Assembly: GCA_026398815.1 (NCBI GenBank) | Contig: JAPLSA010000008.1 | Coordinates: 186,001 to 250,000, forward strand | Source: Gammaproteobacteria bacterium | GTDB lineage: Bacteria > Pseudomonadota > Gammaproteobacteria > Nevskiales > Nevskiaceae | Length of the DNA stretch: 64,000 nt | Direction of reading: 5' to 3' | In this document: piece by piece, positions 1-64,000 of the stretch | How positions within the stretch are numbered: the stretch's first letter is position 1 | Layout: each line of letters opens with the position of its first letter | Notes under the pieces: model-generated | Seen by the model: the letters and a program-made list of their open reading frames with translations, nothing else | Database searches by the model: none | What the model was told of the DNA's origin: nothing | Position numbers and translations under genes: made by a program

Positions 1-6
1 GCTCAT
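1..6 (-). CDS. Start of the next gene after bchC, probably bchX (cut by window edge)
   Basis: Only two codons, ATG AGC, are visible, read leftward from position 6. The ATG overlaps the bchC stop in an ATGA motif, the usual sign of translational coupling. In purple bacteria the order crtE-crtF-bchC-bchX-bchY-bchZ is conserved, so bchX (the ATPase subunit of chlorophyllide a reductase) is the expected gene. That identity is inferred from gene order only. Confidence 0.4.
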
Positions 7-944
7 TGCGGGGTGCTCCAGTCGAGAATCATCTTCAGGCAGGCGGGATCGCCGAACGCCGTGCGGTAGGCGCCGTCTGCGCTGGCCGCCGGCTGCCGAT
101 GGGTGATGAGGTGGGTCAGCGACAAGCGGCCGGATTCGGCGAGCTGCTTCGCGGCCATCAGGTCCTGCTGCTGCCATTGGGCAGCAACGCGGATCCGCGC
201 CTCGCGCATGAACGCCGGCGGAAACGCGAACGCCAGACGCTCGCTGTAGAACCCGGCGAGCACCACTTCGCCGCCGGGTGCCAGGCGAGAAATCAGCGTG
301 TCGAGCAGGTGGGCATCGCCGGAGACGTCGCAGATGGTCTGGTAGTCGCGGCGCGGATCGCTCGCCGGATCGACCACCGGATAACCGAGGGCGCCCTCGG
401 CGCGATCGGCATTGGTTTCCCAGACCGTCGGCGCGGCGCCGCCGAGCGCCAGCGTCATGCGCGCCAGCAGGCGGCCGAGCACGCCGTGGCCGACGATCAG
501 ATCCGGCAAACGGGAACGCCGGCTGACCAGCGCGTGGTGCGCCGTCGCCGCCAGCGCCAGCAGCGTGGCGTCGATGCCGAGATGTTCGGCCACCACGATC
601 GCCCGGGCGGCCGGCACCACCACGGTCTGCGCAGCGCCGCCGAACAGGCCGCGCACGTCGCCGAAGCAGCGGGCGCCGGGGACGAACACCAGGTCGCCCA
701 CTTTCGCGCTCGCCGCCGGGCCGACGGCCCGCACCCGGCCCACCGATTCATAGCCCGGCACCAGCGGATAGCCCATGCCGGGGAAATCAGGCATCCGGCC
801 GGTCCACAGCAGGCGTTCGGTGCCGGTCGAGATGCCGCTCCAGCAGATATCGACGACCACATCCTCGGCGCAGGGCTCGGCGAGCGTCAGGCGCGTCAGC
901 GCCAGACGTTCGGGCTGCTCGAAGACGACTGCGATGGTGTCGAT
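3..944 (-). CDS. bchC: BchC, 3-hydroxyethyl bacteriochlorophyllide a dehydrogenase
   Basis: BchC oxidises the C3 hydroxyethyl group of the bacteriochlorophyllide a precursor to acetyl, a late step of bacteriochlorophyll a synthesis. The protein is a zinc-alcohol-dehydrogenase relative. The family signature WSGISTGTERLLW is near residues 38-50 and PGMGYPLVPGYESVGRV follows. The family N-terminus (DTIAVVFEQPERLAL) is encoded immediately after 944, but there is no ATG, GTG or TTG there. The codon in the start position is ATC at 944-942, preceded by GGAGG at 7 nt. The next legal start is GTG at 860, which would remove 28 conserved residues. With the ATC start the protein has 313 residues, about the usual BchC length. 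An in-frame TAA lies upstream of the ATC with no other start between. It is cotranscribed with crtE-crtF, and its stop overlaps the next gene. Confidence 0.93.
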   Translation of the reverse strand: MDTIAVVFEQPERLALTRLTLAEPCAEDVVVDICWSGISTGTERLLWTGRMPDFPGMGYPLVPGYESVGRVRAVGPAASAKVGDLVFVPGARCFGDVRGLFGGAAQTVVVPAARAIVVAEHLGIDATLLALAATAHHALVSRRSRLPDLIVGHGVLGRLLARMTLALGGAAPTVWETNADRAEGALGYPVVDPASDPRRDYQTICDVSGDAHLLDTLISRLAPGGEVVLAGFYSERLAFAFPPAFMREARIRVAAQWQQQDLMAAKQLAESGRLSLTHLITHRQPAASADGAYRTAFGDPACLKMILDWSTPQ

Positions 945-1006
945 GCCCGTTCCTCCGGTGCGCTCAAGCGGATGGTCGAGTCCGTTGGTCGGACTTCTGT
1001 TGCTGT

Positions 1007-1050
1007 TGTTAGTTTAGTCTGACAGTTGAAACTGTCAATTTATATTTACT
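1007..1050. promoter_or_regulatory. Tandem PpsR/CrtJ-type operator upstream of bchC
   Basis: A TGT-N12-ACA box lies at 1007-1024 (TGTTAGTTTAGTCTGACA). A second, TGT-N12-ACT with one mismatch, lies at 1033-1050. They are 8 bp apart, the spacing known for cooperative PpsR/CrtJ binding. A perfect 8-bp inverted repeat, TGACAGTT-GA-AACTGTCA, spans 1020-1037 between them. The stretch sits between crtF and bchC, is AT-rich against a GC-rich background, and implies a second redox- or light-controlled promoter inside the crtEF-bchC unit. Binding itself is inferred. Confidence 0.7.
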
Positions 1051-1077
1051 GTTTTGATGAAAATAACTGTCCGGTGT

Positions 1078-2238
1078 TCATGACGACGACCGGGCTGCGG
1101 CGTCGGCAACCACCACCGAGGTCTGCATCGGCATCGCTGTCGGAATCAGGCGCGGCCGGGTGAAGCCGGCGGCCAGCAACAGTTCGCCGATCCGTGCCGG
1201 CGTTCTCGGCCGGCCACGACCCATGGCCAGCAGGTAGAAGCCGAAATAGGCGTCGCCGACCGATTCCGCGCCCGGCGTCGCCGACATCGGTTCGGCCACC
1301 AGCACCCGGCCATCAGCCGGCAACGCGGCTCGGGCCGCCCGCAGCACGGTCATCACCGAAGCATCGTCGTGGTCGTGCAGCACCCGGATCAGGGTCAGCA
1401 GATCCGCACCGAGCGGCAGCGGATCACGCAGGAAGCTGCCGCCGACCACCACCGTGCGCGCGCCGAGGCCGTGAGCGGCGAAACGAGCGGTGGCTCGTTC
1501 GGCCACCGGTGGCAGATCGAACAGAAAGCCATCGAGATGCGGCCAGCGGGTCGCCACGGCGGTCAGGAAGGTGCCGTCGCCGCCGCCGACATCGAGCACC
1601 CGGCGGTGCCGGCGCATCGACCAGGCATCGAGCACTTCGCTGGCGATCAGGCTCTGCGAAGTCGACATCAGCTGGCTGTAGGCGGCGATCCGCTCCGGCG
1701 CGAAGCCGGTGCCGGCGCGGTTCGCGCAGTACGGCCAGTAGCGCGCCAGCTCGCCGTCGGTGCCGGCGCCGTCGCGCAGCAGCGCCACCGGGTCACGCAG
1801 ATCGGCATAGAACAGCGCGTGATGCTCGATCAGCGCCGCGATGCCGGGATCGCCGGCAATCGGCGCGCCGACGCTGCCGAGCTGCAGACGGCCATCGCGG
1901 CAGCGCGCCAGCAGCTGCAGCGCGATCGCCGCATCGATCAAGCGCTGCAGGCCCTCGGCCGGCAGGCCGATACGCAGGCGCAGCGCTTCCTCCGACAGCG
2001 GCCCTTCGGCCAAAACGCTCAGCAGGTCCAGCCGCACGCAGGCCAGCAGCACCTGCGAATAGACGAAGCCGGACACCAGGTCGAACACCGCCTTGGCTCG
2101 GCGCCGGGCAATCGGCCGGGTCAGCGGGAAGCGCGCCGCGAAACGGCGGAAGCGCGGGCTGGCGATCGCCGCATTGGCAGCCGCCTGCAGGCGGTCACGC
2201 CAGGCAATGGCCACGGGATCGGCACCGAGCGTGGACAT
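1078..2238 (-). CDS. crtF: CrtF, carotenoid (demethylspheroidene-type) O-methyltransferase
   Basis: CrtF transfers a methyl group from S-adenosylmethionine to the C1 hydroxyl of acyclic carotenoids, giving the methoxy groups of spheroidene or spirilloxanthin. The 386-residue protein has a helical dimerisation/winged-helix N-terminal half (KAVFDLVSGFVYSQVLLACV, then LLSVLAEGPLSEEAL). A Rossmann methyltransferase half follows, with the SAM motif VLDVGGGDGTF, then LIRVLHDHDD and a C-terminal GRPRTPARIGELLLAAGF. The ATG at 2238 is chosen because homology begins there; an upstream extension in the same frame is antisense-like and lies inside crtE. It starts 19 nt after the crtE stop, so the two are probably cotranscribed. 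Confidence 0.92.
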   Translation of the reverse strand: MSTLGADPVAIAWRDRLQAAANAAIASPRFRRFAARFPLTRPIARRRAKAVFDLVSGFVYSQVLLACVRLDLLSVLAEGPLSEEALRLRIGLPAEGLQRLIDAAIALQLLARCRDGRLQLGSVGAPIAGDPGIAALIEHHALFYADLRDPVALLRDGAGTDGELARYWPYCANRAGTGFAPERIAAYSQLMSTSQSLIASEVLDAWSMRRHRRVLDVGGGDGTFLTAVATRWPHLDGFLFDLPPVAERATARFAAHGLGARTVVVGGSFLRDPLPLGADLLTLIRVLHDHDDASVMTVLRAARAALPADGRVLVAEPMSATPGAESVGDAYFGFYLLAMGRGRPRTPARIGELLLAAGFTRPRLIPTAMPMQTSVVVADAAARSSS

Positions 2239-2257
2239 GGTCGCGGCCGCGCGCCGT

Positions 2258-3127
2258 TCAGGCGGCGCGGCGCAGCTCGACCGGCAGCAGGTTGTGCATC
2301 TCCAGCCGCATCGCCGCCCTGAGCGCAGCGGCGCCGATGCAGTCCGGGATCGCGTCCATGGCGCTGTCGACCAGAATCTGCAGCCGCGCCAGCGCACCGG
2401 CCATGCCGAGTTCGCGAGCCGCGTTCGGTCGCCCGAGGCTGGCGTCCTGGCCGGTCGGCTTGCCGATCTTTTCGGCGTTGCCGGCCACGTCGAGGATGTC
2501 GTCGGCAACCTGGAAGGCTTCGCCGAGCCGTTCGCCGAGCGCCCGCCACTGGCCCGGTTCGGCGAAGCCGGCAGCGGCGGCACCGGCCATCGTCGCGCCG
2601 GCGAACAGCGCGCCGGTCTTGGCCTGCTGGTAGTCGGACAGCACCGCCAGCGGTTCGCATTCCCAGGCCTGTCCGGCGACGATGCCGGCCGGCGCGCTGA
2701 TGGCGCGGGCGATGATCGGCGTCAGCGCCGCCAGCCGCTGCGGTCGTTCGGCCAGCTCGGTGGCCAGGTGCTGGAAGGCCAGCACGATCAGGCCGTCGCC
2801 GGACAGCACCGCCAGCCGCTCGCCGAACGCCCGGTGGACGGACAGCTTGCCGCGCCGGGTTTCAGCGTTGTCGAAGCACGGCAGGTCGTCATGGACCAGC
2901 GAGGCGCAATGCAGCAGTTCGATCGCCACCGCGGCGGCATTGGTAGCCGCCGGATCATCGTCGCCATTGGCCATCGCCACCGCCAGGCACAGCCGCGGCC
3001 GGATCCGCGCGCCGCCGGGAAACACTGCATAGCGAAGGGCGGCCGCCAGCTTCGGCGGACAACCGCCGGCCTCGGTGCTGGCCAGCGCGGACATCAGGGC
3101 CTGCTCGATTCGCGTCACGGTCGCCAT
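2258..3127 (-). CDS. crtE: CrtE, geranylgeranyl diphosphate synthase
   Basis: CrtE condenses isopentenyl diphosphate with allylic diphosphates to make C20 geranylgeranyl diphosphate, the precursor of phytoene and of the bacteriochlorophyll tail. The 289-residue product has the trans-prenyltransferase core. This includes GGARIRPRL, a first Asp-rich motif DDLPCFDN, GDGLIVLAF, and a second Asp-rich motif QVADDILD. A GAGGAG ribosome-binding site precedes the ATG. It is the first gene of the leftward crtE-crtF-bchC unit and diverges from crtD across paired PpsR-type boxes. A second prenyltransferase gene at 11.6-12.7 kb is of the longer-chain ispB type, so roles are separable. Confidence 0.94.
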   Translation of the reverse strand: MATVTRIEQALMSALASTEAGGCPPKLAAALRYAVFPGGARIRPRLCLAVAMANGDDDPAATNAAAVAIELLHCASLVHDDLPCFDNAETRRGKLSVHRAFGERLAVLSGDGLIVLAFQHLATELAERPQRLAALTPIIARAISAPAGIVAGQAWECEPLAVLSDYQQAKTGALFAGATMAGAAAAGFAEPGQWRALGERLGEAFQVADDILDVAGNAEKIGKPTGQDASLGRPNAARELGMAGALARLQILVDSAMDAIPDCIGAAALRAAMRLEMHNLLPVELRRAA

Positions 3128-3192
3128 GTCGCATCTCCTCGTCGAAGCCGCTGCACTGAAGGGGTCGCCCGCTTTCGATCAGGCTGGTTTTA

Positions 3193-3235
3193 TGTAAATC
3201 TGGATTTACATGATTTATGTAATTCACAATAGACA
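3193..3235. promoter_or_regulatory. Tandem PpsR/CrtJ-type operator between crtE and crtD
   Basis: Two exact TGT-N12-ACA boxes lie at 3193-3210 (TGTAAATCTGGATTTACA, a perfect 8-bp inverted repeat around TG) and 3218-3235 (TGTAATTCACAATAGACA). They are separated by 7 bp, the canonical arrangement for PpsR/CrtJ. They lie in the divergent crtE/crtD promoter region and could control both directions. The TTG at 3236 immediately after the second box would leave no room for a promoter and leader, which argues for a later crtD start. Confidence 0.82.
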
Positions 3236-3289
3236 TTGCCGACAGTCGCGTCAACGCGACACCCCGGGGTCGATCCCCCGGCAAAGCCG

Positions 3290-4858
3290 GTGACCCGGAC
3301 GCGCAAGGTGCTGATCGTCGGCGCCGGTGCCGGCGGCCTGTCGGCGGCGATCGATCTCGCTGCCCGAGGCCTGGCGGTGACCGTGCTGGAGCGGGCGGCA
3401 AGCCCCGGCGGCAAGCTGCGCGAGGTCGACATCGGCGGGCTGCGCCTCGACGCCGGCCCCACGGTGCTGACGATGCGCGGTGTATTCGAGGCGTTGTTCG
3501 CCGATGCCGGCCTCGATTTCGCTGCCGCCGTCGACCTGCAGCGCGCCGGCGTGCTGGCCCGCCACGCCTGGGACGACCGGCAGCATCTGGATCTGCACGC
3601 CGATCCGGCCCGCTCCGCCGAGGCCATCGCGGCGTTCGCCGGGCCGGACGAAGGCCGCCGCTTCCTCGCCTTCAGCGCCCGCGCACGCGCCATCCACGCC
3701 ACGCTTGAAGGCCCGTTCATTCACAGCCATTGCGACAGCCCGCTGGCGCTGACCCGGGCGATCGGCCTGCACCGGCTCGGCGAGCTGTGGCGCATCGCCC
3801 CGTTCACCTCGATGTGGCGTGCGCTCGGCCAGCATTTCCGCGATCCGCGCCTGCGCCAGCTGTTCGGCCGTTATGCGACCTACTGCGGCTCCTCGCCGTT
3901 CGCGGCACCGGCGACGCTGATGCTGGTCGCCCATGTCGAGCAGGACGGCGTCTGGCGGGTGCGCGGCGGCCTGCACCAGCTGGCGCAGGCGCTGGCCAAT
4001 GCTGCCCAGCGGCTCGGCGCGACGATCCGCTACGGCAGCGAGGTGGCGACGATTCTCGATGATGGCCGGCGCGCCACCGGCGTCCGCCTGGCCAGTGGCG
4101 AGCAGCTGGAAGCCGATGCCGTGATCGTCAACGCCGATCCGGCTGCCCTCGCCTCCGGCCTGTTCGGCGCCCCCGCACGCCAGGCGGTGAAGGCGCTGAA
4201 ACCGGCGCGGCGCTCGCTGTCGGCGCTGACCTGGAACCGCGTGGCCCGCAGCAGCGGCTTTCCGCTGTCGCATCACAACGTGTTCTTTTCCGACGACTAC
4301 CGCGCCGAATTCCGCGATCTGCTGGTCGATCGCCGACTGCCCCGGGCGCCGACCGTCTACCTCTGCGCCCAGGACCGGGGCGACCAAGCGGGACCGGTTC
4401 CAGCCGAAGGCGAACGCCTGCTGTGCCTGGTCAACGCGCCGCCCGATGGCGATCAACAGTCCCTGTCTGCCGAGAGTGTGACGACATGCGAATCCGCGAC
4501 CTTCGCGCTGCTGGAACGCTGCGGCCTCAAGCTGGAACGGAATCCGGCCCGCACGGTGATCACCACGCCGGCCGATTTCCATCGCCTGTTTCCGGGGACT
4601 GGCGGAGCGCTGTACGGCCCGGCCTCGCACGGCTGGATGGCCTCCTTCCAGCGGCCGGGGGCACGCAGCCGGATGCCGGGGCTGTATCTGGCGGGCGGCA
4701 GTACCCATCCGGGGCCGGGCGTGCCGATGGCCGTGCTGTCGGGCCGGCTGGCCGCCAGCCGGCTGCTGGCGGACCTCGGTTCGATGCACCGGTCGCGGCC
4801 GGTGGCTATCGCTGGTGGTACGTCGACGCCCTCAGCGATGACGGCCGGCACGGGCTGA
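3290..4858 (+). CDS. crtD: CrtD, hydroxyneurosporene/methoxyneurosporene-type carotenoid 3,4-desaturase
   Basis: CrtD is an FAD-dependent desaturase that introduces the 3,4 double bond into hydroxylated or methoxylated acyclic carotenoids. The dinucleotide-binding fold VLIVGAGAGGLSAAIDLAA is at the N-terminus. RLDAGPTVLTMRGVFEALF follows, and near the end come the family signatures LYLAGGSTHPGPGVP and MAVLSGRLAASRLL. A GTG at 3290 gives 522 residues. A TTG at 3236 in the same frame is possible but abuts the operator and has no ribosome-binding site, so the start is uncertain. Its last ~25 codons run past the usual end of the family and overlap the crtC reading frame. Confidence 0.9.
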   Translation: MTRTRKVLIVGAGAGGLSAAIDLAARGLAVTVLERAASPGGKLREVDIGGLRLDAGPTVLTMRGVFEALFADAGLDFAAAVDLQRAGVLARHAWDDRQHLDLHADPARSAEAIAAFAGPDEGRRFLAFSARARAIHATLEGPFIHSHCDSPLALTRAIGLHRLGELWRIAPFTSMWRALGQHFRDPRLRQLFGRYATYCGSSPFAAPATLMLVAHVEQDGVWRVRGGLHQLAQALANAAQRLGATIRYGSEVATILDDGRRATGVRLASGEQLEADAVIVNADPAALASGLFGAPARQAVKALKPARRSLSALTWNRVARSSGFPLSHHNVFFSDDYRAEFRDLLVDRRLPRAPTVYLCAQDRGDQAGPVPAEGERLLCLVNAPPDGDQQSLSAESVTTCESATFALLERCGLKLERNPARTVITTPADFHRLFPGTGGALYGPASHGWMASFQRPGARSRMPGLYLAGGSTHPGPGVPMAVLSGRLAASRLLADLGSMHRSRPVAIAGGTSTPSAMTAGTG

Positions 4859-5688
4859 CGCTGATCGCCTTCATCGGCAGCGTCTTTTCGCCGTACTACC
4901 GGCGCGCCCGCCGCCACGCGCCGCCCCCCGAGCCGCTCGATCACAGCGCCATCAACGTGGCGCTGTACGGGGCATCGGGGCATCGCTGGGCGATGACCGA
5001 ACGCCGACGCGGCAGCGTGCGCCGCGATGCCGACAGCCTCGCGATCGGCGACAGCGCGCTGGACTGGAACCGCGACGGGCTGACCATCTCGCTGAACGAG
5101 ACCACGGTTCCTTGGCCGTCGCCGATTCGCGGCTGCCTGCGGCTGGAACCGCAGGCGTTGGCCCACCACACCGAAACGCTGGCCCCTGGCCATGGCTGGC
5201 GACCGATTGCCGCCAGCGCCCGCATCGAGGTGCTGCTGCAGGCGCCGACACTGCGCTGGACCGGCCACGCCTACTTCGACAGCAACCACGGCGACGCGCC
5301 GATCGAGGACGCCATGCGGCGCTGGCACTGGTCGCGCAGCCCGCTGCGCGACGGCGGCGCGGCGCTGCTCTACGACATCGAACGCCGCGACGGCAGCACG
5401 GCAGCACTGGGCCTGCGCTTCGATCGCCATGGCGAGGCGGAGCGCTTCACGGCGCCGCCGCCGGTGGCACTGCCGCGCAGCGGCTGGCGCGTTGCGCGGC
5501 AATCGCGCGGCGACGCCGCGATCGTCGACACGCTGGAGGACACGCCGTTCTACGCGCGCTCCACGCTGGCCGCGACGCTGTGCGGCGAGGCCACGGTGGG
5601 CGTGCACGAAAGCCTGGACCTCGATCGCTACCGGCATCCGCTGGTGCAGTGGATGCTGCCGTTCCGGATGCCGAGGGCGCGGCGCTGA
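4774..5688 (+). CDS. crtC: CrtC, acyclic carotenoid 1,2-hydratase (start uncertain)
   Basis: CrtC adds water across the terminal 1,2 double bond of neurosporene or lycopene. The conserved block YRWWYVDALSDDGRHGLT is followed by LIAFIGSVFSPYY, INVALYG and WAMTERRRGSVRRD, with HGDAPIEDAMRRWHWSR further on. The frame is open through the end of crtD, but no ATG, GTG or TTG exists in it between an ATG at 4486, deep inside crtD, and the conserved region. Candidate non-standard starts are a CTG at 4855 overlapping the crtD stop as CTGA, or translation carried over from crtD by frameshifting. The start given marks where family-like sequence begins and is not a codon assignment. It is convergent with the crtB unit. 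Confidence 0.85.
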   Translation, partial: PRFDAPVAAGGYRWWYVDALSDDGRHGLTLIAFIGSVFSPYYRRARRHAPPPEPLDHSAINVALYGASGHRWAMTERRRGSVRRDADSLAIGDSALDWNRDGLTISLNETTVPWPSPIRGCLRLEPQALAHHTETLAPGHGWRPIAASARIEVLLQAPTLRWTGHAYFDSNHGDAPIEDAMRRWHWSRSPLRDGGAALLYDIERRDGSTAALGLRFDRHGEAERFTAPPPVALPRSGWRVARQSRGDAAIVDTLEDTPFYARSTLAATLCGEATVGVHESLDLDRYRHPLVQWMLPFRMPRARR

Positions 5689-5740
5689 TCCACGCCACTA
5701 GCGGCAGACCATCACCGTTGCAGCGGGCGGATTCGCCGCG

Positions 5741-5887
5741 TCAGCGGTGTGGCGAATCCTCGTCGCGAGCGCGATTGCGGTCGCGACGCTGGCTGCGGCG
5801 CAGCGACACCAGTTCCCAGACCAGCAGTGCCAGAAGCACGCCGAAAGCCAGCCCCAGATCGAGCAGGGCGAATCCATCGACCGTCAT
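5741..5887 (-). CDS. 48-residue single-pass membrane protein in the crtI-crtB unit
   Basis: The frame starts with an ATG that overlaps the crtB stop as ATGA and ends at 5743-5741 with TGA. The first ~28 residues form one hydrophobic segment (GLAFGVLLALLVWELV). The rest is strongly basic (SLRRSQRRDRNRARDED), which by the positive-inside rule suggests a cytoplasmic tail. I do not recognise the family. The 4-bp overlap with crtB and the lack of space for another promoter suggest translation with crtI-crtB. Possible roles, such as holding the peripheral phytoene synthase at the membrane, are speculation. Confidence 0.6.
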   Translation of the reverse strand: MTVDGFALLDLGLAFGVLLALLVWELVSLRRSQRRDRNRARDEDSPHR

Positions 5888-7023
5888 GCGCCGCTGGCCG
5901 CTGCGCCGTCCGCCGGCGACAGGCCGACGGCGGCTTCAGCCCAGGGCGGCGTGCTGCGGCGCCGCGCCTGCGTCTGGCGCTCTTCCCGCTCCAGCCGCTC
6001 GAACAGGTTCAGCACCCAGACCGCCCGCGCCCGGAAACGCCACCACGGCAGCGCCATGTCGCCGGTGGTGGCGATCGGCGGCGGCAGCGGCGCCTGCGCC
6101 ACGGCCTCGATCAGGAAGCGGCATTCGGGAATGACAGCCACGGCGGCGCCGGCCATCGGGTCCGGTTCGCGCGTGTAGGCCTGCATCAGCAAGGCCAGCT
6201 TGCGCCCGGCCGGAACGATGGCGCGCTGGCGTATCGAATCGCCGCCCCGGCGGCGCAGTTCGTGGCCGATTTCGGCGTACAGCAGCCGGGCCGCGGTGAT
6301 GCCGGGCCGGCAGGCCGACGGCAGCCGGGCGATGCCGGAATCGACCTGCGCATACAGCCGGTCGGCCTCGCACAGCAGACGTTCGATGACCGCCCGCAGA
6401 CGGCGATCGAAGCGCGGAGCCGCGAGCCAGGCGTCGGGATCAATGTCGGCTTCGCGCAGCCAGCTGCGCGGCAGGTAGAGGCGGCCGTTGCGGGCGTCCT
6501 CGCCGACATCGCGGGCAATGTTGGTCAGCTGCATCGCCGTGCCGAGATCGCAGGCGCGGGCGATCGCCTCCGGCGCCCTTACGCCCATCAGCAGCGCCAT
6601 CATCGCGCCGACGGTGCCGGCCACCCGCGCCGCGTAGGCATGGACATCGGCCAGCGTCTCGTGGACGCGCGCCGTGGAATCCCATTCGAAGCCCTCGATC
6701 AGGGCATCGAGCAGGGCCCGAGGAATGGCATGGCTGACCATGACGCGGGCCAGCGCACGATCGGCCGGAATCGCCAGCGGCGTGCCAGCCTCGATGCGAT
6801 CAAGCCGGTCGCGCAGCCGCGCCACGGCCTGCAGGCCGCCGCCGTCGACATCGACCGCGTCATCGGCCAGCCGGCAGAACGCATACAGCGCGCAGGCCGG
6901 ATCGCGGATCGCCACCGGCAGCAGTAGCGAAGCCACGTAGAACGACTTCGAACCGGCCCGCAGCAGGCGGCGGCAGGCGGCGAGATCGGCGGCAGGCGTG
7001 GCGGCCAGGTCGGGCTCAGACAT
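5884..7023 (-). CDS. crtB: CrtB, phytoene synthase
   Basis: CrtB joins two geranylgeranyl diphosphates head-to-head into phytoene, the first committed carotenoid. The squalene/phytoene synthase motifs are present: AGSKSFYVASLLLP at the N-terminus, the first Asp motif (RLADDAVDVD), and the second in NIARDVGEDARNGRLYLP. The ATG at 7023 overlaps the end of crtI by 8 nt (ATGTCTGA) and gives 379 residues, somewhat long for the family because of a C-terminal extension with a hydrophobic, basic tail. An in-frame upstream extension inside crtI is ignored. Its stop overlaps the 48-residue membrane protein gene. Confidence 0.94.
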   Translation of the reverse strand: MSEPDLAATPAADLAACRRLLRAGSKSFYVASLLLPVAIRDPACALYAFCRLADDAVDVDGGGLQAVARLRDRLDRIEAGTPLAIPADRALARVMVSHAIPRALLDALIEGFEWDSTARVHETLADVHAYAARVAGTVGAMMALLMGVRAPEAIARACDLGTAMQLTNIARDVGEDARNGRLYLPRSWLREADIDPDAWLAAPRFDRRLRAVIERLLCEADRLYAQVDSGIARLPSACRPGITAARLLYAEIGHELRRRGGDSIRQRAIVPAGRKLALLMQAYTREPDPMAGAAVAVIPECRFLIEAVAQAPLPPPIATTGDMALPWWRFRARAVWVLNLFERLEREERQTQARRRSTPPWAEAAVGLSPADGAAASGA

Positions 7024-8548
7024 GGGCGAAATGCGTGGCGGCCGGCACCACGGCATCGAGCACGCGGGCCGATGACAGCACGCCTGGCAGGCCGGCGCCG
7101 GGATGGGTGCCGGCACCGACCAGATACAGGTGCTCGACGTCCTCGCTGCGGTTGTGCGGCCGGAACCAGGCGCTCTGGGTCAGGATCGGTTCCAGGCTGA
7201 ATGCCGCTCCGTTGACCGAGTTCAGGCGATCCTGGAAATCCTGAGGTGTCAGCAGCCGCTGGGTGACGATCTGCTGCGCAAGGTCTGGCAGCACGGTCGC
7301 CGACAGCAGCTTCTCGATCGCCTGGCGATAGCGCTCGGCAGTGGTCGACCAGTTGGTGCCGCTGCCGAGGTGTGGTACCGGCGACAGCACGTAGAAGGTG
7401 TCGCAGCCGGCCGGCGCCAGCGAGGGATCGGTGGCGGTCGGCCGATGCAGATACAGGCTGAAGTCATCGGCCAGCACCTTGCGGTCGAAGATGTCGCCGA
7501 GCAGTTCCCGGTAGCGCGGCCCGAGCATGATCGTGTGATGTTCGACCTCCGGGTACTGGCGGCGAGTGCCGAAGTACCAGACGAACAGGCCCATCGAGTA
7601 GCGCGCGCGTTCGAGCTTGCCGTTGCTCCAGCGGCGCCGCGCCGCTGCCGGGAGCAGGTGCCGGTAGGTCCAGGCCGCGTCGGCATTCGACACCACGATG
7701 TCGGCGGCGATGCGCTCGCCATCGACCAGCCTGACGCCGACCGCCTTGCCGGCCTCAACCAGGATCTCGGCCACTTCGCTGTTGCAGCGCAGGACGTTGC
7801 CCTGCCCCTCGATCAGATCAACGAGCCCGGTGACCAGGCGGCCGGTGCCGCCCATCGCGAAATGCACGCCCCACTTCCGCTCCAGGTGGGCGATCAGGCA
7901 GTACACCGAAGTAGTGCTGAACGGATTGCCACCGACCAGCAGCGGATGGAAGCTGAGCACGGTGCGCAGGCGCTCGTCGCGGACGTACTGCGATACCAGG
8001 CCGTAGACGGTCCGGTAGCTGGCCAGCTTCATCAGGTCCGGCAGCACCTTGACCATGTCGATGATCGAGTTGAACGGCAGATGGCCAAGCTGCTCGAAGC
8101 CGACCTTGAAGATCGCTTCGCTGGCCTGCATGTAGCGCTCGTAGCCGGCGACATCATCGGGCGAAAACTTCGCCACCTCGCGCCGCATCGCGTCGGCATC
8201 GCCGGTGTAGTCGAAGCAGTCGCCGTCGGCGAAGCGGATCCGGTAGAACGGCGAGATCGGCCGCAGTTCGACATCGTCGGCGAGCCGTCGGCCGCACAGG
8301 GTCCAGAGCTCCTCGAACAGGAACGGCGCCGTGACGATGGTCGGCCCGGCATCGAAGGTGTAGCCCTGCTGCCGGTAGACGTAGGCCCGTCCGCCCGGGG
8401 CATCGAGCTTTTCCAGCACCGTCACCCGATAGCCTCGGGCACCAAGCCGCACAGCTGCGGCCAGGCCGCCAAAACCGCTGCCGATGACCACCGCGTGCGG
8501 CCGTGAATCGGGACAGATATCGGGCGGGAACTGCAGAGGTGCATTCAT
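7016..8548 (-). CDS. crtI: CrtI, phytoene desaturase
   Basis: CrtI is the FAD-dependent desaturase that converts phytoene to neurosporene or lycopene. The 510-residue protein begins with the FAD-binding fold VVIGSGFGGLAAAVRLGARG. FDAGPTIVTAPFLFEELW comes next, and the C-terminal bacterial phytoene desaturase signature is LYLVGAGTHPGAGLPGVLSS. The ATG at 8548 lies inside the downstream half of a putative PpsR operator pair. It is the first gene of the leftward crtI-crtB-small-protein unit. The number of desaturation steps (three or four) cannot be read from sequence alone. Confidence 0.95.
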   Translation of the reverse strand: MNAPLQFPPDICPDSRPHAVVIGSGFGGLAAAVRLGARGYRVTVLEKLDAPGGRAYVYRQQGYTFDAGPTIVTAPFLFEELWTLCGRRLADDVELRPISPFYRIRFADGDCFDYTGDADAMRREVAKFSPDDVAGYERYMQASEAIFKVGFEQLGHLPFNSIIDMVKVLPDLMKLASYRTVYGLVSQYVRDERLRTVLSFHPLLVGGNPFSTTSVYCLIAHLERKWGVHFAMGGTGRLVTGLVDLIEGQGNVLRCNSEVAEILVEAGKAVGVRLVDGERIAADIVVSNADAAWTYRHLLPAAARRRWSNGKLERARYSMGLFVWYFGTRRQYPEVEHHTIMLGPRYRELLGDIFDRKVLADDFSLYLHRPTATDPSLAPAGCDTFYVLSPVPHLGSGTNWSTTAERYRQAIEKLLSATVLPDLAQQIVTQRLLTPQDFQDRLNSVNGAAFSLEPILTQSAWFRPHNRSEDVEHLYLVGAGTHPGAGLPGVLSSARVLDAVVPAATHFAHV

Positions 8549-8582
8549 GTGTTGACAGTATCAATGTCAATCAATCATGACA
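8540..8582. promoter_or_regulatory. PpsR/CrtJ-type operator pair at the crtI start
   Basis: An exact TGT-N12-ACA box with good internal symmetry, TGTCAATCAATCATGACA, lies at 8565-8582. A second box with one mismatch (TGC-N12-ACA) lies at 8540-8557, 7 bp away, and covers the crtI ATG. The spacing matches the other two operators of the cluster. A repressor here would block both promoter and start codon. Confidence 0.65.
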
Positions 8583-8647
8583 ACGCACAAATGGCTGGCC
8601 ACCGCCGCACAACCCCGGCCACGCCTTGGGCCGCCGTGCTTGTATGA

Positions 8648-9037
<390 letters not shown>

Positions 9038-9073
9038 AGCAGCACGCAGCGCATCAGGCGCTGCCACGAAAAA

Positions 9074-9105
9074 GGCGGAAGGTCTCTCGACCTTCCGCCT
9101 TTTTT
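9074..9105 (+). terminator. Rho-independent terminator after glnB
   Basis: The perfect 11-bp stem GGCGGAAGGTC / GACCTTCCGCC around a TCTC loop is followed by six T. Five A precede the stem, so it may also end leftward transcription. Confidence 0.93.
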
Positions 9106-9149
9106 GTTGCGGCGCTGCCGTCAGCGAAGGCCGCGGCGTGCGTTCCGGA

Positions 9150-9539
9150 TCAGGCCGGGGCGAAGCAGTAGCAGCAGATCTTGTTGCCGTCCGGATCGCG
9201 CACGTAGGCGGCGTATGCCGTCGGCGTGAACGAACGCGGGCCCGGCGCGCCTTCGTCCTTGCCGCCGTGGGCCAGCGCGATTTCGTGGAACTTGTGCACC
9301 GCCGCCCGCGACGGCGCAGCGAAGCTGATGGTGCCGCCGTTCGCGTAGGTCGCCGGCAGGCCGTTGCCCGGCTTGGTGATCATGAACAGGTCGGAATCCG
9401 CTGCGCCGGAACTCCACAGCGACGCCGCGTCGAAGTTCATGACGCGCTTCAGGCCCATCGTCTCGAGGACGGCGTCATAGAACTTGCGGCCGCGCTCGAC
9501 ATCATTGGTGCCAACAACCACATGCGTGAAAATACCCAT
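9150..9539 (-). CDS. VOC-family (glyoxalase/bleomycin-resistance fold) protein
   Basis: The 129-residue protein has the vicinal-oxygen-chelate layout. It opens with FTHVVVGTNDVERGRKFYDA and ends with AAYVRDPDGNKICCYC, the typical last beta strand with a metal-side Glu position replaced by Cys/Tyr context. A GGAG-type ribosome-binding site precedes the ATG at 9539; an in-frame extension to 9851 has no homology and is rejected. Members include dioxygenases, glyoxalase-like enzymes and binding proteins; the substrate cannot be told. Downstream neighbours are unrelated. Confidence 0.85.
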   Translation of the reverse strand: MGIFTHVVVGTNDVERGRKFYDAVLETMGLKRVMNFDAASLWSSGAADSDLFMITKPGNGLPATYANGGTISFAAPSRAAVHKFHEIALAHGGKDEGAPGPRSFTPTAYAAYVRDPDGNKICCYCFAPA

Positions 9540-9735
9540 GGTGAATTCTCCTCGGAAGTAGGGGTTTTTTAGACATTGGGCGCCGGTTTCCACTGCCTTC
9601 GGACCCGGTACCTGCGCGCACTCTGGAGCAGTCACCGGCGTCGCACAAGATGTGCGGATTCGCGCCAGAAAGCCTCTTCGGCACGGCCACTTATGACACA
9701 GGGCCAGCCTACGGACAGCGTCTGCTGAGCGCCTC

Positions 9736-10575
9736 TCAGATCGGGGCCGGGGCGCTGATCGGCGCGCTCGAACCTTCCTCGTCGGTCCACACCCGGAACA
9801 GTTCCAGCGTGTGCGGGCCATAGGTCGTGGTGATCGCGACGTCAGCGGCATCGCGGCCGCGCGCGATCAGGATGCGGCCGATGCGTGGCTGGTTGTTGCG
9901 CGGATCGAAGGCGTGCCAGGCGCCACCGAGGAACACTTCCATCGAACCGGCGAAATCCATCGGCGCATCGACCTTGGGCACGCCGATGTCGCCCAGGTAG
10001 GCGGTGCAGTAACGGGCCGGAATGTTCAGGCAACGGCAGAAGGCGATTGCCAGATGCGCATAGTCACGGCAAACGCCACGCCCTTCGATGTAGGCCTCGA
10101 AGGCGGTCTTGGTGGGTCGCGCGAACTCGTAGCCGAAGCGGATGTGGCGATTGACGAAATCGCAGACCGCCTGCACGCGACGCCAGCCGAGTGGCGTCTG
10201 GCCAAATAGGCTCCAGGCAATATCGGTCAACAGATCGGTTTCGCAGTAGCGGCTGCCGAGCAGGTAGATCAGGGTCTCTTCCGGCAGCGATTCGACCGGA
10301 TGCTGCACGGCGTCGAGCAGCACCGGCTCCGGCATGCCGTGATCGCGAATCAGGCCATCAGCAAACAGCCGCACCCGTCCAGCGGGTGCCTTGATCCGGC
10401 TGCACCAGTTGCCGAAGCTGTCGCGATACATGGTGATCGGCACCGGCGGATCGATGCAGAGATGGTCGGGACGCGCCAGATCGGAAGCCCGCGAGTAGTG
10501 GGCGTGCAGATTGAGGATCATCGGTGTCGGCTGCGGACACTGATAGATGATCTCGTAGCCAAAGCGGATCAGCAT
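9736..10575 (-). CDS. Transglutaminase-like cysteine peptidase family protein
   Basis: The 279-residue protein has the transglutaminase-like core. The catalytic Cys is in EGRGVCRDYAHLAIAFCR, the His in GAWHAFDPRNN and the Asp directly after it in FDPR. Before the core is a beta-rich N-terminal domain starting LIRFGYEIIYQCPQPTP, typical of bacterial transglutaminase-like proteins. No signal peptide is visible. The ATG at 10575 fits where homology begins. It lies 55 nt downstream of the N-formylglutamate amidohydrolase family gene on the same strand. Actual activity (protease, amidase or crosslinking) is not predictable. Confidence 0.88.
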   Translation of the reverse strand: MLIRFGYEIIYQCPQPTPMILNLHAHYSRASDLARPDHLCIDPPVPITMYRDSFGNWCSRIKAPAGRVRLFADGLIRDHGMPEPVLLDAVQHPVESLPEETLIYLLGSRYCETDLLTDIAWSLFGQTPLGWRRVQAVCDFVNRHIRFGYEFARPTKTAFEAYIEGRGVCRDYAHLAIAFCRCLNIPARYCTAYLGDIGVPKVDAPMDFAGSMEVFLGGAWHAFDPRNNQPRIGRILIARGRDAADVAITTTYGPHTLELFRVWTDEEGSSAPISAPAPI

Positions 10576-10630
10576 GGGACTCTTTCCGGCAAGTGGGTGG
10601 ACCACGGTTCCGGATGATCCGGTGCCGGAG

Positions 10631-11425
10631 CTACAGCGCTGCAAGAAGCGGAGGCAGCAAGCGTGCCAGTCGTGCCACCCATTGCTGCTGGCCGGCGCTG
10701 TCGGCGATCAGATCCTGGCGGATCTCCAGTTCGACATGCGGCAAGCCGCGTCGTTCGCCATGCTCGGGGATCGTCCAGTCGGTCTGATCGGACAGATCGT
10801 AGGGCTCGTTGTAGCCGACGTTGAGGCCGCCCTCGGCCTCCAGCGCGCGGCCCAGTGCCAGCGCCAGACGCGGATCGCGGTTGTACAGCACACCGACCTG
10901 CCAGGGGCGACGGCGACCGTCCCAGATCGGCGTGAAGCTGTGGATCGCGATCAATGCCGTCGGATGCCGTTGCTGCCGGCGCTCGTCGAGCAAGGCCGCG
11001 ATGGCGGCGTGATATGGCCGGAAGATCTCGCGGGCGCGCTGTTCGGCATCGGTAGAAGTGACCGACGCGTTGCCCGGAATCACCGTGCCGTCGCTGACCG
11101 TGACGATCGACTCGGCGCTGTGCAGCGGCCGATTGCAGTCGATCACCAGCCGCGAGTAGCGCTGCATCAGCAAGGCCGCCTTGAGCATTGCCGACAGCCG
11201 CAACGCAACTTCCGCCGAACCGATATCCCAGCCGATGTGACGGCGCAGTTCCGCTTCCACGAGACCCAGCGCACCCAGACGGTGCGGCACGGCGCAGCCT
11301 GCATGGTCAGCGACCAGCACCAACGGCGAAGCACCATCGAGACGCTGGGTCCAGACCGGCGACGGTTCGCCAGCGACCAGCAGTGATGCGGAGGACTGCG
11401 ATTCGGAATGTGCCGAGAGCGCCAT
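10631..11425 (-). CDS. N-formylglutamate amidohydrolase family protein
   Basis: The family hydrolyses N-formylglutamate, the last step of one histidine degradation route, and has many divergent members of unknown substrate. Visible are PLVLVADHAGCAVPHRLG near residue 35, RYSRLVIDCNRPL, TALIAIHSFTPIWDGRRRPW and GLPHVELEIRQDLI, which carry the conserved His, Asp and Glu residues. The protein has 264 residues. No hut genes lie nearby, and the company of a transglutaminase-like gene argues against a dedicated histidine pathway. Confidence 0.87.
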   Translation of the reverse strand: MALSAHSESQSSASLLVAGEPSPVWTQRLDGASPLVLVADHAGCAVPHRLGALGLVEAELRRHIGWDIGSAEVALRLSAMLKAALLMQRYSRLVIDCNRPLHSAESIVTVSDGTVIPGNASVTSTDAEQRAREIFRPYHAAIAALLDERRQQRHPTALIAIHSFTPIWDGRRRPWQVGVLYNRDPRLALALGRALEAEGGLNVGYNEPYDLSDQTDWTIPEHGERRGLPHVELEIRQDLIADSAGQQQWVARLARLLPPLLAAL

Positions 11426-11476
11426 GGTGTCGGGTCTCGGACTTCGATGAAGCCGCCGGGAGGCGGTCTTCGTAAA

Positions 11477-11553
11477 TGGTCGGGGCGACAGGATTCGAAC
11501 CTACGACCTCTTGCTCCCGAAGCAAGCGCTCTACCAAGCTGAGCTACGCCCCG
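11477..11553 (-). tRNA. tRNA-Pro (anticodon CGG)
   Basis: The 77-nt gene folds as a cloverleaf. The acceptor stem CGGGGCG pairs with CGCCCCG, the D arm contains AGCTCAGCTTGGTAGAGC, the anticodon loop is TTCGGGA between CTTGC and GCAAG, and the T arm contains GGTTCGAATCC. The CCA end is encoded (TGG at 11477-11479 on the plus strand). It reads codon CCG. Confidence 0.97.
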
Positions 11554-11577
11554 CAAACTGCGGTTTTGCTGCTGAAT

Positions 11578-12675
11578 CTAGCTGTCTCGCCGAAGGCAGA
11601 AATCAACCAGTTCCATGAGCGCTTTTTTGTGCGGAGTTTCGGGCAAACCCTGCAGCGCTGCGTGTGCCGAGTAGCTGTACTGCCCGGCGAGGGCGCGACT
11701 ATACGGGATCGCTCCAGTGGCTTCAACCGTTTCGAGCACATCTTTGATGCGCTCGACGCGACCGTTGGCAATGGCGTCGCGAATCAGCGCGCGCTGGGCC
11801 TCATTGCCTTTCTGCATCGCGTACAGCAGCGGCAGGGTCGGCTTGCCTTCGGCCAGATCGGTGCCCAGATTCTTGCCGCTGACTTCGGGGTCGGCGGTGT
11901 AGTCGAGCAGGTCGTCAATCAGCTGGTAAGTCATGCCGAAGTCGTGGCCGAACTGCCCGTAGATCGCCTGCTGCTCGGGCGGCAGATCGGCCGCGATCGC
12001 ACCGAGCGTCGCTGCTGCGCGGAACAGCTGCGCGGTCTTCAGCTCGATCACCCGCAGGTAGCGGGCTTCGGTGATGTCCGGGTCGTTGCAGTTCATCAAC
12101 TGCAGCACTTCGCCTTCGGCGATGGCATTGGTGGTGTCGGCCATCGTCCGCATCACCGCCATGCGATCGCTTTCCACCATCAGCTGGAAGCTGCGCGAAT
12201 AGAGGAAATCGCCGGACAGCACTGCGCCGGCATTGCCCCAGACGGCGTTGGCCGTCTTGCGCCCGCGACGGCGATCGGAGTGATCGACGACATCGTCGTG
12301 CAGCAAGGTGGCGGTGTGGATGAATTCGATGACCACAGCGAGCAGGTTCGGCAGCTCGCCACGGGCGCCGAGTGCACGGGCGACCAGCAGCAGCAGCGCC
12401 GGCCGCAGCCGCTTGCCGCCGGCCGCGATGATGTAGCCGCCGATCTCGTTGATCAGCGGCACTTCGGACGCCAGACGCCGACGGATCAGCGCATCGACGG
12501 CGCGCATGTCCTCGTCGATCGGGGACAGCAAGGCGCTCAGTTCGGCCGACCGCCCCTTGCCCGAGGACAGCTGGGGAACGGCGGCCGCAACAGCAGCCAG
12601 GCCGCCGGCGGAAAACACGGAATCCACGGGATTGATGGTCAAGGAGAGAGCAGTCTGGAAGCGATGCGCCGGCAT
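11578..12675 (-). CDS. ispB: Octaprenyl-type polyprenyl diphosphate synthase
   Basis: This enzyme makes the long isoprenoid tail of ubiquinone. The first Asp-rich motif is in TATLLHDDVVDHSDRRRGR and the second in YQLIDDLLDYTAD, with AAGGKRLRPALLLLVARALG before the first. These are the signatures of medium/long-chain trans-prenyltransferases such as IspB. The ATG at 12675 is preceded by an in-frame TTG and the exact N-terminus is uncertain; strong homology begins around residue 45. The stop lies 24 nt from the tRNA-Pro gene on the same strand. Chain length is not readable from the sequence here. Confidence 0.92.
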   Translation of the reverse strand: MPAHRFQTALSLTINPVDSVFSAGGLAAVAAAVPQLSSGKGRSAELSALLSPIDEDMRAVDALIRRRLASEVPLINEIGGYIIAAGGKRLRPALLLLVARALGARGELPNLLAVVIEFIHTATLLHDDVVDHSDRRRGRKTANAVWGNAGAVLSGDFLYSRSFQLMVESDRMAVMRTMADTTNAIAEGEVLQLMNCNDPDITEARYLRVIELKTAQLFRAAATLGAIAADLPPEQQAIYGQFGHDFGMTYQLIDDLLDYTADPEVSGKNLGTDLAEGKPTLPLLYAMQKGNEAQRALIRDAIANGRVERIKDVLETVEATGAIPYSRALAGQYSYSAHAALQGLPETPHKKALMELVDFCLRRDS

Positions 12676-12750
12676 CAAGCCGGCTGACCGTCGCCGCGAG
12701 AGGCGACGCCGGATTCTATCAGCCTGAAAACAGCGCAGCCGTTGCTCGGG

Positions 12751-13986
12751 TCAAGCGCCGGCTTCGGTCACCAGGTCCTTCAGCGGCACCGATTCATCGG
12801 CCAGTCGCTCCGGCGCCAGCGAGGCCCGGGCCGCCACCAGCTTCTTCATCATGCCGAAGTCGCGCAGCTGGCTGACGGCATCGGCCGCGATCACCCGACC
12901 CTGCTTCAGGTAGAACGCCGAGAACGTGCGGCTGGCGGTGGAACCGCGCACCACCAGCTGGTCGTAGCCAGCCGACAACCCGCACATCTGCAGCTTCAGT
13001 TCGTACTGGTCGGACCAGAACCACGGCAGCTCGTCGTAGGCTTTGGGCTGGCCCATGATCGCGCGCGCCGCATAGCGCGCCTGCTCCATCGCGTTGGGAA
13101 CCGATTCCAGTCGCACGCGGCCGCCGAGCAGCGCGCTCGGCCGGTTGGCGCAGTCGCCTGCAGCGTAGATATCGGGATCGGAGGTCTGGCCGTGCTCGTC
13201 GACGACGATGCCGTTGTCGACCGTCAGGCCGGCCGCCACGGCCAGCTCGCAGTTCGGGATCAGGCCGATGCCGACGATCACCGCATCGGCATTGATGATG
13301 CTGCCGTCGACCAGCTTGACGCCGCTGACCGCGCCCTCGCCGACCAGCGCGGCGATCTGCACGCCCAGCCGGATGTCGACGCTTTCCTCGCGATGCACGC
13401 GGGTGTAGAACTCGGAAATCTCCGGCGCGGTGACGCGTGCCAGCACCCGCGGCGCCGATTCCAGCACGGTCACCGACAGGCCTTTCTTGACGGCGACGGC
13501 GGCGATCTCCAGACCGATGTAACCGCCGCCGATGATCACCAGACTGCGGCCTTCGACCAGCTGTTCGCGGATCGCGGCGGCGTCGGCCACCGAGCGCAGC
13601 GACAGCACGTTGGCGAGATCGGCACCCGGGATCGGCAGCGGACGCGCGCGTCCGCCAGTGGTCAGTGCCAGCTTCGTGTAGGTCAGGATCTGACCGTCGG
13701 ACAGCGTGACGGTGTGGGCGTTGCGGTCGATCGCCGAGGCCGACACGCCACCGATAAATTCGATCTGGTTCTTCTCGTGCACGGCCGCCGAGCGAATCGG
13801 AAGCTGGTCGGCCGTGACGGTGCCGGTGAGGAAGCCTTTCGACAGCGGCGGCCGCTTGTACGGCAGCTCGGCTTCATCGCCGATGATCACCACGCGGCCC
13901 GGGAAGCCCAGCGTCCGCAGCTCGGCAGCGAATTCGCTGCCGGCCTGCCCGCCACCGATGATGGCCACTGTCGAATCGGCATTCAT
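12751..13986 (-). CDS. FAD/NAD-dependent ferredoxin (rubredoxin) reductase
   Basis: The 411-residue protein passes electrons from NADH to a small iron-sulfur partner, as in putidaredoxin or rubredoxin reductases. An FAD-binding fold is at the N-terminus (VAIIGGGQAGSEFAAELR) followed by LPYKRPPLSKGFLTG. A central NAD-binding fold is VIIGGGYIGLEIAAVAVKKG, and the second FAD contact is DIYAAGDCANRPS. The C-terminal reductase domain contains ELPWFWSDQYELKLQ. No ferredoxin, P450 or oxygenase gene is adjacent, so the partner is encoded elsewhere. Confidence 0.92.
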   Translation of the reverse strand: MNADSTVAIIGGGQAGSEFAAELRTLGFPGRVVIIGDEAELPYKRPPLSKGFLTGTVTADQLPIRSAAVHEKNQIEFIGGVSASAIDRNAHTVTLSDGQILTYTKLALTTGGRARPLPIPGADLANVLSLRSVADAAAIREQLVEGRSLVIIGGGYIGLEIAAVAVKKGLSVTVLESAPRVLARVTAPEISEFYTRVHREESVDIRLGVQIAALVGEGAVSGVKLVDGSIINADAVIVGIGLIPNCELAVAAGLTVDNGIVVDEHGQTSDPDIYAAGDCANRPSALLGGRVRLESVPNAMEQARYAARAIMGQPKAYDELPWFWSDQYELKLQMCGLSAGYDQLVVRGSTASRTFSAFYLKQGRVIAADAVSQLRDFGMMKKLVAARASLAPERLADESVPLKDLVTEAGA

Positions 13987-14131
13987 CGGAAGCCTCCGGA
14001 CAGGCGCGGGGCGGAGGCAGCAGCGTATCGGGTCATCAGGCAGTCACCGTGTCAGGAACGGCGCGCATGTTAGCAATCCGGTCCGGCCAGCGCCCCGACT
14101 CATGGACGGGTCGCTGGCCGGTCGCCACCAT

Positions 14132-16627
14132 TCAGAACTGATAGCGCAGGAAGAAGCCGATGTTGTCGCGGTCGCGAATCTGGTTGTTCGCACCGCCGCG
14201 CGTGTACATGTTGTAGGTGATGGTCAGCGAGGTCGACTTCTCGTAGCGGATCTCGAACAGCGAGTTCAGCTGGATGCGACCTTCGACGAAGTTGGCACCC
14301 GGGCCCGGCGAGTTGTTGTAGACGTCGTGCTGGAAGATGAACAGCGGCTGGATCGAGATGCCCGGCAGCACCGACTCATAGCTGATGCGGCCGACCACGC
14401 GGTAGCCGCCGGCCAGCGAATGGGCGAACTGGTTGCGCTTGGCCTGGAACGGATTGAAGCGCAGGCCGTCCGGCCCGAACGAGCAGCTTGGATTGGTCGA
14501 GCAGGCCAGACGCGAGCCGTCGGCGCCCGAGCCGTCGGCACCGGCCGAGGCGTGCGTGTAGGCCGCACCCGGCCCTTCGATCTGCAGCTGATCGAACTTC
14601 GGCAGGTTCAGCACGTGGGTCGCCGCCACTTCATAGAGCAGGATGACCTGATCGGCGCCGATCCAGTTCTCGGTGCCGGACAGCACGCGGGTGGCGCCGA
14701 ACACGTAATTCAGCACCTTGCCGGGAATCCAGCCCTGGATGTACGAGTTCGGCGCGTTCTCGCCGATCTGGATACCGCGATACGGGGTGATGAAGTTCGG
14801 GAAGCTGCGCGCCGAACCCGGCACCGAACCGATGACCAGACTCAAGTTGTCCGGGAACGGGTTGTTGCCGTCGGCATCGACGAAGTTATTGCTGTCGTAG
14901 AGGCTGTACTGGTTGCCACCGTCTTCGGTGAACGCGACCGTGTTCGTGGTGCCGAAGCAGCCGATCGCCACGTCGTGGCAACGGGTCAGCGACGGGCCGA
15001 ATGCGGCAAACGCGAGGTCGACAATCGCCACCTGCAGCGGCAGGTTCGGGCGGTACGAGACTTCGCCCTGATAGCTGTAGTCGCCGTAGGTGGTGTTGAA
15101 GCTGAAGCCGATCAGCTTGCGGTTCTCCGGATACTCCAGCTGGATGCGCGCCGTATCGAACGGCACGGCGTCGGAAGCCTGCTGGCCCGGGCGCGGCAGG
15201 ATCAGGTTGGCGAACGCACCGAGATCGCCGCCGATGTCGGCCGCCGAGCCGGGGCTCGCCGCCAGCAGCTGCAAGGTATCGAGCGTCAGCGAGGTCTGGC
15301 CGGCAATGCCTTGCAGCGCGATCGGCAGGTTCGGGCAGGACTGCAGGAACTCGGTCGTGTTGCGGGCGTCGATGCCGACCGCCGAACCCTCGCGCCGGGC
15401 GCAGCTGGCGTCGGTGGCGTAGGTGCTGACGTACGGCAGCTTCGAGTGGTAGTTCATGAAGTAGGCACTCAGCTCGGTGCCGTTGTTCAGCCAGTCGGCG
15501 TAGTAGCTGAGCTTGAAGCCGTACTGCCCCTGGTCCTTGGCGCGGTTGTCCTGCAGGCGCGGAATCGTCAGGCTGGTCGGCGTCACCGCCGTCAGCGGAT
15601 TGTCGAGACGGCCACCGGCCACCTGGTCGAAATCGTCCGCCGCCGAGCCGAAGCTGGCATTGACGAAGCCGCGCTGGTCCTGGGTGCCGAGATCGACGAA
15701 GGAGTTGAAGGTGCCCGGCGTCGGGATTTCCACCGCCCGCCATTCGAACTGGTAATAGCCCTCGATCGACACGCCTTCGACGATATTGGTCGACAGCCGC
15801 AGCATGTTGACCGGCACGTACAGGTCTTCCAGCAGGCCGTTGCCGCTGCGGAAGAAGGCGTTGGCGTTGATCGGCTGCGCCTGGTTGACCGAGTTCAGGA
15901 TCGCCACCGTCGACTCGCCCCACTGCACGGTCTGGCGGCCGATGCGGAACTGCAGGTCGCGCTCACCCGGCAGCGCCACCGAGCCGAAGAAATTGGTGTC
16001 GAGGAACTGGTAGCGCAGGCCGATCTGCTGGCCCTCGTCCTCGTTGCGCGCTTCGGTGAACGCCTGGCCGGGGCCGTAGACCTGGCCGAAGTAGCGGTTC
16101 GAGGGATTGCTGCGCACCGTGCCCGAGGTGCCGACCGCCGCCGCGTTCGCCGCCGTGATGCGGTTCCGGTAGCGCACCTTGCCGTGGTACAGCGCCGGGT
16201 CGTAGATCGCGCGGCCGCGATAGAAGAAGCCGAAGTCGCCGGATTCGATCTTCAGATCGTGCGTCCACACGATCGGGCTCTGGGTCACATCGCCCTGGTT
16301 GAAGTTCAGGTTGCCGTCGTCGAAGTTCATCGACGCCGCACCCGGCGAGCGCCGCAGCTTCTGCGCCGGATAGATCTGCTCGCGATTCAGGCCCTGGCAG
16401 AGCTGGTAGACGCCGGAACAGACGTTCGGATCGATGTTGGACTTGCCGATCAGCCGCGCGTCCTGCGGCTCCAGGCGAAACGCGACGCCGGCCACCAGCG
16501 TCTGGTTCAGGACCGCCGTGAAATCCTGGTCGATGAAGTTGAAACCGAATTCGGTCGCCGTCACCGCGATCGGCGACAGGCTGCCGGCGATCACCACGGC
16601 ACACGCTGCACGCTGGGCTGCACGCAT
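14132..16627 (-). CDS. DUF1302-family outer-envelope protein (solo copy)
   Basis: The 831-residue protein has a Sec signal peptide (about residues 1-24, ending near PIAVTA). A long beta-rich body follows, beginning FGFNFIDQDFTAVLNQTLVAG and ending in an aromatic C-terminus, NIGFFLRYQF, typical of outer-membrane beta-barrels. It shares the DUF1302 pattern with the 728-residue protein at 47.0-49.2 kb, including the RLIGKSN/RLLAKLSN element, QIGRQTVQWGES-like strand and QDQRD/RDRDNIGF end. GGGAGGAGG precedes the ATG at 16627; an in-frame extension to 16900 is rejected. Unlike the other copy it has no DUF1329 partner. DUF1302 function is unsettled; in several bacteria members accompany growth on hydrophobic substrates. 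Confidence 0.88.
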   Translation of the reverse strand: MRAAQRAACAVVIAGSLSPIAVTATEFGFNFIDQDFTAVLNQTLVAGVAFRLEPQDARLIGKSNIDPNVCSGVYQLCQGLNREQIYPAQKLRRSPGAASMNFDDGNLNFNQGDVTQSPIVWTHDLKIESGDFGFFYRGRAIYDPALYHGKVRYRNRITAANAAAVGTSGTVRSNPSNRYFGQVYGPGQAFTEARNEDEGQQIGLRYQFLDTNFFGSVALPGERDLQFRIGRQTVQWGESTVAILNSVNQAQPINANAFFRSGNGLLEDLYVPVNMLRLSTNIVEGVSIEGYYQFEWRAVEIPTPGTFNSFVDLGTQDQRGFVNASFGSAADDFDQVAGGRLDNPLTAVTPTSLTIPRLQDNRAKDQGQYGFKLSYYADWLNNGTELSAYFMNYHSKLPYVSTYATDASCARREGSAVGIDARNTTEFLQSCPNLPIALQGIAGQTSLTLDTLQLLAASPGSAADIGGDLGAFANLILPRPGQQASDAVPFDTARIQLEYPENRKLIGFSFNTTYGDYSYQGEVSYRPNLPLQVAIVDLAFAAFGPSLTRCHDVAIGCFGTTNTVAFTEDGGNQYSLYDSNNFVDADGNNPFPDNLSLVIGSVPGSARSFPNFITPYRGIQIGENAPNSYIQGWIPGKVLNYVFGATRVLSGTENWIGADQVILLYEVAATHVLNLPKFDQLQIEGPGAAYTHASAGADGSGADGSRLACSTNPSCSFGPDGLRFNPFQAKRNQFAHSLAGGYRVVGRISYESVLPGISIQPLFIFQHDVYNNSPGPGANFVEGRIQLNSLFEIRYEKSTSLTITYNMYTRGGANNQIRDRDNIGFFLRYQF

Positions 16628-16942
16628 TGAAATCCTCCTCCCTTGGAACTGCTGTGTCATTCGCACGATGTCGGTCGGACGGTGGCTCTCCGGCGTGCTG
16701 CCGCCGTGGCCTCGTCTCGTTGCCGTACCACTTTGATGATCCCCACCCGGCCGGGCCGGCACCTCGCGACCCGTCTCGGCGGGTTCGCTGAACGACCGGA
16801 GAATAAACAGCCGTCCGGCAATTTGCAGCGATCTTTGATCGCAGCCCGTCGAGCGCCCGCTGGAAGCAGGCCGGCGCGTCGCGATCGGCCCCGTTGGCAA
16901 CGCGTCGCTCGCGGATCTTCCGTCGTCGTCGACCGTTTTTAT
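16628..16942. other. Intergenic region between the DUF1302 gene and tetR
   Basis: About 315 bp without a supportable gene. It holds the ribosome-binding site of the leftward DUF1302 gene at its left end and presumably that gene's promoter. Short frames here lack homology-like sequence and ribosome-binding sites. Confidence 0.6.
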
Positions 16943-16977
16943 TTGACACGCGTCTAGTCAAAACCTAGATTCGCGTC
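16943..16977 (+). promoter_or_regulatory. Promoter of tetR with an inverted-repeat operator; probable leaderless start
   Basis: A consensus -35 TTGACA at 16943-16948 and a -10 TAGATT at 16966-16971 are 17 bp apart. Transcription would begin about 7 nt later, at the ATG of tetR (16978), so the message is probably leaderless; no ribosome-binding site is visible. TTGAC...GTCAA (16943-16961, 9-bp spacer) forms an inverted repeat inside the promoter, a likely autoregulation site. Confidence 0.6.
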
Positions 16978-17616
16978 ATGGACCCGATCGAATCCCGCCG
17001 CCACGAAGAGAAGGAGCGCCGCCGCGAGGACCTGCTCGATGCCGCCGAGGCCGTGTTCGCCGAAAAGGGCTTCGACGCCGCCAAGATGGACGACATCGCG
17101 CGCACCGCGCGGGTCTCGCGGGCGCTGCTGTACCTGTACTTCAAGGACAAGCGGGAACTGCAGCTGGCGCTGTGCCTGCGCGGCCTGGACCTGCTGCGCC
17201 AGCGCTTCGCCGACGCCCGCAGCCGGCATGCGCGCGGGGTCGACCAGGTCAAGGCGATCGGCCGCGCCTACCTCGGTTTCGTGCAGGAATTCCCGGTCTA
17301 TTTCGATGCGCTGGCGCGTGCCGAGGCTCAGCACACCGATCTCGAGGAGGTCGACAGCGTCTGCCATCGGATGATGATGGCCGGCCGCCTCGTGCATGCC
17401 GAAACGGTGGCCGCGCTGGTCGCCGGCCAGCGTGACGCCAGCCTGCGGCCGGATCTCGGCGATCCGCTGCGGGTGGCGATGACGCTGTGGGGATTCACCC
17501 ATGGCGTCGCCCAGCTGGTGATGACCAAGAGCGAGATCTTCGCCCACGAGGGCATTGCCCTGAACGCCTTCATCAACGACGCCATCGACATGGCGACCCG
17601 CTCCATCGCCCGCTGA
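16978..17616 (+). CDS. TetR/AcrR-family regulator of the efflux operon
   Basis: The 212-residue protein has a TetR helix-turn-helix at residues ~15-65 (LLDAAEAVFAEKGFDAAKM, then DIARTARVSRALLYLYFKDK) and an all-helical ligand-binding C-terminal part. It sits 20 nt upstream of the efflux operon on the same strand, and the gene order tetR-OMF-MFP-RND is the common self-regulated pump arrangement. The DUF1302 gene diverges from it across the shared intergenic region and may be a second target. Ligand unknown. Confidence 0.9.
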   Translation: MDPIESRRHEEKERRREDLLDAAEAVFAEKGFDAAKMDDIARTARVSRALLYLYFKDKRELQLALCLRGLDLLRQRFADARSRHARGVDQVKAIGRAYLGFVQEFPVYFDALARAEAQHTDLEEVDSVCHRMMMAGRLVHAETVAALVAGQRDASLRPDLGDPLRVAMTLWGFTHGVAQLVMTKSEIFAHEGIALNAFINDAIDMATRSIAR

Positions 17617-17636
17617 TTCTGGGTCCGGAAAATGAC

Positions 17637-19109
17637 ATGCGTCTAACGAATGGACATTCATCCAGTTTTCGTCACGGTCAGGGCTGCGCCCGAGGCTGGA
17701 TCCACCGGCTACGCCCGAAGCCCGCACTTTCGCTGCTCGCCGGGCTGCTGCTGACGGTAACCGCGCATTCCGATGAGCTGCCGGCGGCCGATCCGCTGGC
17801 CGGCTACGTCGCCGAGGCGCTGGCCAGCAATGCCGCACTGAAGGCACAGGACTTCGCCGTCGAGGCGGCGGCCCAGGGGCTTGCGGCCGCCCGCGCCCGG
17901 CGCGCGCCGCAGCTGGCGCTCAACGCCCGCTACACGGTTGCGGACGGCGGTCGCGTCACCCGCATCCCGACCGGCGATCTGGTCAACCCGATCTACCAGA
18001 CGCTCAACGCGCTGACCGCCGGCGGCGCCAATCCGACGCAGTTCCCGACCATCGGCAACACCGACATCAACTTCCTGCGCCGCACCGAACAGGACACCCG
18101 GCTGACGCTCAGCGCGCCGCTCTACGCGCCACAGATCAGCGCCCAGATCGGCATCCGCGCGGCCGAGTTCGACGGCGCCCGCGCCGGCCGTGAGGCCTTC
18201 GCCCGCACGCTGGTGCGCGATGTGAAAGCCGCCTACTTCCAGCTGGCGCAGGCGCAGGCCGGCGTCGAGATACTCGACGCCAGCGTCCGCACGCTGGCCG
18301 AGAACCGACGCGTCGCCGAAGCGCTGCTGGCCGCCGGCAAGGCCACCCGCGACCGCGTGCTGCGCGCCGAGGCCGAGCTGCTGGCCGTCGACCAGCGGCT
18401 GCAGACCGCGCGCAGCGACGAACGCGGTGCGCGCCGCTACCTGAACCTGCTGCGCAATCGCGACGAGGCCGAGCCGGTGACGGTCGCCGAAGTCGTGTCG
18501 CCGGCGGTCGACGGCATCGTTGATGGCGCAGCCGCCGCCGGTGCCCGGCCCGAGCTGCGCGATCTCGACGCCCGGATCAGCGCCGCCGACCAGGCCACCC
18601 GGCTGGCCGGCGCCAGCTTCCTGCCGACCCTGTCGCTGGTCGCCGACAGCGGCGTGCAGGGCACCGGCTATGCGATCGACCGCGATTCCGACGTGTCCAC
18701 CGCTTCGCTGGTGCTGAGCTGGACGCTGTTCGACTTCGGCGGCCGGCGCGCGGCCGAAGCGCAGGCCCGCGCCCAGCACCAGCAGCTGGCGGCGCTGCGC
18801 GACGACCTGCGCCGGCAGCTGGCGCTGGCGCAGCTGTCCGCCGACGACCAGGCGCTGACCGCCGAGCGCGCGCTGCTGACCGCCGAGGCGCGCGTCGCGG
18901 CGGCCGAGGAAGGCTTCCGCATCGCCGAGAACAAGCGCGATGCCGGGCAGTCCAGCCCGATCGAATTCCTCGACGCCGAGCGCGCCCGCACCGAAGCCCG
19001 GCTCGGACGGGTGATCGCCCGCAGCGCGCTGCAGATCGCCCGCGCCGAGCAGGAATACACGCGCGCCCGCTTCCCTCTGTCCACCGCCGTTTCGAGTGCC
19101 ACGCCATGA
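17637..19109 (+). CDS. TolC-family outer-membrane efflux channel
   Basis: The 490-residue protein is the outer-membrane component of the pump that follows. An N-terminal signal region (LSLLAGLLLTVTAHSDELPA) is followed by two repeated coiled-coil/beta units typical of TolC proteins, for example VAEALASNAALKAQDFAVEA early and LVLSWTLFDFGGRRAAEAQA late. The frame is open upstream into tetR, but the ATG at 17637, 20 nt after the tetR stop, fits the signal peptide. Its stop overlaps the next ATG (ATGA). Confidence 0.9.
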   Translation: MRLTNGHSSSFRHGQGCARGWIHRLRPKPALSLLAGLLLTVTAHSDELPAADPLAGYVAEALASNAALKAQDFAVEAAAQGLAAARARRAPQLALNARYTVADGGRVTRIPTGDLVNPIYQTLNALTAGGANPTQFPTIGNTDINFLRRTEQDTRLTLSAPLYAPQISAQIGIRAAEFDGARAGREAFARTLVRDVKAAYFQLAQAQAGVEILDASVRTLAENRRVAEALLAAGKATRDRVLRAEAELLAVDQRLQTARSDERGARRYLNLLRNRDEAEPVTVAEVVSPAVDGIVDGAAAAGARPELRDLDARISAADQATRLAGASFLPTLSLVADSGVQGTGYAIDRDSDVSTASLVLSWTLFDFGGRRAAEAQARAQHQQLAALRDDLRRQLALAQLSADDQALTAERALLTAEARVAAAEEGFRIAENKRDAGQSSPIEFLDAERARTEARLGRVIARSALQIARAEQEYTRARFPLSTAVSSATP

Positions 19110-20170
19110 CCGCCCGCCTGCCCTTGCCGATCGCCGTTTCGCTGGCGCTGCTCGCCGGCTGCAGCCCCAGGCCGGCCCCCGATACCGCGCCGGCGCCGCT
19201 GCGCGCGGTGCGGATTGCGGCGGTGAGCAGGGGGCCGGCCGAGCCACCGGTGCAGGCCAGCGGCCTCGCCGCCAGCCGCGACCAGACGACGCTGGCCTTC
19301 AAGGTCGGCGGCGTGATCGCGGCGGTAGAGGTCCGTGAAGGCGACGCCGTCCGCGCCGGCCAGCGGCTGGCCCGGATCGAGGCGGCGGAAGTCGACGCCG
19401 CCGTGGTCCAGGCGCGCGAGGCGCTGGCCAAGGCCGGGCGCGATCTGGCCCGTGGCCGGACGCTGTTCGCCGCCGATGTGGTGACCCGCGAGCAGCTCGA
19501 CGATCTCGGCACCGCCGAAGCGGTGGCGAGCGCCCAGCTTGATGCTGCCCAGTTCAATCGCCGTCACGCGGAAATCACCGCCCCTGCCGATGGCCGGGTA
19601 CTGGCGCGGCATGCCGAACCGCGCGAACTGGTCGCCGCTGGCAGCCCGGTGCTGACCGTGTCGGCCAGCAGCAGCGGCACCGTGCTGGAGGTCGGCCTGG
19701 CCGATCGCGATGCGCTGCGGGTGGCGGTCGGCGATCGCGCCGAAGTGCGCTTCGATGCCCTGCCCGACCGCCTGTTCGCAGCCACGGTGCAGGAAATCGC
19801 TCGCGCCAGCGATCCGCGCACCGGCACCTGGCGCTGCCAGCTGGCGGTCGACACCAGCGACGCCGGGCTGCCGGCGTTCACCGGCCTGATCGGCCGCGCG
19901 CGGATCACGCCGGCCAGCAGCCTGGCGGCGACCCGCAGCTACCTGCCGATCGCGGCCCTGGTCGAGGGCGATCAGGACAAGGCCCGGCTGTACCTGTTCG
20001 ATCCGTCGACCGGCACCGTGCACAGCCGCGAGCCGCGCGTCGCCTTTCTCAGCGGCGACACCGTGGCGCTTGCCGAACCGCTGCCCGACGGCAGCCAGGT
20101 GGTCACCGAAGGCGCGGCCTACCTGCACGACGGCGAGGCGGTGCAGGTGATCGCCGGAGCCGCGCCATGA
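19106..20170 (+). CDS. RND periplasmic adaptor (membrane fusion lipoprotein)
   Basis: The 354-residue protein starts with a lipoprotein signal, VSLALLAGCSPRP, with the lipidated Cys in the LAGC box. The adaptor layout follows: a first lipoyl half (LAFKVGGVIAAVEVREGDAVRAG), a helical hairpin, the second lipoyl half (ITAPADGRVLARHAEPRELV) and beta-barrel/membrane-proximal domains. It links the inner-membrane transporter to the TolC-type channel. Both ends overlap neighbours by 4 bp, so the three proteins are translationally coupled. Confidence 0.92.
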   Translation: MTARLPLPIAVSLALLAGCSPRPAPDTAPAPLRAVRIAAVSRGPAEPPVQASGLAASRDQTTLAFKVGGVIAAVEVREGDAVRAGQRLARIEAAEVDAAVVQAREALAKAGRDLARGRTLFAADVVTREQLDDLGTAEAVASAQLDAAQFNRRHAEITAPADGRVLARHAEPRELVAAGSPVLTVSASSSGTVLEVGLADRDALRVAVGDRAEVRFDALPDRLFAATVQEIARASDPRTGTWRCQLAVDTSDAGLPAFTGLIGRARITPASSLAATRSYLPIAALVEGDQDKARLYLFDPSTGTVHSREPRVAFLSGDTVALAEPLPDGSQVVTEGAAYLHDGEAVQVIAGAAP

Positions 20171-23100
20171 GCCTGCCGGCCTTCTCGGTCCGCAATTTCC
20201 CGTTCACGCTGGTGATGTTCGGGCTGCTGGCCGCACTCGGCCTGTCGAGCCTGAACAGCATTCCGCGCACCGAGGACCCGTACTTCCCGATCTCGGCGTT
20301 CAACGTCATCGCCATCTATCCGGGTGCCGATCCGATCGAAGTCGAGCGGCAGCTCGCCGAACCGATCGAGGACGCGATCAACGAGATCGACGACGTCAAG
20401 CATCTCTTCACGCGCGCTGACGATTCGCTGGCGCTGGTGCAGGTGGAGTTCCAGACCGACGTCGATGTCGAGAAGAAGTACGACGAGCTGTCGCGGGAAA
20501 TCGCCGCGCTGCGGCCGCGGCTGCCAGCCGGCGTCACCCGGCTGGAGGTCAAGAAGATCAATCCGGGGCTGGTCAACATCGTGCAGCTGGCGCTGGTCTC
20601 CGACAGCGCCAGCTACGGCCGGCTGGCCGATCTCGCCGAAGACCTCGAAGACCGGCTGGAAGCCATTCCCGCCGTCCGCGAAGCGAAGACCTGGGCTTAT
20701 CCCGAACGCGAGCTGCGGGTGGCGCTGGACTTCCACCGGCTGGCCGAACTGAAGCTCAAGGCCAGCGACGTGCTGGCCGCCGTCAGCGGCGAGAACACCA
20801 ATATTCCCGGCGGGCCGATCGACATCGGCAGCCGCCGCTTCAACCTGCGCACCTCCGGCAGCTATGCCTCGCTCGATGCCGTGCGCAGCACGGTGATCGG
20901 TGGCAGCCCGGGGCGGCTGGTCACGGTCGGCGATGTCGCCACGGTCGACTGGGACTACGAGTCGGTCGAGTACACCGCGCGCTACAACGGCCGGCGGGCA
21001 ATCTGGATCACCGCCAACCAGAAGGACGCGCAGAACATCTTCGCCACCCAGCAGGCGATCGACGCGGCGGTGGCCGACTTCGCGACGACGCTGCCGGCCG
21101 ACGTGAAGCTGGAACGGGCGTTCGATCAGTCGAAGAACGTCGATCGCCGGCTGTCGCGGCTGACCCTGGACTTCGCGCTGGCCATCGCGCTGGTGGCGAT
21201 CACCCTGCTGCCGCTCGGCCTGCGCGCCGCCGGCGTGGTGATGATCTCGATTCCGCTGTCGCTGGCCACCGGTGTCGCGGCACTGCACTTCGCCGGCTTC
21301 TCAATCAACCAGCTGTCGATCGCCGGCTTCGTGGTGGCGCTCGGCCTGCTGGTCGACGACTCGATCGTGGTCACCGAGAACATCGCCCGCTTCCTGCGCA
21401 TGGGCCACTCGCGGATCGATGCCGCGATCCTCGCCACCAGGCAGATTTCGCTGGCCGTGCTCGGCTGCACGGCGACTCTGCTGTTCGCCTTCCTGCCGCT
21501 GCTGATGCTGCCGGAGAACGCCGGCAAGTTCATCCGCTCGCTGCCGGTGGCGGTGGTGTTCACGGTCACCGCCTCGCTGTTCGTCAGCCTGACGATCATC
21601 CCGTTCCTGGCCTCGCGGATGCTGCCGCGCGAGGAACACGAGGAGGGCAATGCCTTCCTGCGCGCCACGCTGAAGCTGATCCGAGGCGTCTACGCGCCGC
21701 TGCTGCACCGGGCGCTGGCCCGGCCGGCGGCCACCGCCACCGCTGCCGGCCTGCTGTTCGTCGCCAGCCTGGCGCTGGTGCCGGCGATCGGCTTCTCGCT
21801 GTTCCCGAAAGCCGGCACGCCGCAGTTCCTGGTGCAGATCAGCCTGCCGGCCGGCGCCAGCCTGGCGGCCAGCGACGCCGTGCTGCGGCAGGTGGAAACG
21901 GCACTGGCCGGTGAACCGGACGTGGCCAAGGTGATGGCCAACCTCGGACGCGGCAATCCGCAGATCTACTACAACGTGTTCCAGAAGGAACTGGCCGCCA
22001 ACTACGCCGAAGTGTTCGTCGAGCTGGCGCGCTACGACGAGCGCCGCACCACCGCCGTCTACGACCGCCTGCGCGCGAAGTTCGCGCAGATTCCGGGGGC
22101 GGAGATCGTGCTCAAGGAGTTCGAGAACGGCCCGCCGATCGCCGCCCCGATCGCGATCCGCATCGTCGGCCCGGAGCTGGCCGAACTGCGCCGGCTGGCG
22201 GCCGAAGTCGAAGCCATGATCAACGCCGTGCCGGGCACCCGCGATGTCATCAACCCGCTGCGCCGCAGCCGGCTCGACGTGCAGCTGGCGGTGGACCCGG
22301 CGCGCGCCGGCCTGCTCGGCGTGCTGCCGGTGGAACTGGACCGGACCTTGCGGATGGCCATCGCCGGTCTGCCGGCCGGCGATTTCCGCACCGCCGACGG
22401 CGACAACTACCCGGTGGTGCTGCGCGCCCCGATGCAGGGCCACGCCGGGCTCGACAGCCTCGACGGCCTGCACGTCGGCACGGTCAACGGCAGCCAGGTG
22501 CCGCTGGCGCAGCTGGCGGCGCTGCAGCTGGTCGAATCGCCAGCCCGCATCGAGCGCTACGACCGGGCACGGTCGGTGACCATTTCCGGCTACACCCGCA
22601 CCGGCTACAACACCGATGCACTGACCCGCGCCGTGGTCGACAAGCTGGCCGCCTACGGCTGGCCGGCCGGCTACCGCTACGACATCTCCGGCGAAGCCGA
22701 AAGCCGCGCCGAAAGCTTCGCAGGCTTCGGCGCGGCGATCATGATCACCACCTTCGGCATCCTCGCCGTGCTGGTGCTGGAGTTCGGCAGCTTCAAGTCG
22801 ACCTTGATCGTCGCCACGGTGATTCCGCTCGGCGTCATGGGCGGGCTCGTCGCGCTGTTCGCCAGCGGCTATTCGTTGAGCTTCTCGGCGATCATCGGCT
22901 TCATCGCGCTGATCGGCATCGAGATCAAGAATTCGATCCTGCTGGTCGACTTCACCAACCAGCTGCGCCGCGACGGCGTCGAGCTGAACCAGGCGATCGA
23001 GCAGGCCGGCGAAGTGCGCTTCCTGCCGATCCTGCTGACCTCGGCCACCGCCATCGGCGGCCTGCTGCCGCTGGCGCTGCAGGGCTCCGGGCTGTACTCG

Positions 23101-23250
23101 CCGCTGGCCTGGGTGATCATCGGCGGGCTGGTGTCGTCGACCCTGATCGGGCGGCTGGTCACGCCGGTGATGTACAAGCTGCTGCCGCCGGTGATGGTGA
23201 CGACCGCGCCGTCATCCGACCTTCAGCCGGACGCGCTGGCCAGCCGCTGA
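20167..23250 (+). CDS. RND-family efflux transporter (AcrB type)
   Basis: The 1027-residue inner-membrane proton antiporter has the two-fold RND layout: TM1 near the N-terminus (FPFTLVMFGLLAALGLSSL), a large periplasmic porter loop, a TM bundle, a second loop and a second bundle. TM4 carries the proton-relay pair in GLLVDDSIVVTENIARF, the form seen in HAE-type drug/hydrophobe pumps rather than heavy-metal pumps. The substrate is not predictable. It is the last gene of the tetR-pump operon and is convergent with the periplasmic sensor gene. Confidence 0.93.
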   Translation: MSLPAFSVRNFPFTLVMFGLLAALGLSSLNSIPRTEDPYFPISAFNVIAIYPGADPIEVERQLAEPIEDAINEIDDVKHLFTRADDSLALVQVEFQTDVDVEKKYDELSREIAALRPRLPAGVTRLEVKKINPGLVNIVQLALVSDSASYGRLADLAEDLEDRLEAIPAVREAKTWAYPERELRVALDFHRLAELKLKASDVLAAVSGENTNIPGGPIDIGSRRFNLRTSGSYASLDAVRSTVIGGSPGRLVTVGDVATVDWDYESVEYTARYNGRRAIWITANQKDAQNIFATQQAIDAAVADFATTLPADVKLERAFDQSKNVDRRLSRLTLDFALAIALVAITLLPLGLRAAGVVMISIPLSLATGVAALHFAGFSINQLSIAGFVVALGLLVDDSIVVTENIARFLRMGHSRIDAAILATRQISLAVLGCTATLLFAFLPLLMLPENAGKFIRSLPVAVVFTVTASLFVSLTIIPFLASRMLPREEHEEGNAFLRATLKLIRGVYAPLLHRALARPAATATAAGLLFVASLALVPAIGFSLFPKAGTPQFLVQISLPAGASLAASDAVLRQVETALAGEPDVAKVMANLGRGNPQIYYNVFQKELAANYAEVFVELARYDERRTTAVYDRLRAKFAQIPGAEIVLKEFENGPPIAAPIAIRIVGPELAELRRLAAEVEAMINAVPGTRDVINPLRRSRLDVQLAVDPARAGLLGVLPVELDRTLRMAIAGLPAGDFRTADGDNYPVVLRAPMQGHAGLDSLDGLHVGTVNGSQVPLAQLAALQLVESPARIERYDRARSVTISGYTRTGYNTDALTRAVVDKLAAYGWPAGYRYDISGEAESRAESFAGFGAAIMITTFGILAVLVLEFGSFKSTLIVATVIPLGVMGGLVALFASGYSLSFSAIIGFIALIGIEIKNSILLVDFTNQLRRDGVELNQAIEQAGEVRFLPILLTSATAIGGLLPLALQGSGLYSPLAWVIIGGLVSSTLIGRLVTPVMYKLLPPVMVTTAPSSDLQPDALASR

Positions 23251-23267
23251 AGCCGGCCGGGAGGCGG

Positions 23268-23837
23268 TCAGCGCGGCTCCGGCATCGGCGGCGGGCCGCC
23301 ACCGATGCCGGGACCGCGCGGGCCTGCCGGTCCGCCGGGGCCGAATGGCATCCTCGGCAGGCTGCGGACGAAAGCGCGGCGATCCTCCGGCGACAGCGCG
23401 CCGGCCAGTGCCGCGACGCGCTCGCCCATCCGGGCCGACATCGCCGCTTCCGCCGCCCGCAGGCCCGCGAAGGCCGCATCGAAAGCGGCCCGGTCGAACG
23501 GCTCGGCAACGAAGGCCTGGTCCATCGCCCGGCGCGCGTCTCGCAAGGCCGACAGCTGCGCATCGATCCCCGCCTCGTCCTCGGCCCGCATCGCCATTAC
23601 CTTCGCCCGCCCGGCCGGCGACAGCGCATCGGCGAACGACCGGCCGGGCCCGCCGTCGTGCATCGGCGGCGGGCCGCCGAAGCCGGCGCCCCGAGGCGGC
23701 CGGTGCGGACCGAACAGCACAGCGGCCGCAATGCCGCCAAGCAGAAACATGTTGAGCGCCGCCGAGGCGATCAACCAGTTGTTGCGCCTGGGCGCCGGGG
23801 CAGAAGGAGTCATCGGGGAAGCGGGTTCGGACGTCAT
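23268..23837 (-). CDS. Periplasmic heavy-metal-sensor (CnrX/Spy-like) domain protein
   Basis: The 189-residue protein has one N-terminal membrane anchor (NNWLIASAALNMFLLGGIAAAVLF). A helical periplasmic domain rich in Ala, Arg and Asp/Glu resembles the heavy-metal-resistance or LTXXQ-type sensors (ALSPAGRAKVMAMRAEDEAG, then RVAALAGALSPEDRRAFVRSL). A Gly/Pro-rich tail ends it. It is the last gene of a sigma-anti-sigma-sensor set with ATGA overlaps. In CnrH/CnrY/CnrX-like systems the periplasmic sensor controls release of the sigma factor. The metal-binding residues of true CnrX are not evident, so the signal may be different. Confidence 0.75.
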   Translation of the reverse strand: MTSEPASPMTPSAPAPRRNNWLIASAALNMFLLGGIAAAVLFGPHRPPRGAGFGGPPPMHDGGPGRSFADALSPAGRAKVMAMRAEDEAGIDAQLSALRDARRAMDQAFVAEPFDRAAFDAAFAGLRAAEAAMSARMGERVAALAGALSPEDRRAFVRSLPRMPFGPGGPAGPRGPGIGGGPPPMPEPR

Positions 23838-24352
23838 TGCGGCACGTTCTGGAGGTCGAGGATCAGGCGCTCGGCGAAGCCCTGGCGATAGCCGCTGTCG
23901 TCGGGTGCCTCGCTGTCGGTGGCCGTGCCGACTGCCGATCTGGCGTCAGCGCTGGACGACAGCACGCCGGTGCCGACCGTGGCGCCGATGTTGACGCCCG
24001 CCACCAGCGCCACCGCCAGCGCCGGCAGCGCGATCCGCCAGCCGCCGAGCAGCGCCAGCAGTTCCTGCCAGCGGGTGGCGAGCACCGGGCCGCGTGCCGG
24101 CAGCGCCGCCATCAGCGCACGCCGGGCCGTGTGGCTGGCCGGCGCGGCGACATCGACATCAAGCATCGCGTCGAGCATGGCCGCCTGCTGCTGCAGCGCG
24201 GCGGCGGCCGCATCGGACGCCAGCAGTGCCAAGGCGGCAGCCCGCTCCGCCAGCGGCCAGCGCCGGGCGTCGGCGCCATAGGCATCGACCAGTTCGGCGA
24301 AACGTTGAAAGGTCATTCCGGCAGGCGTTTCGGCCGGCATTCCGGGGTTCAT
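23834..24352 (-). CDS. Membrane-anchored anti-sigma factor candidate
   Basis: The 172-residue protein has a cytoplasmic N-terminal domain (FQRFAELVDAYGADARRWPL), a central hydrophobic helix (WRIALPALAVALVAGVNIG) and a short periplasmic tail. The gene overlaps the ECF sigma gene upstream and the sensor gene downstream by ATGA. No classical HExxxCxxC zinc motif is seen. The anti-sigma role follows from position and topology rather than from a motif. Confidence 0.72.
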   Translation of the reverse strand: MNPGMPAETPAGMTFQRFAELVDAYGADARRWPLAERAAALALLASDAAAAALQQQAAMLDAMLDVDVAAPASHTARRALMAALPARGPVLATRWQELLALLGGWRIALPALAVALVAGVNIGATVGTGVLSSSADARSAVGTATDSEAPDDSGYRQGFAERLILDLQNVPQ

Positions 24353-24978
24353 GTCAGATCTCCCAGCAGGGCCGCGCGGTCCGGCTGCAGCGCTGCCCGC
24401 AGCGCCCGGCGTCCACGCGACAACAGCGATTCAAGCGCCTCGATCGAGATTTCCAGCGCGGCAGCGGCCTCGATATTGGTCATCTCCTCGAAGTGGCACA
24501 AGACGACGGCAGCGCGCTGCCGCTCGGCCAGCGTGGCCAGCGCAGCGCGCACCCGCAGCGCCACCGACTGCTGCTGCAGGCCGGCTTCCGGCGTCGGGCT
24601 GCGGTCGACGATCTCCGGGCTGTCGTCCAGCGAGGTCTCGCGCCGTGCCCGCAGCCGATCGGTGCAGCGCGAAAGCGCCACGCGGTGCAGCCAGGTTGAG
24701 AACTTCGCCTCGCCGGCCCGCCAGCTGGTGGTCTGCCGCCAGCCGCGCAGCAGCACGTCCTGGGCGACGTCCTCGGCTTCGGCGCGGCTGCCGAGCATCC
24801 GCTCGGCAACCCGCGTCAACGCATCAATGTTGCGGCCGACGATGCGGCCGTAGGCCGCCTGGTCGCCTTCGGCCGCGCGCCGAATATCGGCCAGATCGGG
24901 ATCGTCGCCGATCACCGCGCGCGCCGGTGACGGCCGCGGCAGCGGCGGCGCGATCGGACAGGACGGTTCAGCCAGCAT
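24349..24978 (-). CDS. ECF-family RNA polymerase sigma factor
   Basis: The 209-residue protein has region 2 (RVAERMLGSRAEAEDVAQDV, then LLRGWRQTTSWRAGEAKFST) and region 4 (ALATLAERQRAAVVLCHFEE, then MTNIEAAAALEISIEALESL) with no region 3, the ECF layout. It is followed by the anti-sigma candidate and the sensor, each with a 4-bp overlap. The upstream lipoprotein gene ends 17 nt before it, so it may also be read from that promoter. Confidence 0.92.
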   Translation of the reverse strand: MLAEPSCPIAPPLPRPSPARAVIGDDPDLADIRRAAEGDQAAYGRIVGRNIDALTRVAERMLGSRAEAEDVAQDVLLRGWRQTTSWRAGEAKFSTWLHRVALSRCTDRLRARRETSLDDSPEIVDRSPTPEAGLQQQSVALRVRAALATLAERQRAAVVLCHFEEMTNIEAAAALEISIEALESLLSRGRRALRAALQPDRAALLGDLT

Positions 24979-24995
24979 GCGTTCACCATTCCCGA

Positions 24996-25589
24996 TTATC
25001 GGCGCAGCACCTGCGACAGCGCCGCGACCTCGGCCGCCGCCGGCGCCCAGGAACCTGCGTCGCGCCTCGGCGACTGCCCGGCGACCAGGCTCAGGCGCGG
25101 CTGGAAGCGTTGCAGATCCTGGAACGGACCGAGCCGGATCACCGAGGCATCGAGATCGAGCAGCGCCATCAGCCGCTGGCGGCTGCCGGCCGCCAGGTCG
25201 AGATCGAGGTCAGCGAAGGCCGAGCGCGGATCGACCGGCAGCGGCGCGCGCAGCCCGCCGGGGCGCTCGAACCAGACTGTCGGTTCGAACACCAGCCGCA
25301 GGCCGATGTAGCGGCCAGCCGGCAGCTGACCGCGCAGGCTCAGCTGCAGCGGCGCGGCGGCCAGCGTCACCAGATCGATCTCCAGCGGCCGCGCCACCGG
25401 CAGCCGGAACAGCAGGCCGCGCGCGTCGATCAGCTCCACGGCCGTCGGCATTGCCAGCAGATGGCTGTCGGCGAACGCAGTGCTGGCGACCAGCTCCAGC
25501 TCGATACGGGCGCCGCGCTGGCAGCCGGCGAGCCCAGCCAGCATCAGCAGCCAGCACAGCGACAGCACGGGCAGACGCAGCGCGCTCAC
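24996..25589 (-). CDS. Lipoprotein with DUF4382-like domain
   Basis: The 197-residue product starts with GTG at 25589, overlapping the previous stop as GTGA. A lipoprotein signal (LSLCWLLMLAGLAGCQRG) places the modified Cys at about residue 23. The body has the pattern ELIDARGLLFRLP, IDLVTL and LPAGRYIGLRLVFEP, which resembles DUF4382 domains; I hold that call only moderately. It lies between the Ig-like lipoprotein and the ECF sigma gene. Confidence 0.68.
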   Translation of the reverse strand: MSALRLPVLSLCWLLMLAGLAGCQRGARIELELVASTAFADSHLLAMPTAVELIDARGLLFRLPVARPLEIDLVTLAAAPLQLSLRGQLPAGRYIGLRLVFEPTVWFERPGGLRAPLPVDPRSAFADLDLDLAAGSRQRLMALLDLDASVIRLGPFQDLQRFQPRLSLVAGQSPRRDAGSWAPAAAEVAALSQVLRR

Positions 25590-26878
25590 GGCGAACGCCC
25601 CGCATTCGGGTCCGGGCTGCTGGCGGCGTAGCCGCGCAGGGTGACGAAATCGTCGGCGTCGTCGGTGGCCTGGGTGTTGGCTGCGCCGATCGTCGTGGTG
25701 ACCTCGGCGTCCGGCACGGTGACGGTGCCGGCATCGTCGGTGACGCCGACCGCGATGCTCACCGTCGGGTCGTCGCTGGTCCAGGCGACATGGCGGCTGA
25801 TCGGCCGCGTGACCCCGTCGGCGAACAGGCCGCTGGCCACCAGCAGGCCGGTGTCGGGATAGCGGATGCGCAGATCTTCCGGCGCCAAGGTCACCCGCAG
25901 CAGCGCGGTATCGGTGACCTGCCAGCGCTTGCTGGCGATGCTCAGGCTGCGATCCGGCAGCCGCAGCGTGAAGCCGGTCGGCGCGTCGGCGGCATCGACA
26001 GCCTGCACGTACAGACGGGTGTCGCCGCGTGCCACGGTCAGCCGGTCGTCGTCGAGGTCATCGATCTCGATCTGGCTTGCCAGGTTCTGCGCCACGCTGT
26101 CGGCCGTCGCGAAACGGGCGCTGACCGTCAGTGCCTCGCTGTAGCCCTCTGGCAACCGCAGTTCGCTGCCCTGCTCGTAATCGACCTGCAACGCCGTCGG
26201 CGTCGATACCCGCAGCGGCAGGCTGACTTCGCGGCCGCAGCCGGGCACCCGCGCCACCAGCGTGGCCGACTGGCCGTCGCGGGCGCTGTTGGCGCTGACC
26301 ACGCCGGTGCCTGCGTCGACGGCCGCGATCGCGGTCGGCGCAGCGAACTGCCACTGGGCGGAGGTCGTGACATCCAGCTCCGGCCGCTGCGCGGTGGGCC
26401 GCAGCAGCAGCTGGAACGGCTGGTCGAGATCGGGCACCAGATCGGTCAGCGCCGGCGCGATCCGCAGCCCGGCCAGCGCCACCACCTCCACGCTGGCGCT
26501 GGCGCTGAACTCGGAGAACGTCGCGGTCAGCTGCGCCTGGCCCGGCTTCAGGCCGATCACCGAACCGGCCGGCACCACTACGCCGTCAGGCCCGGCGTTG
26601 ACGCCGTCCGACACGTAGACGGTGTCCGGCGCCGACGACGTCCAGACCACGCGGCTGGAGAAATCGCCGGTGCTGGCGTCGTCGCCGGCAAACACCAGCA
26701 CCGCCGTGACCTGGGCGGCCACGCATTCCGGCACCTGGATGCTGCCGGTCGCGGTGCTGCCGTAGGCGAGGTAGAGCCCGGTCGGACCGGTGCCGCTGCC
26801 GACCGTGAGGTCGGCGCCGCCACAGGCCGCGAGCAGGCCGGCCGCTGCCAGCGCGGCCAGGGATGAAAGCCTCGGCAT
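25586..26878 (-). CDS. Large lipoprotein with Ig-like/bacterial surface repeats
   Basis: The 430-residue protein has a lipoprotein signal (LAALAAAGLLAACGGADL) and a beta-rich body. Segments such as VVWTSSAPDTVYVSDGVNAG and KPGQAQLTATFSEFSASASV match the pattern of bacterial Ig-like (Big2) repeats, and a further Big2-like unit (HVAWTSDDPTVSIAV) is near the C-terminus. The ATG at 26878 follows the NHL lipoprotein stop by 7 nt. No enzymatic motif is visible; it is probably a surface or periplasmic structural or binding protein. Its stop overlaps the next GTG. Confidence 0.75.
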   Translation of the reverse strand: MPRLSSLAALAAAGLLAACGGADLTVGSGTGPTGLYLAYGSTATGSIQVPECVAAQVTAVLVFAGDDASTGDFSSRVVWTSSAPDTVYVSDGVNAGPDGVVVPAGSVIGLKPGQAQLTATFSEFSASASVEVVALAGLRIAPALTDLVPDLDQPFQLLLRPTAQRPELDVTTSAQWQFAAPTAIAAVDAGTGVVSANSARDGQSATLVARVPGCGREVSLPLRVSTPTALQVDYEQGSELRLPEGYSEALTVSARFATADSVAQNLASQIEIDDLDDDRLTVARGDTRLYVQAVDAADAPTGFTLRLPDRSLSIASKRWQVTDTALLRVTLAPEDLRIRYPDTGLLVASGLFADGVTRPISRHVAWTSDDPTVSIAVGVTDDAGTVTVPDAEVTTTIGAANTQATDDADDFVTLRGYAASSPDPNAGRSP

Positions 26879-26885
26879 CGTCGGA

Positions 26886-28076
26886 TCAGCCCGGGAAGGC
26901 GAGCACGCGGTGGTTGTTGCGGTCGACCACGTACAGCACGTTGGCAAACACGCTGACACCCGTGGCCGACGACAGCGTGCGGGCGCTCGGCGTGTCGTCG
27001 GTGACGCCGTCCTGGTCGTCGTCGTTCGGCAGCCGGGCGCTGAAGCTGTCGCGGTCCTGCCCGTAGACGTCGACCGCCAGCGCATTGTTGGCAATCGGGA
27101 AGGCATCGAACTCCAGCACCCGGTTGTTGCCGGAGTCGGCGATCCAGATCCGCGTGCCGTCGGACGCGACCCCGAACGGCGTGCGCAGCGCGCCCTGGCC
27201 GACACCGGCGGTGACCCGCGAGAAATCGCTTTGGCCGATCACGAAACTGGCGTTGGCGCCGCTGCTGCGCGGCAGCTGCGACCAGACCAGCACCCGGTTG
27301 TTGCCGGAGTCGGCGACCAGCAGGCGGAAGCCGTCGCTCCAGATGCCGGCTGGCGAATTCAGGCCGTCCTCTTCGTCGTCGGCGACCGAGGTGGTGAAGG
27401 TCTGCTGGCCCAGCACCACATCCGCCGGCGTGCCGTTCGCGGTCGGCACGGTGTTCCAGATCAGCACCCGGTTGTTGTTCTGGTCGGACACGATCAGGCG
27501 GTTGTTGGCGACCGTTGCGGCCACCGGAAAGCTCAGCTTGTCGGCCGCCGTGCCCGGATCATCGGTCAGCAGGTCGACCTGCCCGACCACCACGTCCGGC
27601 GGCGTGTTGCCGACCGGCAGGCTGTTCCAGATCAGCACCCGGTTGTTGCCGGCATCGGCAACGATCAGCCGGCCATCGGCGATCGCGACGCTAGCCGGCA
27701 GGGCCATCCGCGTCGGGCCGGTGCCCGGCGTGCTGTCTGTGGCCGAATCCTGGCCGAGCACGAACAGCGCCGGCGTCGTCGCGGTCGGGATCTCGGCATA
27801 GCCGAGCACCCGGTGATTGCCGTAGTCGGCAATGAAGAAACGGCTGCCATCGGTGGCGATCGGGCCGAGCGGCTGGGCGATGCCGAGCGCCGACACCGCC
27901 ACGCCACGGTTGGCGCTGCCGGACACGTAGTCGGCCTGGCCGATGACGCGGGTGGCGCTGATCAGATCGGGCGTGTCGTCGCTGCTGCCGCCGCCACCAC
28001 AGGCAGCGAGCGACAGGACCGACAGCAGCAGCGAGGGCACCAGCAGGCGGCGAAACGGTGACGACGAGACAGGCAT
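26886..28076 (-). CDS. NHL-repeat beta-propeller lipoprotein
   Basis: The 396-residue protein has a lipoprotein signal (LLLSVLSLAACGGGGSSDD). It then carries about six NHL-type repeats built on the pattern 'LIVADAGNNRVLIWN', for example FFIADYGNHRVLGY, LIVSDQNNNRVLIWN, IWIADSGNNRVLEFD and LYVVDRNNHRVLAFPG. Such repeats fold as a beta-propeller used for binding. It is the first gene of the leftward lipoprotein-sigma run and reads from an upstream promoter within 28077-28220. Confidence 0.85.
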   Translation of the reverse strand: MPVSSSPFRRLLVPSLLLSVLSLAACGGGGSSDDTPDLISATRVIGQADYVSGSANRGVAVSALGIAQPLGPIATDGSRFFIADYGNHRVLGYAEIPTATTPALFVLGQDSATDSTPGTGPTRMALPASVAIADGRLIVADAGNNRVLIWNSLPVGNTPPDVVVGQVDLLTDDPGTAADKLSFPVAATVANNRLIVSDQNNNRVLIWNTVPTANGTPADVVLGQQTFTTSVADDEEDGLNSPAGIWSDGFRLLVADSGNNRVLVWSQLPRSSGANASFVIGQSDFSRVTAGVGQGALRTPFGVASDGTRIWIADSGNNRVLEFDAFPIANNALAVDVYGQDRDSFSARLPNDDDQDGVTDDTPSARTLSSATGVSVFANVLYVVDRNNHRVLAFPG

Positions 28077-28220
28077 GGGCGGGCTTCTTGAGTGAAGTGG
28101 AGACGGGAACTCGCGCTGCGGTCACGCAGCGCTGCTGCCACTTCAACGCGCCACCGGTGGGAATCCGTCGCCGCCGCCGAGCGATTTCGGCTGCAGCCGC
28201 CCGACCTCGCGCGCCGGCTT

Positions 28221-29018
28221 TCAGTCCAGCGGCGGCAGCCCGCGCACTCGCCGCCAGATCGCCTGGCCGGCGCGGTCGTAGGCGCGCACGGTGTCGAAGA
28301 ACGTGTGCCGGGCATCGACGTCGACCATCGGCGCCGGCAGCAGCGGATCAAACACCACCTGGCGGATCGCCTTGCGGCCCATCAGCAGCGCTTCGCGCGC
28401 TGCGACATCCGGCTCCAGCCGCGCCGCTCGCTGCAGCCAGGCCAGCAGGTCACGGCGCAGCGTGCGGTAGGCGGCGTTCAGCGCCGCGCCGTCCCACAGC
28501 GTGGCGATCCGCGCACTGCGCGCGGCATCGAACTGGCTGGCGACGAACACCGCCGCGTCGGCCTCCAGTCCCAGCTTGACCAGCCGCGCGCGCACCGCGT
28601 CGATGTCGGTCTCGATGTTGTCGGGCCGCACTTCCAGCCCCGGCTCCAGCGCCCGGAAGCCGAGCATGTCCAGCGCCCGCGTGCGGGCCTTGGTGCGGCT
28701 GCGGTCGCTGCGGCCGAGCGGCCCGCTGTGCACCACCAGCCAGCCGCCGCTCCACGCCCGCGTGCGGCTTTCGATGCTGCGCCAGGTGGCGACTTCGCCG
28801 GCCAGTTCGTGTGCCGCACCGCTCAGCCGGTATACGCCGCGATCGACCGCTTCGATCAGGCCTTCGGCCGACAGCCGCATCAGCGCGATGCGCACGTTGT
28901 TCTCGCGGATGCCGAGCAGCGCCGCGCCGCTGATCGCCTCACGCGCCGACAGCGGCTCGCCTTCGATGGCCAGCAGCAGGTCGAGGATCAGGGTCTTGGC
29001 GGTCAGCGGCGTGGTCAT
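28221..29018 (-). CDS. PaaX-family transcriptional regulator
   Basis: PaaX proteins repress aromatic or fatty-acid catabolic genes and are released by CoA thioesters. The 265-residue protein has the N-terminal winged helix (LILDLLLAIEGEPLSAREAI, then IRENNVRIALMRLSAEGLI) and the PaaX central and C-terminal domains (WSGGWLVVHSGPLGRSDRSR). The ATG at 29018 fits the homology; an ATG at 29075 in frame would add 19 residues across the operator. It diverges from the crotonase-desaturase operon. Confidence 0.82.
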   Translation of the reverse strand: MTTPLTAKTLILDLLLAIEGEPLSAREAISGAALLGIRENNVRIALMRLSAEGLIEAVDRGVYRLSGAAHELAGEVATWRSIESRTRAWSGGWLVVHSGPLGRSDRSRTKARTRALDMLGFRALEPGLEVRPDNIETDIDAVRARLVKLGLEADAAVFVASQFDAARSARIATLWDGAALNAAYRTLRRDLLAWLQRAARLEPDVAAREALLMGRKAIRQVVFDPLLPAPMVDVDARHTFFDTVRAYDRAGQAIWRRVRGLPPLD

Positions 29019-29049
29019 CGCGGAAGGATACCGGTTGCGCCGCTGGATC

Positions 29050-29086
29050 ATTACCGATAACGTCTCGACATGCACAAATCAGTAAT
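29050..29086. promoter_or_regulatory. Inverted-repeat operator candidate between paaX-like gene and crotonase gene
   Basis: ATTACCGAT at 29050-29058 and ATCAGTAAT at 29078-29086 match as an inverted repeat in 8 of 9 positions, 19 bp apart. The repeat sits in the divergent promoter of the PaaX-type regulator and ends 6 bp before the crotonase ATG, where a repressor would be effective. Confidence 0.5.
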
Positions 29087-29092
29087 GAAACG

Positions 29093-29896
29093 ATGAGCCC
29101 GCTCGTGCAGGTCGATCGCGCGCCGCCGCTGCTGACCGTCACCATCAACCGGCCGGAGGTCCGCAACTGCGTCGACCGGCCGACTGCCGATGCGCTGGTC
29201 GCCGCCTTCGAGGCCTTCGACCGCGATCCAGAACTGCGGGTGGCGATCCTGACCGGTGCCGGCGGCGCCTTCTGCGCCGGTGCCGATCTGAAAGCGGTCA
29301 GCAGCGGCGATCCGGCGCGGATCAACCATGTCGGCGTCGACGGCAGCGGCCCGCTCGGGCCGACCCGGCTGCGGCTGTCGAAGCCGGTCATCGCCGCGGT
29401 GGCCGGTCCGGCCGTGGCCGGCGGCCTAGAACTGGCGCTGTGGTGCGATCTGCGGGTTGCCGACGACAGCGCCGTGTTCGGCGTCTTCTGCCGACGCTGG
29501 GGCGTGCCGCTGATCGACGGCGGCACCGTGCGGCTGCCGAGGCTGATCGGCCAGTCGCGGGCGCTGGACATGATCCTGACCGGCCGCGCCGTCGGTGCCG
29601 ACGAAGCCTTCGCGATCGGCTTGGCCAATCGCCGGGTGCCGGCCGGAGAGGCGCTGAACGCGGCGACCGCGCTGGCGCTGGAGCTGAGCGCCTTCCCGCA
29701 GGCCTGCCTGCGTAGCGATCGCCAGAGCGCGCTGGATCAGTGGTCGTTGAGCGAGGCCGAGGCGATCGCCCACGAGTTCGCGCTCGGCCACGCCACCATC
29801 CAGACCGGCGAAACCCGCGCCGGCGCCACCCGTTTTGCCGAAGGGCTGGGCCGTCACGGCCAGTTCTCAGGCACCGGCCCGGAGGCCGCCCGATGA
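29093..29896 (+). CDS. Enoyl-CoA hydratase/isomerase (crotonase) family protein
   Basis: The 267-residue protein has the crotonase fold: TINRPEVRNCVDRPTADALV, the oxyanion-hole segments AILTGAGGAFCAGADLKAV and AAVAGPAVAGGLELALWCDL, and the LPRLIGQSRALDMILTGRAV helix. Acidic residues of classical hydratases are partly retained (one Asp in PLIDGGTVRLP), so an isomerase or hydratase role is open. It overlaps the following desaturase gene by ATGA and is likely controlled by the PaaX-type repressor. Confidence 0.9.
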   Translation: MSPLVQVDRAPPLLTVTINRPEVRNCVDRPTADALVAAFEAFDRDPELRVAILTGAGGAFCAGADLKAVSSGDPARINHVGVDGSGPLGPTRLRLSKPVIAAVAGPAVAGGLELALWCDLRVADDSAVFGVFCRRWGVPLIDGGTVRLPRLIGQSRALDMILTGRAVGADEAFAIGLANRRVPAGEALNAATALALELSAFPQACLRSDRQSALDQWSLSEAEAIAHEFALGHATIQTGETRAGATRFAEGLGRHGQFSGTGPEAAR

Positions 29897-30852
29897 AGAC
29901 CTACACCCTGGACCCTGCGCTGCGCGAGCAGCTGAAAGTGCGCTCCAACTGGCGCGGCGCGGCGTCAGTGGCGCAGGACTACGTCCTGCTGGTGGCCGCC
30001 TTCGCGCTGCCGATCGTCTGGCCGCATCCGCTGGCCTGGCTGCTGTCGGTGCTGATGCTCTGCGGCGTGCATGTCGGCCTCGCGATCCTGACCCACGAGG
30101 CCGCGCACAAGTCGCTGTTCGCCAGCAGCCGGGTCAACGACTGGGTTGGCCAGTACCTGTGCGCGCTGCCGAACTTCAACCACATGCCGATGTACCGCGC
30201 CTACCACATGGCCCATCACCGGCTGGCCGGCACGCCGGACGATCCGGACCGGATCATGGTCGACCGCTATCCGGTGTCGAAGGCCAATCTGCGCCGCAAG
30301 CTGCTGCGCGACCTGTCCGGGCAGTCCGGCGTGAAGTTCCTGATCGGCATCGTCGCGATGACTGCCGGCTACTGGAAGTTCCAGCAGAACGGCGTGGTCG
30401 AGAAGCTGGCGTACGACCGTCCGCAGCGCTTCACCGACTACGCCGGCCGCTTCCTGCGCCGCGGCGGCGCGATTTCGATCGTTTGGCAGCTGGCAATCTG
30501 GGGCGCGCTGCATGCGCTCGGCCATGGCGAGTTGTACCTGCTCTGGGCGCTGGCCTTCCTGATCCCGTTCCCGCTGACCATGCGCGTGCGCGTGCTGGCC
30601 GACCACGGCGCGATCCACGATCCGGACTCCACCGATCCGCTGCTGCACGCACGCACCACGCGACTGAACTGGATCGAGAAGCTGCTGTTCGCGCCGCATC
30701 ATGAGCATTACCACCTGGAGCATCACCTGATGCCCTCGTGCCCGCACTGGAACCTGCCGAAGCTGCATGCGCGGCTGGTCGCCGACGGCGTGATTCCGCC
30801 GGCCAATCAGGCGAACGGCATGCTCGAGGTGCTGCGCCGCGTGACCCGCTGA
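29893..30852 (+). CDS. Membrane fatty acid desaturase
   Basis: The 319-residue di-iron membrane desaturase has the three His boxes. These are H68-E-A-A-H72 in THEAAHKS, YHMAHHRLAG about 30 residues later, and HHEHYHLEHHL near the C-terminus. Hydrophobic spans surround them (VLLVAAFALPIVW, WLLSVLMLCGVHVGLAILT). The ATG overlaps the crotonase stop, so the pair forms one operon. It may act on fatty acyl chains or on another hydrophobic substrate; regioselectivity cannot be read. Confidence 0.9.
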   Translation: MKTYTLDPALREQLKVRSNWRGAASVAQDYVLLVAAFALPIVWPHPLAWLLSVLMLCGVHVGLAILTHEAAHKSLFASSRVNDWVGQYLCALPNFNHMPMYRAYHMAHHRLAGTPDDPDRIMVDRYPVSKANLRRKLLRDLSGQSGVKFLIGIVAMTAGYWKFQQNGVVEKLAYDRPQRFTDYAGRFLRRGGAISIVWQLAIWGALHALGHGELYLLWALAFLIPFPLTMRVRVLADHGAIHDPDSTDPLLHARTTRLNWIEKLLFAPHHEHYHLEHHLMPSCPHWNLPKLHARLVADGVIPPANQANGMLEVLRRVTR

Positions 30853-30856
30853 AGCC

Positions 30857-31702
30857 TCAGGCGGCGGCGATCGTGGTCCGGTGCAGCAGCCGGTGATGGC
30901 CGGCGTAGCCGCCGGTCGCGGCGTGCAGCAGCGAGCGGTTGTCCCAGATCACCAGCATCTGCGGCTGCCAGCGGTGGCGGTACTGGAACTCCGGCCGTGA
31001 CTGCCACTGGTACAGCTCGAACAGCAGCGGCAGCGCCTCGGCATCGTCCATGCCGTCGATGCCGATGATGTAGCCGAAGCAGCCGAACAGCCCTTCCCGG
31101 CCGGTTTCCGGATGGCGGCGGATCAGCGGATGGCGCTGCACGGCCTCGGCGTCACTCGACGGCCGGATCACCATCGAGCGCCCGGGCTGGTCGCGTGCGC
31201 CGTAGAGACCATCCGGCGCGTAGGCCTTCTTCGCCGAGTGCAGCGCGACGCGCCCTTCGAGGCGCTGGCGCAGCGCGTCCGGCATCGCCTCCAGCGCCGC
31301 ATGCTGGTTGGCGAACAGCGTGTCGCCGCCGACTGGTGGAATGACGATGCCGTACAGGCAGGTGCCGGCCGGCGGACGCGGCTGGAAACTCCAGTCGCTG
31401 TGCCAGGTCTCGGCGAACAGCGACGAACACTCGTCGGCGCGCCGCTCGACTGCGATGACATGCCGGCGGCCCGGGATCGGCGCGATGAACGGGTCTTCGC
31501 CAAAGCCACCGAACGCGCGGGTGACGCGTTCGAGATCGTCGTCGGACAGCGGCTGGCCCGGGAACGACAGCACCTGATGCTGCAGCCAGAGCGCGCGCAG
31601 CCGGGCCACTATTGCTGCCGGCAAAGGCTGCGACAGATCGACACCGGTCACGGTCGCACCGCAGGCCTGGCCGGAAGGAATGACGTCGAAGGAGGCGGAC
31701 AT
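30857..31702 (-). CDS. TauD/TfdA-family Fe(II)/2-oxoglutarate dioxygenase
   Basis: The 281-residue protein has the family N-terminus (GATVTGVDLSQPLPAAIVAR), the iron-binding HxD in AETWHSDWSFQP and the distal His plus 2-oxoglutarate Arg region in IWDNRSLLHAATGGYAGHHR. LLHRTTI follows. Family members hydroxylate taurine, aryloxyalkanoates or similar small acids; the substrate is not clear and no sulfonate transporter is near. It is convergent with the desaturase gene, with only 4 nt between stops. Confidence 0.9.
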   Translation of the reverse strand: MSASFDVIPSGQACGATVTGVDLSQPLPAAIVARLRALWLQHQVLSFPGQPLSDDDLERVTRAFGGFGEDPFIAPIPGRRHVIAVERRADECSSLFAETWHSDWSFQPRPPAGTCLYGIVIPPVGGDTLFANQHAALEAMPDALRQRLEGRVALHSAKKAYAPDGLYGARDQPGRSMVIRPSSDAEAVQRHPLIRRHPETGREGLFGCFGYIIGIDGMDDAEALPLLFELYQWQSRPEFQYRHRWQPQMLVIWDNRSLLHAATGGYAGHHRLLHRTTIAAA

Positions 31703-31916
31703 GCCGTGAGTCTGCCGCAGGACGCGGGCCGGCGCGCCGCCCCGCTAGGGCCATGCCGCTGGGCAATCTCTACCAGCGGCCGCGAGGCGGGTAGCAGCGG
31801 CGGCACTGTGAACAGTCGGTTACATTTTCCTGACAGGCCCTTCAGATTTGGCATGGCGATTGCCATCCTCTGTGCCAGGTCCGCGCCTTGACCTCATTCC
31901 GACTGGAGATTGCGTG

Positions 31917-34610
31917 ATGATGCGATTGATCGTGGCAGCTGCCGCCGCCTTTTCGGCCATCGGCAGCGCCGCCGCTGCCGACAGCCTGTCGCCGCCCCCG
32001 GCGAACTTCGACGCCTCGTTCGCCAGCCCCAGCACGGCGCAGAGCACCAGCCTGCGCAACAGCGCCGCCAGCATCGCCCGCATCGCGCCACGCCGCGCCG
32101 GCCTGGCGTCGACGGTCGACGCCGCGCTCGGCGCCGCCACCTTCCTGTGGGCGGCCGACGGCAGCGCCATCGTGCCGGCAGCTGCGCTGACACCCGCCGC
32201 GCTGGCCGTGGCCCGGGCGCGCGAATACGCGGGCCGGCAGGCGTCGCTGCTGGGCGTCAGCCGCGCCGATCTCGATGCCGCGACGGCGCGCGTCGTCCAC
32301 ACCAGCCGCGACGGCGCCAGCATCGTCCGCCTGCAGCAGTCGGTCGACGGCATTGAGGTGTTCAATCGCCAGTTCAGCGTGCTGATCGGCAGCAGCGGCG
32401 AACACGTCGCCACCTCCGGCTACTTCGCCGGCACCAACAGCACGGGCGGACCGCTGCGGCTGGGCGCCGCCCAGGCGGTGGCCGCCGCGATCGCTGACGC
32501 CGGCGGCCAGGTGCTGGCCGCCGCGCTGCGACCATCGACCGGCAGCGGCCGCTACACCGCGTTCCGGGTGGCGCCGGCCGGCGACCTCAGCCTGAGCCGC
32601 GAGCCACGCGCCCGCCGCGTCTACTTCCCGCTGGCTGATCGGCTGGTGGCCGGCTGGTACGTGGAAGTGGTCGGCGGCGGCAGCGATGGCACGACGCGCG
32701 CCTACGGCACGGTGATCTCGGCGGAAACCGGCGCCGTGCTGTTCCGCAAGAACCTGGTCGACCAGGCGGTGCACAGCTACCGCGTGTTTGCCGACGCCGA
32801 CGGCATCCACCAGCCGTTCGACGCGCCCATCGGCAACGGCCTGGCGCCGTTCCCGGGCGCCACGCCTGCCACTATCCAGCCCAGGGTCAGCGCGGTGGCC
32901 AACCTGGTGACGCTCGACGCCGGGCCGATCTCCACCGGCGATCCCTGGCTGCCGGCCGGCGCGACCACCACCACCGGCAACAACACCGACGCCTATCTCG
33001 ACAACGGCCTGCTGTTCGGCGCGCCGGCTTCCGCCACGCTGACCGATGGCTACCAGCCGCGCACCAACGATGTGCGCGCCACGCTGACCGGCCCGGCCAC
33101 GTTCGATCATTCGATCACCGCCGACGCCGATCCGGCTGGCGCCACAGCGCGGCAGGCGGCAATCGTCAACCTGTTCTATCTGAACAACTGGCTGCACGAC
33201 ATTTTCTACGACCGCGGCCTCAACGAGGCTGCCGGCAACGCCCAGACCAGCAACTACGGCCGTGGCGGCGACGGCGGCGATCCGGTGCTCGCCGAAGGCC
33301 AGGACGCCTCGGGCCGGAACAACGCGAACATGCTGACGCCGGCCGACGGCAGCAGCCCGCGCATGCAGATGTACCTGTTCGATGGCCCGATCAAGGGCGC
33401 GGTGCGGGTCACTGCCCCCGCTCAGGGGCCGGCGCTGGTGTTCAGCACCGCGAGCTTCGGCCCGCAGACCTTCGACGTGTCCGCGCCGATCGCGGTCGCC
33501 AACGAGCGCGGTGGAATTTCCAGCAGCGATGGCTGCGCCGGCGGCCAGCCGCTGCCGCTGACCGGCACCACCTTGCCAGCCGCGGCCGATCGCAAGCTGC
33601 GCGGCAAGATCGCGCTGATCGATCGCGGCAACTGCGCGTTCTCCACCAAGGCGCAGTTCGCGTCCGCCAGCGGCGCGGTCGGCCTGATCGTGATCAACAA
33701 CGATCCGCTCGCCGATCCGATCCCGATGGGCAATGCCGATGTGCCGCAGCTGCCGGTGAACCTGCCGCTGCCGGCCACTACCGACGGGCTGTACCGCATT
33801 CCGGCGGTGATGATCCGGCAGGACGCGGGCCAGTCGCTGAAGGCGCAGCTGGCGCGCGGCCAGGCGCTGCGCATGCGGCTCAACCGCCTGCCGTCGACCG
33901 ACTTCGATGGCACGCTCGACAACCAGATCATCGTCCACGAGTTCTTCCACTACGTGTCGAACCGCCTGGTCGGCGATGCCAGCGGCCTGTCGAATTCGCA
34001 GGGTCGCGGCATGGGCGAAGGCTGGAGCGATTTCGCGGCGCTGATGCTGACCGCGCGCCCGGACGATCTGGCAGTGCCCGGCAATGCCGGCTACGGCGGC
34101 ACCTATCCGCTGGCCTACTACGCCACCGCCAGCTTCAACGCGGCTTACCAGTACTTCGGCATCCGCCGCCAGCCGTTCTCGCGCAACTTCGCGTTCAACT
34201 CGCTGACCTTCCGGCACATCCAGAACGGCACGCCGCTGCCGGTCGGCACGCCGACCGCATTCGGGCAGGACGGCGCCGACAATGCAGAGGTCCACAACAC
34301 CGGCGAGATCTGGGCCAACATGCTCTGGGAAGGCTATTCGACGATGCTGGCCAGCGGCCGCTACGGCTTCAGCGAAAGCCGCGAACGGATGATGGATTAC
34401 GTGATCGGCGGCCTGAAGCTGACGCCGAACGCGCCGACCCTGCTGGAAGCGCGCGACGCCGTGCTGGCGGTGGCGATGGCCCGTTCGCAGGCCGACTACC
34501 TGGATCTGCTGCGCGGCTTCGCCCGTCGCGGTGCCGGCGTCGGCGCGACCGGACCGGCGCGCAACTCCACCGACCACGTCGGCGTCGTCGAAAGCTACGC
34601 CGCGCCGTAA
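31917..34610 (+). CDS. Secreted M36-family (fungalysin-type) metalloprotease with PA domain
   Basis: The 897-residue protein has a Sec signal peptide (MMRLIVAAAAAFSAIGSAAA), a fungalysin propeptide-like region, and the M36 catalytic domain. The zinc motif H674-E-F-F-H678 lies in IVHEFFHYVSNRL, with the third ligand Glu in GMGEGWSDFAALM. A protease-associated (PA) domain is inserted before the zinc motif (KIALIDRGNCAFSTKAQFAS, then GAVGLIVINND). GGAG precedes the ATG at 31917; a second ATG follows at once. An in-frame extension to 31848 is rejected. It stands alone with its own terminator. Confidence 0.9.
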   Translation: MMRLIVAAAAAFSAIGSAAAADSLSPPPANFDASFASPSTAQSTSLRNSAASIARIAPRRAGLASTVDAALGAATFLWAADGSAIVPAAALTPAALAVARAREYAGRQASLLGVSRADLDAATARVVHTSRDGASIVRLQQSVDGIEVFNRQFSVLIGSSGEHVATSGYFAGTNSTGGPLRLGAAQAVAAAIADAGGQVLAAALRPSTGSGRYTAFRVAPAGDLSLSREPRARRVYFPLADRLVAGWYVEVVGGGSDGTTRAYGTVISAETGAVLFRKNLVDQAVHSYRVFADADGIHQPFDAPIGNGLAPFPGATPATIQPRVSAVANLVTLDAGPISTGDPWLPAGATTTTGNNTDAYLDNGLLFGAPASATLTDGYQPRTNDVRATLTGPATFDHSITADADPAGATARQAAIVNLFYLNNWLHDIFYDRGLNEAAGNAQTSNYGRGGDGGDPVLAEGQDASGRNNANMLTPADGSSPRMQMYLFDGPIKGAVRVTAPAQGPALVFSTASFGPQTFDVSAPIAVANERGGISSSDGCAGGQPLPLTGTTLPAAADRKLRGKIALIDRGNCAFSTKAQFASASGAVGLIVINNDPLADPIPMGNADVPQLPVNLPLPATTDGLYRIPAVMIRQDAGQSLKAQLARGQALRMRLNRLPSTDFDGTLDNQIIVHEFFHYVSNRLVGDASGLSNSQGRGMGEGWSDFAALMLTARPDDLAVPGNAGYGGTYPLAYYATASFNAAYQYFGIRRQPFSRNFAFNSLTFRHIQNGTPLPVGTPTAFGQDGADNAEVHNTGEIWANMLWEGYSTMLASGRYGFSESRERMMDYVIGGLKLTPNAPTLLEARDAVLAVAMARSQADYLDLLRGFARRGAGVGATGPARNSTDHVGVVESYAAP

Positions 34611-34627
34611 ACGGCCGGCGGCACCCT

Positions 34628-34668
34628 GCCTCGCCACCGCCGTGCTTTCCGGCGGCGGCGAGGCTTTT
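34628..34668 (+). terminator. Rho-independent terminator after the M36 protease gene
   Basis: GCCTCGCCACCGCCG (34628-34642) pairs with CGGCGGCGGCGAGGC (34650-34664) with one mismatch and is followed by TTTT. Confidence 0.85.
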
Positions 34669-34737
34669 CATTTCACCATGACTCCAGCATCGATCTTTGC
34701 TGGACCACTCGGAAGCTGAAGCGTCTTCGTAAGTTCG

Positions 34738-34935
34738 ATCCAGTCCGATATAGGGTTCCGCCAGAACGCCTACATCGAACGCTTCAACCGGATCTTCCTG
34801 ACCGAGGTCCTTGACCGCTACGTCTTCGACAGTCTCAGCGAAGTCCGGCGCATGGCCGAAGACTGGCGAACCGCTACAACCACGACCGACCACATCGGGG
34901 TCACTCGGTGCGCTTCCGCCTATCCGATACGCACT
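34738..34935 (+). pseudogene. IS3-family transposase (OrfB) C-terminal remnant, frameshifted
   Basis: Translation from 34762 gives QNAYIERFNRIFLTEVLDRY and VFDSLSEVRRMAEDW, the typical C-terminal integrase segment of IS3-group OrfB, including the catalytic-Glu helix QNAYIERFN. After the Trp the frame must shift by one base to continue as NRYNHDRPHRGHS, so the fragment is broken. The preceding segment is also truncated (IQSDIGFR in place of the usual IQPGKP-type sequence). No OrfA or terminal repeats are recognisable. Confidence 0.85.
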
Positions 34936-35075
34936 GGCACCCTCCACTGCTGATTGACTCGAAAAACAAGGACGCTCCAGCGCCACCACACCTGCGGCTG
35001 GATCTGGCAACCGGCGATCACACGATGCCCGTCGCCGGCCAACCCGGGGCAATGCCCCGGCCGAATTGGTGGTGT

Positions 35076-35267
35076 CTCAGTTTGAAAAATTCTAATCAAA
35101 AAGCCCGGAGCACAAAGGCACGAAGGTGAGAGGCAAGGACACAGAGAATGCTTTTCTTCGTGTCCTTGCGGTGGCTGTCCTTTGTGCCTTTGTGCCCCGG
35201 AGCTTTTGATGGTCGCTCGGGGCATGGGGTCAGACCGGCTGAGCGTTCAGAATTTCAAACTGAGGCA
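35076..35267. repeat. Imperfect fold-back (MITE-like) inverted repeat, about 190 bp
   Basis: Outer ends CTCAGTTTGAAAAATTCT (from 35077) and AGAATTTCAAACTGAG (ending near 35266) are inverted copies. Inside them AAAGCCCGGAGCACAAAGGC on the left pairs with GTGCCTTTGTGCCCCGGAGC on the right, and AAGGACAC with GTGTCCTT. The whole can fold into one long imperfect hairpin. It has no credible gene and lies beside the IS3 remnant, between the M36 and luxR-type genes. Confidence 0.75.
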
Positions 35268-35339
35268 CTACCGCCGAATTCGGTCGCTGCACCAGTGATC
35301 AGGACTGTCCTGCTGATGTCGTTCTCCTGATCGCCATCT

Positions 35340-36062
35340 TCACGCCACGATCTCGCCATTTCGGATTGCGACCCGGATGGCCTGCGCCGTCGTTGCGACG
35401 CCCAGGCGCTTGCGTATGCGGCGCAGGTGGTTTTCCACCGTTCGCTCGGACAGACCCAAGGTCACGGCGATTTCGACCTGCCGCCGGCCCGCAGCGGTCC
35501 AGGCCAGCACCTCGCGCTCGCGGTCCGACAGCGCTCCGATCTCGTCATCCGGGGGCAACGCCAGCAGCCTGCGCGCTGCGAGAAGCGCCGCCTCGGCCAT
35601 TAGCCGGAAAGCCAGCCGTGCCTGTGCGGATGCGTCGATCCGCTCCCCGCCCAGGCTCATGGCGCCTTCCAAGCCCAACGGGCCGAACACCGGCACCTGC
35701 AGGCCGTGAATGCCCGGGCCCTGCGGGGTGCGAACGACCCGGTAGAGCTCGCCGTCCTTGCTCATTGTCTTGGTCCAGAAGAACGGCTCGTGGGCTTCCA
35801 GGACGTGCCGCGTCACCGGACAACGCCGCACGTAGGTCACGGCGTCGACCGCCTCGCCGGTGCCGAACCAATCACCCTCGACCCAATAGATGCGCTCGAC
35901 CGCATCGTCCCGCGCGGCGGATGCCGAGAACAGTACAAAGCGGTCATATCCGAGCGGAGCACTGAACGCCCGAATCTCGTTTTCGATCGCGGAAAGTGTC
36001 CGGGCTCCCTCAATGACACGGGCGCTCCGGAATACCGCTTCAAACGCGACCGCAGTCGCCAT
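35340..36062 (-). CDS. LuxR-family regulator with autoinducer-binding-type domain
   Basis: The 240-residue protein has an N-terminal domain of the acyl-homoserine-lactone receptor type (YDRFVLFSASAARDDAVERI, then VPVFGPLGLEGAMSLGGERI) and a C-terminal LuxR helix-turn-helix (LSDREREVLAWTAAGRRQVE, then LGLSERTVENHLRRIRKRLG). No luxI-type synthase is present in the window, so it is an orphan ('solo') receptor. Its ATG overlaps the hchA stop by one base, so it is probably cotranslated with hchA. Confidence 0.88.
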   Translation of the reverse strand: MATAVAFEAVFRSARVIEGARTLSAIENEIRAFSAPLGYDRFVLFSASAARDDAVERIYWVEGDWFGTGEAVDAVTYVRRCPVTRHVLEAHEPFFWTKTMSKDGELYRVVRTPQGPGIHGLQVPVFGPLGLEGAMSLGGERIDASAQARLAFRLMAEAALLAARRLLALPPDDEIGALSDREREVLAWTAAGRRQVEIAVTLGLSERTVENHLRRIRKRLGVATTAQAIRVAIRNGEIVA

Positions 36063-36913
36063 CAGCCGGTAGCTTCATCGAGCAAGGTCTGCGCCGCGAG
36101 CTTGCCGAGGGCATTGCCGGCCAGCGGACTGTCACCTGTGATCAGCTTGCGATCCCGGTGCACTGCGCCCGAAATATTGTCCTGGTTGATGATTTCGAAG
36201 CCGAGGGCCTTGAGCTTTTCGCCGAATTTCCAGGTCAGGTGCCCCGGCATGTAGCCGATGTCGGGGGTCTTGGCGTCAAGCGCATCGGGGAACGCACAAA
36301 TCTTGTAGCCACGGTAAATGTCGCTGTCACCGACCGCGAGGAAAGCCGCAGGGCCGTGGCACAGCGAAATGACGAACCGGTCGTTCGCCGCCGCCCACTC
36401 CAGAACCGCACCGACATCCTTGCTCGCTGGAAGGCCCATCAGCGCGCCATGGCCTCCAGGGATGAAGATCGCGGCATAGTCGTCCAGACCCTGCGCAACG
36501 ACCGCCGACAGGGTCAGCGGCTCCTTGAACTGCGGGTGGTACTTGGCGAAGAGGCCCTGTACTTCCTTGTCTTCCGAAGGCATGGCCCAGTATTCGAACT
36601 TGACGGGATTTCCTGAGATCGTCGCCACGTCGAAGGCAAAGCCCGCCTTGTCGAGGTGGTACATCGGCAGCAGCGTCTCCACCGGGTGGTTGCCGGTCGA
36701 GAAGAACGTGCCGTTGTCGGTCAGAAGGTAGCGCTCGTCAGCGCCAATCATCAGGATCTTCTTTCCGCCTTTGTAGGGTCTCGGGTAATCGGCGCCGCCC
36801 AGATCGGACTTTGGCGACGTGAATTGGCTCAATGAGTAGCTTGAGGGAAAGAACGCATCCTTTTCCGCTGGATCGGGTTGCGGCTTCTTGTCGGCAACAC
36901 TCTGATCACTCAT
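36062..36913 (-). CDS. hchA: HchA/Hsp31-type DJ-1 superfamily chaperone/glyoxalase III
   Basis: The 283-residue protein matches Hsp31. It has [53 protein letters not shown] and the nucleophile elbow [16 protein letters not shown] with the catalytic Cys, plus [11 protein letters not shown]. Hsp31 proteins act as holding chaperones and convert methylglyoxal to lactate without a cofactor. GAGG precedes the ATG at 36913. The coupled LuxR-type gene suggests regulation by stress or by an external signal. Confidence 0.93.
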
Positions 36914-37645
36914 AAAAAACCTCTTGCGTCATTCGTCGAAGTACTCAGGATGCCGCGACAAAAATGGCGGGGCAATGAGGGATTTCCGTCGACGTCGCCC
37001 CGAAGGTTGGGAGGCGAGCGACGCTAAATCGATGTTCCTCAGCCTGATCCGGGCAAGGTATTTCACGGCGGCAGGAAAATCACCGCCAGCAATCGGTTCT
37101 CGCCCACGCCGTGGCGCCTCGCCAACCCCCAATCGATTGCTTGCCGTCGGCGGAGATGCCCTTCGCTTTCAGCCGCGCCACCAGCATCTGTTCGATGGTG
37201 TCTTTCGGTCGCGAGCCGGTGATCCGGTCCCAGGAAAAGAGGGAGGCAGCCAGCACACACGCGAACGGGACGACGCTGATCTGGCCCTGGCGGACTCGAG
37301 ATGGTTCTTCAGCGGGCTCGTGTCGATAAGAGCCGGTCGAGAGCTGCGCAGGATGTCACCGTAGCAACACGCTGCCGAGTGAAGGCTCGCAATTTTTCGA
37401 ACGGATGGCATCTTGGCGGCGTGTAGCGCAAGGAATCGCCGTGATGTTCGACAAAGTATGCGCAGCGACGCCCATTGAGTCGCACCAAGACGCGCTCTCA
37501 CAAGTTGACGGCAGGTTCCTGGGCTCCGATGCGAAAAGCTGCCTGTGCTTGCGTTGATCAGGCGACGCTATCGGTGTGATTCCGGTTTCGGGCAGCGGAT
37601 AGTCAGCACGAAAGCTGACAACGGCCATTTTTCAGGACGACGCCT
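36914..37645. other. 732-bp region without a supported gene; possibly decayed sequence
   Basis: No frame here has both a start with ribosome-binding site and recognisable homology. Around 37063-37260 on the minus strand one frame yields ARRHGVGENRLL, reminiscent of a transposase helix-turn-helix. A neighbouring frame gives TIEQMLVARLKAKGISADGK, which looks protein-like but stops fitting after that. The codon use and base composition are less GC-rich than the flanking genes. I read it as degraded mobile or foreign DNA, without certainty. Confidence 0.4.
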
Positions 37646-38608
37646 TCAGCCGCCCTTGAAGCTGCGCCGCCACTGCGAGGGCGACACGCCGAAGCTGCGC
37701 TGGAAGTGCGCGCGCAGCGATGAGGTCGAGCCGAGCCCGGCCAGCTGGGCGATCCGCTCGATCGGCTGGCCGGTGGTTTCCAGCAGCCGCTGGCTGAACG
37801 CCAGCCGCTCGGCCAGCAGCCAGTCGCCGACCGTGGCGCCGGTCTGCAAGCGGAACTGGCGGGTGAAGGTGCGCCGGCTCATCAGCGCGCGGGCGGCTAG
37901 CGCATCAAGGCTATGCGGCTGGTGAAGATTCGCGCGCAGCCAGTCGATGACCTCGGCAAGCCGTGAATCGCGCGCCGAACCGGGCAGCGGCTGGTCGATG
38001 AACTGCGCCTGCCCGCCTTGCCGGTGCGGTGGCACGACCAGGCGCCGGGCGACGCCATTGGCGGCTTCCACGCCGTAGGCCATGCGCAGCAGGTGCAGGC
38101 AGCAGTCGATGCCGGCGGCGGTACCGGCCGAGGTGACGATCGCGCCCTCGTCGACGTAGAGCACCTGCGGGTCGAGCCGGACGGCCGGATAGCGGGCCGC
38201 GAAATCCTGCGCATAGCCCCAGTGGGTGGTCGCCCGGCGGCCGTCGAGCAGGCCGGCCTCGGCCAGCACATAGGCGCCGAGGCACAGGCCGACGATCCGG
38301 GCGCCGCGCCCGGCGGCGGCGCGCAGCGCGTCGAGCAGCACCGCTGGCGGCGGCTCGGCCGGGTCGTGCCAGCTCGGCACGATGATGGTCGCCGCCTCGC
38401 GTAGGGCTTCCAGGCCGTGGCCGATCTCGATCGGAAAGCCGGCCGTGGTCATCAGCCGGCCCGGCGTCACGGCGCAGACGCGCAGATCGAACGACGGCAG
38501 GCCGGGATGCGGATCGCCGAACACCACGCAGGGCACCGCGAGGTGGAACGGGCTGATCTGGTCGAAGACGACGACCGCGATGACCGGCCGGGCAGCTGCT
38601 TCAGGCAT
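37646..38608 (-). CDS. GlxA-type regulator (DJ-1/PfpI-like domain plus AraC helix-turn-helix)
   Basis: The 320-residue protein has an N-terminal amidotransferase-like sensor domain (IAVVVFDQISPFHLAVPCVV, and ARIVGLCLGAYVLAEAGLLD with the Cys elbow). A C-terminal AraC-type DNA-binding domain follows (HSLDALAARALMSRRTFTRQ, LAFSQRLLETTGQPIERIAQ). The combination defines the GlxA/FtrA class. No adjacent gene on its strand is an obvious target. Confidence 0.92.
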   Translation of the reverse strand: MPEAAARPVIAVVVFDQISPFHLAVPCVVFGDPHPGLPSFDLRVCAVTPGRLMTTAGFPIEIGHGLEALREAATIIVPSWHDPAEPPPAVLLDALRAAAGRGARIVGLCLGAYVLAEAGLLDGRRATTHWGYAQDFAARYPAVRLDPQVLYVDEGAIVTSAGTAAGIDCCLHLLRMAYGVEAANGVARRLVVPPHRQGGQAQFIDQPLPGSARDSRLAEVIDWLRANLHQPHSLDALAARALMSRRTFTRQFRLQTGATVGDWLLAERLAFSQRLLETTGQPIERIAQLAGLGSTSSLRAHFQRSFGVSPSQWRRSFKGG

Positions 38609-38739
38609 GGCGTGAACGGCATTGAAGGAACCCGCCGCAGTTGGCCCGATTCCGGCGCTGTTTGTCCATCAGGCCACTTCGACCGCCGCCGGTTTAGGGC
38701 GACCATGCGGCCACCATTCCTGACCCGGACCCGACACCC

Positions 38740-39273
38740 ATGGCACCGCTGGCCCTGCTCGACACCCTGCTGGAATCCTGGAAGGCGCAGATCGGCCCGG
38801 CTTTCCCCGGTTACCGCAACCATTGCCAGCGGATGGCGGCCTTCACGCTGGCGCTGCTGCCGCAGGCCGGCGACGACGACCGCCGGAAGATCGCCATCGC
38901 CGCCTGCTTCCACGATCTCGGCATCTGGTCGGACGGCACCATCGACTACCTGCCGCCGTCATCGCGCCGCGCGCGTGACTACCTCGCCGCCGAGGGGCTC
39001 GACGCCTGGGCCACGGAAATCGAGCTGATGATCGACGAGCACCACAAGCTGCGCGCCTTCAAGGACCCGGCGTATCCGCTGGTCGAAGCGTTCCGCAAGG
39101 CCGATCTGGTCGACGTGTCGCTGGGGCTGGTCAAGTTCGGCATCGCCGGCGATACGGTCCGGGCGCTGAAGGCCGCCTACCCCAACGACGGCTTCCACAA
39201 GACGCTGATGGGCCTCGCCGGCAGCTGGTTCAAGCGCCATCCGCTGAGCCTGCCGCCGTTCATCAAGTGGTGA
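38740..39273 (+). CDS. HD-domain protein (putative phosphohydrolase)
   Basis: The 177-residue protein has a compact HD fold. The HD pair is in IAACFHDLGIWSDG, a preceding His is in GYRNHCQRM, and downstream metal/His positions are in MIDEHHKLRAF and FRKADLVDVS. Homologues act on nucleotides or other phosphorylated molecules; no substrate is evident. It stands alone, convergent with the following crotonase gene. Confidence 0.8.
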   Translation: MAPLALLDTLLESWKAQIGPAFPGYRNHCQRMAAFTLALLPQAGDDDRRKIAIAACFHDLGIWSDGTIDYLPPSSRRARDYLAAEGLDAWATEIELMIDEHHKLRAFKDPAYPLVEAFRKADLVDVSLGLVKFGIAGDTVRALKAAYPNDGFHKTLMGLAGSWFKRHPLSLPPFIKW

Positions 39274-39294
39274 GGCGGCAGGCCCACCGGCGCA

Positions 39295-40077
39295 TCAGCC
39301 CGGCTTGCGGGTCCGTCGCGCCAGGAACGCGGCCACCGCCTTGAGGAAGCCCGGCTCGCGGCCGAGCCGGGTCTGACCGGCCGCTTCGTGTTCGAGCTGG
39401 GCCGGCAGATCGACCGCCAGCGCGGCATCGAGCGCGGCCCGCGTCTCGCGCAGCGCCGACGGCGACTTGCCCGCCAGCCGCACCGCCAGCGCCTGCGCCG
39501 CCGCCGGCAGGGCTTGGTCGTCGAACACCTGCCAGATCAGGCCCCACTGGGCGGCCGTTTCGGCATCGAGCACATCGCCCAACAGCGACAGGCCGCGCGC
39601 CCGCGCCTGCCCGACCCGCCTCGGCAGCTGCCAGGTGGCGCCCATGTCCGGCATCAGGGCGAGGTCGATGAACAGGTAGCGGAACGAGGCCGAGCGCGCC
39701 GCGATCGTGAAGTCGCCGGCCAGCGCCAGCGCCGCGCCGCCACCGGCGGCAACGCCATTGACCGCTACCACGACCGGGATCGGCAGGCGGTGCAGGCGCT
39801 CGACGATGACGTTGTAGTGGCTGCGCATGGCGGCGCCGAGGTCGATGTCCTGCGGCGCGACCCCGGCCAGGCTGTCGGCGCCCAGATCGGCCCCGGCGCA
39901 GAACGCCCGGCCGCTGCCGGTCAGCACCAGCGCCCGGGCCTGCTCGGCCAGCGCCCGGTCGATACCGGCCAGCAGGGCATCGATGGTGGCCAGATCGAGG
40001 CTGTTCAGCGTGTCCGGCCGGTTCAGGGTCAGCGTCGCGACATCGGCATCAAGGCGGTACAGGACGGGCTCGGTCAT
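39295..40077 (-). CDS. Enoyl-CoA hydratase/isomerase family protein (second crotonase)
   Basis: The 260-residue protein has the crotonase motifs TLNRPDTLNSLDLATIDALL, ALVLTGSGRAFCAGADLGAD, VAVNGVAAGGGAALALAGDF and LPRRVGQARARGLSLLGDVL. The position of one catalytic Glu/Asp differs between the classes, so hydratase and isomerase remain possible. It lies downstream of the DUF1302-DUF1329-MMPL operon on the same strand after a 188-bp gap that contains a hairpin. Confidence 0.9.
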   Translation of the reverse strand: MTEPVLYRLDADVATLTLNRPDTLNSLDLATIDALLAGIDRALAEQARALVLTGSGRAFCAGADLGADSLAGVAPQDIDLGAAMRSHYNVIVERLHRLPIPVVVAVNGVAAGGGAALALAGDFTIAARSASFRYLFIDLALMPDMGATWQLPRRVGQARARGLSLLGDVLDAETAAQWGLIWQVFDDQALPAAAQALAVRLAGKSPSALRETRAALDAALAVDLPAQLEHEAAGQTRLGREPGFLKAVAAFLARRTRKPG

Positions 40078-40211
40078 GGCGAGGTTCGGGGTTGGCGTTC
40101 GGTGGCGGCAGCGCAGCCGGCGGCGCTGATCGGGATGGCGTGTTCAGGCGCCGCGCCGATGGCTCGGCGGCGCCGCCGGACCTTAGCGCAGCACGCCCAC
40201 GATCGCAATTT

Positions 40212-40257
40212 TGCGTGTTCTATAAACGCATTTTGACGGCCGCTACCGCGAGCGGCC
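40212..40257. promoter_or_regulatory. Inverted repeat plus GC hairpin between crotonase and the 350-residue protein gene
   Basis: TGCGT and ACGCA flank a 9-bp spacer at 40212-40230, a possible operator for the leftward crotonase gene. GGCCGCT (40238-40244) and AGCGGCC (40251-40257) form a perfect 7-bp stem just after the upstream gene's stop. The stem is not followed by a T tract in the leftward direction, so it is at best a weak terminator. Confidence 0.4.
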
Positions 40258-40265
40258 GCGCCGGT

Positions 40266-41318
40266 TCAGCGCCCGCCGATCAGCGGCAGCAACAAGGCCG
40301 GGTCCGGCAGGCTCAGGCCGATCTGCCGGGCCACTGCATCGAGCTTGCTGCGGGCTCCCTCTTCCAGCTGGGCCAGCAGCAGGATCACCGGCCGGATATC
40401 CGGCAGCTGGAACACAGCGCGGACGATGTCGCCGAAGATCGCGTCGTCCTGGATCACCGGCAGATTGATCACCCGCTTCTGCAGGCGCGCGTCCATGCGG
40501 GCGACGATCGGCAGCAGCACGTCCCAGCGACCGATCGCCTGGGTGTTGCGGACGATGTTGTTCAGCGCCGCCTCCGGCAGTTCGCCGGTGATCGCCGCCA
40601 GCTTCTGCTGCAGCGCGCCGTCGACACCGGAAATCAGCGCCAGCGCCTCGCCCCACAATTCGGCCGAGCCGGTGGCGGCGTGGCTGACGACGGCCTGCAG
40701 GCGCGCCGGGGCAATGCGCTCGACGATGTCGCCGAGCCGCTCGGTGCCTTCGGCAAAGAAGGCGATGTGCAGCAGCCGGGCGTCGTCGGTGATCGCGTCG
40801 ACGACCGGGCCGATGGCGTCGAGCGCGATCAGATCGATGAAGCGCCCCATGGTCACGTACTCGCCGCGCTGGGCCAGCTCGCGGGCAATGGCGACCACCA
40901 GATGACGCGGGAAGCCGGCGATCAGCGCCTCGGCCGAACGCGGGTCGAGTTCCATGCAGGCATCGACCAGGAACGGCAGCTTGAGCTTCTCGGCGATCTC
41001 GATCGCCCGCGCCGGCGGCACCAGACCACAGACCCGGGCGCAGATCAGCGGGCCGATCACCTTCTCGATGATCAGCACCAGGATCGGGATCGGCAGCAGC
41101 CGGCTGGCCGCCGCCATGTTGTGGAAGCGCTTGCGGTCGGCATCGAACATCGCCGCCGTGGCCTGCTCGCGCAGCGTGCGGATCAGCGACGCGTCGAGCT
41201 TGCCAAGCCAGGCCAGCGAGGCCTCGTCGACCCGGCACAGCCGGGCCAGCTTGATCACTTCGGCGCGCTGCGCCAGTGACAGCGCCGACAGCGCGGCGCC
41301 GGTCTGCGGAGTGGCCAT
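40266..41318 (-). CDS. Conserved-looking alpha-helical protein of unknown function (350 residues)
   Basis: I do not recognise a family. The protein has no signal peptide and is built of repeated helical units (LPFLVDACMELDPRSAEALI, VTMGRFIDLIALDAIGPVVD, LIGKS-free), with one hydrophobic stretch LLPIPILVLIIEKVIGPLIC near residue 75 that could touch the membrane. The alternation of short helices and repeats such as DARLLHIAFFAEG, EAALNNIVRNTQAI and DAIFGDIVRAVFQLPDIRP suggests a HEAT/MgtE-N-like solenoid. It begins 6 nt after the 82-residue gene and belongs to the MMPL operon. Confidence 0.7.
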   Translation of the reverse strand: MATPQTGAALSALSLAQRAEVIKLARLCRVDEASLAWLGKLDASLIRTLREQATAAMFDADRKRFHNMAAASRLLPIPILVLIIEKVIGPLICARVCGLVPPARAIEIAEKLKLPFLVDACMELDPRSAEALIAGFPRHLVVAIARELAQRGEYVTMGRFIDLIALDAIGPVVDAITDDARLLHIAFFAEGTERLGDIVERIAPARLQAVVSHAATGSAELWGEALALISGVDGALQQKLAAITGELPEAALNNIVRNTQAIGRWDVLLPIVARMDARLQKRVINLPVIQDDAIFGDIVRAVFQLPDIRPVILLLAQLEEGARSKLDAVARQIGLSLPDPALLLPLIGGR

Positions 41319-41324
41319 CGGCGG

Positions 41325-41573
41325 CTAGAGATCCAGGATCTTGCGCACCGCGCCGCGCAGCAGCATCGGCACGTGGCTGAGCGATTCGGTCAGCGCCGCA
41401 TCGACCTGCGCCTTCTGCCGGCGCTTGGCGTCGGCCAGCAGTGTCGCCAGCCGCGCCAGTTCGTCGGCTTCCAGCGCCTCGAGCCCGGCCGGCGGCGCGC
41501 GGTCCAGCGCCGCCCGCAAGGCCGAAAGCGACGACTGCCGCCCGTCCACCCCGCCTGCTGCCGGCGCGGCCAT
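41325..41573 (-). CDS. 82-residue protein of unknown function coupled to the MMPL transporter gene
   Basis: The ATG overlaps the transporter stop by one base (TGATG), so translation is probably coupled. The product is hydrophilic and helical (LEALEADELARLATLLADAK, RRQKAQVDAALTESLSHVPM), without membrane segments or known motifs. The closeness to the next gene (6 nt) and the overlap with the previous one place it firmly in the operon. Confidence 0.65.
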   Translation of the reverse strand: MAAPAAGGVDGRQSSLSALRAALDRAPPAGLEALEADELARLATLLADAKRRQKAQVDAALTESLSHVPMLLRGAVRKILDL

Positions 41574-44173
41574 CAGTGCGCCGTCTTCGCCGGCGCCAGG
41601 TTCTTCGGCATCGTCGCCGGCGCTTCGCCCGGCTTCGGCGGGAACAGGAAGGCGGCGATCGCCGGCAGGCCGAGCACCGCGCCGAACATGTTGGCGGTGA
41701 ACATGAACAGCAGCAGCAGGCCCATGTCGATCTGGAACTGCAGCTGCGACAGCAGCCAGGTCGACACCGACGCCGCCAGGGTCACGCCAGTGAAGATCAC
41801 CGCCTTGCCGGTACCGCGCAGCGTCTCGAAATAGGCCACCCGCAGGCTCTTGCCTTCCTTCAGGCCGGACACCAGCACGCCGTAGACATAGATGCCGTAG
41901 TCCACGCCGATGCCGACCGCCAGTGCCAGCACCGGCAAGGTGGCGACCTTCATGCCGATGTCGAGCATCGCCATCACCGCGTAGCCCATCTCCGACACCA
42001 GCGCCAGCGGCAGCACGATGCAGACGATCGCCTTCCACTCGCGGAAGCACATCCACAGCAGGATCAGGATCACCACGTAGACCAGCAGCACCACGCGGCC
42101 TTCCTGCTCGTGCACGACCTCGTTGGTCGCCGCCATGACGCCGACGTTGCCGGTGGCCAGCGCGAAGTTCACCGGGCATTCCAGGCTCATGCCCTCGTAC
42201 TTGGCCTGCAGTTCGCCCTGACGCTTCTTGGCGGCCTCGAGCTTCGCCGGATCGGCACCGGCGCCTTCGCCGAGCTTGAACACGTCGAGGTTGGTGGCCT
42301 TCAGCTTCTGGAAGGTGTCGTACTTGGTGGCGCAGTATTCCGGCTTGGTGTCCGGGGCCTTGGCGTAGAAATCCTTGGCGTTCTCGTCGTTGAACTTCTT
42401 CACTTCCTCGACGATGTGGCTGATCGTTTCAGCCTTGTGGTCCTTGGTGAACAGGTAGATCGCCAGCGCGTCGCAATCATCGTTCAGCAGGCCGGTGGAG
42501 GTCGGCACGAGTGCCGTAGCCTGGGCCAGCGCGAACTGGTTGCGCGGCAGCACCAGCGCGTTCAAGCGGCCCTCCGACAAGCCCTGGTAGACGAGCTTGG
42601 CGAAGGTCAGCAAGGACAGCGTCGACTGCACGCCTTCGGTGTTCTCCATTTTCCAGGCGAAGCGATCGGCCTGATCCATCAGCTGGTAGCTGACGCAGCC
42701 GTTCGGCCGCGTTTCAGCGATCACCTTGAAGATGTCGACGGCGATCTGGAAGTTGTCGGTGATCGCGTTGAAATCCTGATTGAAGCGGGAGTCCGGACGC
42801 AGTTCCGGCACGCCTTTCAGGGCATCGCCGACCTTCAGGTCCGCCTTGCCCCATAGCGCCCAGCCGAGCATCACGCCGCAGGACACCAGCACCGTCGTGG
42901 CCACCGCCGGCTTGGTGACGCCGGACAGCCACCACCAGACCGGATCGAGCTTGGCGTCCTTCTTGGTCTGGCGCGCGATGAAGGCATCGACATCCTTCAG
43001 CTTCACCATGGTCAGCCAGATCGGCACGAACATCTTGTTGGCGACGATGATCGCCAGGCCGCCGAGCACGGCGTTGATCGACATCTCCTGAATGATCTGG
43101 ATCTTGATCAGGTAGATGGTCGCGAAGCCGGCGACATCGGTCATCAATGCGATGGTGCCGGCGATCGCCAGCCGGCGGAAGGTTTCCAGGCTGGCATCGA
43201 AGCTCGACTTGCCGGCGTGGACTTCATCGACCCAGGCGTTGACGTACTGCACGCCGTGCGACACCGACACCGCCAGGATCAGGAATGGCACCAGGATCGC
43301 GAACGGATCGACGCCGTAGCCGAGCGTCTTCAGCAGGCCCATTTCCCAGACCACCGCGACCACCGAGGAGAACAGCGGGATCATCGCCAGCTTGAACGAG
43401 CCGCAATAGATCCACAGCAGGAAGCCGGTGATGATCAGGGTCAGACCGAAGAAACCAGCGACCTCCAGCGAGGCCTTGGTCATGTCGTCGACGATCTTGG
43501 CGAAGCCGATGATGTGGACCTTGACGCCATCCTTCTCGTACTTCGCGCGCAGCTTTTCGAGGTACTGGCCGACTTTCAGATAGTCGAGCTTCTCGCCGGT
43601 CTGCGGATCGACTTCCAGCAGCTCGGTGAGGATCATCGCGCCGCGCTGGTCGTTGGTGACGATGCGGCCGATCACCTGCGCCTTGGCGACGTTGGACTTC
43701 ACCTTCTGCAGCACTTCCGGCGTCGGCTGGTAGTCCGGCGGAATCACCGTGGCGCCGCTGAGACCGCCTTCGACGTTCTCGACGTAGTTGACGTTCGGTG
43801 TGAACAGGCTGGTGACGCGGGCGCGATCGACGCCCGGCATGAAGAAGACCTCGTCATTGGCCTTCTGCAGGGTGTCCATGAATTCCGGCGTGTAGATGTC
43901 GCCGGTGCCTTCGTCCTTGATCAGCGCCACCAGCACGGTGTTGGCGCCGCCGAAGTCGCGGTAGTACTCGCGGAACTTCTCCATGTACGGATGTTCCAGC
44001 GGCACCGATTTCAGCCAGCCCGCATCGGGCTGCAGCCGCGCCATCTGCACCGTGAAGAACAGGGTCAACGCGATCAGGATCCAGTGCGTGAGCTTGCGCC
44101 GGCCATAGATGATCGGTTCGACCGCTTTCAGGATTCTGTCGGCCCACACGCCGCCTACTGCTGCACCTGCCAT
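41573..44173 (-). CDS. MMPL/RND-superfamily lipid-type transporter
   Basis: The 866-residue inner-membrane protein has the MMPL layout: a first TM near residues 29-47 (LTHWILIALTLFFTVQMA), a periplasmic loop, a sterol-sensing-like TM bundle (GFFGLTLIITGFLLWIY, PFAILVPFLILAVSVSHGVQ), a second loop and a second bundle (LLVYVVILILLWMCF, VLALAVGIGVDYGIYVYG). The GxxxDYG motif in the second bundle is typical of proton-relay residues in MMPL proteins. Relatives move hopanoids or other lipids. It follows YCF48, DUF1329 and DUF1302 genes, which suggests a multi-part envelope system. Confidence 0.88.
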   Translation of the reverse strand: MAGAAVGGVWADRILKAVEPIIYGRRKLTHWILIALTLFFTVQMARLQPDAGWLKSVPLEHPYMEKFREYYRDFGGANTVLVALIKDEGTGDIYTPEFMDTLQKANDEVFFMPGVDRARVTSLFTPNVNYVENVEGGLSGATVIPPDYQPTPEVLQKVKSNVAKAQVIGRIVTNDQRGAMILTELLEVDPQTGEKLDYLKVGQYLEKLRAKYEKDGVKVHIIGFAKIVDDMTKASLEVAGFFGLTLIITGFLLWIYCGSFKLAMIPLFSSVVAVVWEMGLLKTLGYGVDPFAILVPFLILAVSVSHGVQYVNAWVDEVHAGKSSFDASLETFRRLAIAGTIALMTDVAGFATIYLIKIQIIQEMSINAVLGGLAIIVANKMFVPIWLTMVKLKDVDAFIARQTKKDAKLDPVWWWLSGVTKPAVATTVLVSCGVMLGWALWGKADLKVGDALKGVPELRPDSRFNQDFNAITDNFQIAVDIFKVIAETRPNGCVSYQLMDQADRFAWKMENTEGVQSTLSLLTFAKLVYQGLSEGRLNALVLPRNQFALAQATALVPTSTGLLNDDCDALAIYLFTKDHKAETISHIVEEVKKFNDENAKDFYAKAPDTKPEYCATKYDTFQKLKATNLDVFKLGEGAGADPAKLEAAKKRQGELQAKYEGMSLECPVNFALATGNVGVMAATNEVVHEQEGRVVLLVYVVILILLWMCFREWKAIVCIVLPLALVSEMGYAVMAMLDIGMKVATLPVLALAVGIGVDYGIYVYGVLVSGLKEGKSLRVAYFETLRGTGKAVIFTGVTLAASVSTWLLSQLQFQIDMGLLLLFMFTANMFGAVLGLPAIAAFLFPPKPGEAPATMPKNLAPAKTAH

Positions 44174-44234
44174 ATGCCTTCCCCGTGTTCTTCTGGTTGT
44201 GCTGCCGCGATCGTTGGTTCAGCGAGGCCCGGAA

Positions 44235-45341
44235 TCAGGGCTTGGCGAAGCGCTGGACACCCGAGGTGCCGACGACGATCAGGCTGTCGGCGGTCGCCAG
44301 ACCGGCGTTCATGTTGATGTTGGTCGGCAGTTGCTGGCGCACCAGCCGGCGACCGGCGAGATCGGCCTTCATCACCCGGCCGTTGCCGCCGAACAGCAGC
44401 AGGCTGCCGTCCTCGGCAGCCGAGCCGCCGAACAGGCTTTCGGTGTCGTCGGAGGCCAGACGCGCCCAGCCGGCGACCTCGCTGACCGGATTGCTGGCCC
44501 CGCCGGATGCTTCTGGATTCGCCGCCGCTTCGCGCAGTGCCGCGAGCTCGGCGGCGCTCAGCAGCGCCGCCTTCGATACATCGGCAGCATGGAACGCGTT
44601 ACCGCGCAGACCGAACAGCACGACGCCCGAAGCGCCGCTGGCCACCGCACCGAAGTAGGAGCCGGTGTACGGCGACTTCAGCTGCGTCCAGGTGCTGCCC
44701 TGGTCGGTCGACGAGGCGATGAAGCCGCGCTCGCCGGTCAGCACCAGCGCGCCGTTGCCGAGCCGGGTCAGGTTGTAGAGGTTCGGCTGATCCTCGAACA
44801 CCGGCGATTCCACCGCTTCCCAGGTCTTGCCGCCATCGGCGGTCTTCTGCAGCCGGCCGTTGCCGCCGGCGACGAAGCCGTTCTGGGCATCGGTGAACAG
44901 CACGTCGTAGTAAGCGCGGCCCCAGGCGGCGTCGAACTGCGCGAGGGTCCAGCTGGCGCCGCCGTCCGTGGTCGCCAGGATGGTGCCGTCGTAGCCGACC
45001 GCCCAGCCGTGTTCGGCGTCGACGAAATACACGCGCGTCAGCGTCGCGTCGGCCGGCGTCGGCACCTGCTTCCACTGGCTGCCGTCGTCCGACAGCAGGA
45101 TGCCGCCGCGCTGGCCCACCGCCACGAAGCGGCCGCCGGCGCGCGTGACGCCGAGCAGCAGGCTCGACGAAGCCCGCGGCGCCAGCACCGACGGACGGGC
45201 GACCAGCGTGGTGTCGACACCGGTATCAGCGTCGCCGCTGTCTTCTTCTTCCTGGGCCAGCAGCCAGGCCGGGAATGCAAGTGTGGCCGCGAGCGCCGCA
45301 GCGATCAGCGCCGGTCGCAGCTGTGTGGTCTGGAAGGTCAT
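44235..45341 (-). CDS. YCF48-like beta-propeller protein with signal peptide
   Basis: The 368-residue protein has a Sec signal (LIAAALAATLAFPAWLLAQ). Its body is made of BNR/YCF48-type repeats, for example GWAVGYDGTILATTDGGASW, GFVAGGNGRLQKTADGGKTW and GFIASSTDQGSTWTQLKSPY, with the typical 'G-x-ILx-TxDGGxSW' pattern. YCF48 (HCF136) assists photosystem II assembly in oxygenic phototrophs, but proteobacterial members occur beside DUF1302/DUF1329 genes and cannot do that job. A periplasmic scaffold role is likely. Confidence 0.85.
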   Translation of the reverse strand: MTFQTTQLRPALIAAALAATLAFPAWLLAQEEEDSGDADTGVDTTLVARPSVLAPRASSSLLLGVTRAGGRFVAVGQRGGILLSDDGSQWKQVPTPADATLTRVYFVDAEHGWAVGYDGTILATTDGGASWTLAQFDAAWGRAYYDVLFTDAQNGFVAGGNGRLQKTADGGKTWEAVESPVFEDQPNLYNLTRLGNGALVLTGERGFIASSTDQGSTWTQLKSPYTGSYFGAVASGASGVVLFGLRGNAFHAADVSKAALLSAAELAALREAAANPEASGGASNPVSEVAGWARLASDDTESLFGGSAAEDGSLLLFGGNGRVMKADLAGRRLVRQQLPTNINMNAGLATADSLIVVGTSGVQRFAKP

Positions 45342-45414
45342 GCACGGCCCCCTGAAGGCATCGAGAAGATGGCCGGCGACCCCTCGCCGGCCATCGTTGC
45401 AGCGCTGTTGCGGA

Positions 45415-46962
45415 TTACTTGGTCTGCGACTTGCGATTCAGGCTGCCGGGCGAGAAATAGTCGTCCTTGAAGCTGATCTTGAAGTCGGAAATCTTGTCTT
45501 CGTTCGACAGCGCGGTGACGAAGTAACGGCCGCTCTGCAGGTCGTAGATGATTTCCGGGATACCGGTCACGGTCGGCACGAACGGCACCGAAATCAGCTG
45601 CGCTTCCTGCACTTTCCACAGCTGGTCGCGGTTGTCGTAGGCATCGACCGCGGCGATCGCCCAGCTGTCCTCGTCGACATAGAAGCGACGCTTCTTGAAC
45701 TGGTGACGCAGGCCGTCACGGATCGTCGCCTCGACGATCCAGACGCGGTGCAGCTCGTAGCGCGACAGGTTCTGGTTGATGTGGCCGGGACGGATGATGT
45801 CCTTGTACTTGATCAGCGGCGCGTTGATCAGGAACGAGTTGTAGGCGATGTACATCTCCTTCTTGCCGACCAGCTTCCAGGTGTAACGGTCGAGCGCGCC
45901 GTTGAACATGTCGACCTGGTCGTTGAACTGCTCGCCGTCGGTGCCGATGTACGGGTTGTCGTAACCCACGTCCGGGGCCTTGTTCACGCGGCCGAGGCCG
46001 GGGTTGAAAATCCAGGCGTTGCGGCCCGAGCCTTCGGCACCCGAGGTTTCATGCACCAGCGTCAGCTGACCGGCCACGCGCGCCGGGGCCACGACATTCG
46101 AGAGGTAGTACAGCAGGATCTTGGTGCCCGGCGCCGGCTCGGCGAGGTTGGAGTACTTGAACTTCACGTCCTCGATCAGCTTGGTGATCTTGTAGGTGCC
46201 GTCCTGCTTCACCACCGCCTGGTTGTTGAAGCGGCGCACCGCCGATCCGCGGTAGCGCATCTTGTGGTTCCAGATCACTTCGGCGCCGCTGGTCGGCACC
46301 GGGAACGGGAAGCCGAGCACGGCGCCGGCCACTTCGTCGGTGCCCTTCAACTCGGCGGTCGACGCGTTCTTGATCGTCGCGGCATTGATCTCGTCCGGGA
46401 AGAACGCCGACCGCAGGGTCGGGTAGACGATCATCTTGTAGGTCGGGTACTTGGCGAACATCGCCTTCTGCCCTTCCGTCAGCTTGTCCGCGTACTTGGC
46501 GACGTTGTCCTTGGTGATGATGAACATCGGCTTTTCGAACTTGCCGCCGCCACCGATCTGCTGGCGCTGCTTGGTCGCCAGCGACTTCAGGTCCGGCGGC
46601 AGCTTGGCGATGATCGCGTCGATCTGGCTGGAGATCTTCGGATAGTCGGCCAGCGTGAAGCTGTCGAGATACTTCAGCAGCGCGTCGAAGTCGCCCGGCG
46701 AGGTCTTGCGGATGTCCTCGAACTTCTGGCGCAGTTCTTCGAGCTTGGCCGGCGTCAGATTGCGGACGTCGGCGTCGAAGTTCTTGCCGCCGATCCATTC
46801 GGGAATCGAGCCGTCGGCATTGCCGGCGGCGATCGCGCCGACCGGCGTCAGTTCCTTGCCCAGCTTGGCGGCATCGGCGCTGGACGCCTTGGCGTAGGCA
46901 CTCGATGCGGTGCCCATGCCGATGGCGCCCGCGAACATGAACCAACTGATGCGTTTGAACAT
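45415..46962 (-). CDS. DUF1329-family periplasmic/outer-membrane protein
   Basis: The 515-residue protein has a signal peptide (ISWFMFAGAIGMGTASSAYA) and the DUF1329 hallmarks. These are AAKLGKELTPVGAIAAGNAD, SIPEWIGGKNFD, then IWNPGLGRVNKAPDVGYD-like blocks and VWIVEATIRDGLRHQFKKRR, which is the LolB-like lipid-binding half-barrel region. GAGGAGGAG precedes the ATG at 46962; an in-frame upstream extension is rejected. DUF1329 genes are usually paired with DUF1302 genes, as here (84-nt gap). Confidence 0.9.
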   Translation of the reverse strand: MFKRISWFMFAGAIGMGTASSAYAKASSADAAKLGKELTPVGAIAAGNADGSIPEWIGGKNFDADVRNLTPAKLEELRQKFEDIRKTSPGDFDALLKYLDSFTLADYPKISSQIDAIIAKLPPDLKSLATKQRQQIGGGGKFEKPMFIITKDNVAKYADKLTEGQKAMFAKYPTYKMIVYPTLRSAFFPDEINAATIKNASTAELKGTDEVAGAVLGFPFPVPTSGAEVIWNHKMRYRGSAVRRFNNQAVVKQDGTYKITKLIEDVKFKYSNLAEPAPGTKILLYYLSNVVAPARVAGQLTLVHETSGAEGSGRNAWIFNPGLGRVNKAPDVGYDNPYIGTDGEQFNDQVDMFNGALDRYTWKLVGKKEMYIAYNSFLINAPLIKYKDIIRPGHINQNLSRYELHRVWIVEATIRDGLRHQFKKRRFYVDEDSWAIAAVDAYDNRDQLWKVQEAQLISVPFVPTVTGIPEIIYDLQSGRYFVTALSNEDKISDFKISFKDDYFSPGSLNRKSQTK

Positions 46963-47046
46963 GGACTGCTCCTCCTCAGGAAACGGTGTTGAGCGTCGGC
47001 CCGGACGCCGCCGACAGCGGCGCCGGGACACGCAAGGGAAAGACGA

Positions 47047-49233
47047 TCAGAACGTGTAGCCGACCTGGAAACCGATGATGTCGCGATCGCGCTGGGCGTT
47101 GACGGTACCGCCGCCGGTCGAGCCCTGGTACAGCACCTGGCCGGTCCACGGGCCGCCGTTCTCGAATTCGGCGGCGACCGCGTACTGGATGCGGTCCTCG
47201 ATGAAGTTCTGGATCGGCAGCGGCGCGATGCCGTAGACGTCGTGACCGAAGAAGATCGACGGCTTGACGTTCAGGCCCAGGAACAGGTTGTTGTATTCGA
47301 AGCGCGTGAAGATGCGGTAGCCGGTCGAGAAGCTGTCGGCGAAGCCGCTGGTCTGCTGCGTCGGATTCAGCGAGCGGGTGTCCGGCGTGCCGTTCGGCCG
47401 GCCGGTGCCGTCGGCGCCGGGGCTGGCGTGCGAGCCGTTGTTGTCGCCGCCTTCCAGCTGCAGCCGGCTGCGGCTCGGCATGCCGACCACATGGGTCATG
47501 CCGACTTCGACCAGGATGATCACCTGGTCGGCGCCGAACGGATTTTCCGATGCGCCGATGGCGCGGATGCCGGTGATGTCGAGCTGCTGCACCGGGAAAC
47601 GCTCGTAGCCGTTGATGCGCTGGTTCGGCTGGATCTCGATGCCCCGGTAGCCGGACAGGAAATCCGGCACTGCGCTGCGCGACGCCGGCAGCGTGACATT
47701 CGACGCCGCTGCCGGCAGCAGCACCGGCAGGCCGTTGAGCAACGCCGTGACCATGCCGAGCAGTTGCTGCGGATTGGAAGTGGCGATATCGCCGATCGAA
47801 CCCTGCAGCGACGCAATGGTCTGGGCGATGAATTCCGGCGAAGTGCCCAGCGTGATGTCCTGGCGCGGCAGCGACGGCTGCAGGCCGGCGAAGAACACGT
47901 CGGACGCCGACACCTGCAGCGGCATGTTCGGGCGCATCGACCATTCACCGGCCAGCGACCACTTGCCGATGTTGGTGTTGAAGCTGAAGCCGATCATCTG
48001 GATGTTCTCCGGGAAGGCGAAGAACACTTTTTCCGAATCGATCGGCGCCGGTTCCCGGCCGGTTTGCGGATTCAGGCCGATGAAGCCGTTGCAGGCGGTG
48101 AACGCCTCGACGAAGCCGGCGGCATTGCGGGCGCAGGATTCATCGGTGGCGATGACGCTGAAGTACGGCAGGCGGCTGTGGTAGTTCAGCGCGTAGAAGC
48201 CGAGTTCGGTGCCGCCGTTGAAGTCCGGCAGGTACCAGGTGAACTTGCCGCCGACCTGGCCCTGGTTGTTCGGCTGCGCGTACTTCAGCGGCAGCACACC
48301 GGCGGTGAACGAGGAGTTGGAGATCGCGTTGATCGGGAACGGGATCCGCTGCAGCTTGTTCGGATCGTCGTGGAACTGGCCGACCGAGATGTTGAAGTTG
48401 TCGTTCTTGTAGAAATCGATGTCGGAGTTGAAGGCACCACCCGGATCGACCACCACCGGCCGCCACGCCAGCTGGTAGATGAAGTCCAGCGACATGCCCT
48501 CGCCGACCTGGGTGTTCAAGGTGAACAGCGGCGTCGATCGGAACACCTCGCTGATCGGCGTGCCGGGATGGCGCAGCAGGCGGGCATCCGGCGGCTGCAG
48601 TTCGTTGATGGCGTTCAGCGCCAGGAAGTTGGACTCGCCCCAGCGCACATGCTGGTAGCCGAGCGTGGCGTTGAAATCGTGGTCGAACAGCTGGAAGGCG
48701 CGGCCGACGAAGGCATCGCGGATCTGGAAATCCTGCGCCAGCGGCGCACCGCGGCGGAACGGCCGTCCTTCGCGCGCCGGCTGGAACGTGGTGTCGGCGT
48801 TGCGCTCGGTGAACCGGTAGTTGACCGGATCGAAGAACGCGATCAGGCCGAACTTGAAGTTCCAGTCGCCATAGCTGCCGGCGGCTTCGGTCGACAGTTT
48901 GGTGATCGACGCCACCGGCTCCCACTGGCGGTAGTTGAGGTTGCCGTCGTCCTTGTTGGTGGCAATGAAGCCGCCCGGCGCATCGACCAGCCGCTGGTTC
49001 GGCCCCGGGTCGCCGGTGAACGACAGGCAGCCGTCCGGGCACAGGTCCGGGTTGTTGCTGAGCTTGGCCAGCAGCCGGGCATCGGGCTTCTCGGCGCGGA
49101 ACGCGGTGGACAGCGACAGCGTGCTCTTCCAGCTGCCGACCAGTTCGCCGTACTCGAAATCCAGCGCCTGGGCGGGCGTCAGATTGAACGCGATCGCGGC
49201 CAGCGTCGCACTGCTCATCAACTTGCGCTTCAT
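47047..49233 (-). CDS. DUF1302-family outer-membrane protein (operon copy)
   Basis: The 728-residue protein has a signal peptide (SSATLAAIAFNLTPAQALDF) and a beta-rich barrel-like body: LVGSWKSTLSLSTAFRAEKP, YQHVRWGESNFLALNAINEL, GKFTWYLPDFNGGTELGFYA, ending RDIIGFQVGYTF with a terminal Phe. GAGGGGGAG precedes the ATG at 49233. It is the first gene of the leftward operon with DUF1329, YCF48 and MMPL genes. It resembles the solo copy at 14.1-16.6 kb in plan but is ~100 residues shorter. Confidence 0.9.
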   Translation of the reverse strand: MKRKLMSSATLAAIAFNLTPAQALDFEYGELVGSWKSTLSLSTAFRAEKPDARLLAKLSNNPDLCPDGCLSFTGDPGPNQRLVDAPGGFIATNKDDGNLNYRQWEPVASITKLSTEAAGSYGDWNFKFGLIAFFDPVNYRFTERNADTTFQPAREGRPFRRGAPLAQDFQIRDAFVGRAFQLFDHDFNATLGYQHVRWGESNFLALNAINELQPPDARLLRHPGTPISEVFRSTPLFTLNTQVGEGMSLDFIYQLAWRPVVVDPGGAFNSDIDFYKNDNFNISVGQFHDDPNKLQRIPFPINAISNSSFTAGVLPLKYAQPNNQGQVGGKFTWYLPDFNGGTELGFYALNYHSRLPYFSVIATDESCARNAAGFVEAFTACNGFIGLNPQTGREPAPIDSEKVFFAFPENIQMIGFSFNTNIGKWSLAGEWSMRPNMPLQVSASDVFFAGLQPSLPRQDITLGTSPEFIAQTIASLQGSIGDIATSNPQQLLGMVTALLNGLPVLLPAAASNVTLPASRSAVPDFLSGYRGIEIQPNQRINGYERFPVQQLDITGIRAIGASENPFGADQVIILVEVGMTHVVGMPSRSRLQLEGGDNNGSHASPGADGTGRPNGTPDTRSLNPTQQTSGFADSFSTGYRIFTRFEYNNLFLGLNVKPSIFFGHDVYGIAPLPIQNFIEDRIQYAVAAEFENGGPWTGQVLYQGSTGGGTVNAQRDRDIIGFQVGYTF

Positions 49234-49336
49234 CACGTCTCTCCCCCTCTTGCCGGCATCGCGTCTGTGCGCGATGGCCATTCTCGTGTCTCGATCCGGC
49301 GCACCTGCCTCGGGCACCGGCGTGGCTGTCTGTCCT

Positions 49337-50050
49337 TCAGTCGCCGAGCAGGCCGCGGCCGACGAAGTGCACGTAATCGCGAATCAGGTCGTCGAAACGA
49401 CCGGCGTACAGCGTCGCGTGGTTGCCGCCGAACGGCGAATGGCGCAGGCCGCCGATCGCGGTCAGGCCGAAGATCGTCGAACTCATGCCGAGCAGCATCT
49501 GGAACTGCAGCTTCTCGCGCTGCTTGCCTGGATGCCGCGCCGCCAGCCGCGGTTCGATCTCGTTGAGAAACGGTGCGCATTGCTGCAGCACCAGCGACTG
49601 GCCAAGGTCGCCACCGTCCGACGCCAGACGGGCGACGAAGCGGATCGCATCGCGGCCGGTGTCGTCGGCATGAAACACCTGGATCAGCGGCATCACCAGC
49701 CCGGCCACCAGGTCCTCGTCGCGCAGCGCGCCGTCGCGCTCCAGCCGGATGATCTCGCCGAGCGCAGCCGCGAAATAGGGCTCGAACCGGGCGCGCACGA
49801 AATCAGCGACCGCGATCACCAGCCCCTGCTTGTCGTTGAAGTGGTAGTGGATCGCGGACTGGTTGCCCTGACCCGCCTTCTGCACGATCTCGCGCAGCGA
49901 CACCGCATCGATCGCCCGCTCGGCGAACAGCTTCATTGCTTCGCGGATCAGCACGTCACGCGTGCTGACGCCGGCTTCTGCCGCACGGCTGCGCCGCGCA
50001 CTGCGGGCTGCAGGCTTCGGCGTGACTGATTTCTTGACAGCCATCAGCAT
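49337..50050 (-). CDS. TetR-family regulator upstream of the DUF1302 operon
   Basis: The TetR helix-turn-helix is at residues ~25-80 (VLIREAMKLFAERAIDAVSL, REIVQKAGQGNQSAIHYHFN). The C-terminal part (RARFEPYFAAALGEIIRLER; GLTAIGGLRHSPFGG) is a helical ligand-binding domain. The ATG at 50050 gives 237 residues; ATG 50044 is an alternative, and an extension to 50116 crosses the divergent promoter. It ends ~100 bp before the DUF1302 gene on the same strand and diverges from the methyltransferase-acyl-CoA synthetase operon, so it probably controls one or both. Confidence 0.88.
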   Translation of the reverse strand: MLMAVKKSVTPKPAARSARRSRAAEAGVSTRDVLIREAMKLFAERAIDAVSLREIVQKAGQGNQSAIHYHFNDKQGLVIAVADFVRARFEPYFAAALGEIIRLERDGALRDEDLVAGLVMPLIQVFHADDTGRDAIRFVARLASDGGDLGQSLVLQQCAPFLNEIEPRLAARHPGKQREKLQFQMLLGMSSTIFGLTAIGGLRHSPFGGNHATLYAGRFDDLIRDYVHFVGRGLLGD

Positions 50051-50071
50051 GGGCGGAAAACATGTTCCGGT

Positions 50072-50103
50072 TAATGCGCGTTCATTACGATAGACGCATT
50101 CAG
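50072..50103. promoter_or_regulatory. Palindromic operator candidates between tetR and the methyltransferase gene
   Basis: TAATGCGCGTTCATTA at 50072-50087 has TAATG/CATTA arms. It overlaps a longer AATGCG...CGCATT inverted repeat ending near 50100. Both lie in the divergent promoter region, the usual place for a TetR binding site. Confidence 0.5.
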
Positions 50104-50151
50104 GATTGAGCAGCAAGCCCGCGACAAAAAAATTCCATCAGGACACCCGCC

Positions 50152-51009
50152 ATGCCGAAAACCGGACATTCCGCCACTGTCAGTCCGACCGCCCACTACA
50201 CCGGCGCCGTCTGGGCCCGTCACCGGCTGTCGCATCCGGCGTTCGCAACGCCGGAAGGCCGGCTGATGCACGCCGCCGGACGCCCGGCGATGCAGCTGTC
50301 GCGCGCGCTTGGCGGCCCGACCCTGGAAGGCCTGCTGCTGGCCCGGCACCGGGTGATCGACGAGGAACTGCATGCCGAGATCAAGGCCGGCACCGTGTCG
50401 CAGGTGATCGAGATCGCCGCCGGCCTGTCGCCGCGCGGCTGGCGTTTCGCGCGCCAGTACGGCGAGCGGATCCGCTACATCGAAGCCGACCTGCCCGGCA
50501 TGGCGGCCCGCAAGCGGGCGCTGCTGGCGCGCATCGGCTGCCATGACAGCCCGCAGCACCGGGTGGCGGACATCGACGCCTTCGCCGTCGACGGCGCGGC
50601 CAGCCTGGCCGGCATCGCCGCCACGCTCGATGCCGAGGCCGGCACCGCGATCATCACCGAGGGGCTGGTCAACTACTTCCCGACGGCGGCGGTGACGGCG
50701 CTGTGGGCGCGCATCGCCAGCACCCTGAAGCGCTTCCCGAACGGCCTGTACCTGTCCGACCTGCATATCGGCGGCGAGAATCGCCAGCTGGCCGTGCAGG
50801 CCTTCGTCGGCCTGCTGTCGGCCTTCGTGCGCGGCCGGGTCCACCTGCATTTCCGGGCCGCCGCCAACGCCGAAGCACAGCTGCAGGCCGCCGGTTTCCA
50901 CACCGCGCAGCTGCTGTCGCCGGCCGACTTCGCCGATCGCTACCGCGTCTGCCGCGATCCGGCCGCGCGGCTGGTCCGGATCGTCCGCGCGACGACTGCA
51001 GCCGCCTGA
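50152..51009 (+). CDS. Leucine-carboxyl-methyltransferase-type SAM methyltransferase
   Basis: The 285-residue protein has the LCM/polyketide-type methyltransferase pattern: VSPTAHYTGAVWARHRLSHP at the start, the SAM-binding site QVIEIAAGLSPRGWRFARQY, YIEADLPGMAARKRALL, and TAIITEGLVNYFPTAAVTAL, the characteristic 'EGL..Y' segment. Members methylate carboxylates or hydroxyls of small molecules or lipids. It is the first gene of an operon with the acyl-CoA synthetase, about 60 nt away. Confidence 0.84.
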   Translation: MPKTGHSATVSPTAHYTGAVWARHRLSHPAFATPEGRLMHAAGRPAMQLSRALGGPTLEGLLLARHRVIDEELHAEIKAGTVSQVIEIAAGLSPRGWRFARQYGERIRYIEADLPGMAARKRALLARIGCHDSPQHRVADIDAFAVDGAASLAGIAATLDAEAGTAIITEGLVNYFPTAAVTALWARIASTLKRFPNGLYLSDLHIGGENRQLAVQAFVGLLSAFVRGRVHLHFRAAANAEAQLQAAGFHTAQLLSPADFADRYRVCRDPAARLVRIVRATTAAA

Positions 51010-51069
51010 ACGCTGGCAGTCTGTGAACACTTGTTCCATCATCCGCCGCGCCGACGCCCGCCCCTCGCC

Positions 51070-52908
51070 ATGATCCGATTCCCGAACTTCCGGCCATCCG
51101 TTCCCGCGCCCGGCGCCGACGGCGAACGCGTCCACCTGGGCGATCTGCTGAAAGGCGTCGTGGAAACGCTGCCCGATGTGCTCAAGGTACAGCGTGGCCT
51201 GTGGAATCTGGCCATCGCGCGGCCAGCCTCGGTCGGTTCGATCGGCCTTCGGCTGCAGGCCCTGGCCGAAACGCAGCCGCATGCCACGGCGCTGAAGTTC
51301 GACGATCGCCGCTGGACCTACGCCGAGTTCAACGCCTGGGCCAACCGCGTCGCCGGCGCCTGCCGCCAAGCCGGCGTGCAGCGCGGCCAAGTGGTGGCGA
51401 TCCTGATGTCGAACCGCCCGGAAACGCTGGCGACCATCGCCGGCGTCATCAAGCGCGGCGCGATCGCGGCGATGCTCAACCACCAGCAGCGCGGCGAGGT
51501 GCTGGCCCATTCGCTGCGCCTCAGCAAGCCGGCGATGATCGTGGCCGGAGAGGAATGCGCCGAGGCGATTGCCTCGCTGGCCAGCTCCGGCGTGCTGGAG
51601 GCCGTTCCGGCGAAAGCCTGGGACGGCGCCAGCCCGCCGCCGGGCTGGCAGGACTGGGCTGCCGCCGCCGATCGCGAAGCCTCGGCGAATCCGCCGGAAA
51701 CGGCGACCATACGGCTGAAGGAGCCCTGCTTCCACATCTTCACGTCGGGCACCACCGAGCTGCCGAAAGCCAGCGTGATGACCCACTACCGCTGGATGAA
51801 AGGCATGGCCGGCCTCGGCCAGATGACCTTGCGGCTGAGCGCGGGCGACACGCTGTACTGCCCGCTGCCGCTGTATCACAACAACGCGCTGACGGTCTGC
51901 TGGGGCGCGGTGCTGGCCGATGGCGCGGCGCTGGCGCTGAGCCGCAAGTTCTCGGCCTCGCGCTTCTGGGACGAGATCCGCGCCTGCGAAGCCACCGCGT
52001 TCTGTTACATCGGCGAACTGTGCCGCTACCTGCTGAACCAGCCACCGACGGCGCGCGACCACAAGCATCCGGTCCGCCTGATGGTCGGCAACGGCCTGCG
52101 ACCGGAGATCTGGGATGCCTTCCAGCACCGCTTCGGCATTGCCCGGATCGCCGAGTTCTACGGTGCCAGCGAATCGAACCTCGCCTTCGTCAACGGCTTC
52201 AACCTATCGAAGACCGCCGGCTTCTGCCCGCTGCCGTACGCGATCGTCGACTTCGATCACGACGCCGAAGCACCGCTGCGCGGACCCGATGGCCGGCTCC
52301 GGCGGGTCGCCAGCGGCGGCGTTGGCCTGCTGATCTCGGAGATCACCGAGCGCGCGCCGTTCGACGGCTACACCGACACGCGCGCCAACGAAGCCAAGCT
52401 GCTGCGCGGTGTCTTCAAGCCGGGCGACTGCTGGTTCAACACCGGCGACCTGGTCCGCGACCAGGGCTGGCGTCACATCCAGTTCGTCGACCGGGTCGGC
52501 GACACCTTCCGCTGGAAGGGCGAGAACGTGGCCACCACCGAGGTCGAGGCGGCGCTGAACGGCATCGCCGGCGTCGAGCAGGCCGTGGTCTACGGCGTCG
52601 AAGTGCCGGGCTGCGACGGCCGTGCCGGCATGGCCGCATTGTCGTGGACGCCGTCCCGCTTCGATGCGACCGGCGTCGCCGCCCAGCTGCGCGCCGCGCT
52701 GCCAGCCTACGCCGTGCCGCTGTTCATCCGCCTGCGCCGCGAGCAGGAGGTGACCGCCACCTTCAAGTTCCGCAAGGTCGATCTGAAGCGCGAGGGCTTC
52801 GACCCGGCGCGGATCGACGAACCGCTGTACGTGCTCGACGGCACCCGCTACCGCAAGCTGACGCCGGCCGTGCACGCCACCCTGATCAAAGGAGGATTGC
52901 GCCTGTGA
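51070..52908 (+). CDS. Long-chain acyl-CoA synthetase (FadD/FATP-type)
   Basis: The 612-residue ANL-superfamily enzyme activates fatty or other long carboxylic acids as CoA thioesters. Visible are FKFDD-like early motif ALKFDDRRWTYAEFNAWANR, the adenylate motif HIFTSGTTELPKASVMTHYR (with Glu where Gly is usual in the TSGTTG core), YCPLPLYHNNALTVCWGAVL, EFYGASESN and the hinge/Lys region FNTGDLVRDQGWRHIQFVDR. The layout fits very-long-chain synthetases. The ATG at 51070 replaces an in-frame start at 51031. Its stop overlaps the next GTG (GTGA). Confidence 0.88.
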   Translation: MIRFPNFRPSVPAPGADGERVHLGDLLKGVVETLPDVLKVQRGLWNLAIARPASVGSIGLRLQALAETQPHATALKFDDRRWTYAEFNAWANRVAGACRQAGVQRGQVVAILMSNRPETLATIAGVIKRGAIAAMLNHQQRGEVLAHSLRLSKPAMIVAGEECAEAIASLASSGVLEAVPAKAWDGASPPPGWQDWAAAADREASANPPETATIRLKEPCFHIFTSGTTELPKASVMTHYRWMKGMAGLGQMTLRLSAGDTLYCPLPLYHNNALTVCWGAVLADGAALALSRKFSASRFWDEIRACEATAFCYIGELCRYLLNQPPTARDHKHPVRLMVGNGLRPEIWDAFQHRFGIARIAEFYGASESNLAFVNGFNLSKTAGFCPLPYAIVDFDHDAEAPLRGPDGRLRRVASGGVGLLISEITERAPFDGYTDTRANEAKLLRGVFKPGDCWFNTGDLVRDQGWRHIQFVDRVGDTFRWKGENVATTEVEAALNGIAGVEQAVVYGVEVPGCDGRAGMAALSWTPSRFDATGVAAQLRAALPAYAVPLFIRLRREQEVTATFKFRKVDLKREGFDPARIDEPLYVLDGTRYRKLTPAVHATLIKGGLRL

Positions 52909-53414
52909 ACATCACGCTCGACATCGAGCGCCGCCTGCTGCTGCCGGTCGACCCGACGCAGGCCCTGCGCCTGCTCGACGACCTCGAAGCGACCATCGGC
53001 CGTTTCCCGAACCTGAAGAAGCTGACCCGGCTCGGCCCGAACCAGTACCGCTGGGACATGCGGACGATGGGTGTGCGGATCGCCAGGATCGCGCACGACC
53101 TGAGCTATGCCGCGCAGTACGACCTCGACCGGCCGCGTGCCACGATCCGCTGGAAGCCCCTGCCCGGTCACGGCAACGCGCTGATCGGCGGAGAAATCCA
53201 GCTGCGGGCGCAGGGCGCGCAGACCGAAATGCGCTTCGCCGTCGACGGCGTGATGCACGACGTGCCGGTGCCGCTGCTGTACCGGCCGCTGGCCGGGCCG
53301 TTCATCGTCAACAAGATGGGCGTGCTGATCGAGCGCTACCTCGCCGCCACGGCCGCCGCGCTGCGCGCCGACGGCGCCGCCGCGCCGGCCTCCGGAAAAA
53401 TCGCCAAGGGCTGA
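52905..53414 (+). CDS. SRPBCC-fold lipid/hydrophobe-binding protein
   Basis: The 169-residue product starts with GTG overlapping the synthetase stop as GTGA, with AGGAGG about 9 nt upstream. The sequence fits the SRPBCC/CoxG helix-grip fold: LLLPVDPTQALRLLDDLEAT, FPNLKKLTRLGPNQYRWDMR and LIGGEIQLRAQGAQTEMRFA. Such proteins bind hydrophobic ligands in a cavity. Coupling to an acyl-CoA synthetase suggests handling of its substrate or product. Confidence 0.72.
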   Translation: MNITLDIERRLLLPVDPTQALRLLDDLEATIGRFPNLKKLTRLGPNQYRWDMRTMGVRIARIAHDLSYAAQYDLDRPRATIRWKPLPGHGNALIGGEIQLRAQGAQTEMRFAVDGVMHDVPVPLLYRPLAGPFIVNKMGVLIERYLAATAAALRADGAAAPASGKIAKG

Positions 53415-53474
53415 GCCGAATCCGGCAATAATCTGCTGGCGCATGTGCGCTGCACCATTTTTCGGGCTCCAACG

Positions 53475-54242
53475 ATGATCCGTCGTGTCGTGTTCAACCA
53501 GAAAGGCGGCGTCGGCAAGACGACCATCGTCAGCAACCTGGCGGCCATCGCGGCCAGCCGCGGCCTGCGCACGCTGGTCATCGATCTCGACACCCAGGGC
53601 AATTAGACGCAGTACCTGCTGGGGCCGCTGGCGGCCACCGCCGATCGCTCGATCGCCGACTTCTTCGAATCGACGCTCGGCTTCTCGATCCAGCCGCCGC
53701 CGTTCGTGACCTACGCGACCAACTCGCCGTTCGAGAACCTCGACGTGGTCGCCGCCAGCACCCGGCTCGATGACCTGCAGGTCAAGCTCGAAGCCAAGCA
53801 GAAGGTGCAGAAGCTGAACCAGGCGCTGGACAAGCTGAAGGGCTACGACGCGGTGTTCATCGACACGCCGCCGGCGCTGAACTTCTACAGCCGCTCGGCG
53901 CTGATCGCGGCGGATCGCGTGCTGATTCCGTTCGATTGCGACGAGTTCGCGCGCCAGGCGCTGTACACGCTGATCGACAACATCCACGAGATCCGCGCCG
54001 ACCACAACGACGATCTGAAGATCGAAGGGATCATCGTCAACCAGTTCCAGTCGCGCGCGAAACTGATGCAGCGCGTGGTCGCCGAACTGAAGGCCGAAGG
54101 CCAGCCGTTGCTCGACGCCACACTGTCGTCATCGGTGCGGGTCAAGGAATCACACGAGCGCCACCAGCCGATGATCCATCTCGACCCGACGCACCGGGTG
54201 ACGCAGGAATACATCGCGCTGTACGACTCGCTGGCGCGCTGA
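53475..54242 (+). pseudogene. parA: ParA-family ATPase gene interrupted by an in-frame amber codon
   Basis: From ATG 53475 the frame encodes [19 protein letters not shown] (Walker A at residues 10-17) and [10 protein letters not shown], then TAG at 53604-53606 (codon 44), then continues in the same frame as TQYLLGPLAATADRSIADFF and FIDTPPALNFYSRSALIAAD to 54242. The usual ParA sequence after DTQGN is S-T, so the stop fits a single change in a Ser codon (TCG to TAG). The downstream frame alone lacks the Walker A. No parB or parS is near. Either the gene is inactive, the stop is read through, or it is an assembly error. Confidence 0.85.
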
Positions 54243-54300
54243 GGACCGATCGCGGAGCCGGAAGCAATCCTTGCGATCAGGAAGCGGCGTCCTCCAGCCA

Positions 54301-54996
54301 CGTCATTCCGGCCCGAGCCTGAACCCAGTGCGCTGCCATCGGCAAGCGCTGCGTCAACGTCGAGGCTGGATTCCGGCCTTCGCCGGGATGACAGCTTTGA
54401 AAGACGGCTCCCACCCGCCTCGTCATTCCGGCGAAAGCCGGAATCCAGTGCGCTGCCATCGGCAAGTACTGCGTCAACGTCGAAGCTGGATCCTTAGCCT
54501 TCGCCGGGATGACCGCTTTGAAAGAAGGCTCCCACCCATCTCGTCATTCCGGCGAAAGCCGGAATCCAGTGCGCCGTCACCGGCAAGCGCTGCATCAACG
54601 TCGAGGCTGGATCCCGGCCTTCGCCGGGATGACAGCTTCGGAAGACGACTCCCACCCACCACGTCATTCCGGCCCAAGCCGGAATCCAGTGCACTGCCAT
54701 CGGTAAGCGCTGCATCAACGTCGAGGCTGGATCCCGGCCTTCGCCGGGATGACCGCTTTGAAAGACGACTCCCACCCGCCTCGTCATTCCGGCGAAAGCC
54801 GGAATCCAGTGCGCTGCCATCGGCAAGTACTGCGTCAGCGTCGAGGCTGGATCCTTAGCCTTCGCCGGGATGACAGCTTCGGAAGACGGCTCCCACCCGC
54901 CTCGTCATTCCGGCGAAAGCCGGAATCCAGTGCGCTGCCGTAGGCAAGCACTGGGTCGGCGTCGAGCCTGGATCCCGGCTTTCGCCGGGATGACCG
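54301..54996. repeat. Six tandem ~120-bp palindromic repeat units
   Basis: Units start at 54301, 54421, 54542, 54662, 54782 and 54903 (spacing 120-121 bp). Each has a left palindrome ATTCCGGCGAAAGCCGGAAT, a middle part with TGCCATCGGCAAGC and GCGTCAACGTCGAGG, and a right palindrome ATCCCGGCCTTCGCCGGGAT. The left and right halves are also complementary to each other (CGTCATTCCGG versus CCGGGATGAC). The array fills the convergent gap between the parA remnant and rluB. Apparent frames with PAFAGMT- or RHSGESRNP-type repeats on both strands are by-products. Confidence 0.93.
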
Positions 54997-55054
54997 CTGC
55001 GCAAAGGTGCATCTGCCACCAAGCAAACCCCCGTGAAGGGGCCCGTTCGGTGCC

Positions 55055-56023
55055 TTACTCGGGCTTGCGCGGGCGGTAGCCGGTCCAGCCGGCGGGCTTG
55101 GCGGTGCGGTCGACCTTCTTGACCGCGTCGCGACGCGGCACGTCGCCGACCTTGCGTTCTTCGGCACCCGGCCGCGAGCGGCGCTCGCGTTGCGGCCTTG
55201 CCTTCTTCGGCGCGGCGAAGCCGACGGCTGCGCGCAGTGCGTTCAGCTCGTCCTTGTCCAGCTCGCGGTAGCCGCCGGACTTCACGCCGCGGCCGAGCAC
55301 GATCGGGCCGTAGCGAACGCGGATCAGGCGGCTGACCTTCAGCTCCTGCGATTCGAACAGCCGGCGCACCTCGCGGTTGCGGCCTTCCTTCAGGGTGACG
55401 CGCCACCAGGTGTTGGCGGCCGACTTGGCTTCGGCGCCGTCGTCCTCATCCTCGAACGCGGCCTCGTTGTGCCCGCCGGCCTCGATCTTGTCGAAGTGCG
55501 CCGGGCCGTCGTCCAGTTCCACGCCCTTGCGCAGCTTGTTCAGGGTTTCGTTGGTGATGCTGCCGAGCACGCGCACCGCGTACTCGCGTTCCAGCTCGAA
55601 GCTCGGATGGGTCAGCCGCCGCGCCAGCTCGCCGTCGTTGGTCAGCAGCAGCAGACCGGAAGTGTTGAGATCGAGCCGGCCGACGGCGATCCAGCGGCCG
55701 GAATCCAGCTTCGGCAGCTTCCTGAACACGGTCTTGCGGCCTTCCGGATCGTCTCGCGTCACCAGTTCGCCGACCCGCTTCTTGTAGAGCAGCACCTGGG
55801 TCGCTTCGCGGTCCATCGAATGGCGCACCGAACGGCCGTCGACCGTCACCCGATCGCCAGCGACCACTTTCTGGCCGGGCGTCGCCGGATCGCCGTTCAC
55901 CTTGATCCGGCCCTCGGCGACCATCGCTTCGATCGCCCGCCTGGAGGCAACGCCGGCATCGGCCAGCACTTTCTGGATGCGTTCGCCGCCGCCGGCCTTC
56001 GATCCCGCCTTGGGCGCGCTCAA
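55055..56023 (-). CDS. rluB: RluB-type 23S rRNA pseudouridine synthase
   Basis: The 322-residue protein has an S4 RNA-binding domain (ERIQKVLADAGVASRRAIEA, VAEGRIKVNGDPATPGQKVV) and the RsuA/RluB catalytic domain with the Asp motif AVGRLDLNTSGLLLLTNDGE, plus WWRVTLKEGRNREVRRLFES. A basic C-terminal tail (RPQRERRSRPGAEERKV) is typical. The start is TTG at 56023, overlapping the scpB stop as TTGA; no ATG fits. The pairing with scpB is conserved in gammaproteobacteria. Confidence 0.93.
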   Translation of the reverse strand: MSAPKAGSKAGGGERIQKVLADAGVASRRAIEAMVAEGRIKVNGDPATPGQKVVAGDRVTVDGRSVRHSMDREATQVLLYKKRVGELVTRDDPEGRKTVFRKLPKLDSGRWIAVGRLDLNTSGLLLLTNDGELARRLTHPSFELEREYAVRVLGSITNETLNKLRKGVELDDGPAHFDKIEAGGHNEAAFEDEDDGAEAKSAANTWWRVTLKEGRNREVRRLFESQELKVSRLIRVRYGPIVLGRGVKSGGYRELDKDELNALRAAVGFAAPKKARPQRERRSRPGAEERKVGDVPRRDAVKKVDRTAKPAGWTGYRPRKPE

Positions 56024-56739
56024 TGGAGCACCGCATCGGTGGGCGGCTCGGCCGACGGTGGTGCCGCCTGCTCGTCGACATCGCCCTCCTCGGCCGGCAT
56101 CGCGGTCTGCGCCAGCCCGGCGCCGAGCTTCGACAGCGCGGCTTCCAGCTGTTCGAGATCCTTCACGTCCGGCAGCGCCGGCAGCTGGTCGAGGGTTTTC
56201 AGGTTGAAGTCATCCAGGAACTGCGTCGTGGTGCCGAACAGCGCCGGCCGGCCGGGAACATCCTTGACGCCGAGTTCGCGAATCCAGCCGCGCTCGCTGA
56301 GCGTGCGCAGGATGTTCGACGACACCGCCACGCCGCGCACGTCCTCGATCTCGCCACGGGTGATCGGCTGGCGATAGACGATCAGCGCCAGCGTTTCCAG
56401 CAGCGCGCGCGAATATTTCGGTGGCTTTTCCTGCCACAGCCGCGCCACCCATTCGGCGTACTCGGGCCGCACCTGCACGCGCCAGCCACCCGCCACTTCG
56501 CGCAGTTCGCTGGCGGTGCCGGAGAAACGCGCATCGACCAGCGCCAGCGCCTCGCGCAGCTCGCGCTTGCCGAGATTGAACTCGGAGCCGACGAAGCGCA
56601 CCAGCTGCTCCATCGACAGCGGGCCGTCGGAGGCCAGCAGCAGCGCTTCGATGATCAGGCTGATCGCGGCGAGGTCGACTGCCGGCGCGGGGTTCGCGTC
56701 GGCGTCGGCGATCGGGTTGTCCTGCACGTCTTCTTCCAC
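56020..56739 (-). CDS. scpB: ScpB, segregation and condensation protein B
   Basis: ScpB joins ScpA and SMC in chromosome condensation. The 239-residue product has the two winged helices: ISLIIEALLLASDGPLSMEQ, GWRVQVRPEYAEWVARLWQE, YSRALLETLALIVYRQPITR (the family core), GVAVSSNILRTLSERGWIRE and GRPALFGTTTQFLDDFNLKT. The start is a GTG at 56739 with AAGGA upstream; long in-frame extension into the ABC permease region has no homology. The acidic Ala/Pro-rich tail overlaps rluB. Confidence 0.92.
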   Translation of the reverse strand: MEEDVQDNPIADADANPAPAVDLAAISLIIEALLLASDGPLSMEQLVRFVGSEFNLGKRELREALALVDARFSGTASELREVAGGWRVQVRPEYAEWVARLWQEKPPKYSRALLETLALIVYRQPITRGEIEDVRGVAVSSNILRTLSERGWIRELGVKDVPGRPALFGTTTQFLDDFNLKTLDQLPALPDVKDLEQLEAALSKLGAGLAQTAMPAEEGDVDEQAAPPSAEPPTDAVLH

Positions 56740-56777
56740 GGATTCGATTCCTTCAGTGCCACAAAACAGTTGGTGTC

Positions 56778-58298
56778 TCAGTATCCCAGCAAAGCCTGGC
56801 GGTTCGCGTCGCGCCACCATTCGAAGAACGGCACCAGCACCACCAGCAGCACGATCGCCGCGCCCCAGTGGCTGCCGATGGCCAGCAGCCAGGCGGCGCC
56901 GGCCCAGCCGAACTGCATCGCCAGCACGCTGACGATGTCGAGCGGATCGCGATTGCGGCGCGCAGCCGCCACCTGCACGAACGAACGGCGGGTCACCGGA
57001 TACGGCCGCGCCACTTCGATGGCGCAGGCGCAAAAGCCCGCGCCGAAGCCGCAGATCAGGCAGACCAGACCGCTCCAGGGGTCCTGCAGCGCCGCCCACA
57101 GCGAGGCCAGCAGCATCAGCGCCAGCACCGGCGCCAGCGCGGCGATGCACTTGTAGGCGATCAGGCGCTGGCGGGGCTGCGGCGCGCTGCCGAGCAGCGC
57201 CGGCGATTCCTCGGCGCTGATCATCAGGTTCGACACGTACTGGCTCAGCTGCGCGGCAAAGAAGGTGGTAGCCGCCACGGCCGCCGCCAGCCGGGTATCG
57301 CCCCGGAACAGGTTGCCGTAGAAGAACGCGACGATCAGCAGCGGCTGCGCCGCCAGCGCGATCGCCAGGCGGCCGTCGCGCAGGATGGTCCGCCACTCCT
57401 TCAGCAGCAGGACGCGAAACAGGCGGGTATCGAAACGCAGCCCGCCGGACGAGGCAGGCGCGGCCGCTGCGGCCGGCTCCGGGGATTGCACGGCCAGCAG
57501 CACTACCGGCGCCGCAAAACGGGCAGCGGCCGGCAGCGCCAGAGTCGCCAGCAGCAGCAGGCTCAGCAGCGCCGTCGCGTCACCGGTCAGCGCCAGCGCC
57601 GGCAGCCGCAGCAGCCCGGCCCAGTCGCTCAGGCCGTTGCCGGACAGCGACAGCGCCGTTACATCGGCCTGCGGTCCGGCCGGCCCCGGATCGACGAGGC
57701 TGCCGATCACGAACAGCAGCGGTGCGCCGGCCTGCACGCCCTGCAGCACGCGGCGGCCGCGCACCAGCCCGAACAGCCGCACGGCAAGGGCCATCACGGC
57801 CAGCGCCAGCGCCACCGTCAGCGCCGCCAGCATCACGGTGACCGGATAGGCCAGCAGGAACACCGGCCGGCCGAGCAGCGCGCCCATGTTGGCCACCGGG
57901 GTCACCAGCAGGATCGAGATCGCCCAGGTGCTGACGATCAGCGACAGCACCCGCATCGCCATGATCCGGCGGAACGGCAGCGGGCTCATCAGGTGCAGGC
58001 TCAGTTCGCGGCCCGCGAGGATCAGCCGGAAGGTGGCCAGCAGCGCCGCCATCAGCATGAAGAACTCCAGGCTCAGCAGCAGCAGGCCGGAAAGCTCCAG
58101 CAGCTTGTCGGTCGGCATGGGCCGCACCGACTGGAACATGCCCCACAGCACCAGGCCAGCACCGGCGTGCAGCAGCACGATGAACAGCGCGTACAGGGCC
58201 AGCGCCCAGCGCCGGTTCTTGCCGAAGCCGAAGCTGCGGATGCTCAGCCGCAGGTCCTGCACGATCAGCCACGGCAGGCTGCCCGCCGGCATCCTCAT
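56778..58298 (-). CDS. ABC exporter membrane protein
   Basis: The 506-residue integral membrane protein has about ten hydrophobic segments, such as WALALYALFIVLLHAGAGLV, LLLLSLEFFMLMAALLATFR, ISILLVTPVANMGALL and VTVMLAALTVALALAVMALA. No other motif is visible. Its ATG overlaps the ATPase gene stop, so the two form one exporter. The substrate is unknown. Its stop is 38 nt from the scpB GTG. Confidence 0.8.
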   Translation of the reverse strand: MRMPAGSLPWLIVQDLRLSIRSFGFGKNRRWALALYALFIVLLHAGAGLVLWGMFQSVRPMPTDKLLELSGLLLLSLEFFMLMAALLATFRLILAGRELSLHLMSPLPFRRIMAMRVLSLIVSTWAISILLVTPVANMGALLGRPVFLLAYPVTVMLAALTVALALAVMALAVRLFGLVRGRRVLQGVQAGAPLLFVIGSLVDPGPAGPQADVTALSLSGNGLSDWAGLLRLPALALTGDATALLSLLLLATLALPAAARFAAPVVLLAVQSPEPAAAAAPASSGGLRFDTRLFRVLLLKEWRTILRDGRLAIALAAQPLLIVAFFYGNLFRGDTRLAAAVAATTFFAAQLSQYVSNLMISAEESPALLGSAPQPRQRLIAYKCIAALAPVLALMLLASLWAALQDPWSGLVCLICGFGAGFCACAIEVARPYPVTRRSFVQVAAARRNRDPLDIVSVLAMQFGWAGAAWLLAIGSHWGAAIVLLVVLVPFFEWWRDANRQALLGY

Positions 58299-59053
58299 GC
58301 CGGGGTCGCGCCCGCTGCCGCATCGGGACCGGTGGCCGACAGGAACAGGTCTTCCAGCGTCGAATCGTCCGCGCCATAGCGGGCGCGCAGTTCGTCCAGC
58401 GTGCCTTCGGCGATCAGCCGGCCGCTGCGGATCAGGCCGATGCGCGAGGCCATGCGTTCGGCCACTTCCAGGATGTGGGTGGTGAACAGCACGGTCAGAC
58501 CATCGCGCACCAGCTGGCCGAGGAAATCCTTGACCCGGCGCGCGGCAGCGACATCAAGGCCGGTCAGCGGTTCGTCGAGGATCAGCAGCGCCGGATCGTG
58601 GATCAGCGCGCCGGCCAGGGTCAGCTTCTGCTGCATGCCGCGCGACAGGTTTTCGCAGTAGTGGCCGCGCGCGTCCCAGAGATCGAGCCAGCGCAACAGT
58701 TCCTCGCCTTTCTTCTCGGCGATCCGGCCATCGACACCCCAGAGCCCGGCGACGAATTCCAGGTACTCGGTGCAGCGCAGCTTGCCGTACAGCAGCGGCT
58801 CGTCCGGCAGAAAGGCCAGCCGCTGCTTGGCGGCGATCGGCGCCTTCACCAGGTCGTGGCCCAGCACCTCGATGCTGCCGCTGTCCGGCTGCAGCAGGCC
58901 GGCGATCATCCGCAGCGTGGTGGTCTTGCCGGCGCCGTTGGCGCCGAGCAGCGCGTAGAACTCGCCGCGCTCGACGCGCAGGTTCAGGCCGGCGACGGCG
59001 GGCTTGCCGCCGAAGGTCCGCGCGACCTCGCGCAGCTGCAGCGCTGCGGTCAT
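58295..59053 (-). CDS. ABC transporter ATPase
   Basis: The 252-residue ATPase has Walker A (LLGANGAGKTTTLRMIAGLL), a Q-loop (RLAFLPDEPLLYGKLRCTEY), the signature NLSRGMQQKLTLAGALIHDP and Walker B (ALLILDEPLTGLD). H-loop LFTTHILEVAERM follows. It is the export-type class (one ATPase per permease). The start overlaps the scpA stop and the end overlaps the permease start by ATGA. Confidence 0.93.
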   Translation of the reverse strand: MTAALQLREVARTFGGKPAVAGLNLRVERGEFYALLGANGAGKTTTLRMIAGLLQPDSGSIEVLGHDLVKAPIAAKQRLAFLPDEPLLYGKLRCTEYLEFVAGLWGVDGRIAEKKGEELLRWLDLWDARGHYCENLSRGMQQKLTLAGALIHDPALLILDEPLTGLDVAAARRVKDFLGQLVRDGLTVLFTTHILEVAERMASRIGLIRSGRLIAEGTLDELRARYGADDSTLEDLFLSATGPDAAAGATPA

Positions 59054-59907
59054 GCGTCTTCGGCAAGCGCGGTTTCGGCAGACCCGGCGGCGGCGATGGT
59101 CACCGGCATGAACGGCCCGGCCTGGGTGATTTCCAGCATCGACGACTTGGCCAGTTCCAGGATCGCCAGCAGGCAGACCACGACACCGGCGCGGCCTTCG
59201 GCGAGGTCGATCAGGTCGACGAAGCGGATCGGCCCGTTGCGGACCCGGTCGAGCACCGAACTCATCCGTTCGCGCACGGAAAGCGGCTCGCGGGCGATGG
59301 TATGGCGGGTGAACAGCTCGGCGCGCAGCAACACTTCGCGGAAGGCCAGCATCAGCTCGCGCACGCCGGGCGGCGGCGGCGGCCGGGCATCGATGAGCTT
59401 GTCCGGCCGCGCCTGCACCACGGCGATCTCGCGGCCGACTCTCGGCAGCGCGTCCAGGTTTTCGGCGGCGGTCTTGAAGCGCTCGTATTCCTGCAGCCGG
59501 CGCACCAGTTCCATGCGCGGATCACCGCCGGTCTCGTCTTCGTGCGCAGACGGCTTCGGCAGCAGGATGCGCGACTTGATCTCGGCCAGCCAGGCGGCCA
59601 TCACCAGGTACTCGGCCGCCAGTTCCAGGCGCAGCTCGCGCATCAGGCGGATGTAGTCCATGTACTGCTGGGTGATCTTCAGCACCGGGATATCGAGGAT
59701 GTCCAGGTTCTGCTTGCGGATCAGGTACAGCAGCAGATCGAGCGGGCCTTCGAAGGTTTCGAGGAACACCTCCAGCGCATCCGGCGGGATGTACAGATCG
59801 CTCGGCAGCTGCGCCAGCGGCGCGCCGTTGACCAGCGGCACGCGGCTTTCGGCGGACGGCTCGGCGGCCGCTTCGGCCTCGGCCGGGAACAGGTCCGGCT
59901 CGTTCAC
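59050..59907 (-). CDS. scpA: ScpA, segregation and condensation protein A
   Basis: The 285-residue kleisin of the SMC complex has [60 protein letters not shown] and [20 protein letters not shown]. The start is GTG at 59907, overlapping the trpS stop as GTGA. The first ~35 residues are an acidic extension. It is normally next to scpB; here two ABC genes lie between. Confidence 0.92.
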
Positions 59908-60908
59908 GCCGGGATCAGCCCCAGCGCTTCGTGGACACGGGCCAAGGTGGCGTTGGCGCGGCGGCTGGCGCGTTCGGCACCGTCCTTCAGCACCGCGCGC
60001 AAGCCGTCGCGGTCCTCGCGCAGTTCGGCGTACTTGGCCTGCACCGGCTTCAGGCACTCGACCACGGCGTCGGCGACCGCGCCCTTGAAGGCGCCGTACT
60101 GCTTGCCTTCGAACTCGGCTTCAAGCTGGGCCACGGTCTTGCCGGTGGTCGCCGCCAGGATCGACAGCAGGTTGGACACGCCGGGCTTGGCGGCGATGTC
60201 GAAGCGCACCACGCCATCCATGTCGGTGACCGCGCGCTTGATCTTGCGGACGATCACGTCCGGACCATCGAGCAGGTACAGGGCATTGGTTTCGGCGTCA
60301 TCGGACTTCGACATCTTCGCGGTCGGGTCCTGCAGGCCCATGATCCGGGCGCCGACCGGCGGGATCATCGGCTCCGGCACCGTGAAGACGGGGCCATAGA
60401 TATTGTTGACCCGGTTGGCGATGTCGCGGGTCAGCTCCAGATGCTGCTTCTGGTCGTCACCGACCGGCACCTGGGCGGCGTCATAGAGCAGGATGTCGGC
60501 CGCCATCAGTACCGGATAGCCGAACAGGCCGGCGTTGATGTTGTCGGCGTGCTTGGCGCTCTTGTCCTTGAACTGCGTCATCCGGCCCAGCTCGCCGAAC
60601 TGCGTGTAGCAGTTGAGGATCCAGCCGAGCTGCGAATGCGCCGGCACATGGCTCTGCACGAACAGCACGTTGTCCTTGGGATCGAGCCCGCAGGCGATGT
60701 ACAGCGCCAGGAATTCGTAGCAGCGCTCGCGCAGGATTGCCGGGTCCTGGCGCACGGTGATCGCGTGCAGGTCCACCAGCATGTAGTGGCAGTCGTACGT
60801 CGCCGACAGTGGCAGCCAGTTCTTGATCGCGCCGAGGTAGTTGCCAAGCGTGAGACGGCCGGACGGCTGGATGCCGGACAGGACGGTAGGGCGCGGGTTC
60901 GCAGTCAT
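59904..60908 (-). CDS. trpS: Tryptophanyl-tRNA synthetase
   Basis: The 334-residue class I synthetase has [20 protein letters not shown] with the TLGN variant of HIGH typical of Trp[38 protein letters not shown] and the KMSKS loop in [15 protein letters not shown]. It charges tRNA-Trp. It is followed by scpA with a GTGA overlap; the S2P-like gene ends 20 nt upstream. Confidence 0.96.
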
Positions 60909-60928
60909 CGGTCGAAAAGCGTTGGGGT

Positions 60929-61591
60929 TCAGACGAGGGTGACGATCATCGAGATCAGGCCGAGCAGCAGGCTGATCAGCGGAGTCATGATCGCGCCAAG
61001 CACGCCGACGAAGGCGAGCAGCAGGATGATCGGGAAGGTGTAAGGCTGGATGCTTTCCAGCTGCTGCGCCGGCTTCGGCGGCAGGGTCACCAGCAGCATG
61101 CGACCGACATCGAACGGCGGCAGCGGCAGCAGGTTCAGCACCAGGAAGCTCAGGTTGAAACTGATGCCGAGCTGGGCCATCAGGTGCACGCCAAGGCCCA
61201 CGCCTTCGGCCGCGCCATAGGTGAACTTGAAGACGAAGGCCCAGGCCAGCGCCATCAGGAAATTGGCCACCAGGCCGGCGGCGGCCACCTTGACCGCGCC
61301 ACTCTTCGGATCGCGGAAATTGCGTTCCGAGATCGGCACGAACTTCGGCCAGCCGATCAGCAGGCCGCCCAGCCCCGCCTGGCTCAGCGCAATGAACACG
61401 CCGGGCAGCAGCAGGGTGCCGATGGGATCGACATGCTTCAGCGGATTGAGGCTGATGCGGTCGTACTGCTTGCCGGTGTTATCGCCGAGCAGCAGCGCGA
61501 CGCGGCCACGGGCGATTTCGCGAACGGTGAGCGCCAGCACCAGCGGCAGCAGCGAAACCGCCAGCCGCTGAAAGAGATCGAGGGAGTCCAT
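60929..61591 (-). CDS. Site-2-protease-family membrane protein lacking the HExxH motif
   Basis: The 220-residue protein aligns by sense to the small S2P family usually found beside trpS/yci[41 protein letters not shown] and [20 protein letters not shown], which retains the Asp of the third metal motif. The first TM, where HExxH should be, reads [13 protein letters not shown]. Both zinc-ligand His are Arg (residues 24 and 28), with Glu25 kept. It therefore probably cannot cleave by the zinc mechanism and may be a pseudoprotease. Confidence 0.85.
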
Positions 61592-61630
61592 GCGGCGATT
61601 ATACCGGCCGGCCGTCGGCCAGCCGCCGGC

Positions 61631-62266
61631 TCAGTCGTCCGCCAGCCCGAGCATCGAGACGTCGCCCTTGCCCCGGCGCAGCAGCACCGGCGCGTCGCCG
61701 GTGAGGTCGAGCACGGTGGTCGGTTCGGTGCCGCAGTTGCCGGCATCAAGCACCAGATCGACCGAGCGTTCCAGCCGCGCCCGGTCGTCGTCGAGGTCGT
61801 TCAGCGGCTGTTCCTCGTCCGGCCACTGCAGCGTGCAGCTGAGTAGCGGCTCGCCGACCAGTTCCAGCAGCGCCTGGGTCACCTTGTGCTCGGGCACACG
61901 GATGCCGATGGTCTTGCGCTTCTCGTGCTGCACACGGCGCGGCAGTTCCTTGGTCGCTTCGAGCACGAAGGTGTACGGCCCCGGCGTCAGCTGCTTGAGC
62001 AGGCGGAACTGCCAGTTGTCGACCCGCGCGTAGGTGGCGATTTCGGAGAGATCGCGGCAGACCAAGGTGAACTGGTGGTGACGATCGAACTCGCGCAGGC
62101 CGCGGATGCGCTCGGCCGCGTCGCGGTCGGCCAGCCGGCAGCCGAAGGCGTAGCAGGAGTCGGTCGGATAGGCGATCACCGCGCCCTGGCGGACGCGGTC
62201 GGCCGCCCGCTGCAGCCAGCGGCGCTGCGGGTCGACGGGGTGCAGTTCAAGCCATTCGGAAGCCAT
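61631..62266 (-). CDS. YciO/Sua5-family protein (threonylcarbamoyl-AMP synthase-like)
   Basis: The 211-residue protein has the YrdC/Sua5 fold: AVIAYPTDSCYAFGCRLADR, RGLREFDRHHQFTLVCRDLS, EIATYARVDNWQFRLLKQLT, PGPYTFVLEATKELPRRVQ and TIGIRVPEHKVTQALLELVG. It matches the YciO subgroup rather than TsaC/Sua5 proper, since it keeps 'HHQFTLVCRDLSE'. YciO can make threonylcarbamoyl-AMP, but in vivo roles are unclear. It lies 39 nt upstream of the S2P-like gene. Confidence 0.9.
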   Translation of the reverse strand: MASEWLELHPVDPQRRWLQRAADRVRQGAVIAYPTDSCYAFGCRLADRDAAERIRGLREFDRHHQFTLVCRDLSEIATYARVDNWQFRLLKQLTPGPYTFVLEATKELPRRVQHEKRKTIGIRVPEHKVTQALLELVGEPLLSCTLQWPDEEQPLNDLDDDRARLERSVDLVLDAGNCGTEPTTVLDLTGDAPVLLRRGKGDVSMLGLADD

Positions 62267-62389
62267 GCCGGCATTGTCCCATGCCTGTGTGGCAGGGCGC
62301 CGGACCGGCCGATGACGCAGCGGGACGCGTGGCTATAATCCGGCCCATTCGCGGTCTGCCGGACCGCTGCCAGAGCCTCACGCCGCGCC

Positions 62390-62941
62390 ATGAATGCCGT
62401 ACTCGACCTGATTCCCGCGATCCTGTTCTTCGCGGCCTACAAGCTGTACGGCATGTTCACGGCCACCGCCGTGCTGGTCGTGTCGCTGCTGCTGATGGTG
62501 CTGGTCACCTGGCGGCGCACCGGCCAGGTGCCGAAGCTGCAGCTGGCGACGGCCCTGGTGGCGACCGTGCTCGGCGGCATGACGCTGTGGTTCCGCGACC
62601 CGACGTTCATCCTGTTCAAGCCGACCGCGATCTACGGCGCGTTCGCCTTGGCGCTGCTCGGCAGCCACGTGATCGGCGACAAGGTGCTGATGCAGCGAAT
62701 CCCGCAGAAGGCGATGGTGATGCCGGATGCGCTGTGGCGGCGGCTGAACTTCGCCTGGGCGCTGTTCTTCGCGTTCTGCGCGCTGCTGAACGTCTACGTG
62801 GCGCTGAACTTCAGCGAGGAAGTCTGGGTGAAGGTCAAGGTGTTCGGCTTCACGGCGCTGATGTTCGTGTTCATGCTGGCGCACATCCCGTTCCTGTCCC
62901 GCTACCTGGTCGACTCCCCGAAAGATGCCGCTCCGCGTTGA
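62390..62941 (+). CDS. yciB: YciB/IspZ inner-membrane septation protein
   Basis: The 183-residue protein has five or six membrane segments: LIPAILFFAAYKLYGMFTAT, AVLVVSLLLMVLVTWRRTG, GGMTLWFRDPTFILFKPTAI, WALFFAFCALLNVYVALNF and VFGFTALMFVFMLAHIPFLS. The RDPTFILFKPT segment is the family signature. YciB is linked to septation and envelope integrity. Its 3' end overlaps bolA by 17 nt. Confidence 0.94.
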   Translation: MNAVLDLIPAILFFAAYKLYGMFTATAVLVVSLLLMVLVTWRRTGQVPKLQLATALVATVLGGMTLWFRDPTFILFKPTAIYGAFALALLGSHVIGDKVLMQRIPQKAMVMPDALWRRLNFAWALFFAFCALLNVYVALNFSEEVWVKVKVFGFTALMFVFMLAHIPFLSRYLVDSPKDAAPR

Positions 62942-63197
62942 CAACATCCGCCAGACGCTCGAAGCGGTGCTGGCCCCGACCCGCCTCGACATCGAGGACG
63001 ACAGCCATCGCCACGCCGGCCATGCCGGTGCCAAGGGCGGCGGTCACTACCGGGTGTACATCGTGTCGGCGAAGTTCAGCGGCCGCACGCTGATCGCCCG
63101 CCACCGAATGGTCTACGAAGCGCTGGCCGAGCAGATGAAGGGCGACATCCACGCGCTGTCGCTGGTCACCAAGGCGCCGGACGAAATCGGCGAATAA
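62925..63197 (+). CDS. bolA: BolA-family protein
   Basis: The 90-residue protein has the BolA fold: IRQTLEAVLAPTRLDIEDDS, HRHAGHAGAKGGGHYRVYIV and RTLIARHRMVYEALAEQMKG. The His-rich loop HRHAGH and the invariant HRMVYEAL segment are clear. BolA partners monothiol glutaredoxins in Fe-S and morphology control. Adjacent yciB-bolA order is common in proteobacteria. Confidence 0.93.
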   Translation: MPLRVDNIRQTLEAVLAPTRLDIEDDSHRHAGHAGAKGGGHYRVYIVSAKFSGRTLIARHRMVYEALAEQMKGDIHALSLVTKAPDEIGE

Positions 63198-63203
63198 GGC
63201 GGC

Positions 63204-64000
<797 letters not shown>

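Follow-up and report, generated by a model that had tools for sequence, protein, structure and literature searches.

To our knowledge, few bacterial genes keep an AUC, AUU, or AUA start codon across species, and most of these encode translation or regulatory factors. AUC pairs with the first two bases of the initiator anticodon. Binns and Masters are said to have shown in 2002 that E. coli pcnB is translationally limited by its near-cognate start. The infC gene, which starts with ATT in E. coli and with ATC in Streptomyces, is autoregulated by IF3, as described in the available text of the source (PMC5472188). The same text describes Streptomyces sigR, whose GTC start is repressed by IF3 and whose product is overproduced with a canonical start; of 34 species, 32 have GTC at the sigR start and the other 2 have GTT (PMC5472188). 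In S. aureus reporters, AUU and AUA starts reached about 10% of AUG expression in poor medium, and the ccpN start as much as 30% in rich medium; an AUA start of citZ is confined to one strain lineage (PMC13009471). In vitro, more IF3 led to less N-terminal incorporation at weak third-base pairs including AUU/CAU, with AUC/CAU not among the pairs noted in the available text (PMC10158994). In chloroplast petD, AUU and AUC are cited as being merely 10 to 20% weaker than AUG (PMC9845219), which counts against a strong AUC or AUU penalty everywhere.

We analyzed the locus of bchC, which is required for making bacteriochlorophyll, at the beginning of a window of 64,000 nucleotides (G000:C27:186001-250000). 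The features of the gene and its start are as follows.

3-944, minus strand: bchC coding sequence of 313 codons, with ATC first and a TGA stop (3-5); TIGR01202 match and coding substitution bias from codon 2
942-944, minus strand: start codon ATC; ATC in 7 of the 8 bchC-bearing genomes of the genus and ATT in 1, and ATC in L030
951-956, minus strand: Shine-Dalgarno sequence GGAGGA, with GGAGG at 956-952 and then 7 nt to ATC; purine-rich site at the equivalent place in 9 of 9 loci
1014-1016, minus strand: in-frame TAA, upstream limit of the bchC reading frame
858-860, minus strand: GTG at residue 29, first in-frame canonical codon after ATC; rejected as the bchC start
4-6, minus strand: ATG of bchX, overlapping the bchC stop (ATGA); ATGA in 9 of 9 clade loci

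The start is none of ATG, GTG, or TTG, it stands at good spacing behind a Shine-Dalgarno sequence, and it is conserved in related species; by these features bchC would join the known kind of genes with near-cognate starts, exemplified by infC, pcnB, and sigR. It shares with infC a near-cognate AUN start behind a ribosome site that is kept across species. However, infC encodes its own repressor and forms a feedback loop, whereas bchC is a pigment-pathway enzyme gene and could only be a target. With pcnB it shares the status of an enzyme gene with a near-cognate start, but the E. coli gene starts with AUU and is not the head of a pathway operon. The sigR gene is the first of a cotranscribed and translationally coupled pair, with a noncanonical start, an extensive ribosome site, and the same C/T pattern as bchC; it differs in being a Streptomyces sigma factor gene characterized by experiment (PMC5472188). 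Conserved noncanonical starts with strong ribosome sites are likewise found in S. aureus ccpN (AUA) and cvfC1 (AUU), the latter heading an operon, but these staphylococcal genes encode a regulator and a small protein, respectively, and were mapped by initiation profiling, whereas bchC encodes a biosynthetic enzyme (PMC13009471). Within photosystem control, AerR of Rhodobacter capsulatus also uses a noncanonical start, an internal CTG. In contrast to bchC, this start yields a second isoform of a regulator, and R. capsulatus bchC appears in the available text of that study as a target promoter only (PMC6199135). No earlier report of a noncanonical bchC start, including in Nevskia photosynthesis clusters, was found in the literature covered, in which subscription papers are thinly represented.

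In a profile search the gene product matched the equivalog model TIGR01202 with 441.9 bits against a cut-off of 291.25 (E 1.1e-132) over residues 3 to 308. The protein reads I-DTIAVVFEQPERLALTRL..., its first residue coming from the ATC at 944-942 on the minus strand. The original prediction, which put an ATC at 944-942 with GGAGG 7 nt before it, was exact in coordinates, frame, and sequence. It also held that the frame has no in-frame ATG, GTG, or TTG from the upstream TAA (1016-1014) to the GTG (860-858), and the count in the sequence is zero.

The comparison of bchC starts among relatives, which the original prediction had proposed as a check, drew on 18 genomes of the genus. Eight of them carry bchC, and several of those without it are incomplete; 58 genomes of the family yielded the same 8, and 85 genomes of the order yielded 3 more. 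At the homologous first codon, G000 (the window genome), G003, G009, G007, G006, G015, and G001 have ATC and G017 has ATT. ATC also stands there in a metagenome-assembled genome, Lysobacteraceae bacterium CoA8_M120 (L030). The source assembly of the window (4.3 Mb) is in 32 contigs and is 95.6% complete, which leaves some room for a sequencing or assembly error at this base, the fallback offered with the original prediction. This reading is refuted by ATC in six other genomes of the genus and L030 and ATT in a seventh, and we give it practically no credence.

A wider survey covered 91 BchC loci: the 8 of the genus, 75 database loci (L017 to L091, including L030), 3 of the order, and 5 of the class. 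The database loci were the best 80 of 462 confirmed, minus 5 that repeated genomes of the genus, and the class loci came from 369 genomes drawn, of which 7 matched and 5 were newly added. The sample thus consists of best matches to the BchC query of the window and is not a random draw of all bchC genes. The first aligned codon was ATG in 49 loci, GTG in 11, TTG in 9, ATC in 8, ATT in 1, and another codon in 13, so that ATG, GTG, or TTG stood at the homologous codon in 69 of 91. A canonical codon lay no more than 8 codons upstream or 3 codons downstream in each of the 13 other loci, as in all 82 loci other than the nine with ATC or ATT. Eight of the 91 loci had no canonical codon in this interval, every one of them with ATC or ATT; the ninth, L010 (G001), carries GTG at -7. 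The nine ATC/ATT loci formed one clade (SH-aLRT 97) in a quick maximum-likelihood tree of the 91 sequences. They require 1 change against a mean of 8.7 after shuffling, a result consistent with a single origin of the ATC start. Within this clade, the Shine-Dalgarno core is GGAG or GGAGG in 7 of 9 loci and GGGGGA in G001 and G015. TTG and GTG as first codons (9 and 11 of 91 loci; e.g., L020, L021, L026, L027, and L069) were also observed, and weak starts might conceivably be favored for bchC more widely. A BchC copy from the same order (L093, in G076) contains one in-frame TGA.

Substitution patterns mark the ATC codon as the boundary of the coding sequence. Mismatches were counted by codon position in 28 ungapped pairwise comparisons of the 8 genus loci. 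The counts for positions 1, 2, and 3 were 169, 141, and 173 from -60 to -30; 72, 73, and 83 from -30 to -15; and 32, 45, and 67 from -15 to 0. They were 0, 0, and 7 at the start codon itself, 30, 0, and 70 from +3 to +30, and 28, 0, and 103 from +30 to +57. The pattern therefore switches from noncoding to coding at the ATC codon in the 28 pairs, and the mild positional lean from -15 to 0 probably reflects the conserved ribosome site and the presence of near relatives. Codons 2 to 19 show zero second-position changes. Across the 8 copies, pN/pS was 0.12 for codons 2 to 10, 0.17 for codons 11 to 20, 0.51 for codons 21 to 28, and 0.21 to 0.33 in later blocks, with pS between 0.41 and 0.64 by region; synonymous sites differ at about half of the positions.

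These data bear directly on translation from the in-frame GTG, which would give a protein short by 28 residues. This GTG is the first ATG, GTG, or TTG downstream of ATC in the window genome and four relatives, and standard gene finders would be expected to pick it. The original prediction had objected that a start there would delete 28 conserved residues, and the objection holds, as the GTG is residue 29 and purifying selection acts on codons 2 to 20, second positions being unchanged in codons 2 to 19. The GTG-started product retains model positions 28 to 308 of TIGR01202 (413.7 bits). In the window, GAGG lies merely 2 nt before the GTG, and no ribosome site was scored for the GTG conserved between G001 and G007, where it sits one codon further on. 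The first downstream canonical codon also varies among loci, at residue 7 (G006 and L030), 14 (G017), 29, or 30 (G007). A start at the GTG is, on this evidence, highly improbable.

A start further upstream, from a canonical codon combined with a frameshift or from another noncanonical codon, has in its favor that an open stretch of 5 to 27 codons precedes the start codon in genomes of the genus (in-frame stops at -6 to -28 codons) and that an in-frame canonical codon lies upstream in two genomes, GTG at -7 in G001 and TTG at -9 in G017. However, neither codon is common to the relatives, coding bias is absent upstream of -15, and stops are near, with an in-frame TGA 6 codons upstream in G006 and an in-frame stop at -11 in G015. 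All three frames of G003 and G009 are free of ATG, GTG, and TTG between -75 and +24, so that in these two genomes a canonical start upstream is excluded over this interval, whether or not a frameshift is invoked. The alignment, inspected by eye, showed no upstream near-cognate codon common to all loci. We regard an upstream start as extremely unlikely. Since coding bias begins at the ATC and the upstream region holds stops and lacks shared canonical codons, AUC is the only credible start, and bchC of this genus is very probably translated from AUC (AUU in one species). Gene finders restricted to ATG, GTG, and TTG would be expected to clip 28 conserved BchC residues in much of the genus or to misplace the start. 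Codon 4 was also considered as a start and rejected; it reads ATC in all of the 8 genus genomes except G017 (GTC), reads ACG in L030, and lies 16 nt from the ribosome site.

In the photosynthesis gene cluster, bchC is placed before bchXYZ. BchX follows it directly, and BchY, BchZ, PufL, and PufM come next, with BchY to PufM read in the window genome. BchX was identified by TIGR02016 in the G006 copy (E 1.6e-123), and the homologous frame is present in the window genome. Among 81 loci outside the clade, 58 had ATGA with adjacent bchX, 14 were classed as not adjacent, and 9 had GTGA or neither; several of the 14 likewise have ATGA at the end, although their alignment begins further away. Because the ATGA overlap is common outside the clade, it is not tied to AUC and is no adaptation to the weak start.

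Upstream of bchC, the leader contains the following elements.

1011-1038, minus strand: predicted sigma-70-like promoter TTGACA-N16-TAAACT, 10 of 12 matches
1033-1050, minus strand: upstream box NGT-N12-ACA of the CrtJ/PpsR type (AGT here); present in all nine loci and 26 bp away from the downstream box
1007-1024, minus strand: downstream box TGT-N12-ACA of the CrtJ/PpsR type, 8 bp after the first and over the -10 region

Two sigma-70-like sites were found compared with 0.1 in shuffled sequences, the other one being on the opposite strand, and TTGACA is present in 9 of 9 bchC leaders. From the promoter-like site we infer a transcription start near 1004 and a leader of about 60 nt. All nine leaders have paired NGT-N12-ACA boxes 26 bp apart from start to start (an 8-bp gap), the first ending in TTGACA. 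The first base of the boxes is often A or C, and both are perfect TGT in G017 only. In R. capsulatus, the promoter of bchC carries TGT-N12-ACA boxes for CrtJ spaced 8 bp apart, the same box type and spacing as in the clade leaders (PMC6199135). Of the 18 genus genomes, precisely the 8 with bchC have a PpsR/CrtJ gene scoring above the TIGR02040 cut-off. The bchC gene appears to head an operon behind CrtJ/PpsR-type boxes. With regard to RNA structure that might hide the start, the leaders of G000 and G003 fold no better than shuffled sequences (z of 0.53 and 0.24, respectively), so structure lends no support to a weak start.

Other elements were observed around these sites. A small hairpin, GTCCG-N5-CGGAC, lies at 979-995 of the window (minus strand), near the presumed 5' end of the bchC message; by eye, it can be recognized in the alignment in 6 of the 8 leaders of the genus. 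Seven of the 8 bchC genomes, all but G017, have another, shorter PpsR-like match (G000:C23:543595-544671 and relatives), which lies 4 to 5 kb from PpsR and scores near the family cut-off. Inspection by eye also revealed a TGT-N12-ACA inverted repeat at 3193-3210 of the window, between the divergent crtE and crtD, which is likely a PpsR-type site.

The original prediction had suggested that a weak start could throttle BchC relative to crtEF. The gene it called crtE matched models of prenyl diphosphate synthases but reached the cut-off of none. The gene it called crtF is an O-methyltransferase (PF00891, E 1.3e-38) that scored 40.5 bits with the CrtF/BchU model, far under the cut-off of 276.1. 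Throttling relative to these genes is plausible; as bchC has its own promoter-like site and tandem boxes, crtEF and bchC need not share a message or control.

We propose that the purine-rich Shine-Dalgarno sequence would set the initiator tRNA over the AUC of bchC, where the third-base mismatch with the CAU anticodon would make initiation inefficient and allow IF3 to reject it, as with infC and sigR. BchC synthesis would then be low and dependent on IF3 and ribosomes at the head of a bchC-bchX-bchY-bchZ-puf row behind a PpsR-type promoter, and bchX may be lowered too through the ATGA overlap. By analogy with the described systems, the AUC start likely lowers BchC synthesis, and bchC is presumably sensitive to IF3. 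The translation of bchC and bchX may be coupled, and the low rate may be selected for. A conserved, IF3-sensitive weak start that throttles BchC is probably the best explanation of the locus. AUC, a start hardly ever used by bacteria, probably keeps BchC low here and may tie its production to the state of the ribosomes.

The AUC could also be the true start without any regulatory role, having arisen once by drift, with a good Shine-Dalgarno sequence compensating and the amount of BchC sufficing. The single clade fits one origin, purine-rich ribosome sites are present in 9 of 9 loci, and BchC may be needed in small amounts. In addition, 30 of the 51 C-majority fourfold columns of bchC contain only C or T, so that the absence of G from the third base of the start is unremarkable and the codon may be tolerated rather than selected. 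However, a single base change would give ATG, yet 0 of 9 loci have ATG although synonymous sites differ at about half, and sigR and the S. aureus reporters show such codons lowering expression (PMC5472188, PMC13009471). We therefore hold an origin by drift without regulation to be rather improbable.

Beyond throttling by the weak start, the AUC could tentatively be seen as an adaptive translational gate that places the first gene of the bacteriochlorophyll and reaction-center gene row under IF3 control on top of PpsR, although we doubt that it extends so far. Pigment synthesis would in that case track the ratio of IF3 to ribosomes, and with it growth rate, cold, and nutrient state, and a conserved near-cognate start would govern a biosynthetic pathway instead of a factor of translation or regulation. 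A pigment enzyme at the head of a photosystem gene row would show that a near-cognate start can set metabolic flux, in a system whose pigment output is easy to measure.

The likeness to infC drawn in the original prediction proved apt within the genus itself. A match to infC was found in 16 of 18 genus genomes, with the G009 copy cut by a contig end, and its start, assigned by homology to the textbook gene, was ATC in 12 and ATA in 3 of the 15 readable genomes. Such starts are thus evidently used by the ribosomes of this genus. The infC gene of the L030 genome also starts with ATC, as judged by eye. Scans of the photosynthesis cluster for other genes lacking a canonical start were confounded by open antisense frames in this GC-rich DNA, and a change-point screen of orthologous genes was used instead, comparing 880 kb of G007 with 1.28 Mb of G001. 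Its first round covered 109 genes, with bchC at the top of the 7 candidates listed. A wider screen with more codons allowed covered 169 genes and placed bchC fourth by raw score among the 23 matches listed above -8. After review of these 23 matches, only bchC and infC were left of the 169 genes.

Eight of the matches were opened and dismissed: two were short antisense frames, four had an in-frame canonical start further upstream, one was an alignment inside a long frame, and one had a TTG four codons on that we judged usable. Another 13 were judged by their rows, with a canonical codon adjacent or within two codons in 5, a longer coding stretch scored from the canonical codon in 7, and an equal one in 1. 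The infC score was just -2.6, owing to a TTG five codons upstream, and the screen can therefore miss similar genes. Two genes are a lower bound, because the screen works only where leaders can be aligned and overlooks genes that happen to have a canonical codon upstream. In two genomes infC begins at a contig end, at profile position 43 (G000:C32:2-382 and G009:C20:2-382), and in the window genome a piece of infC with positions 2 to 38 lies on another contig (C8:187656-187766).
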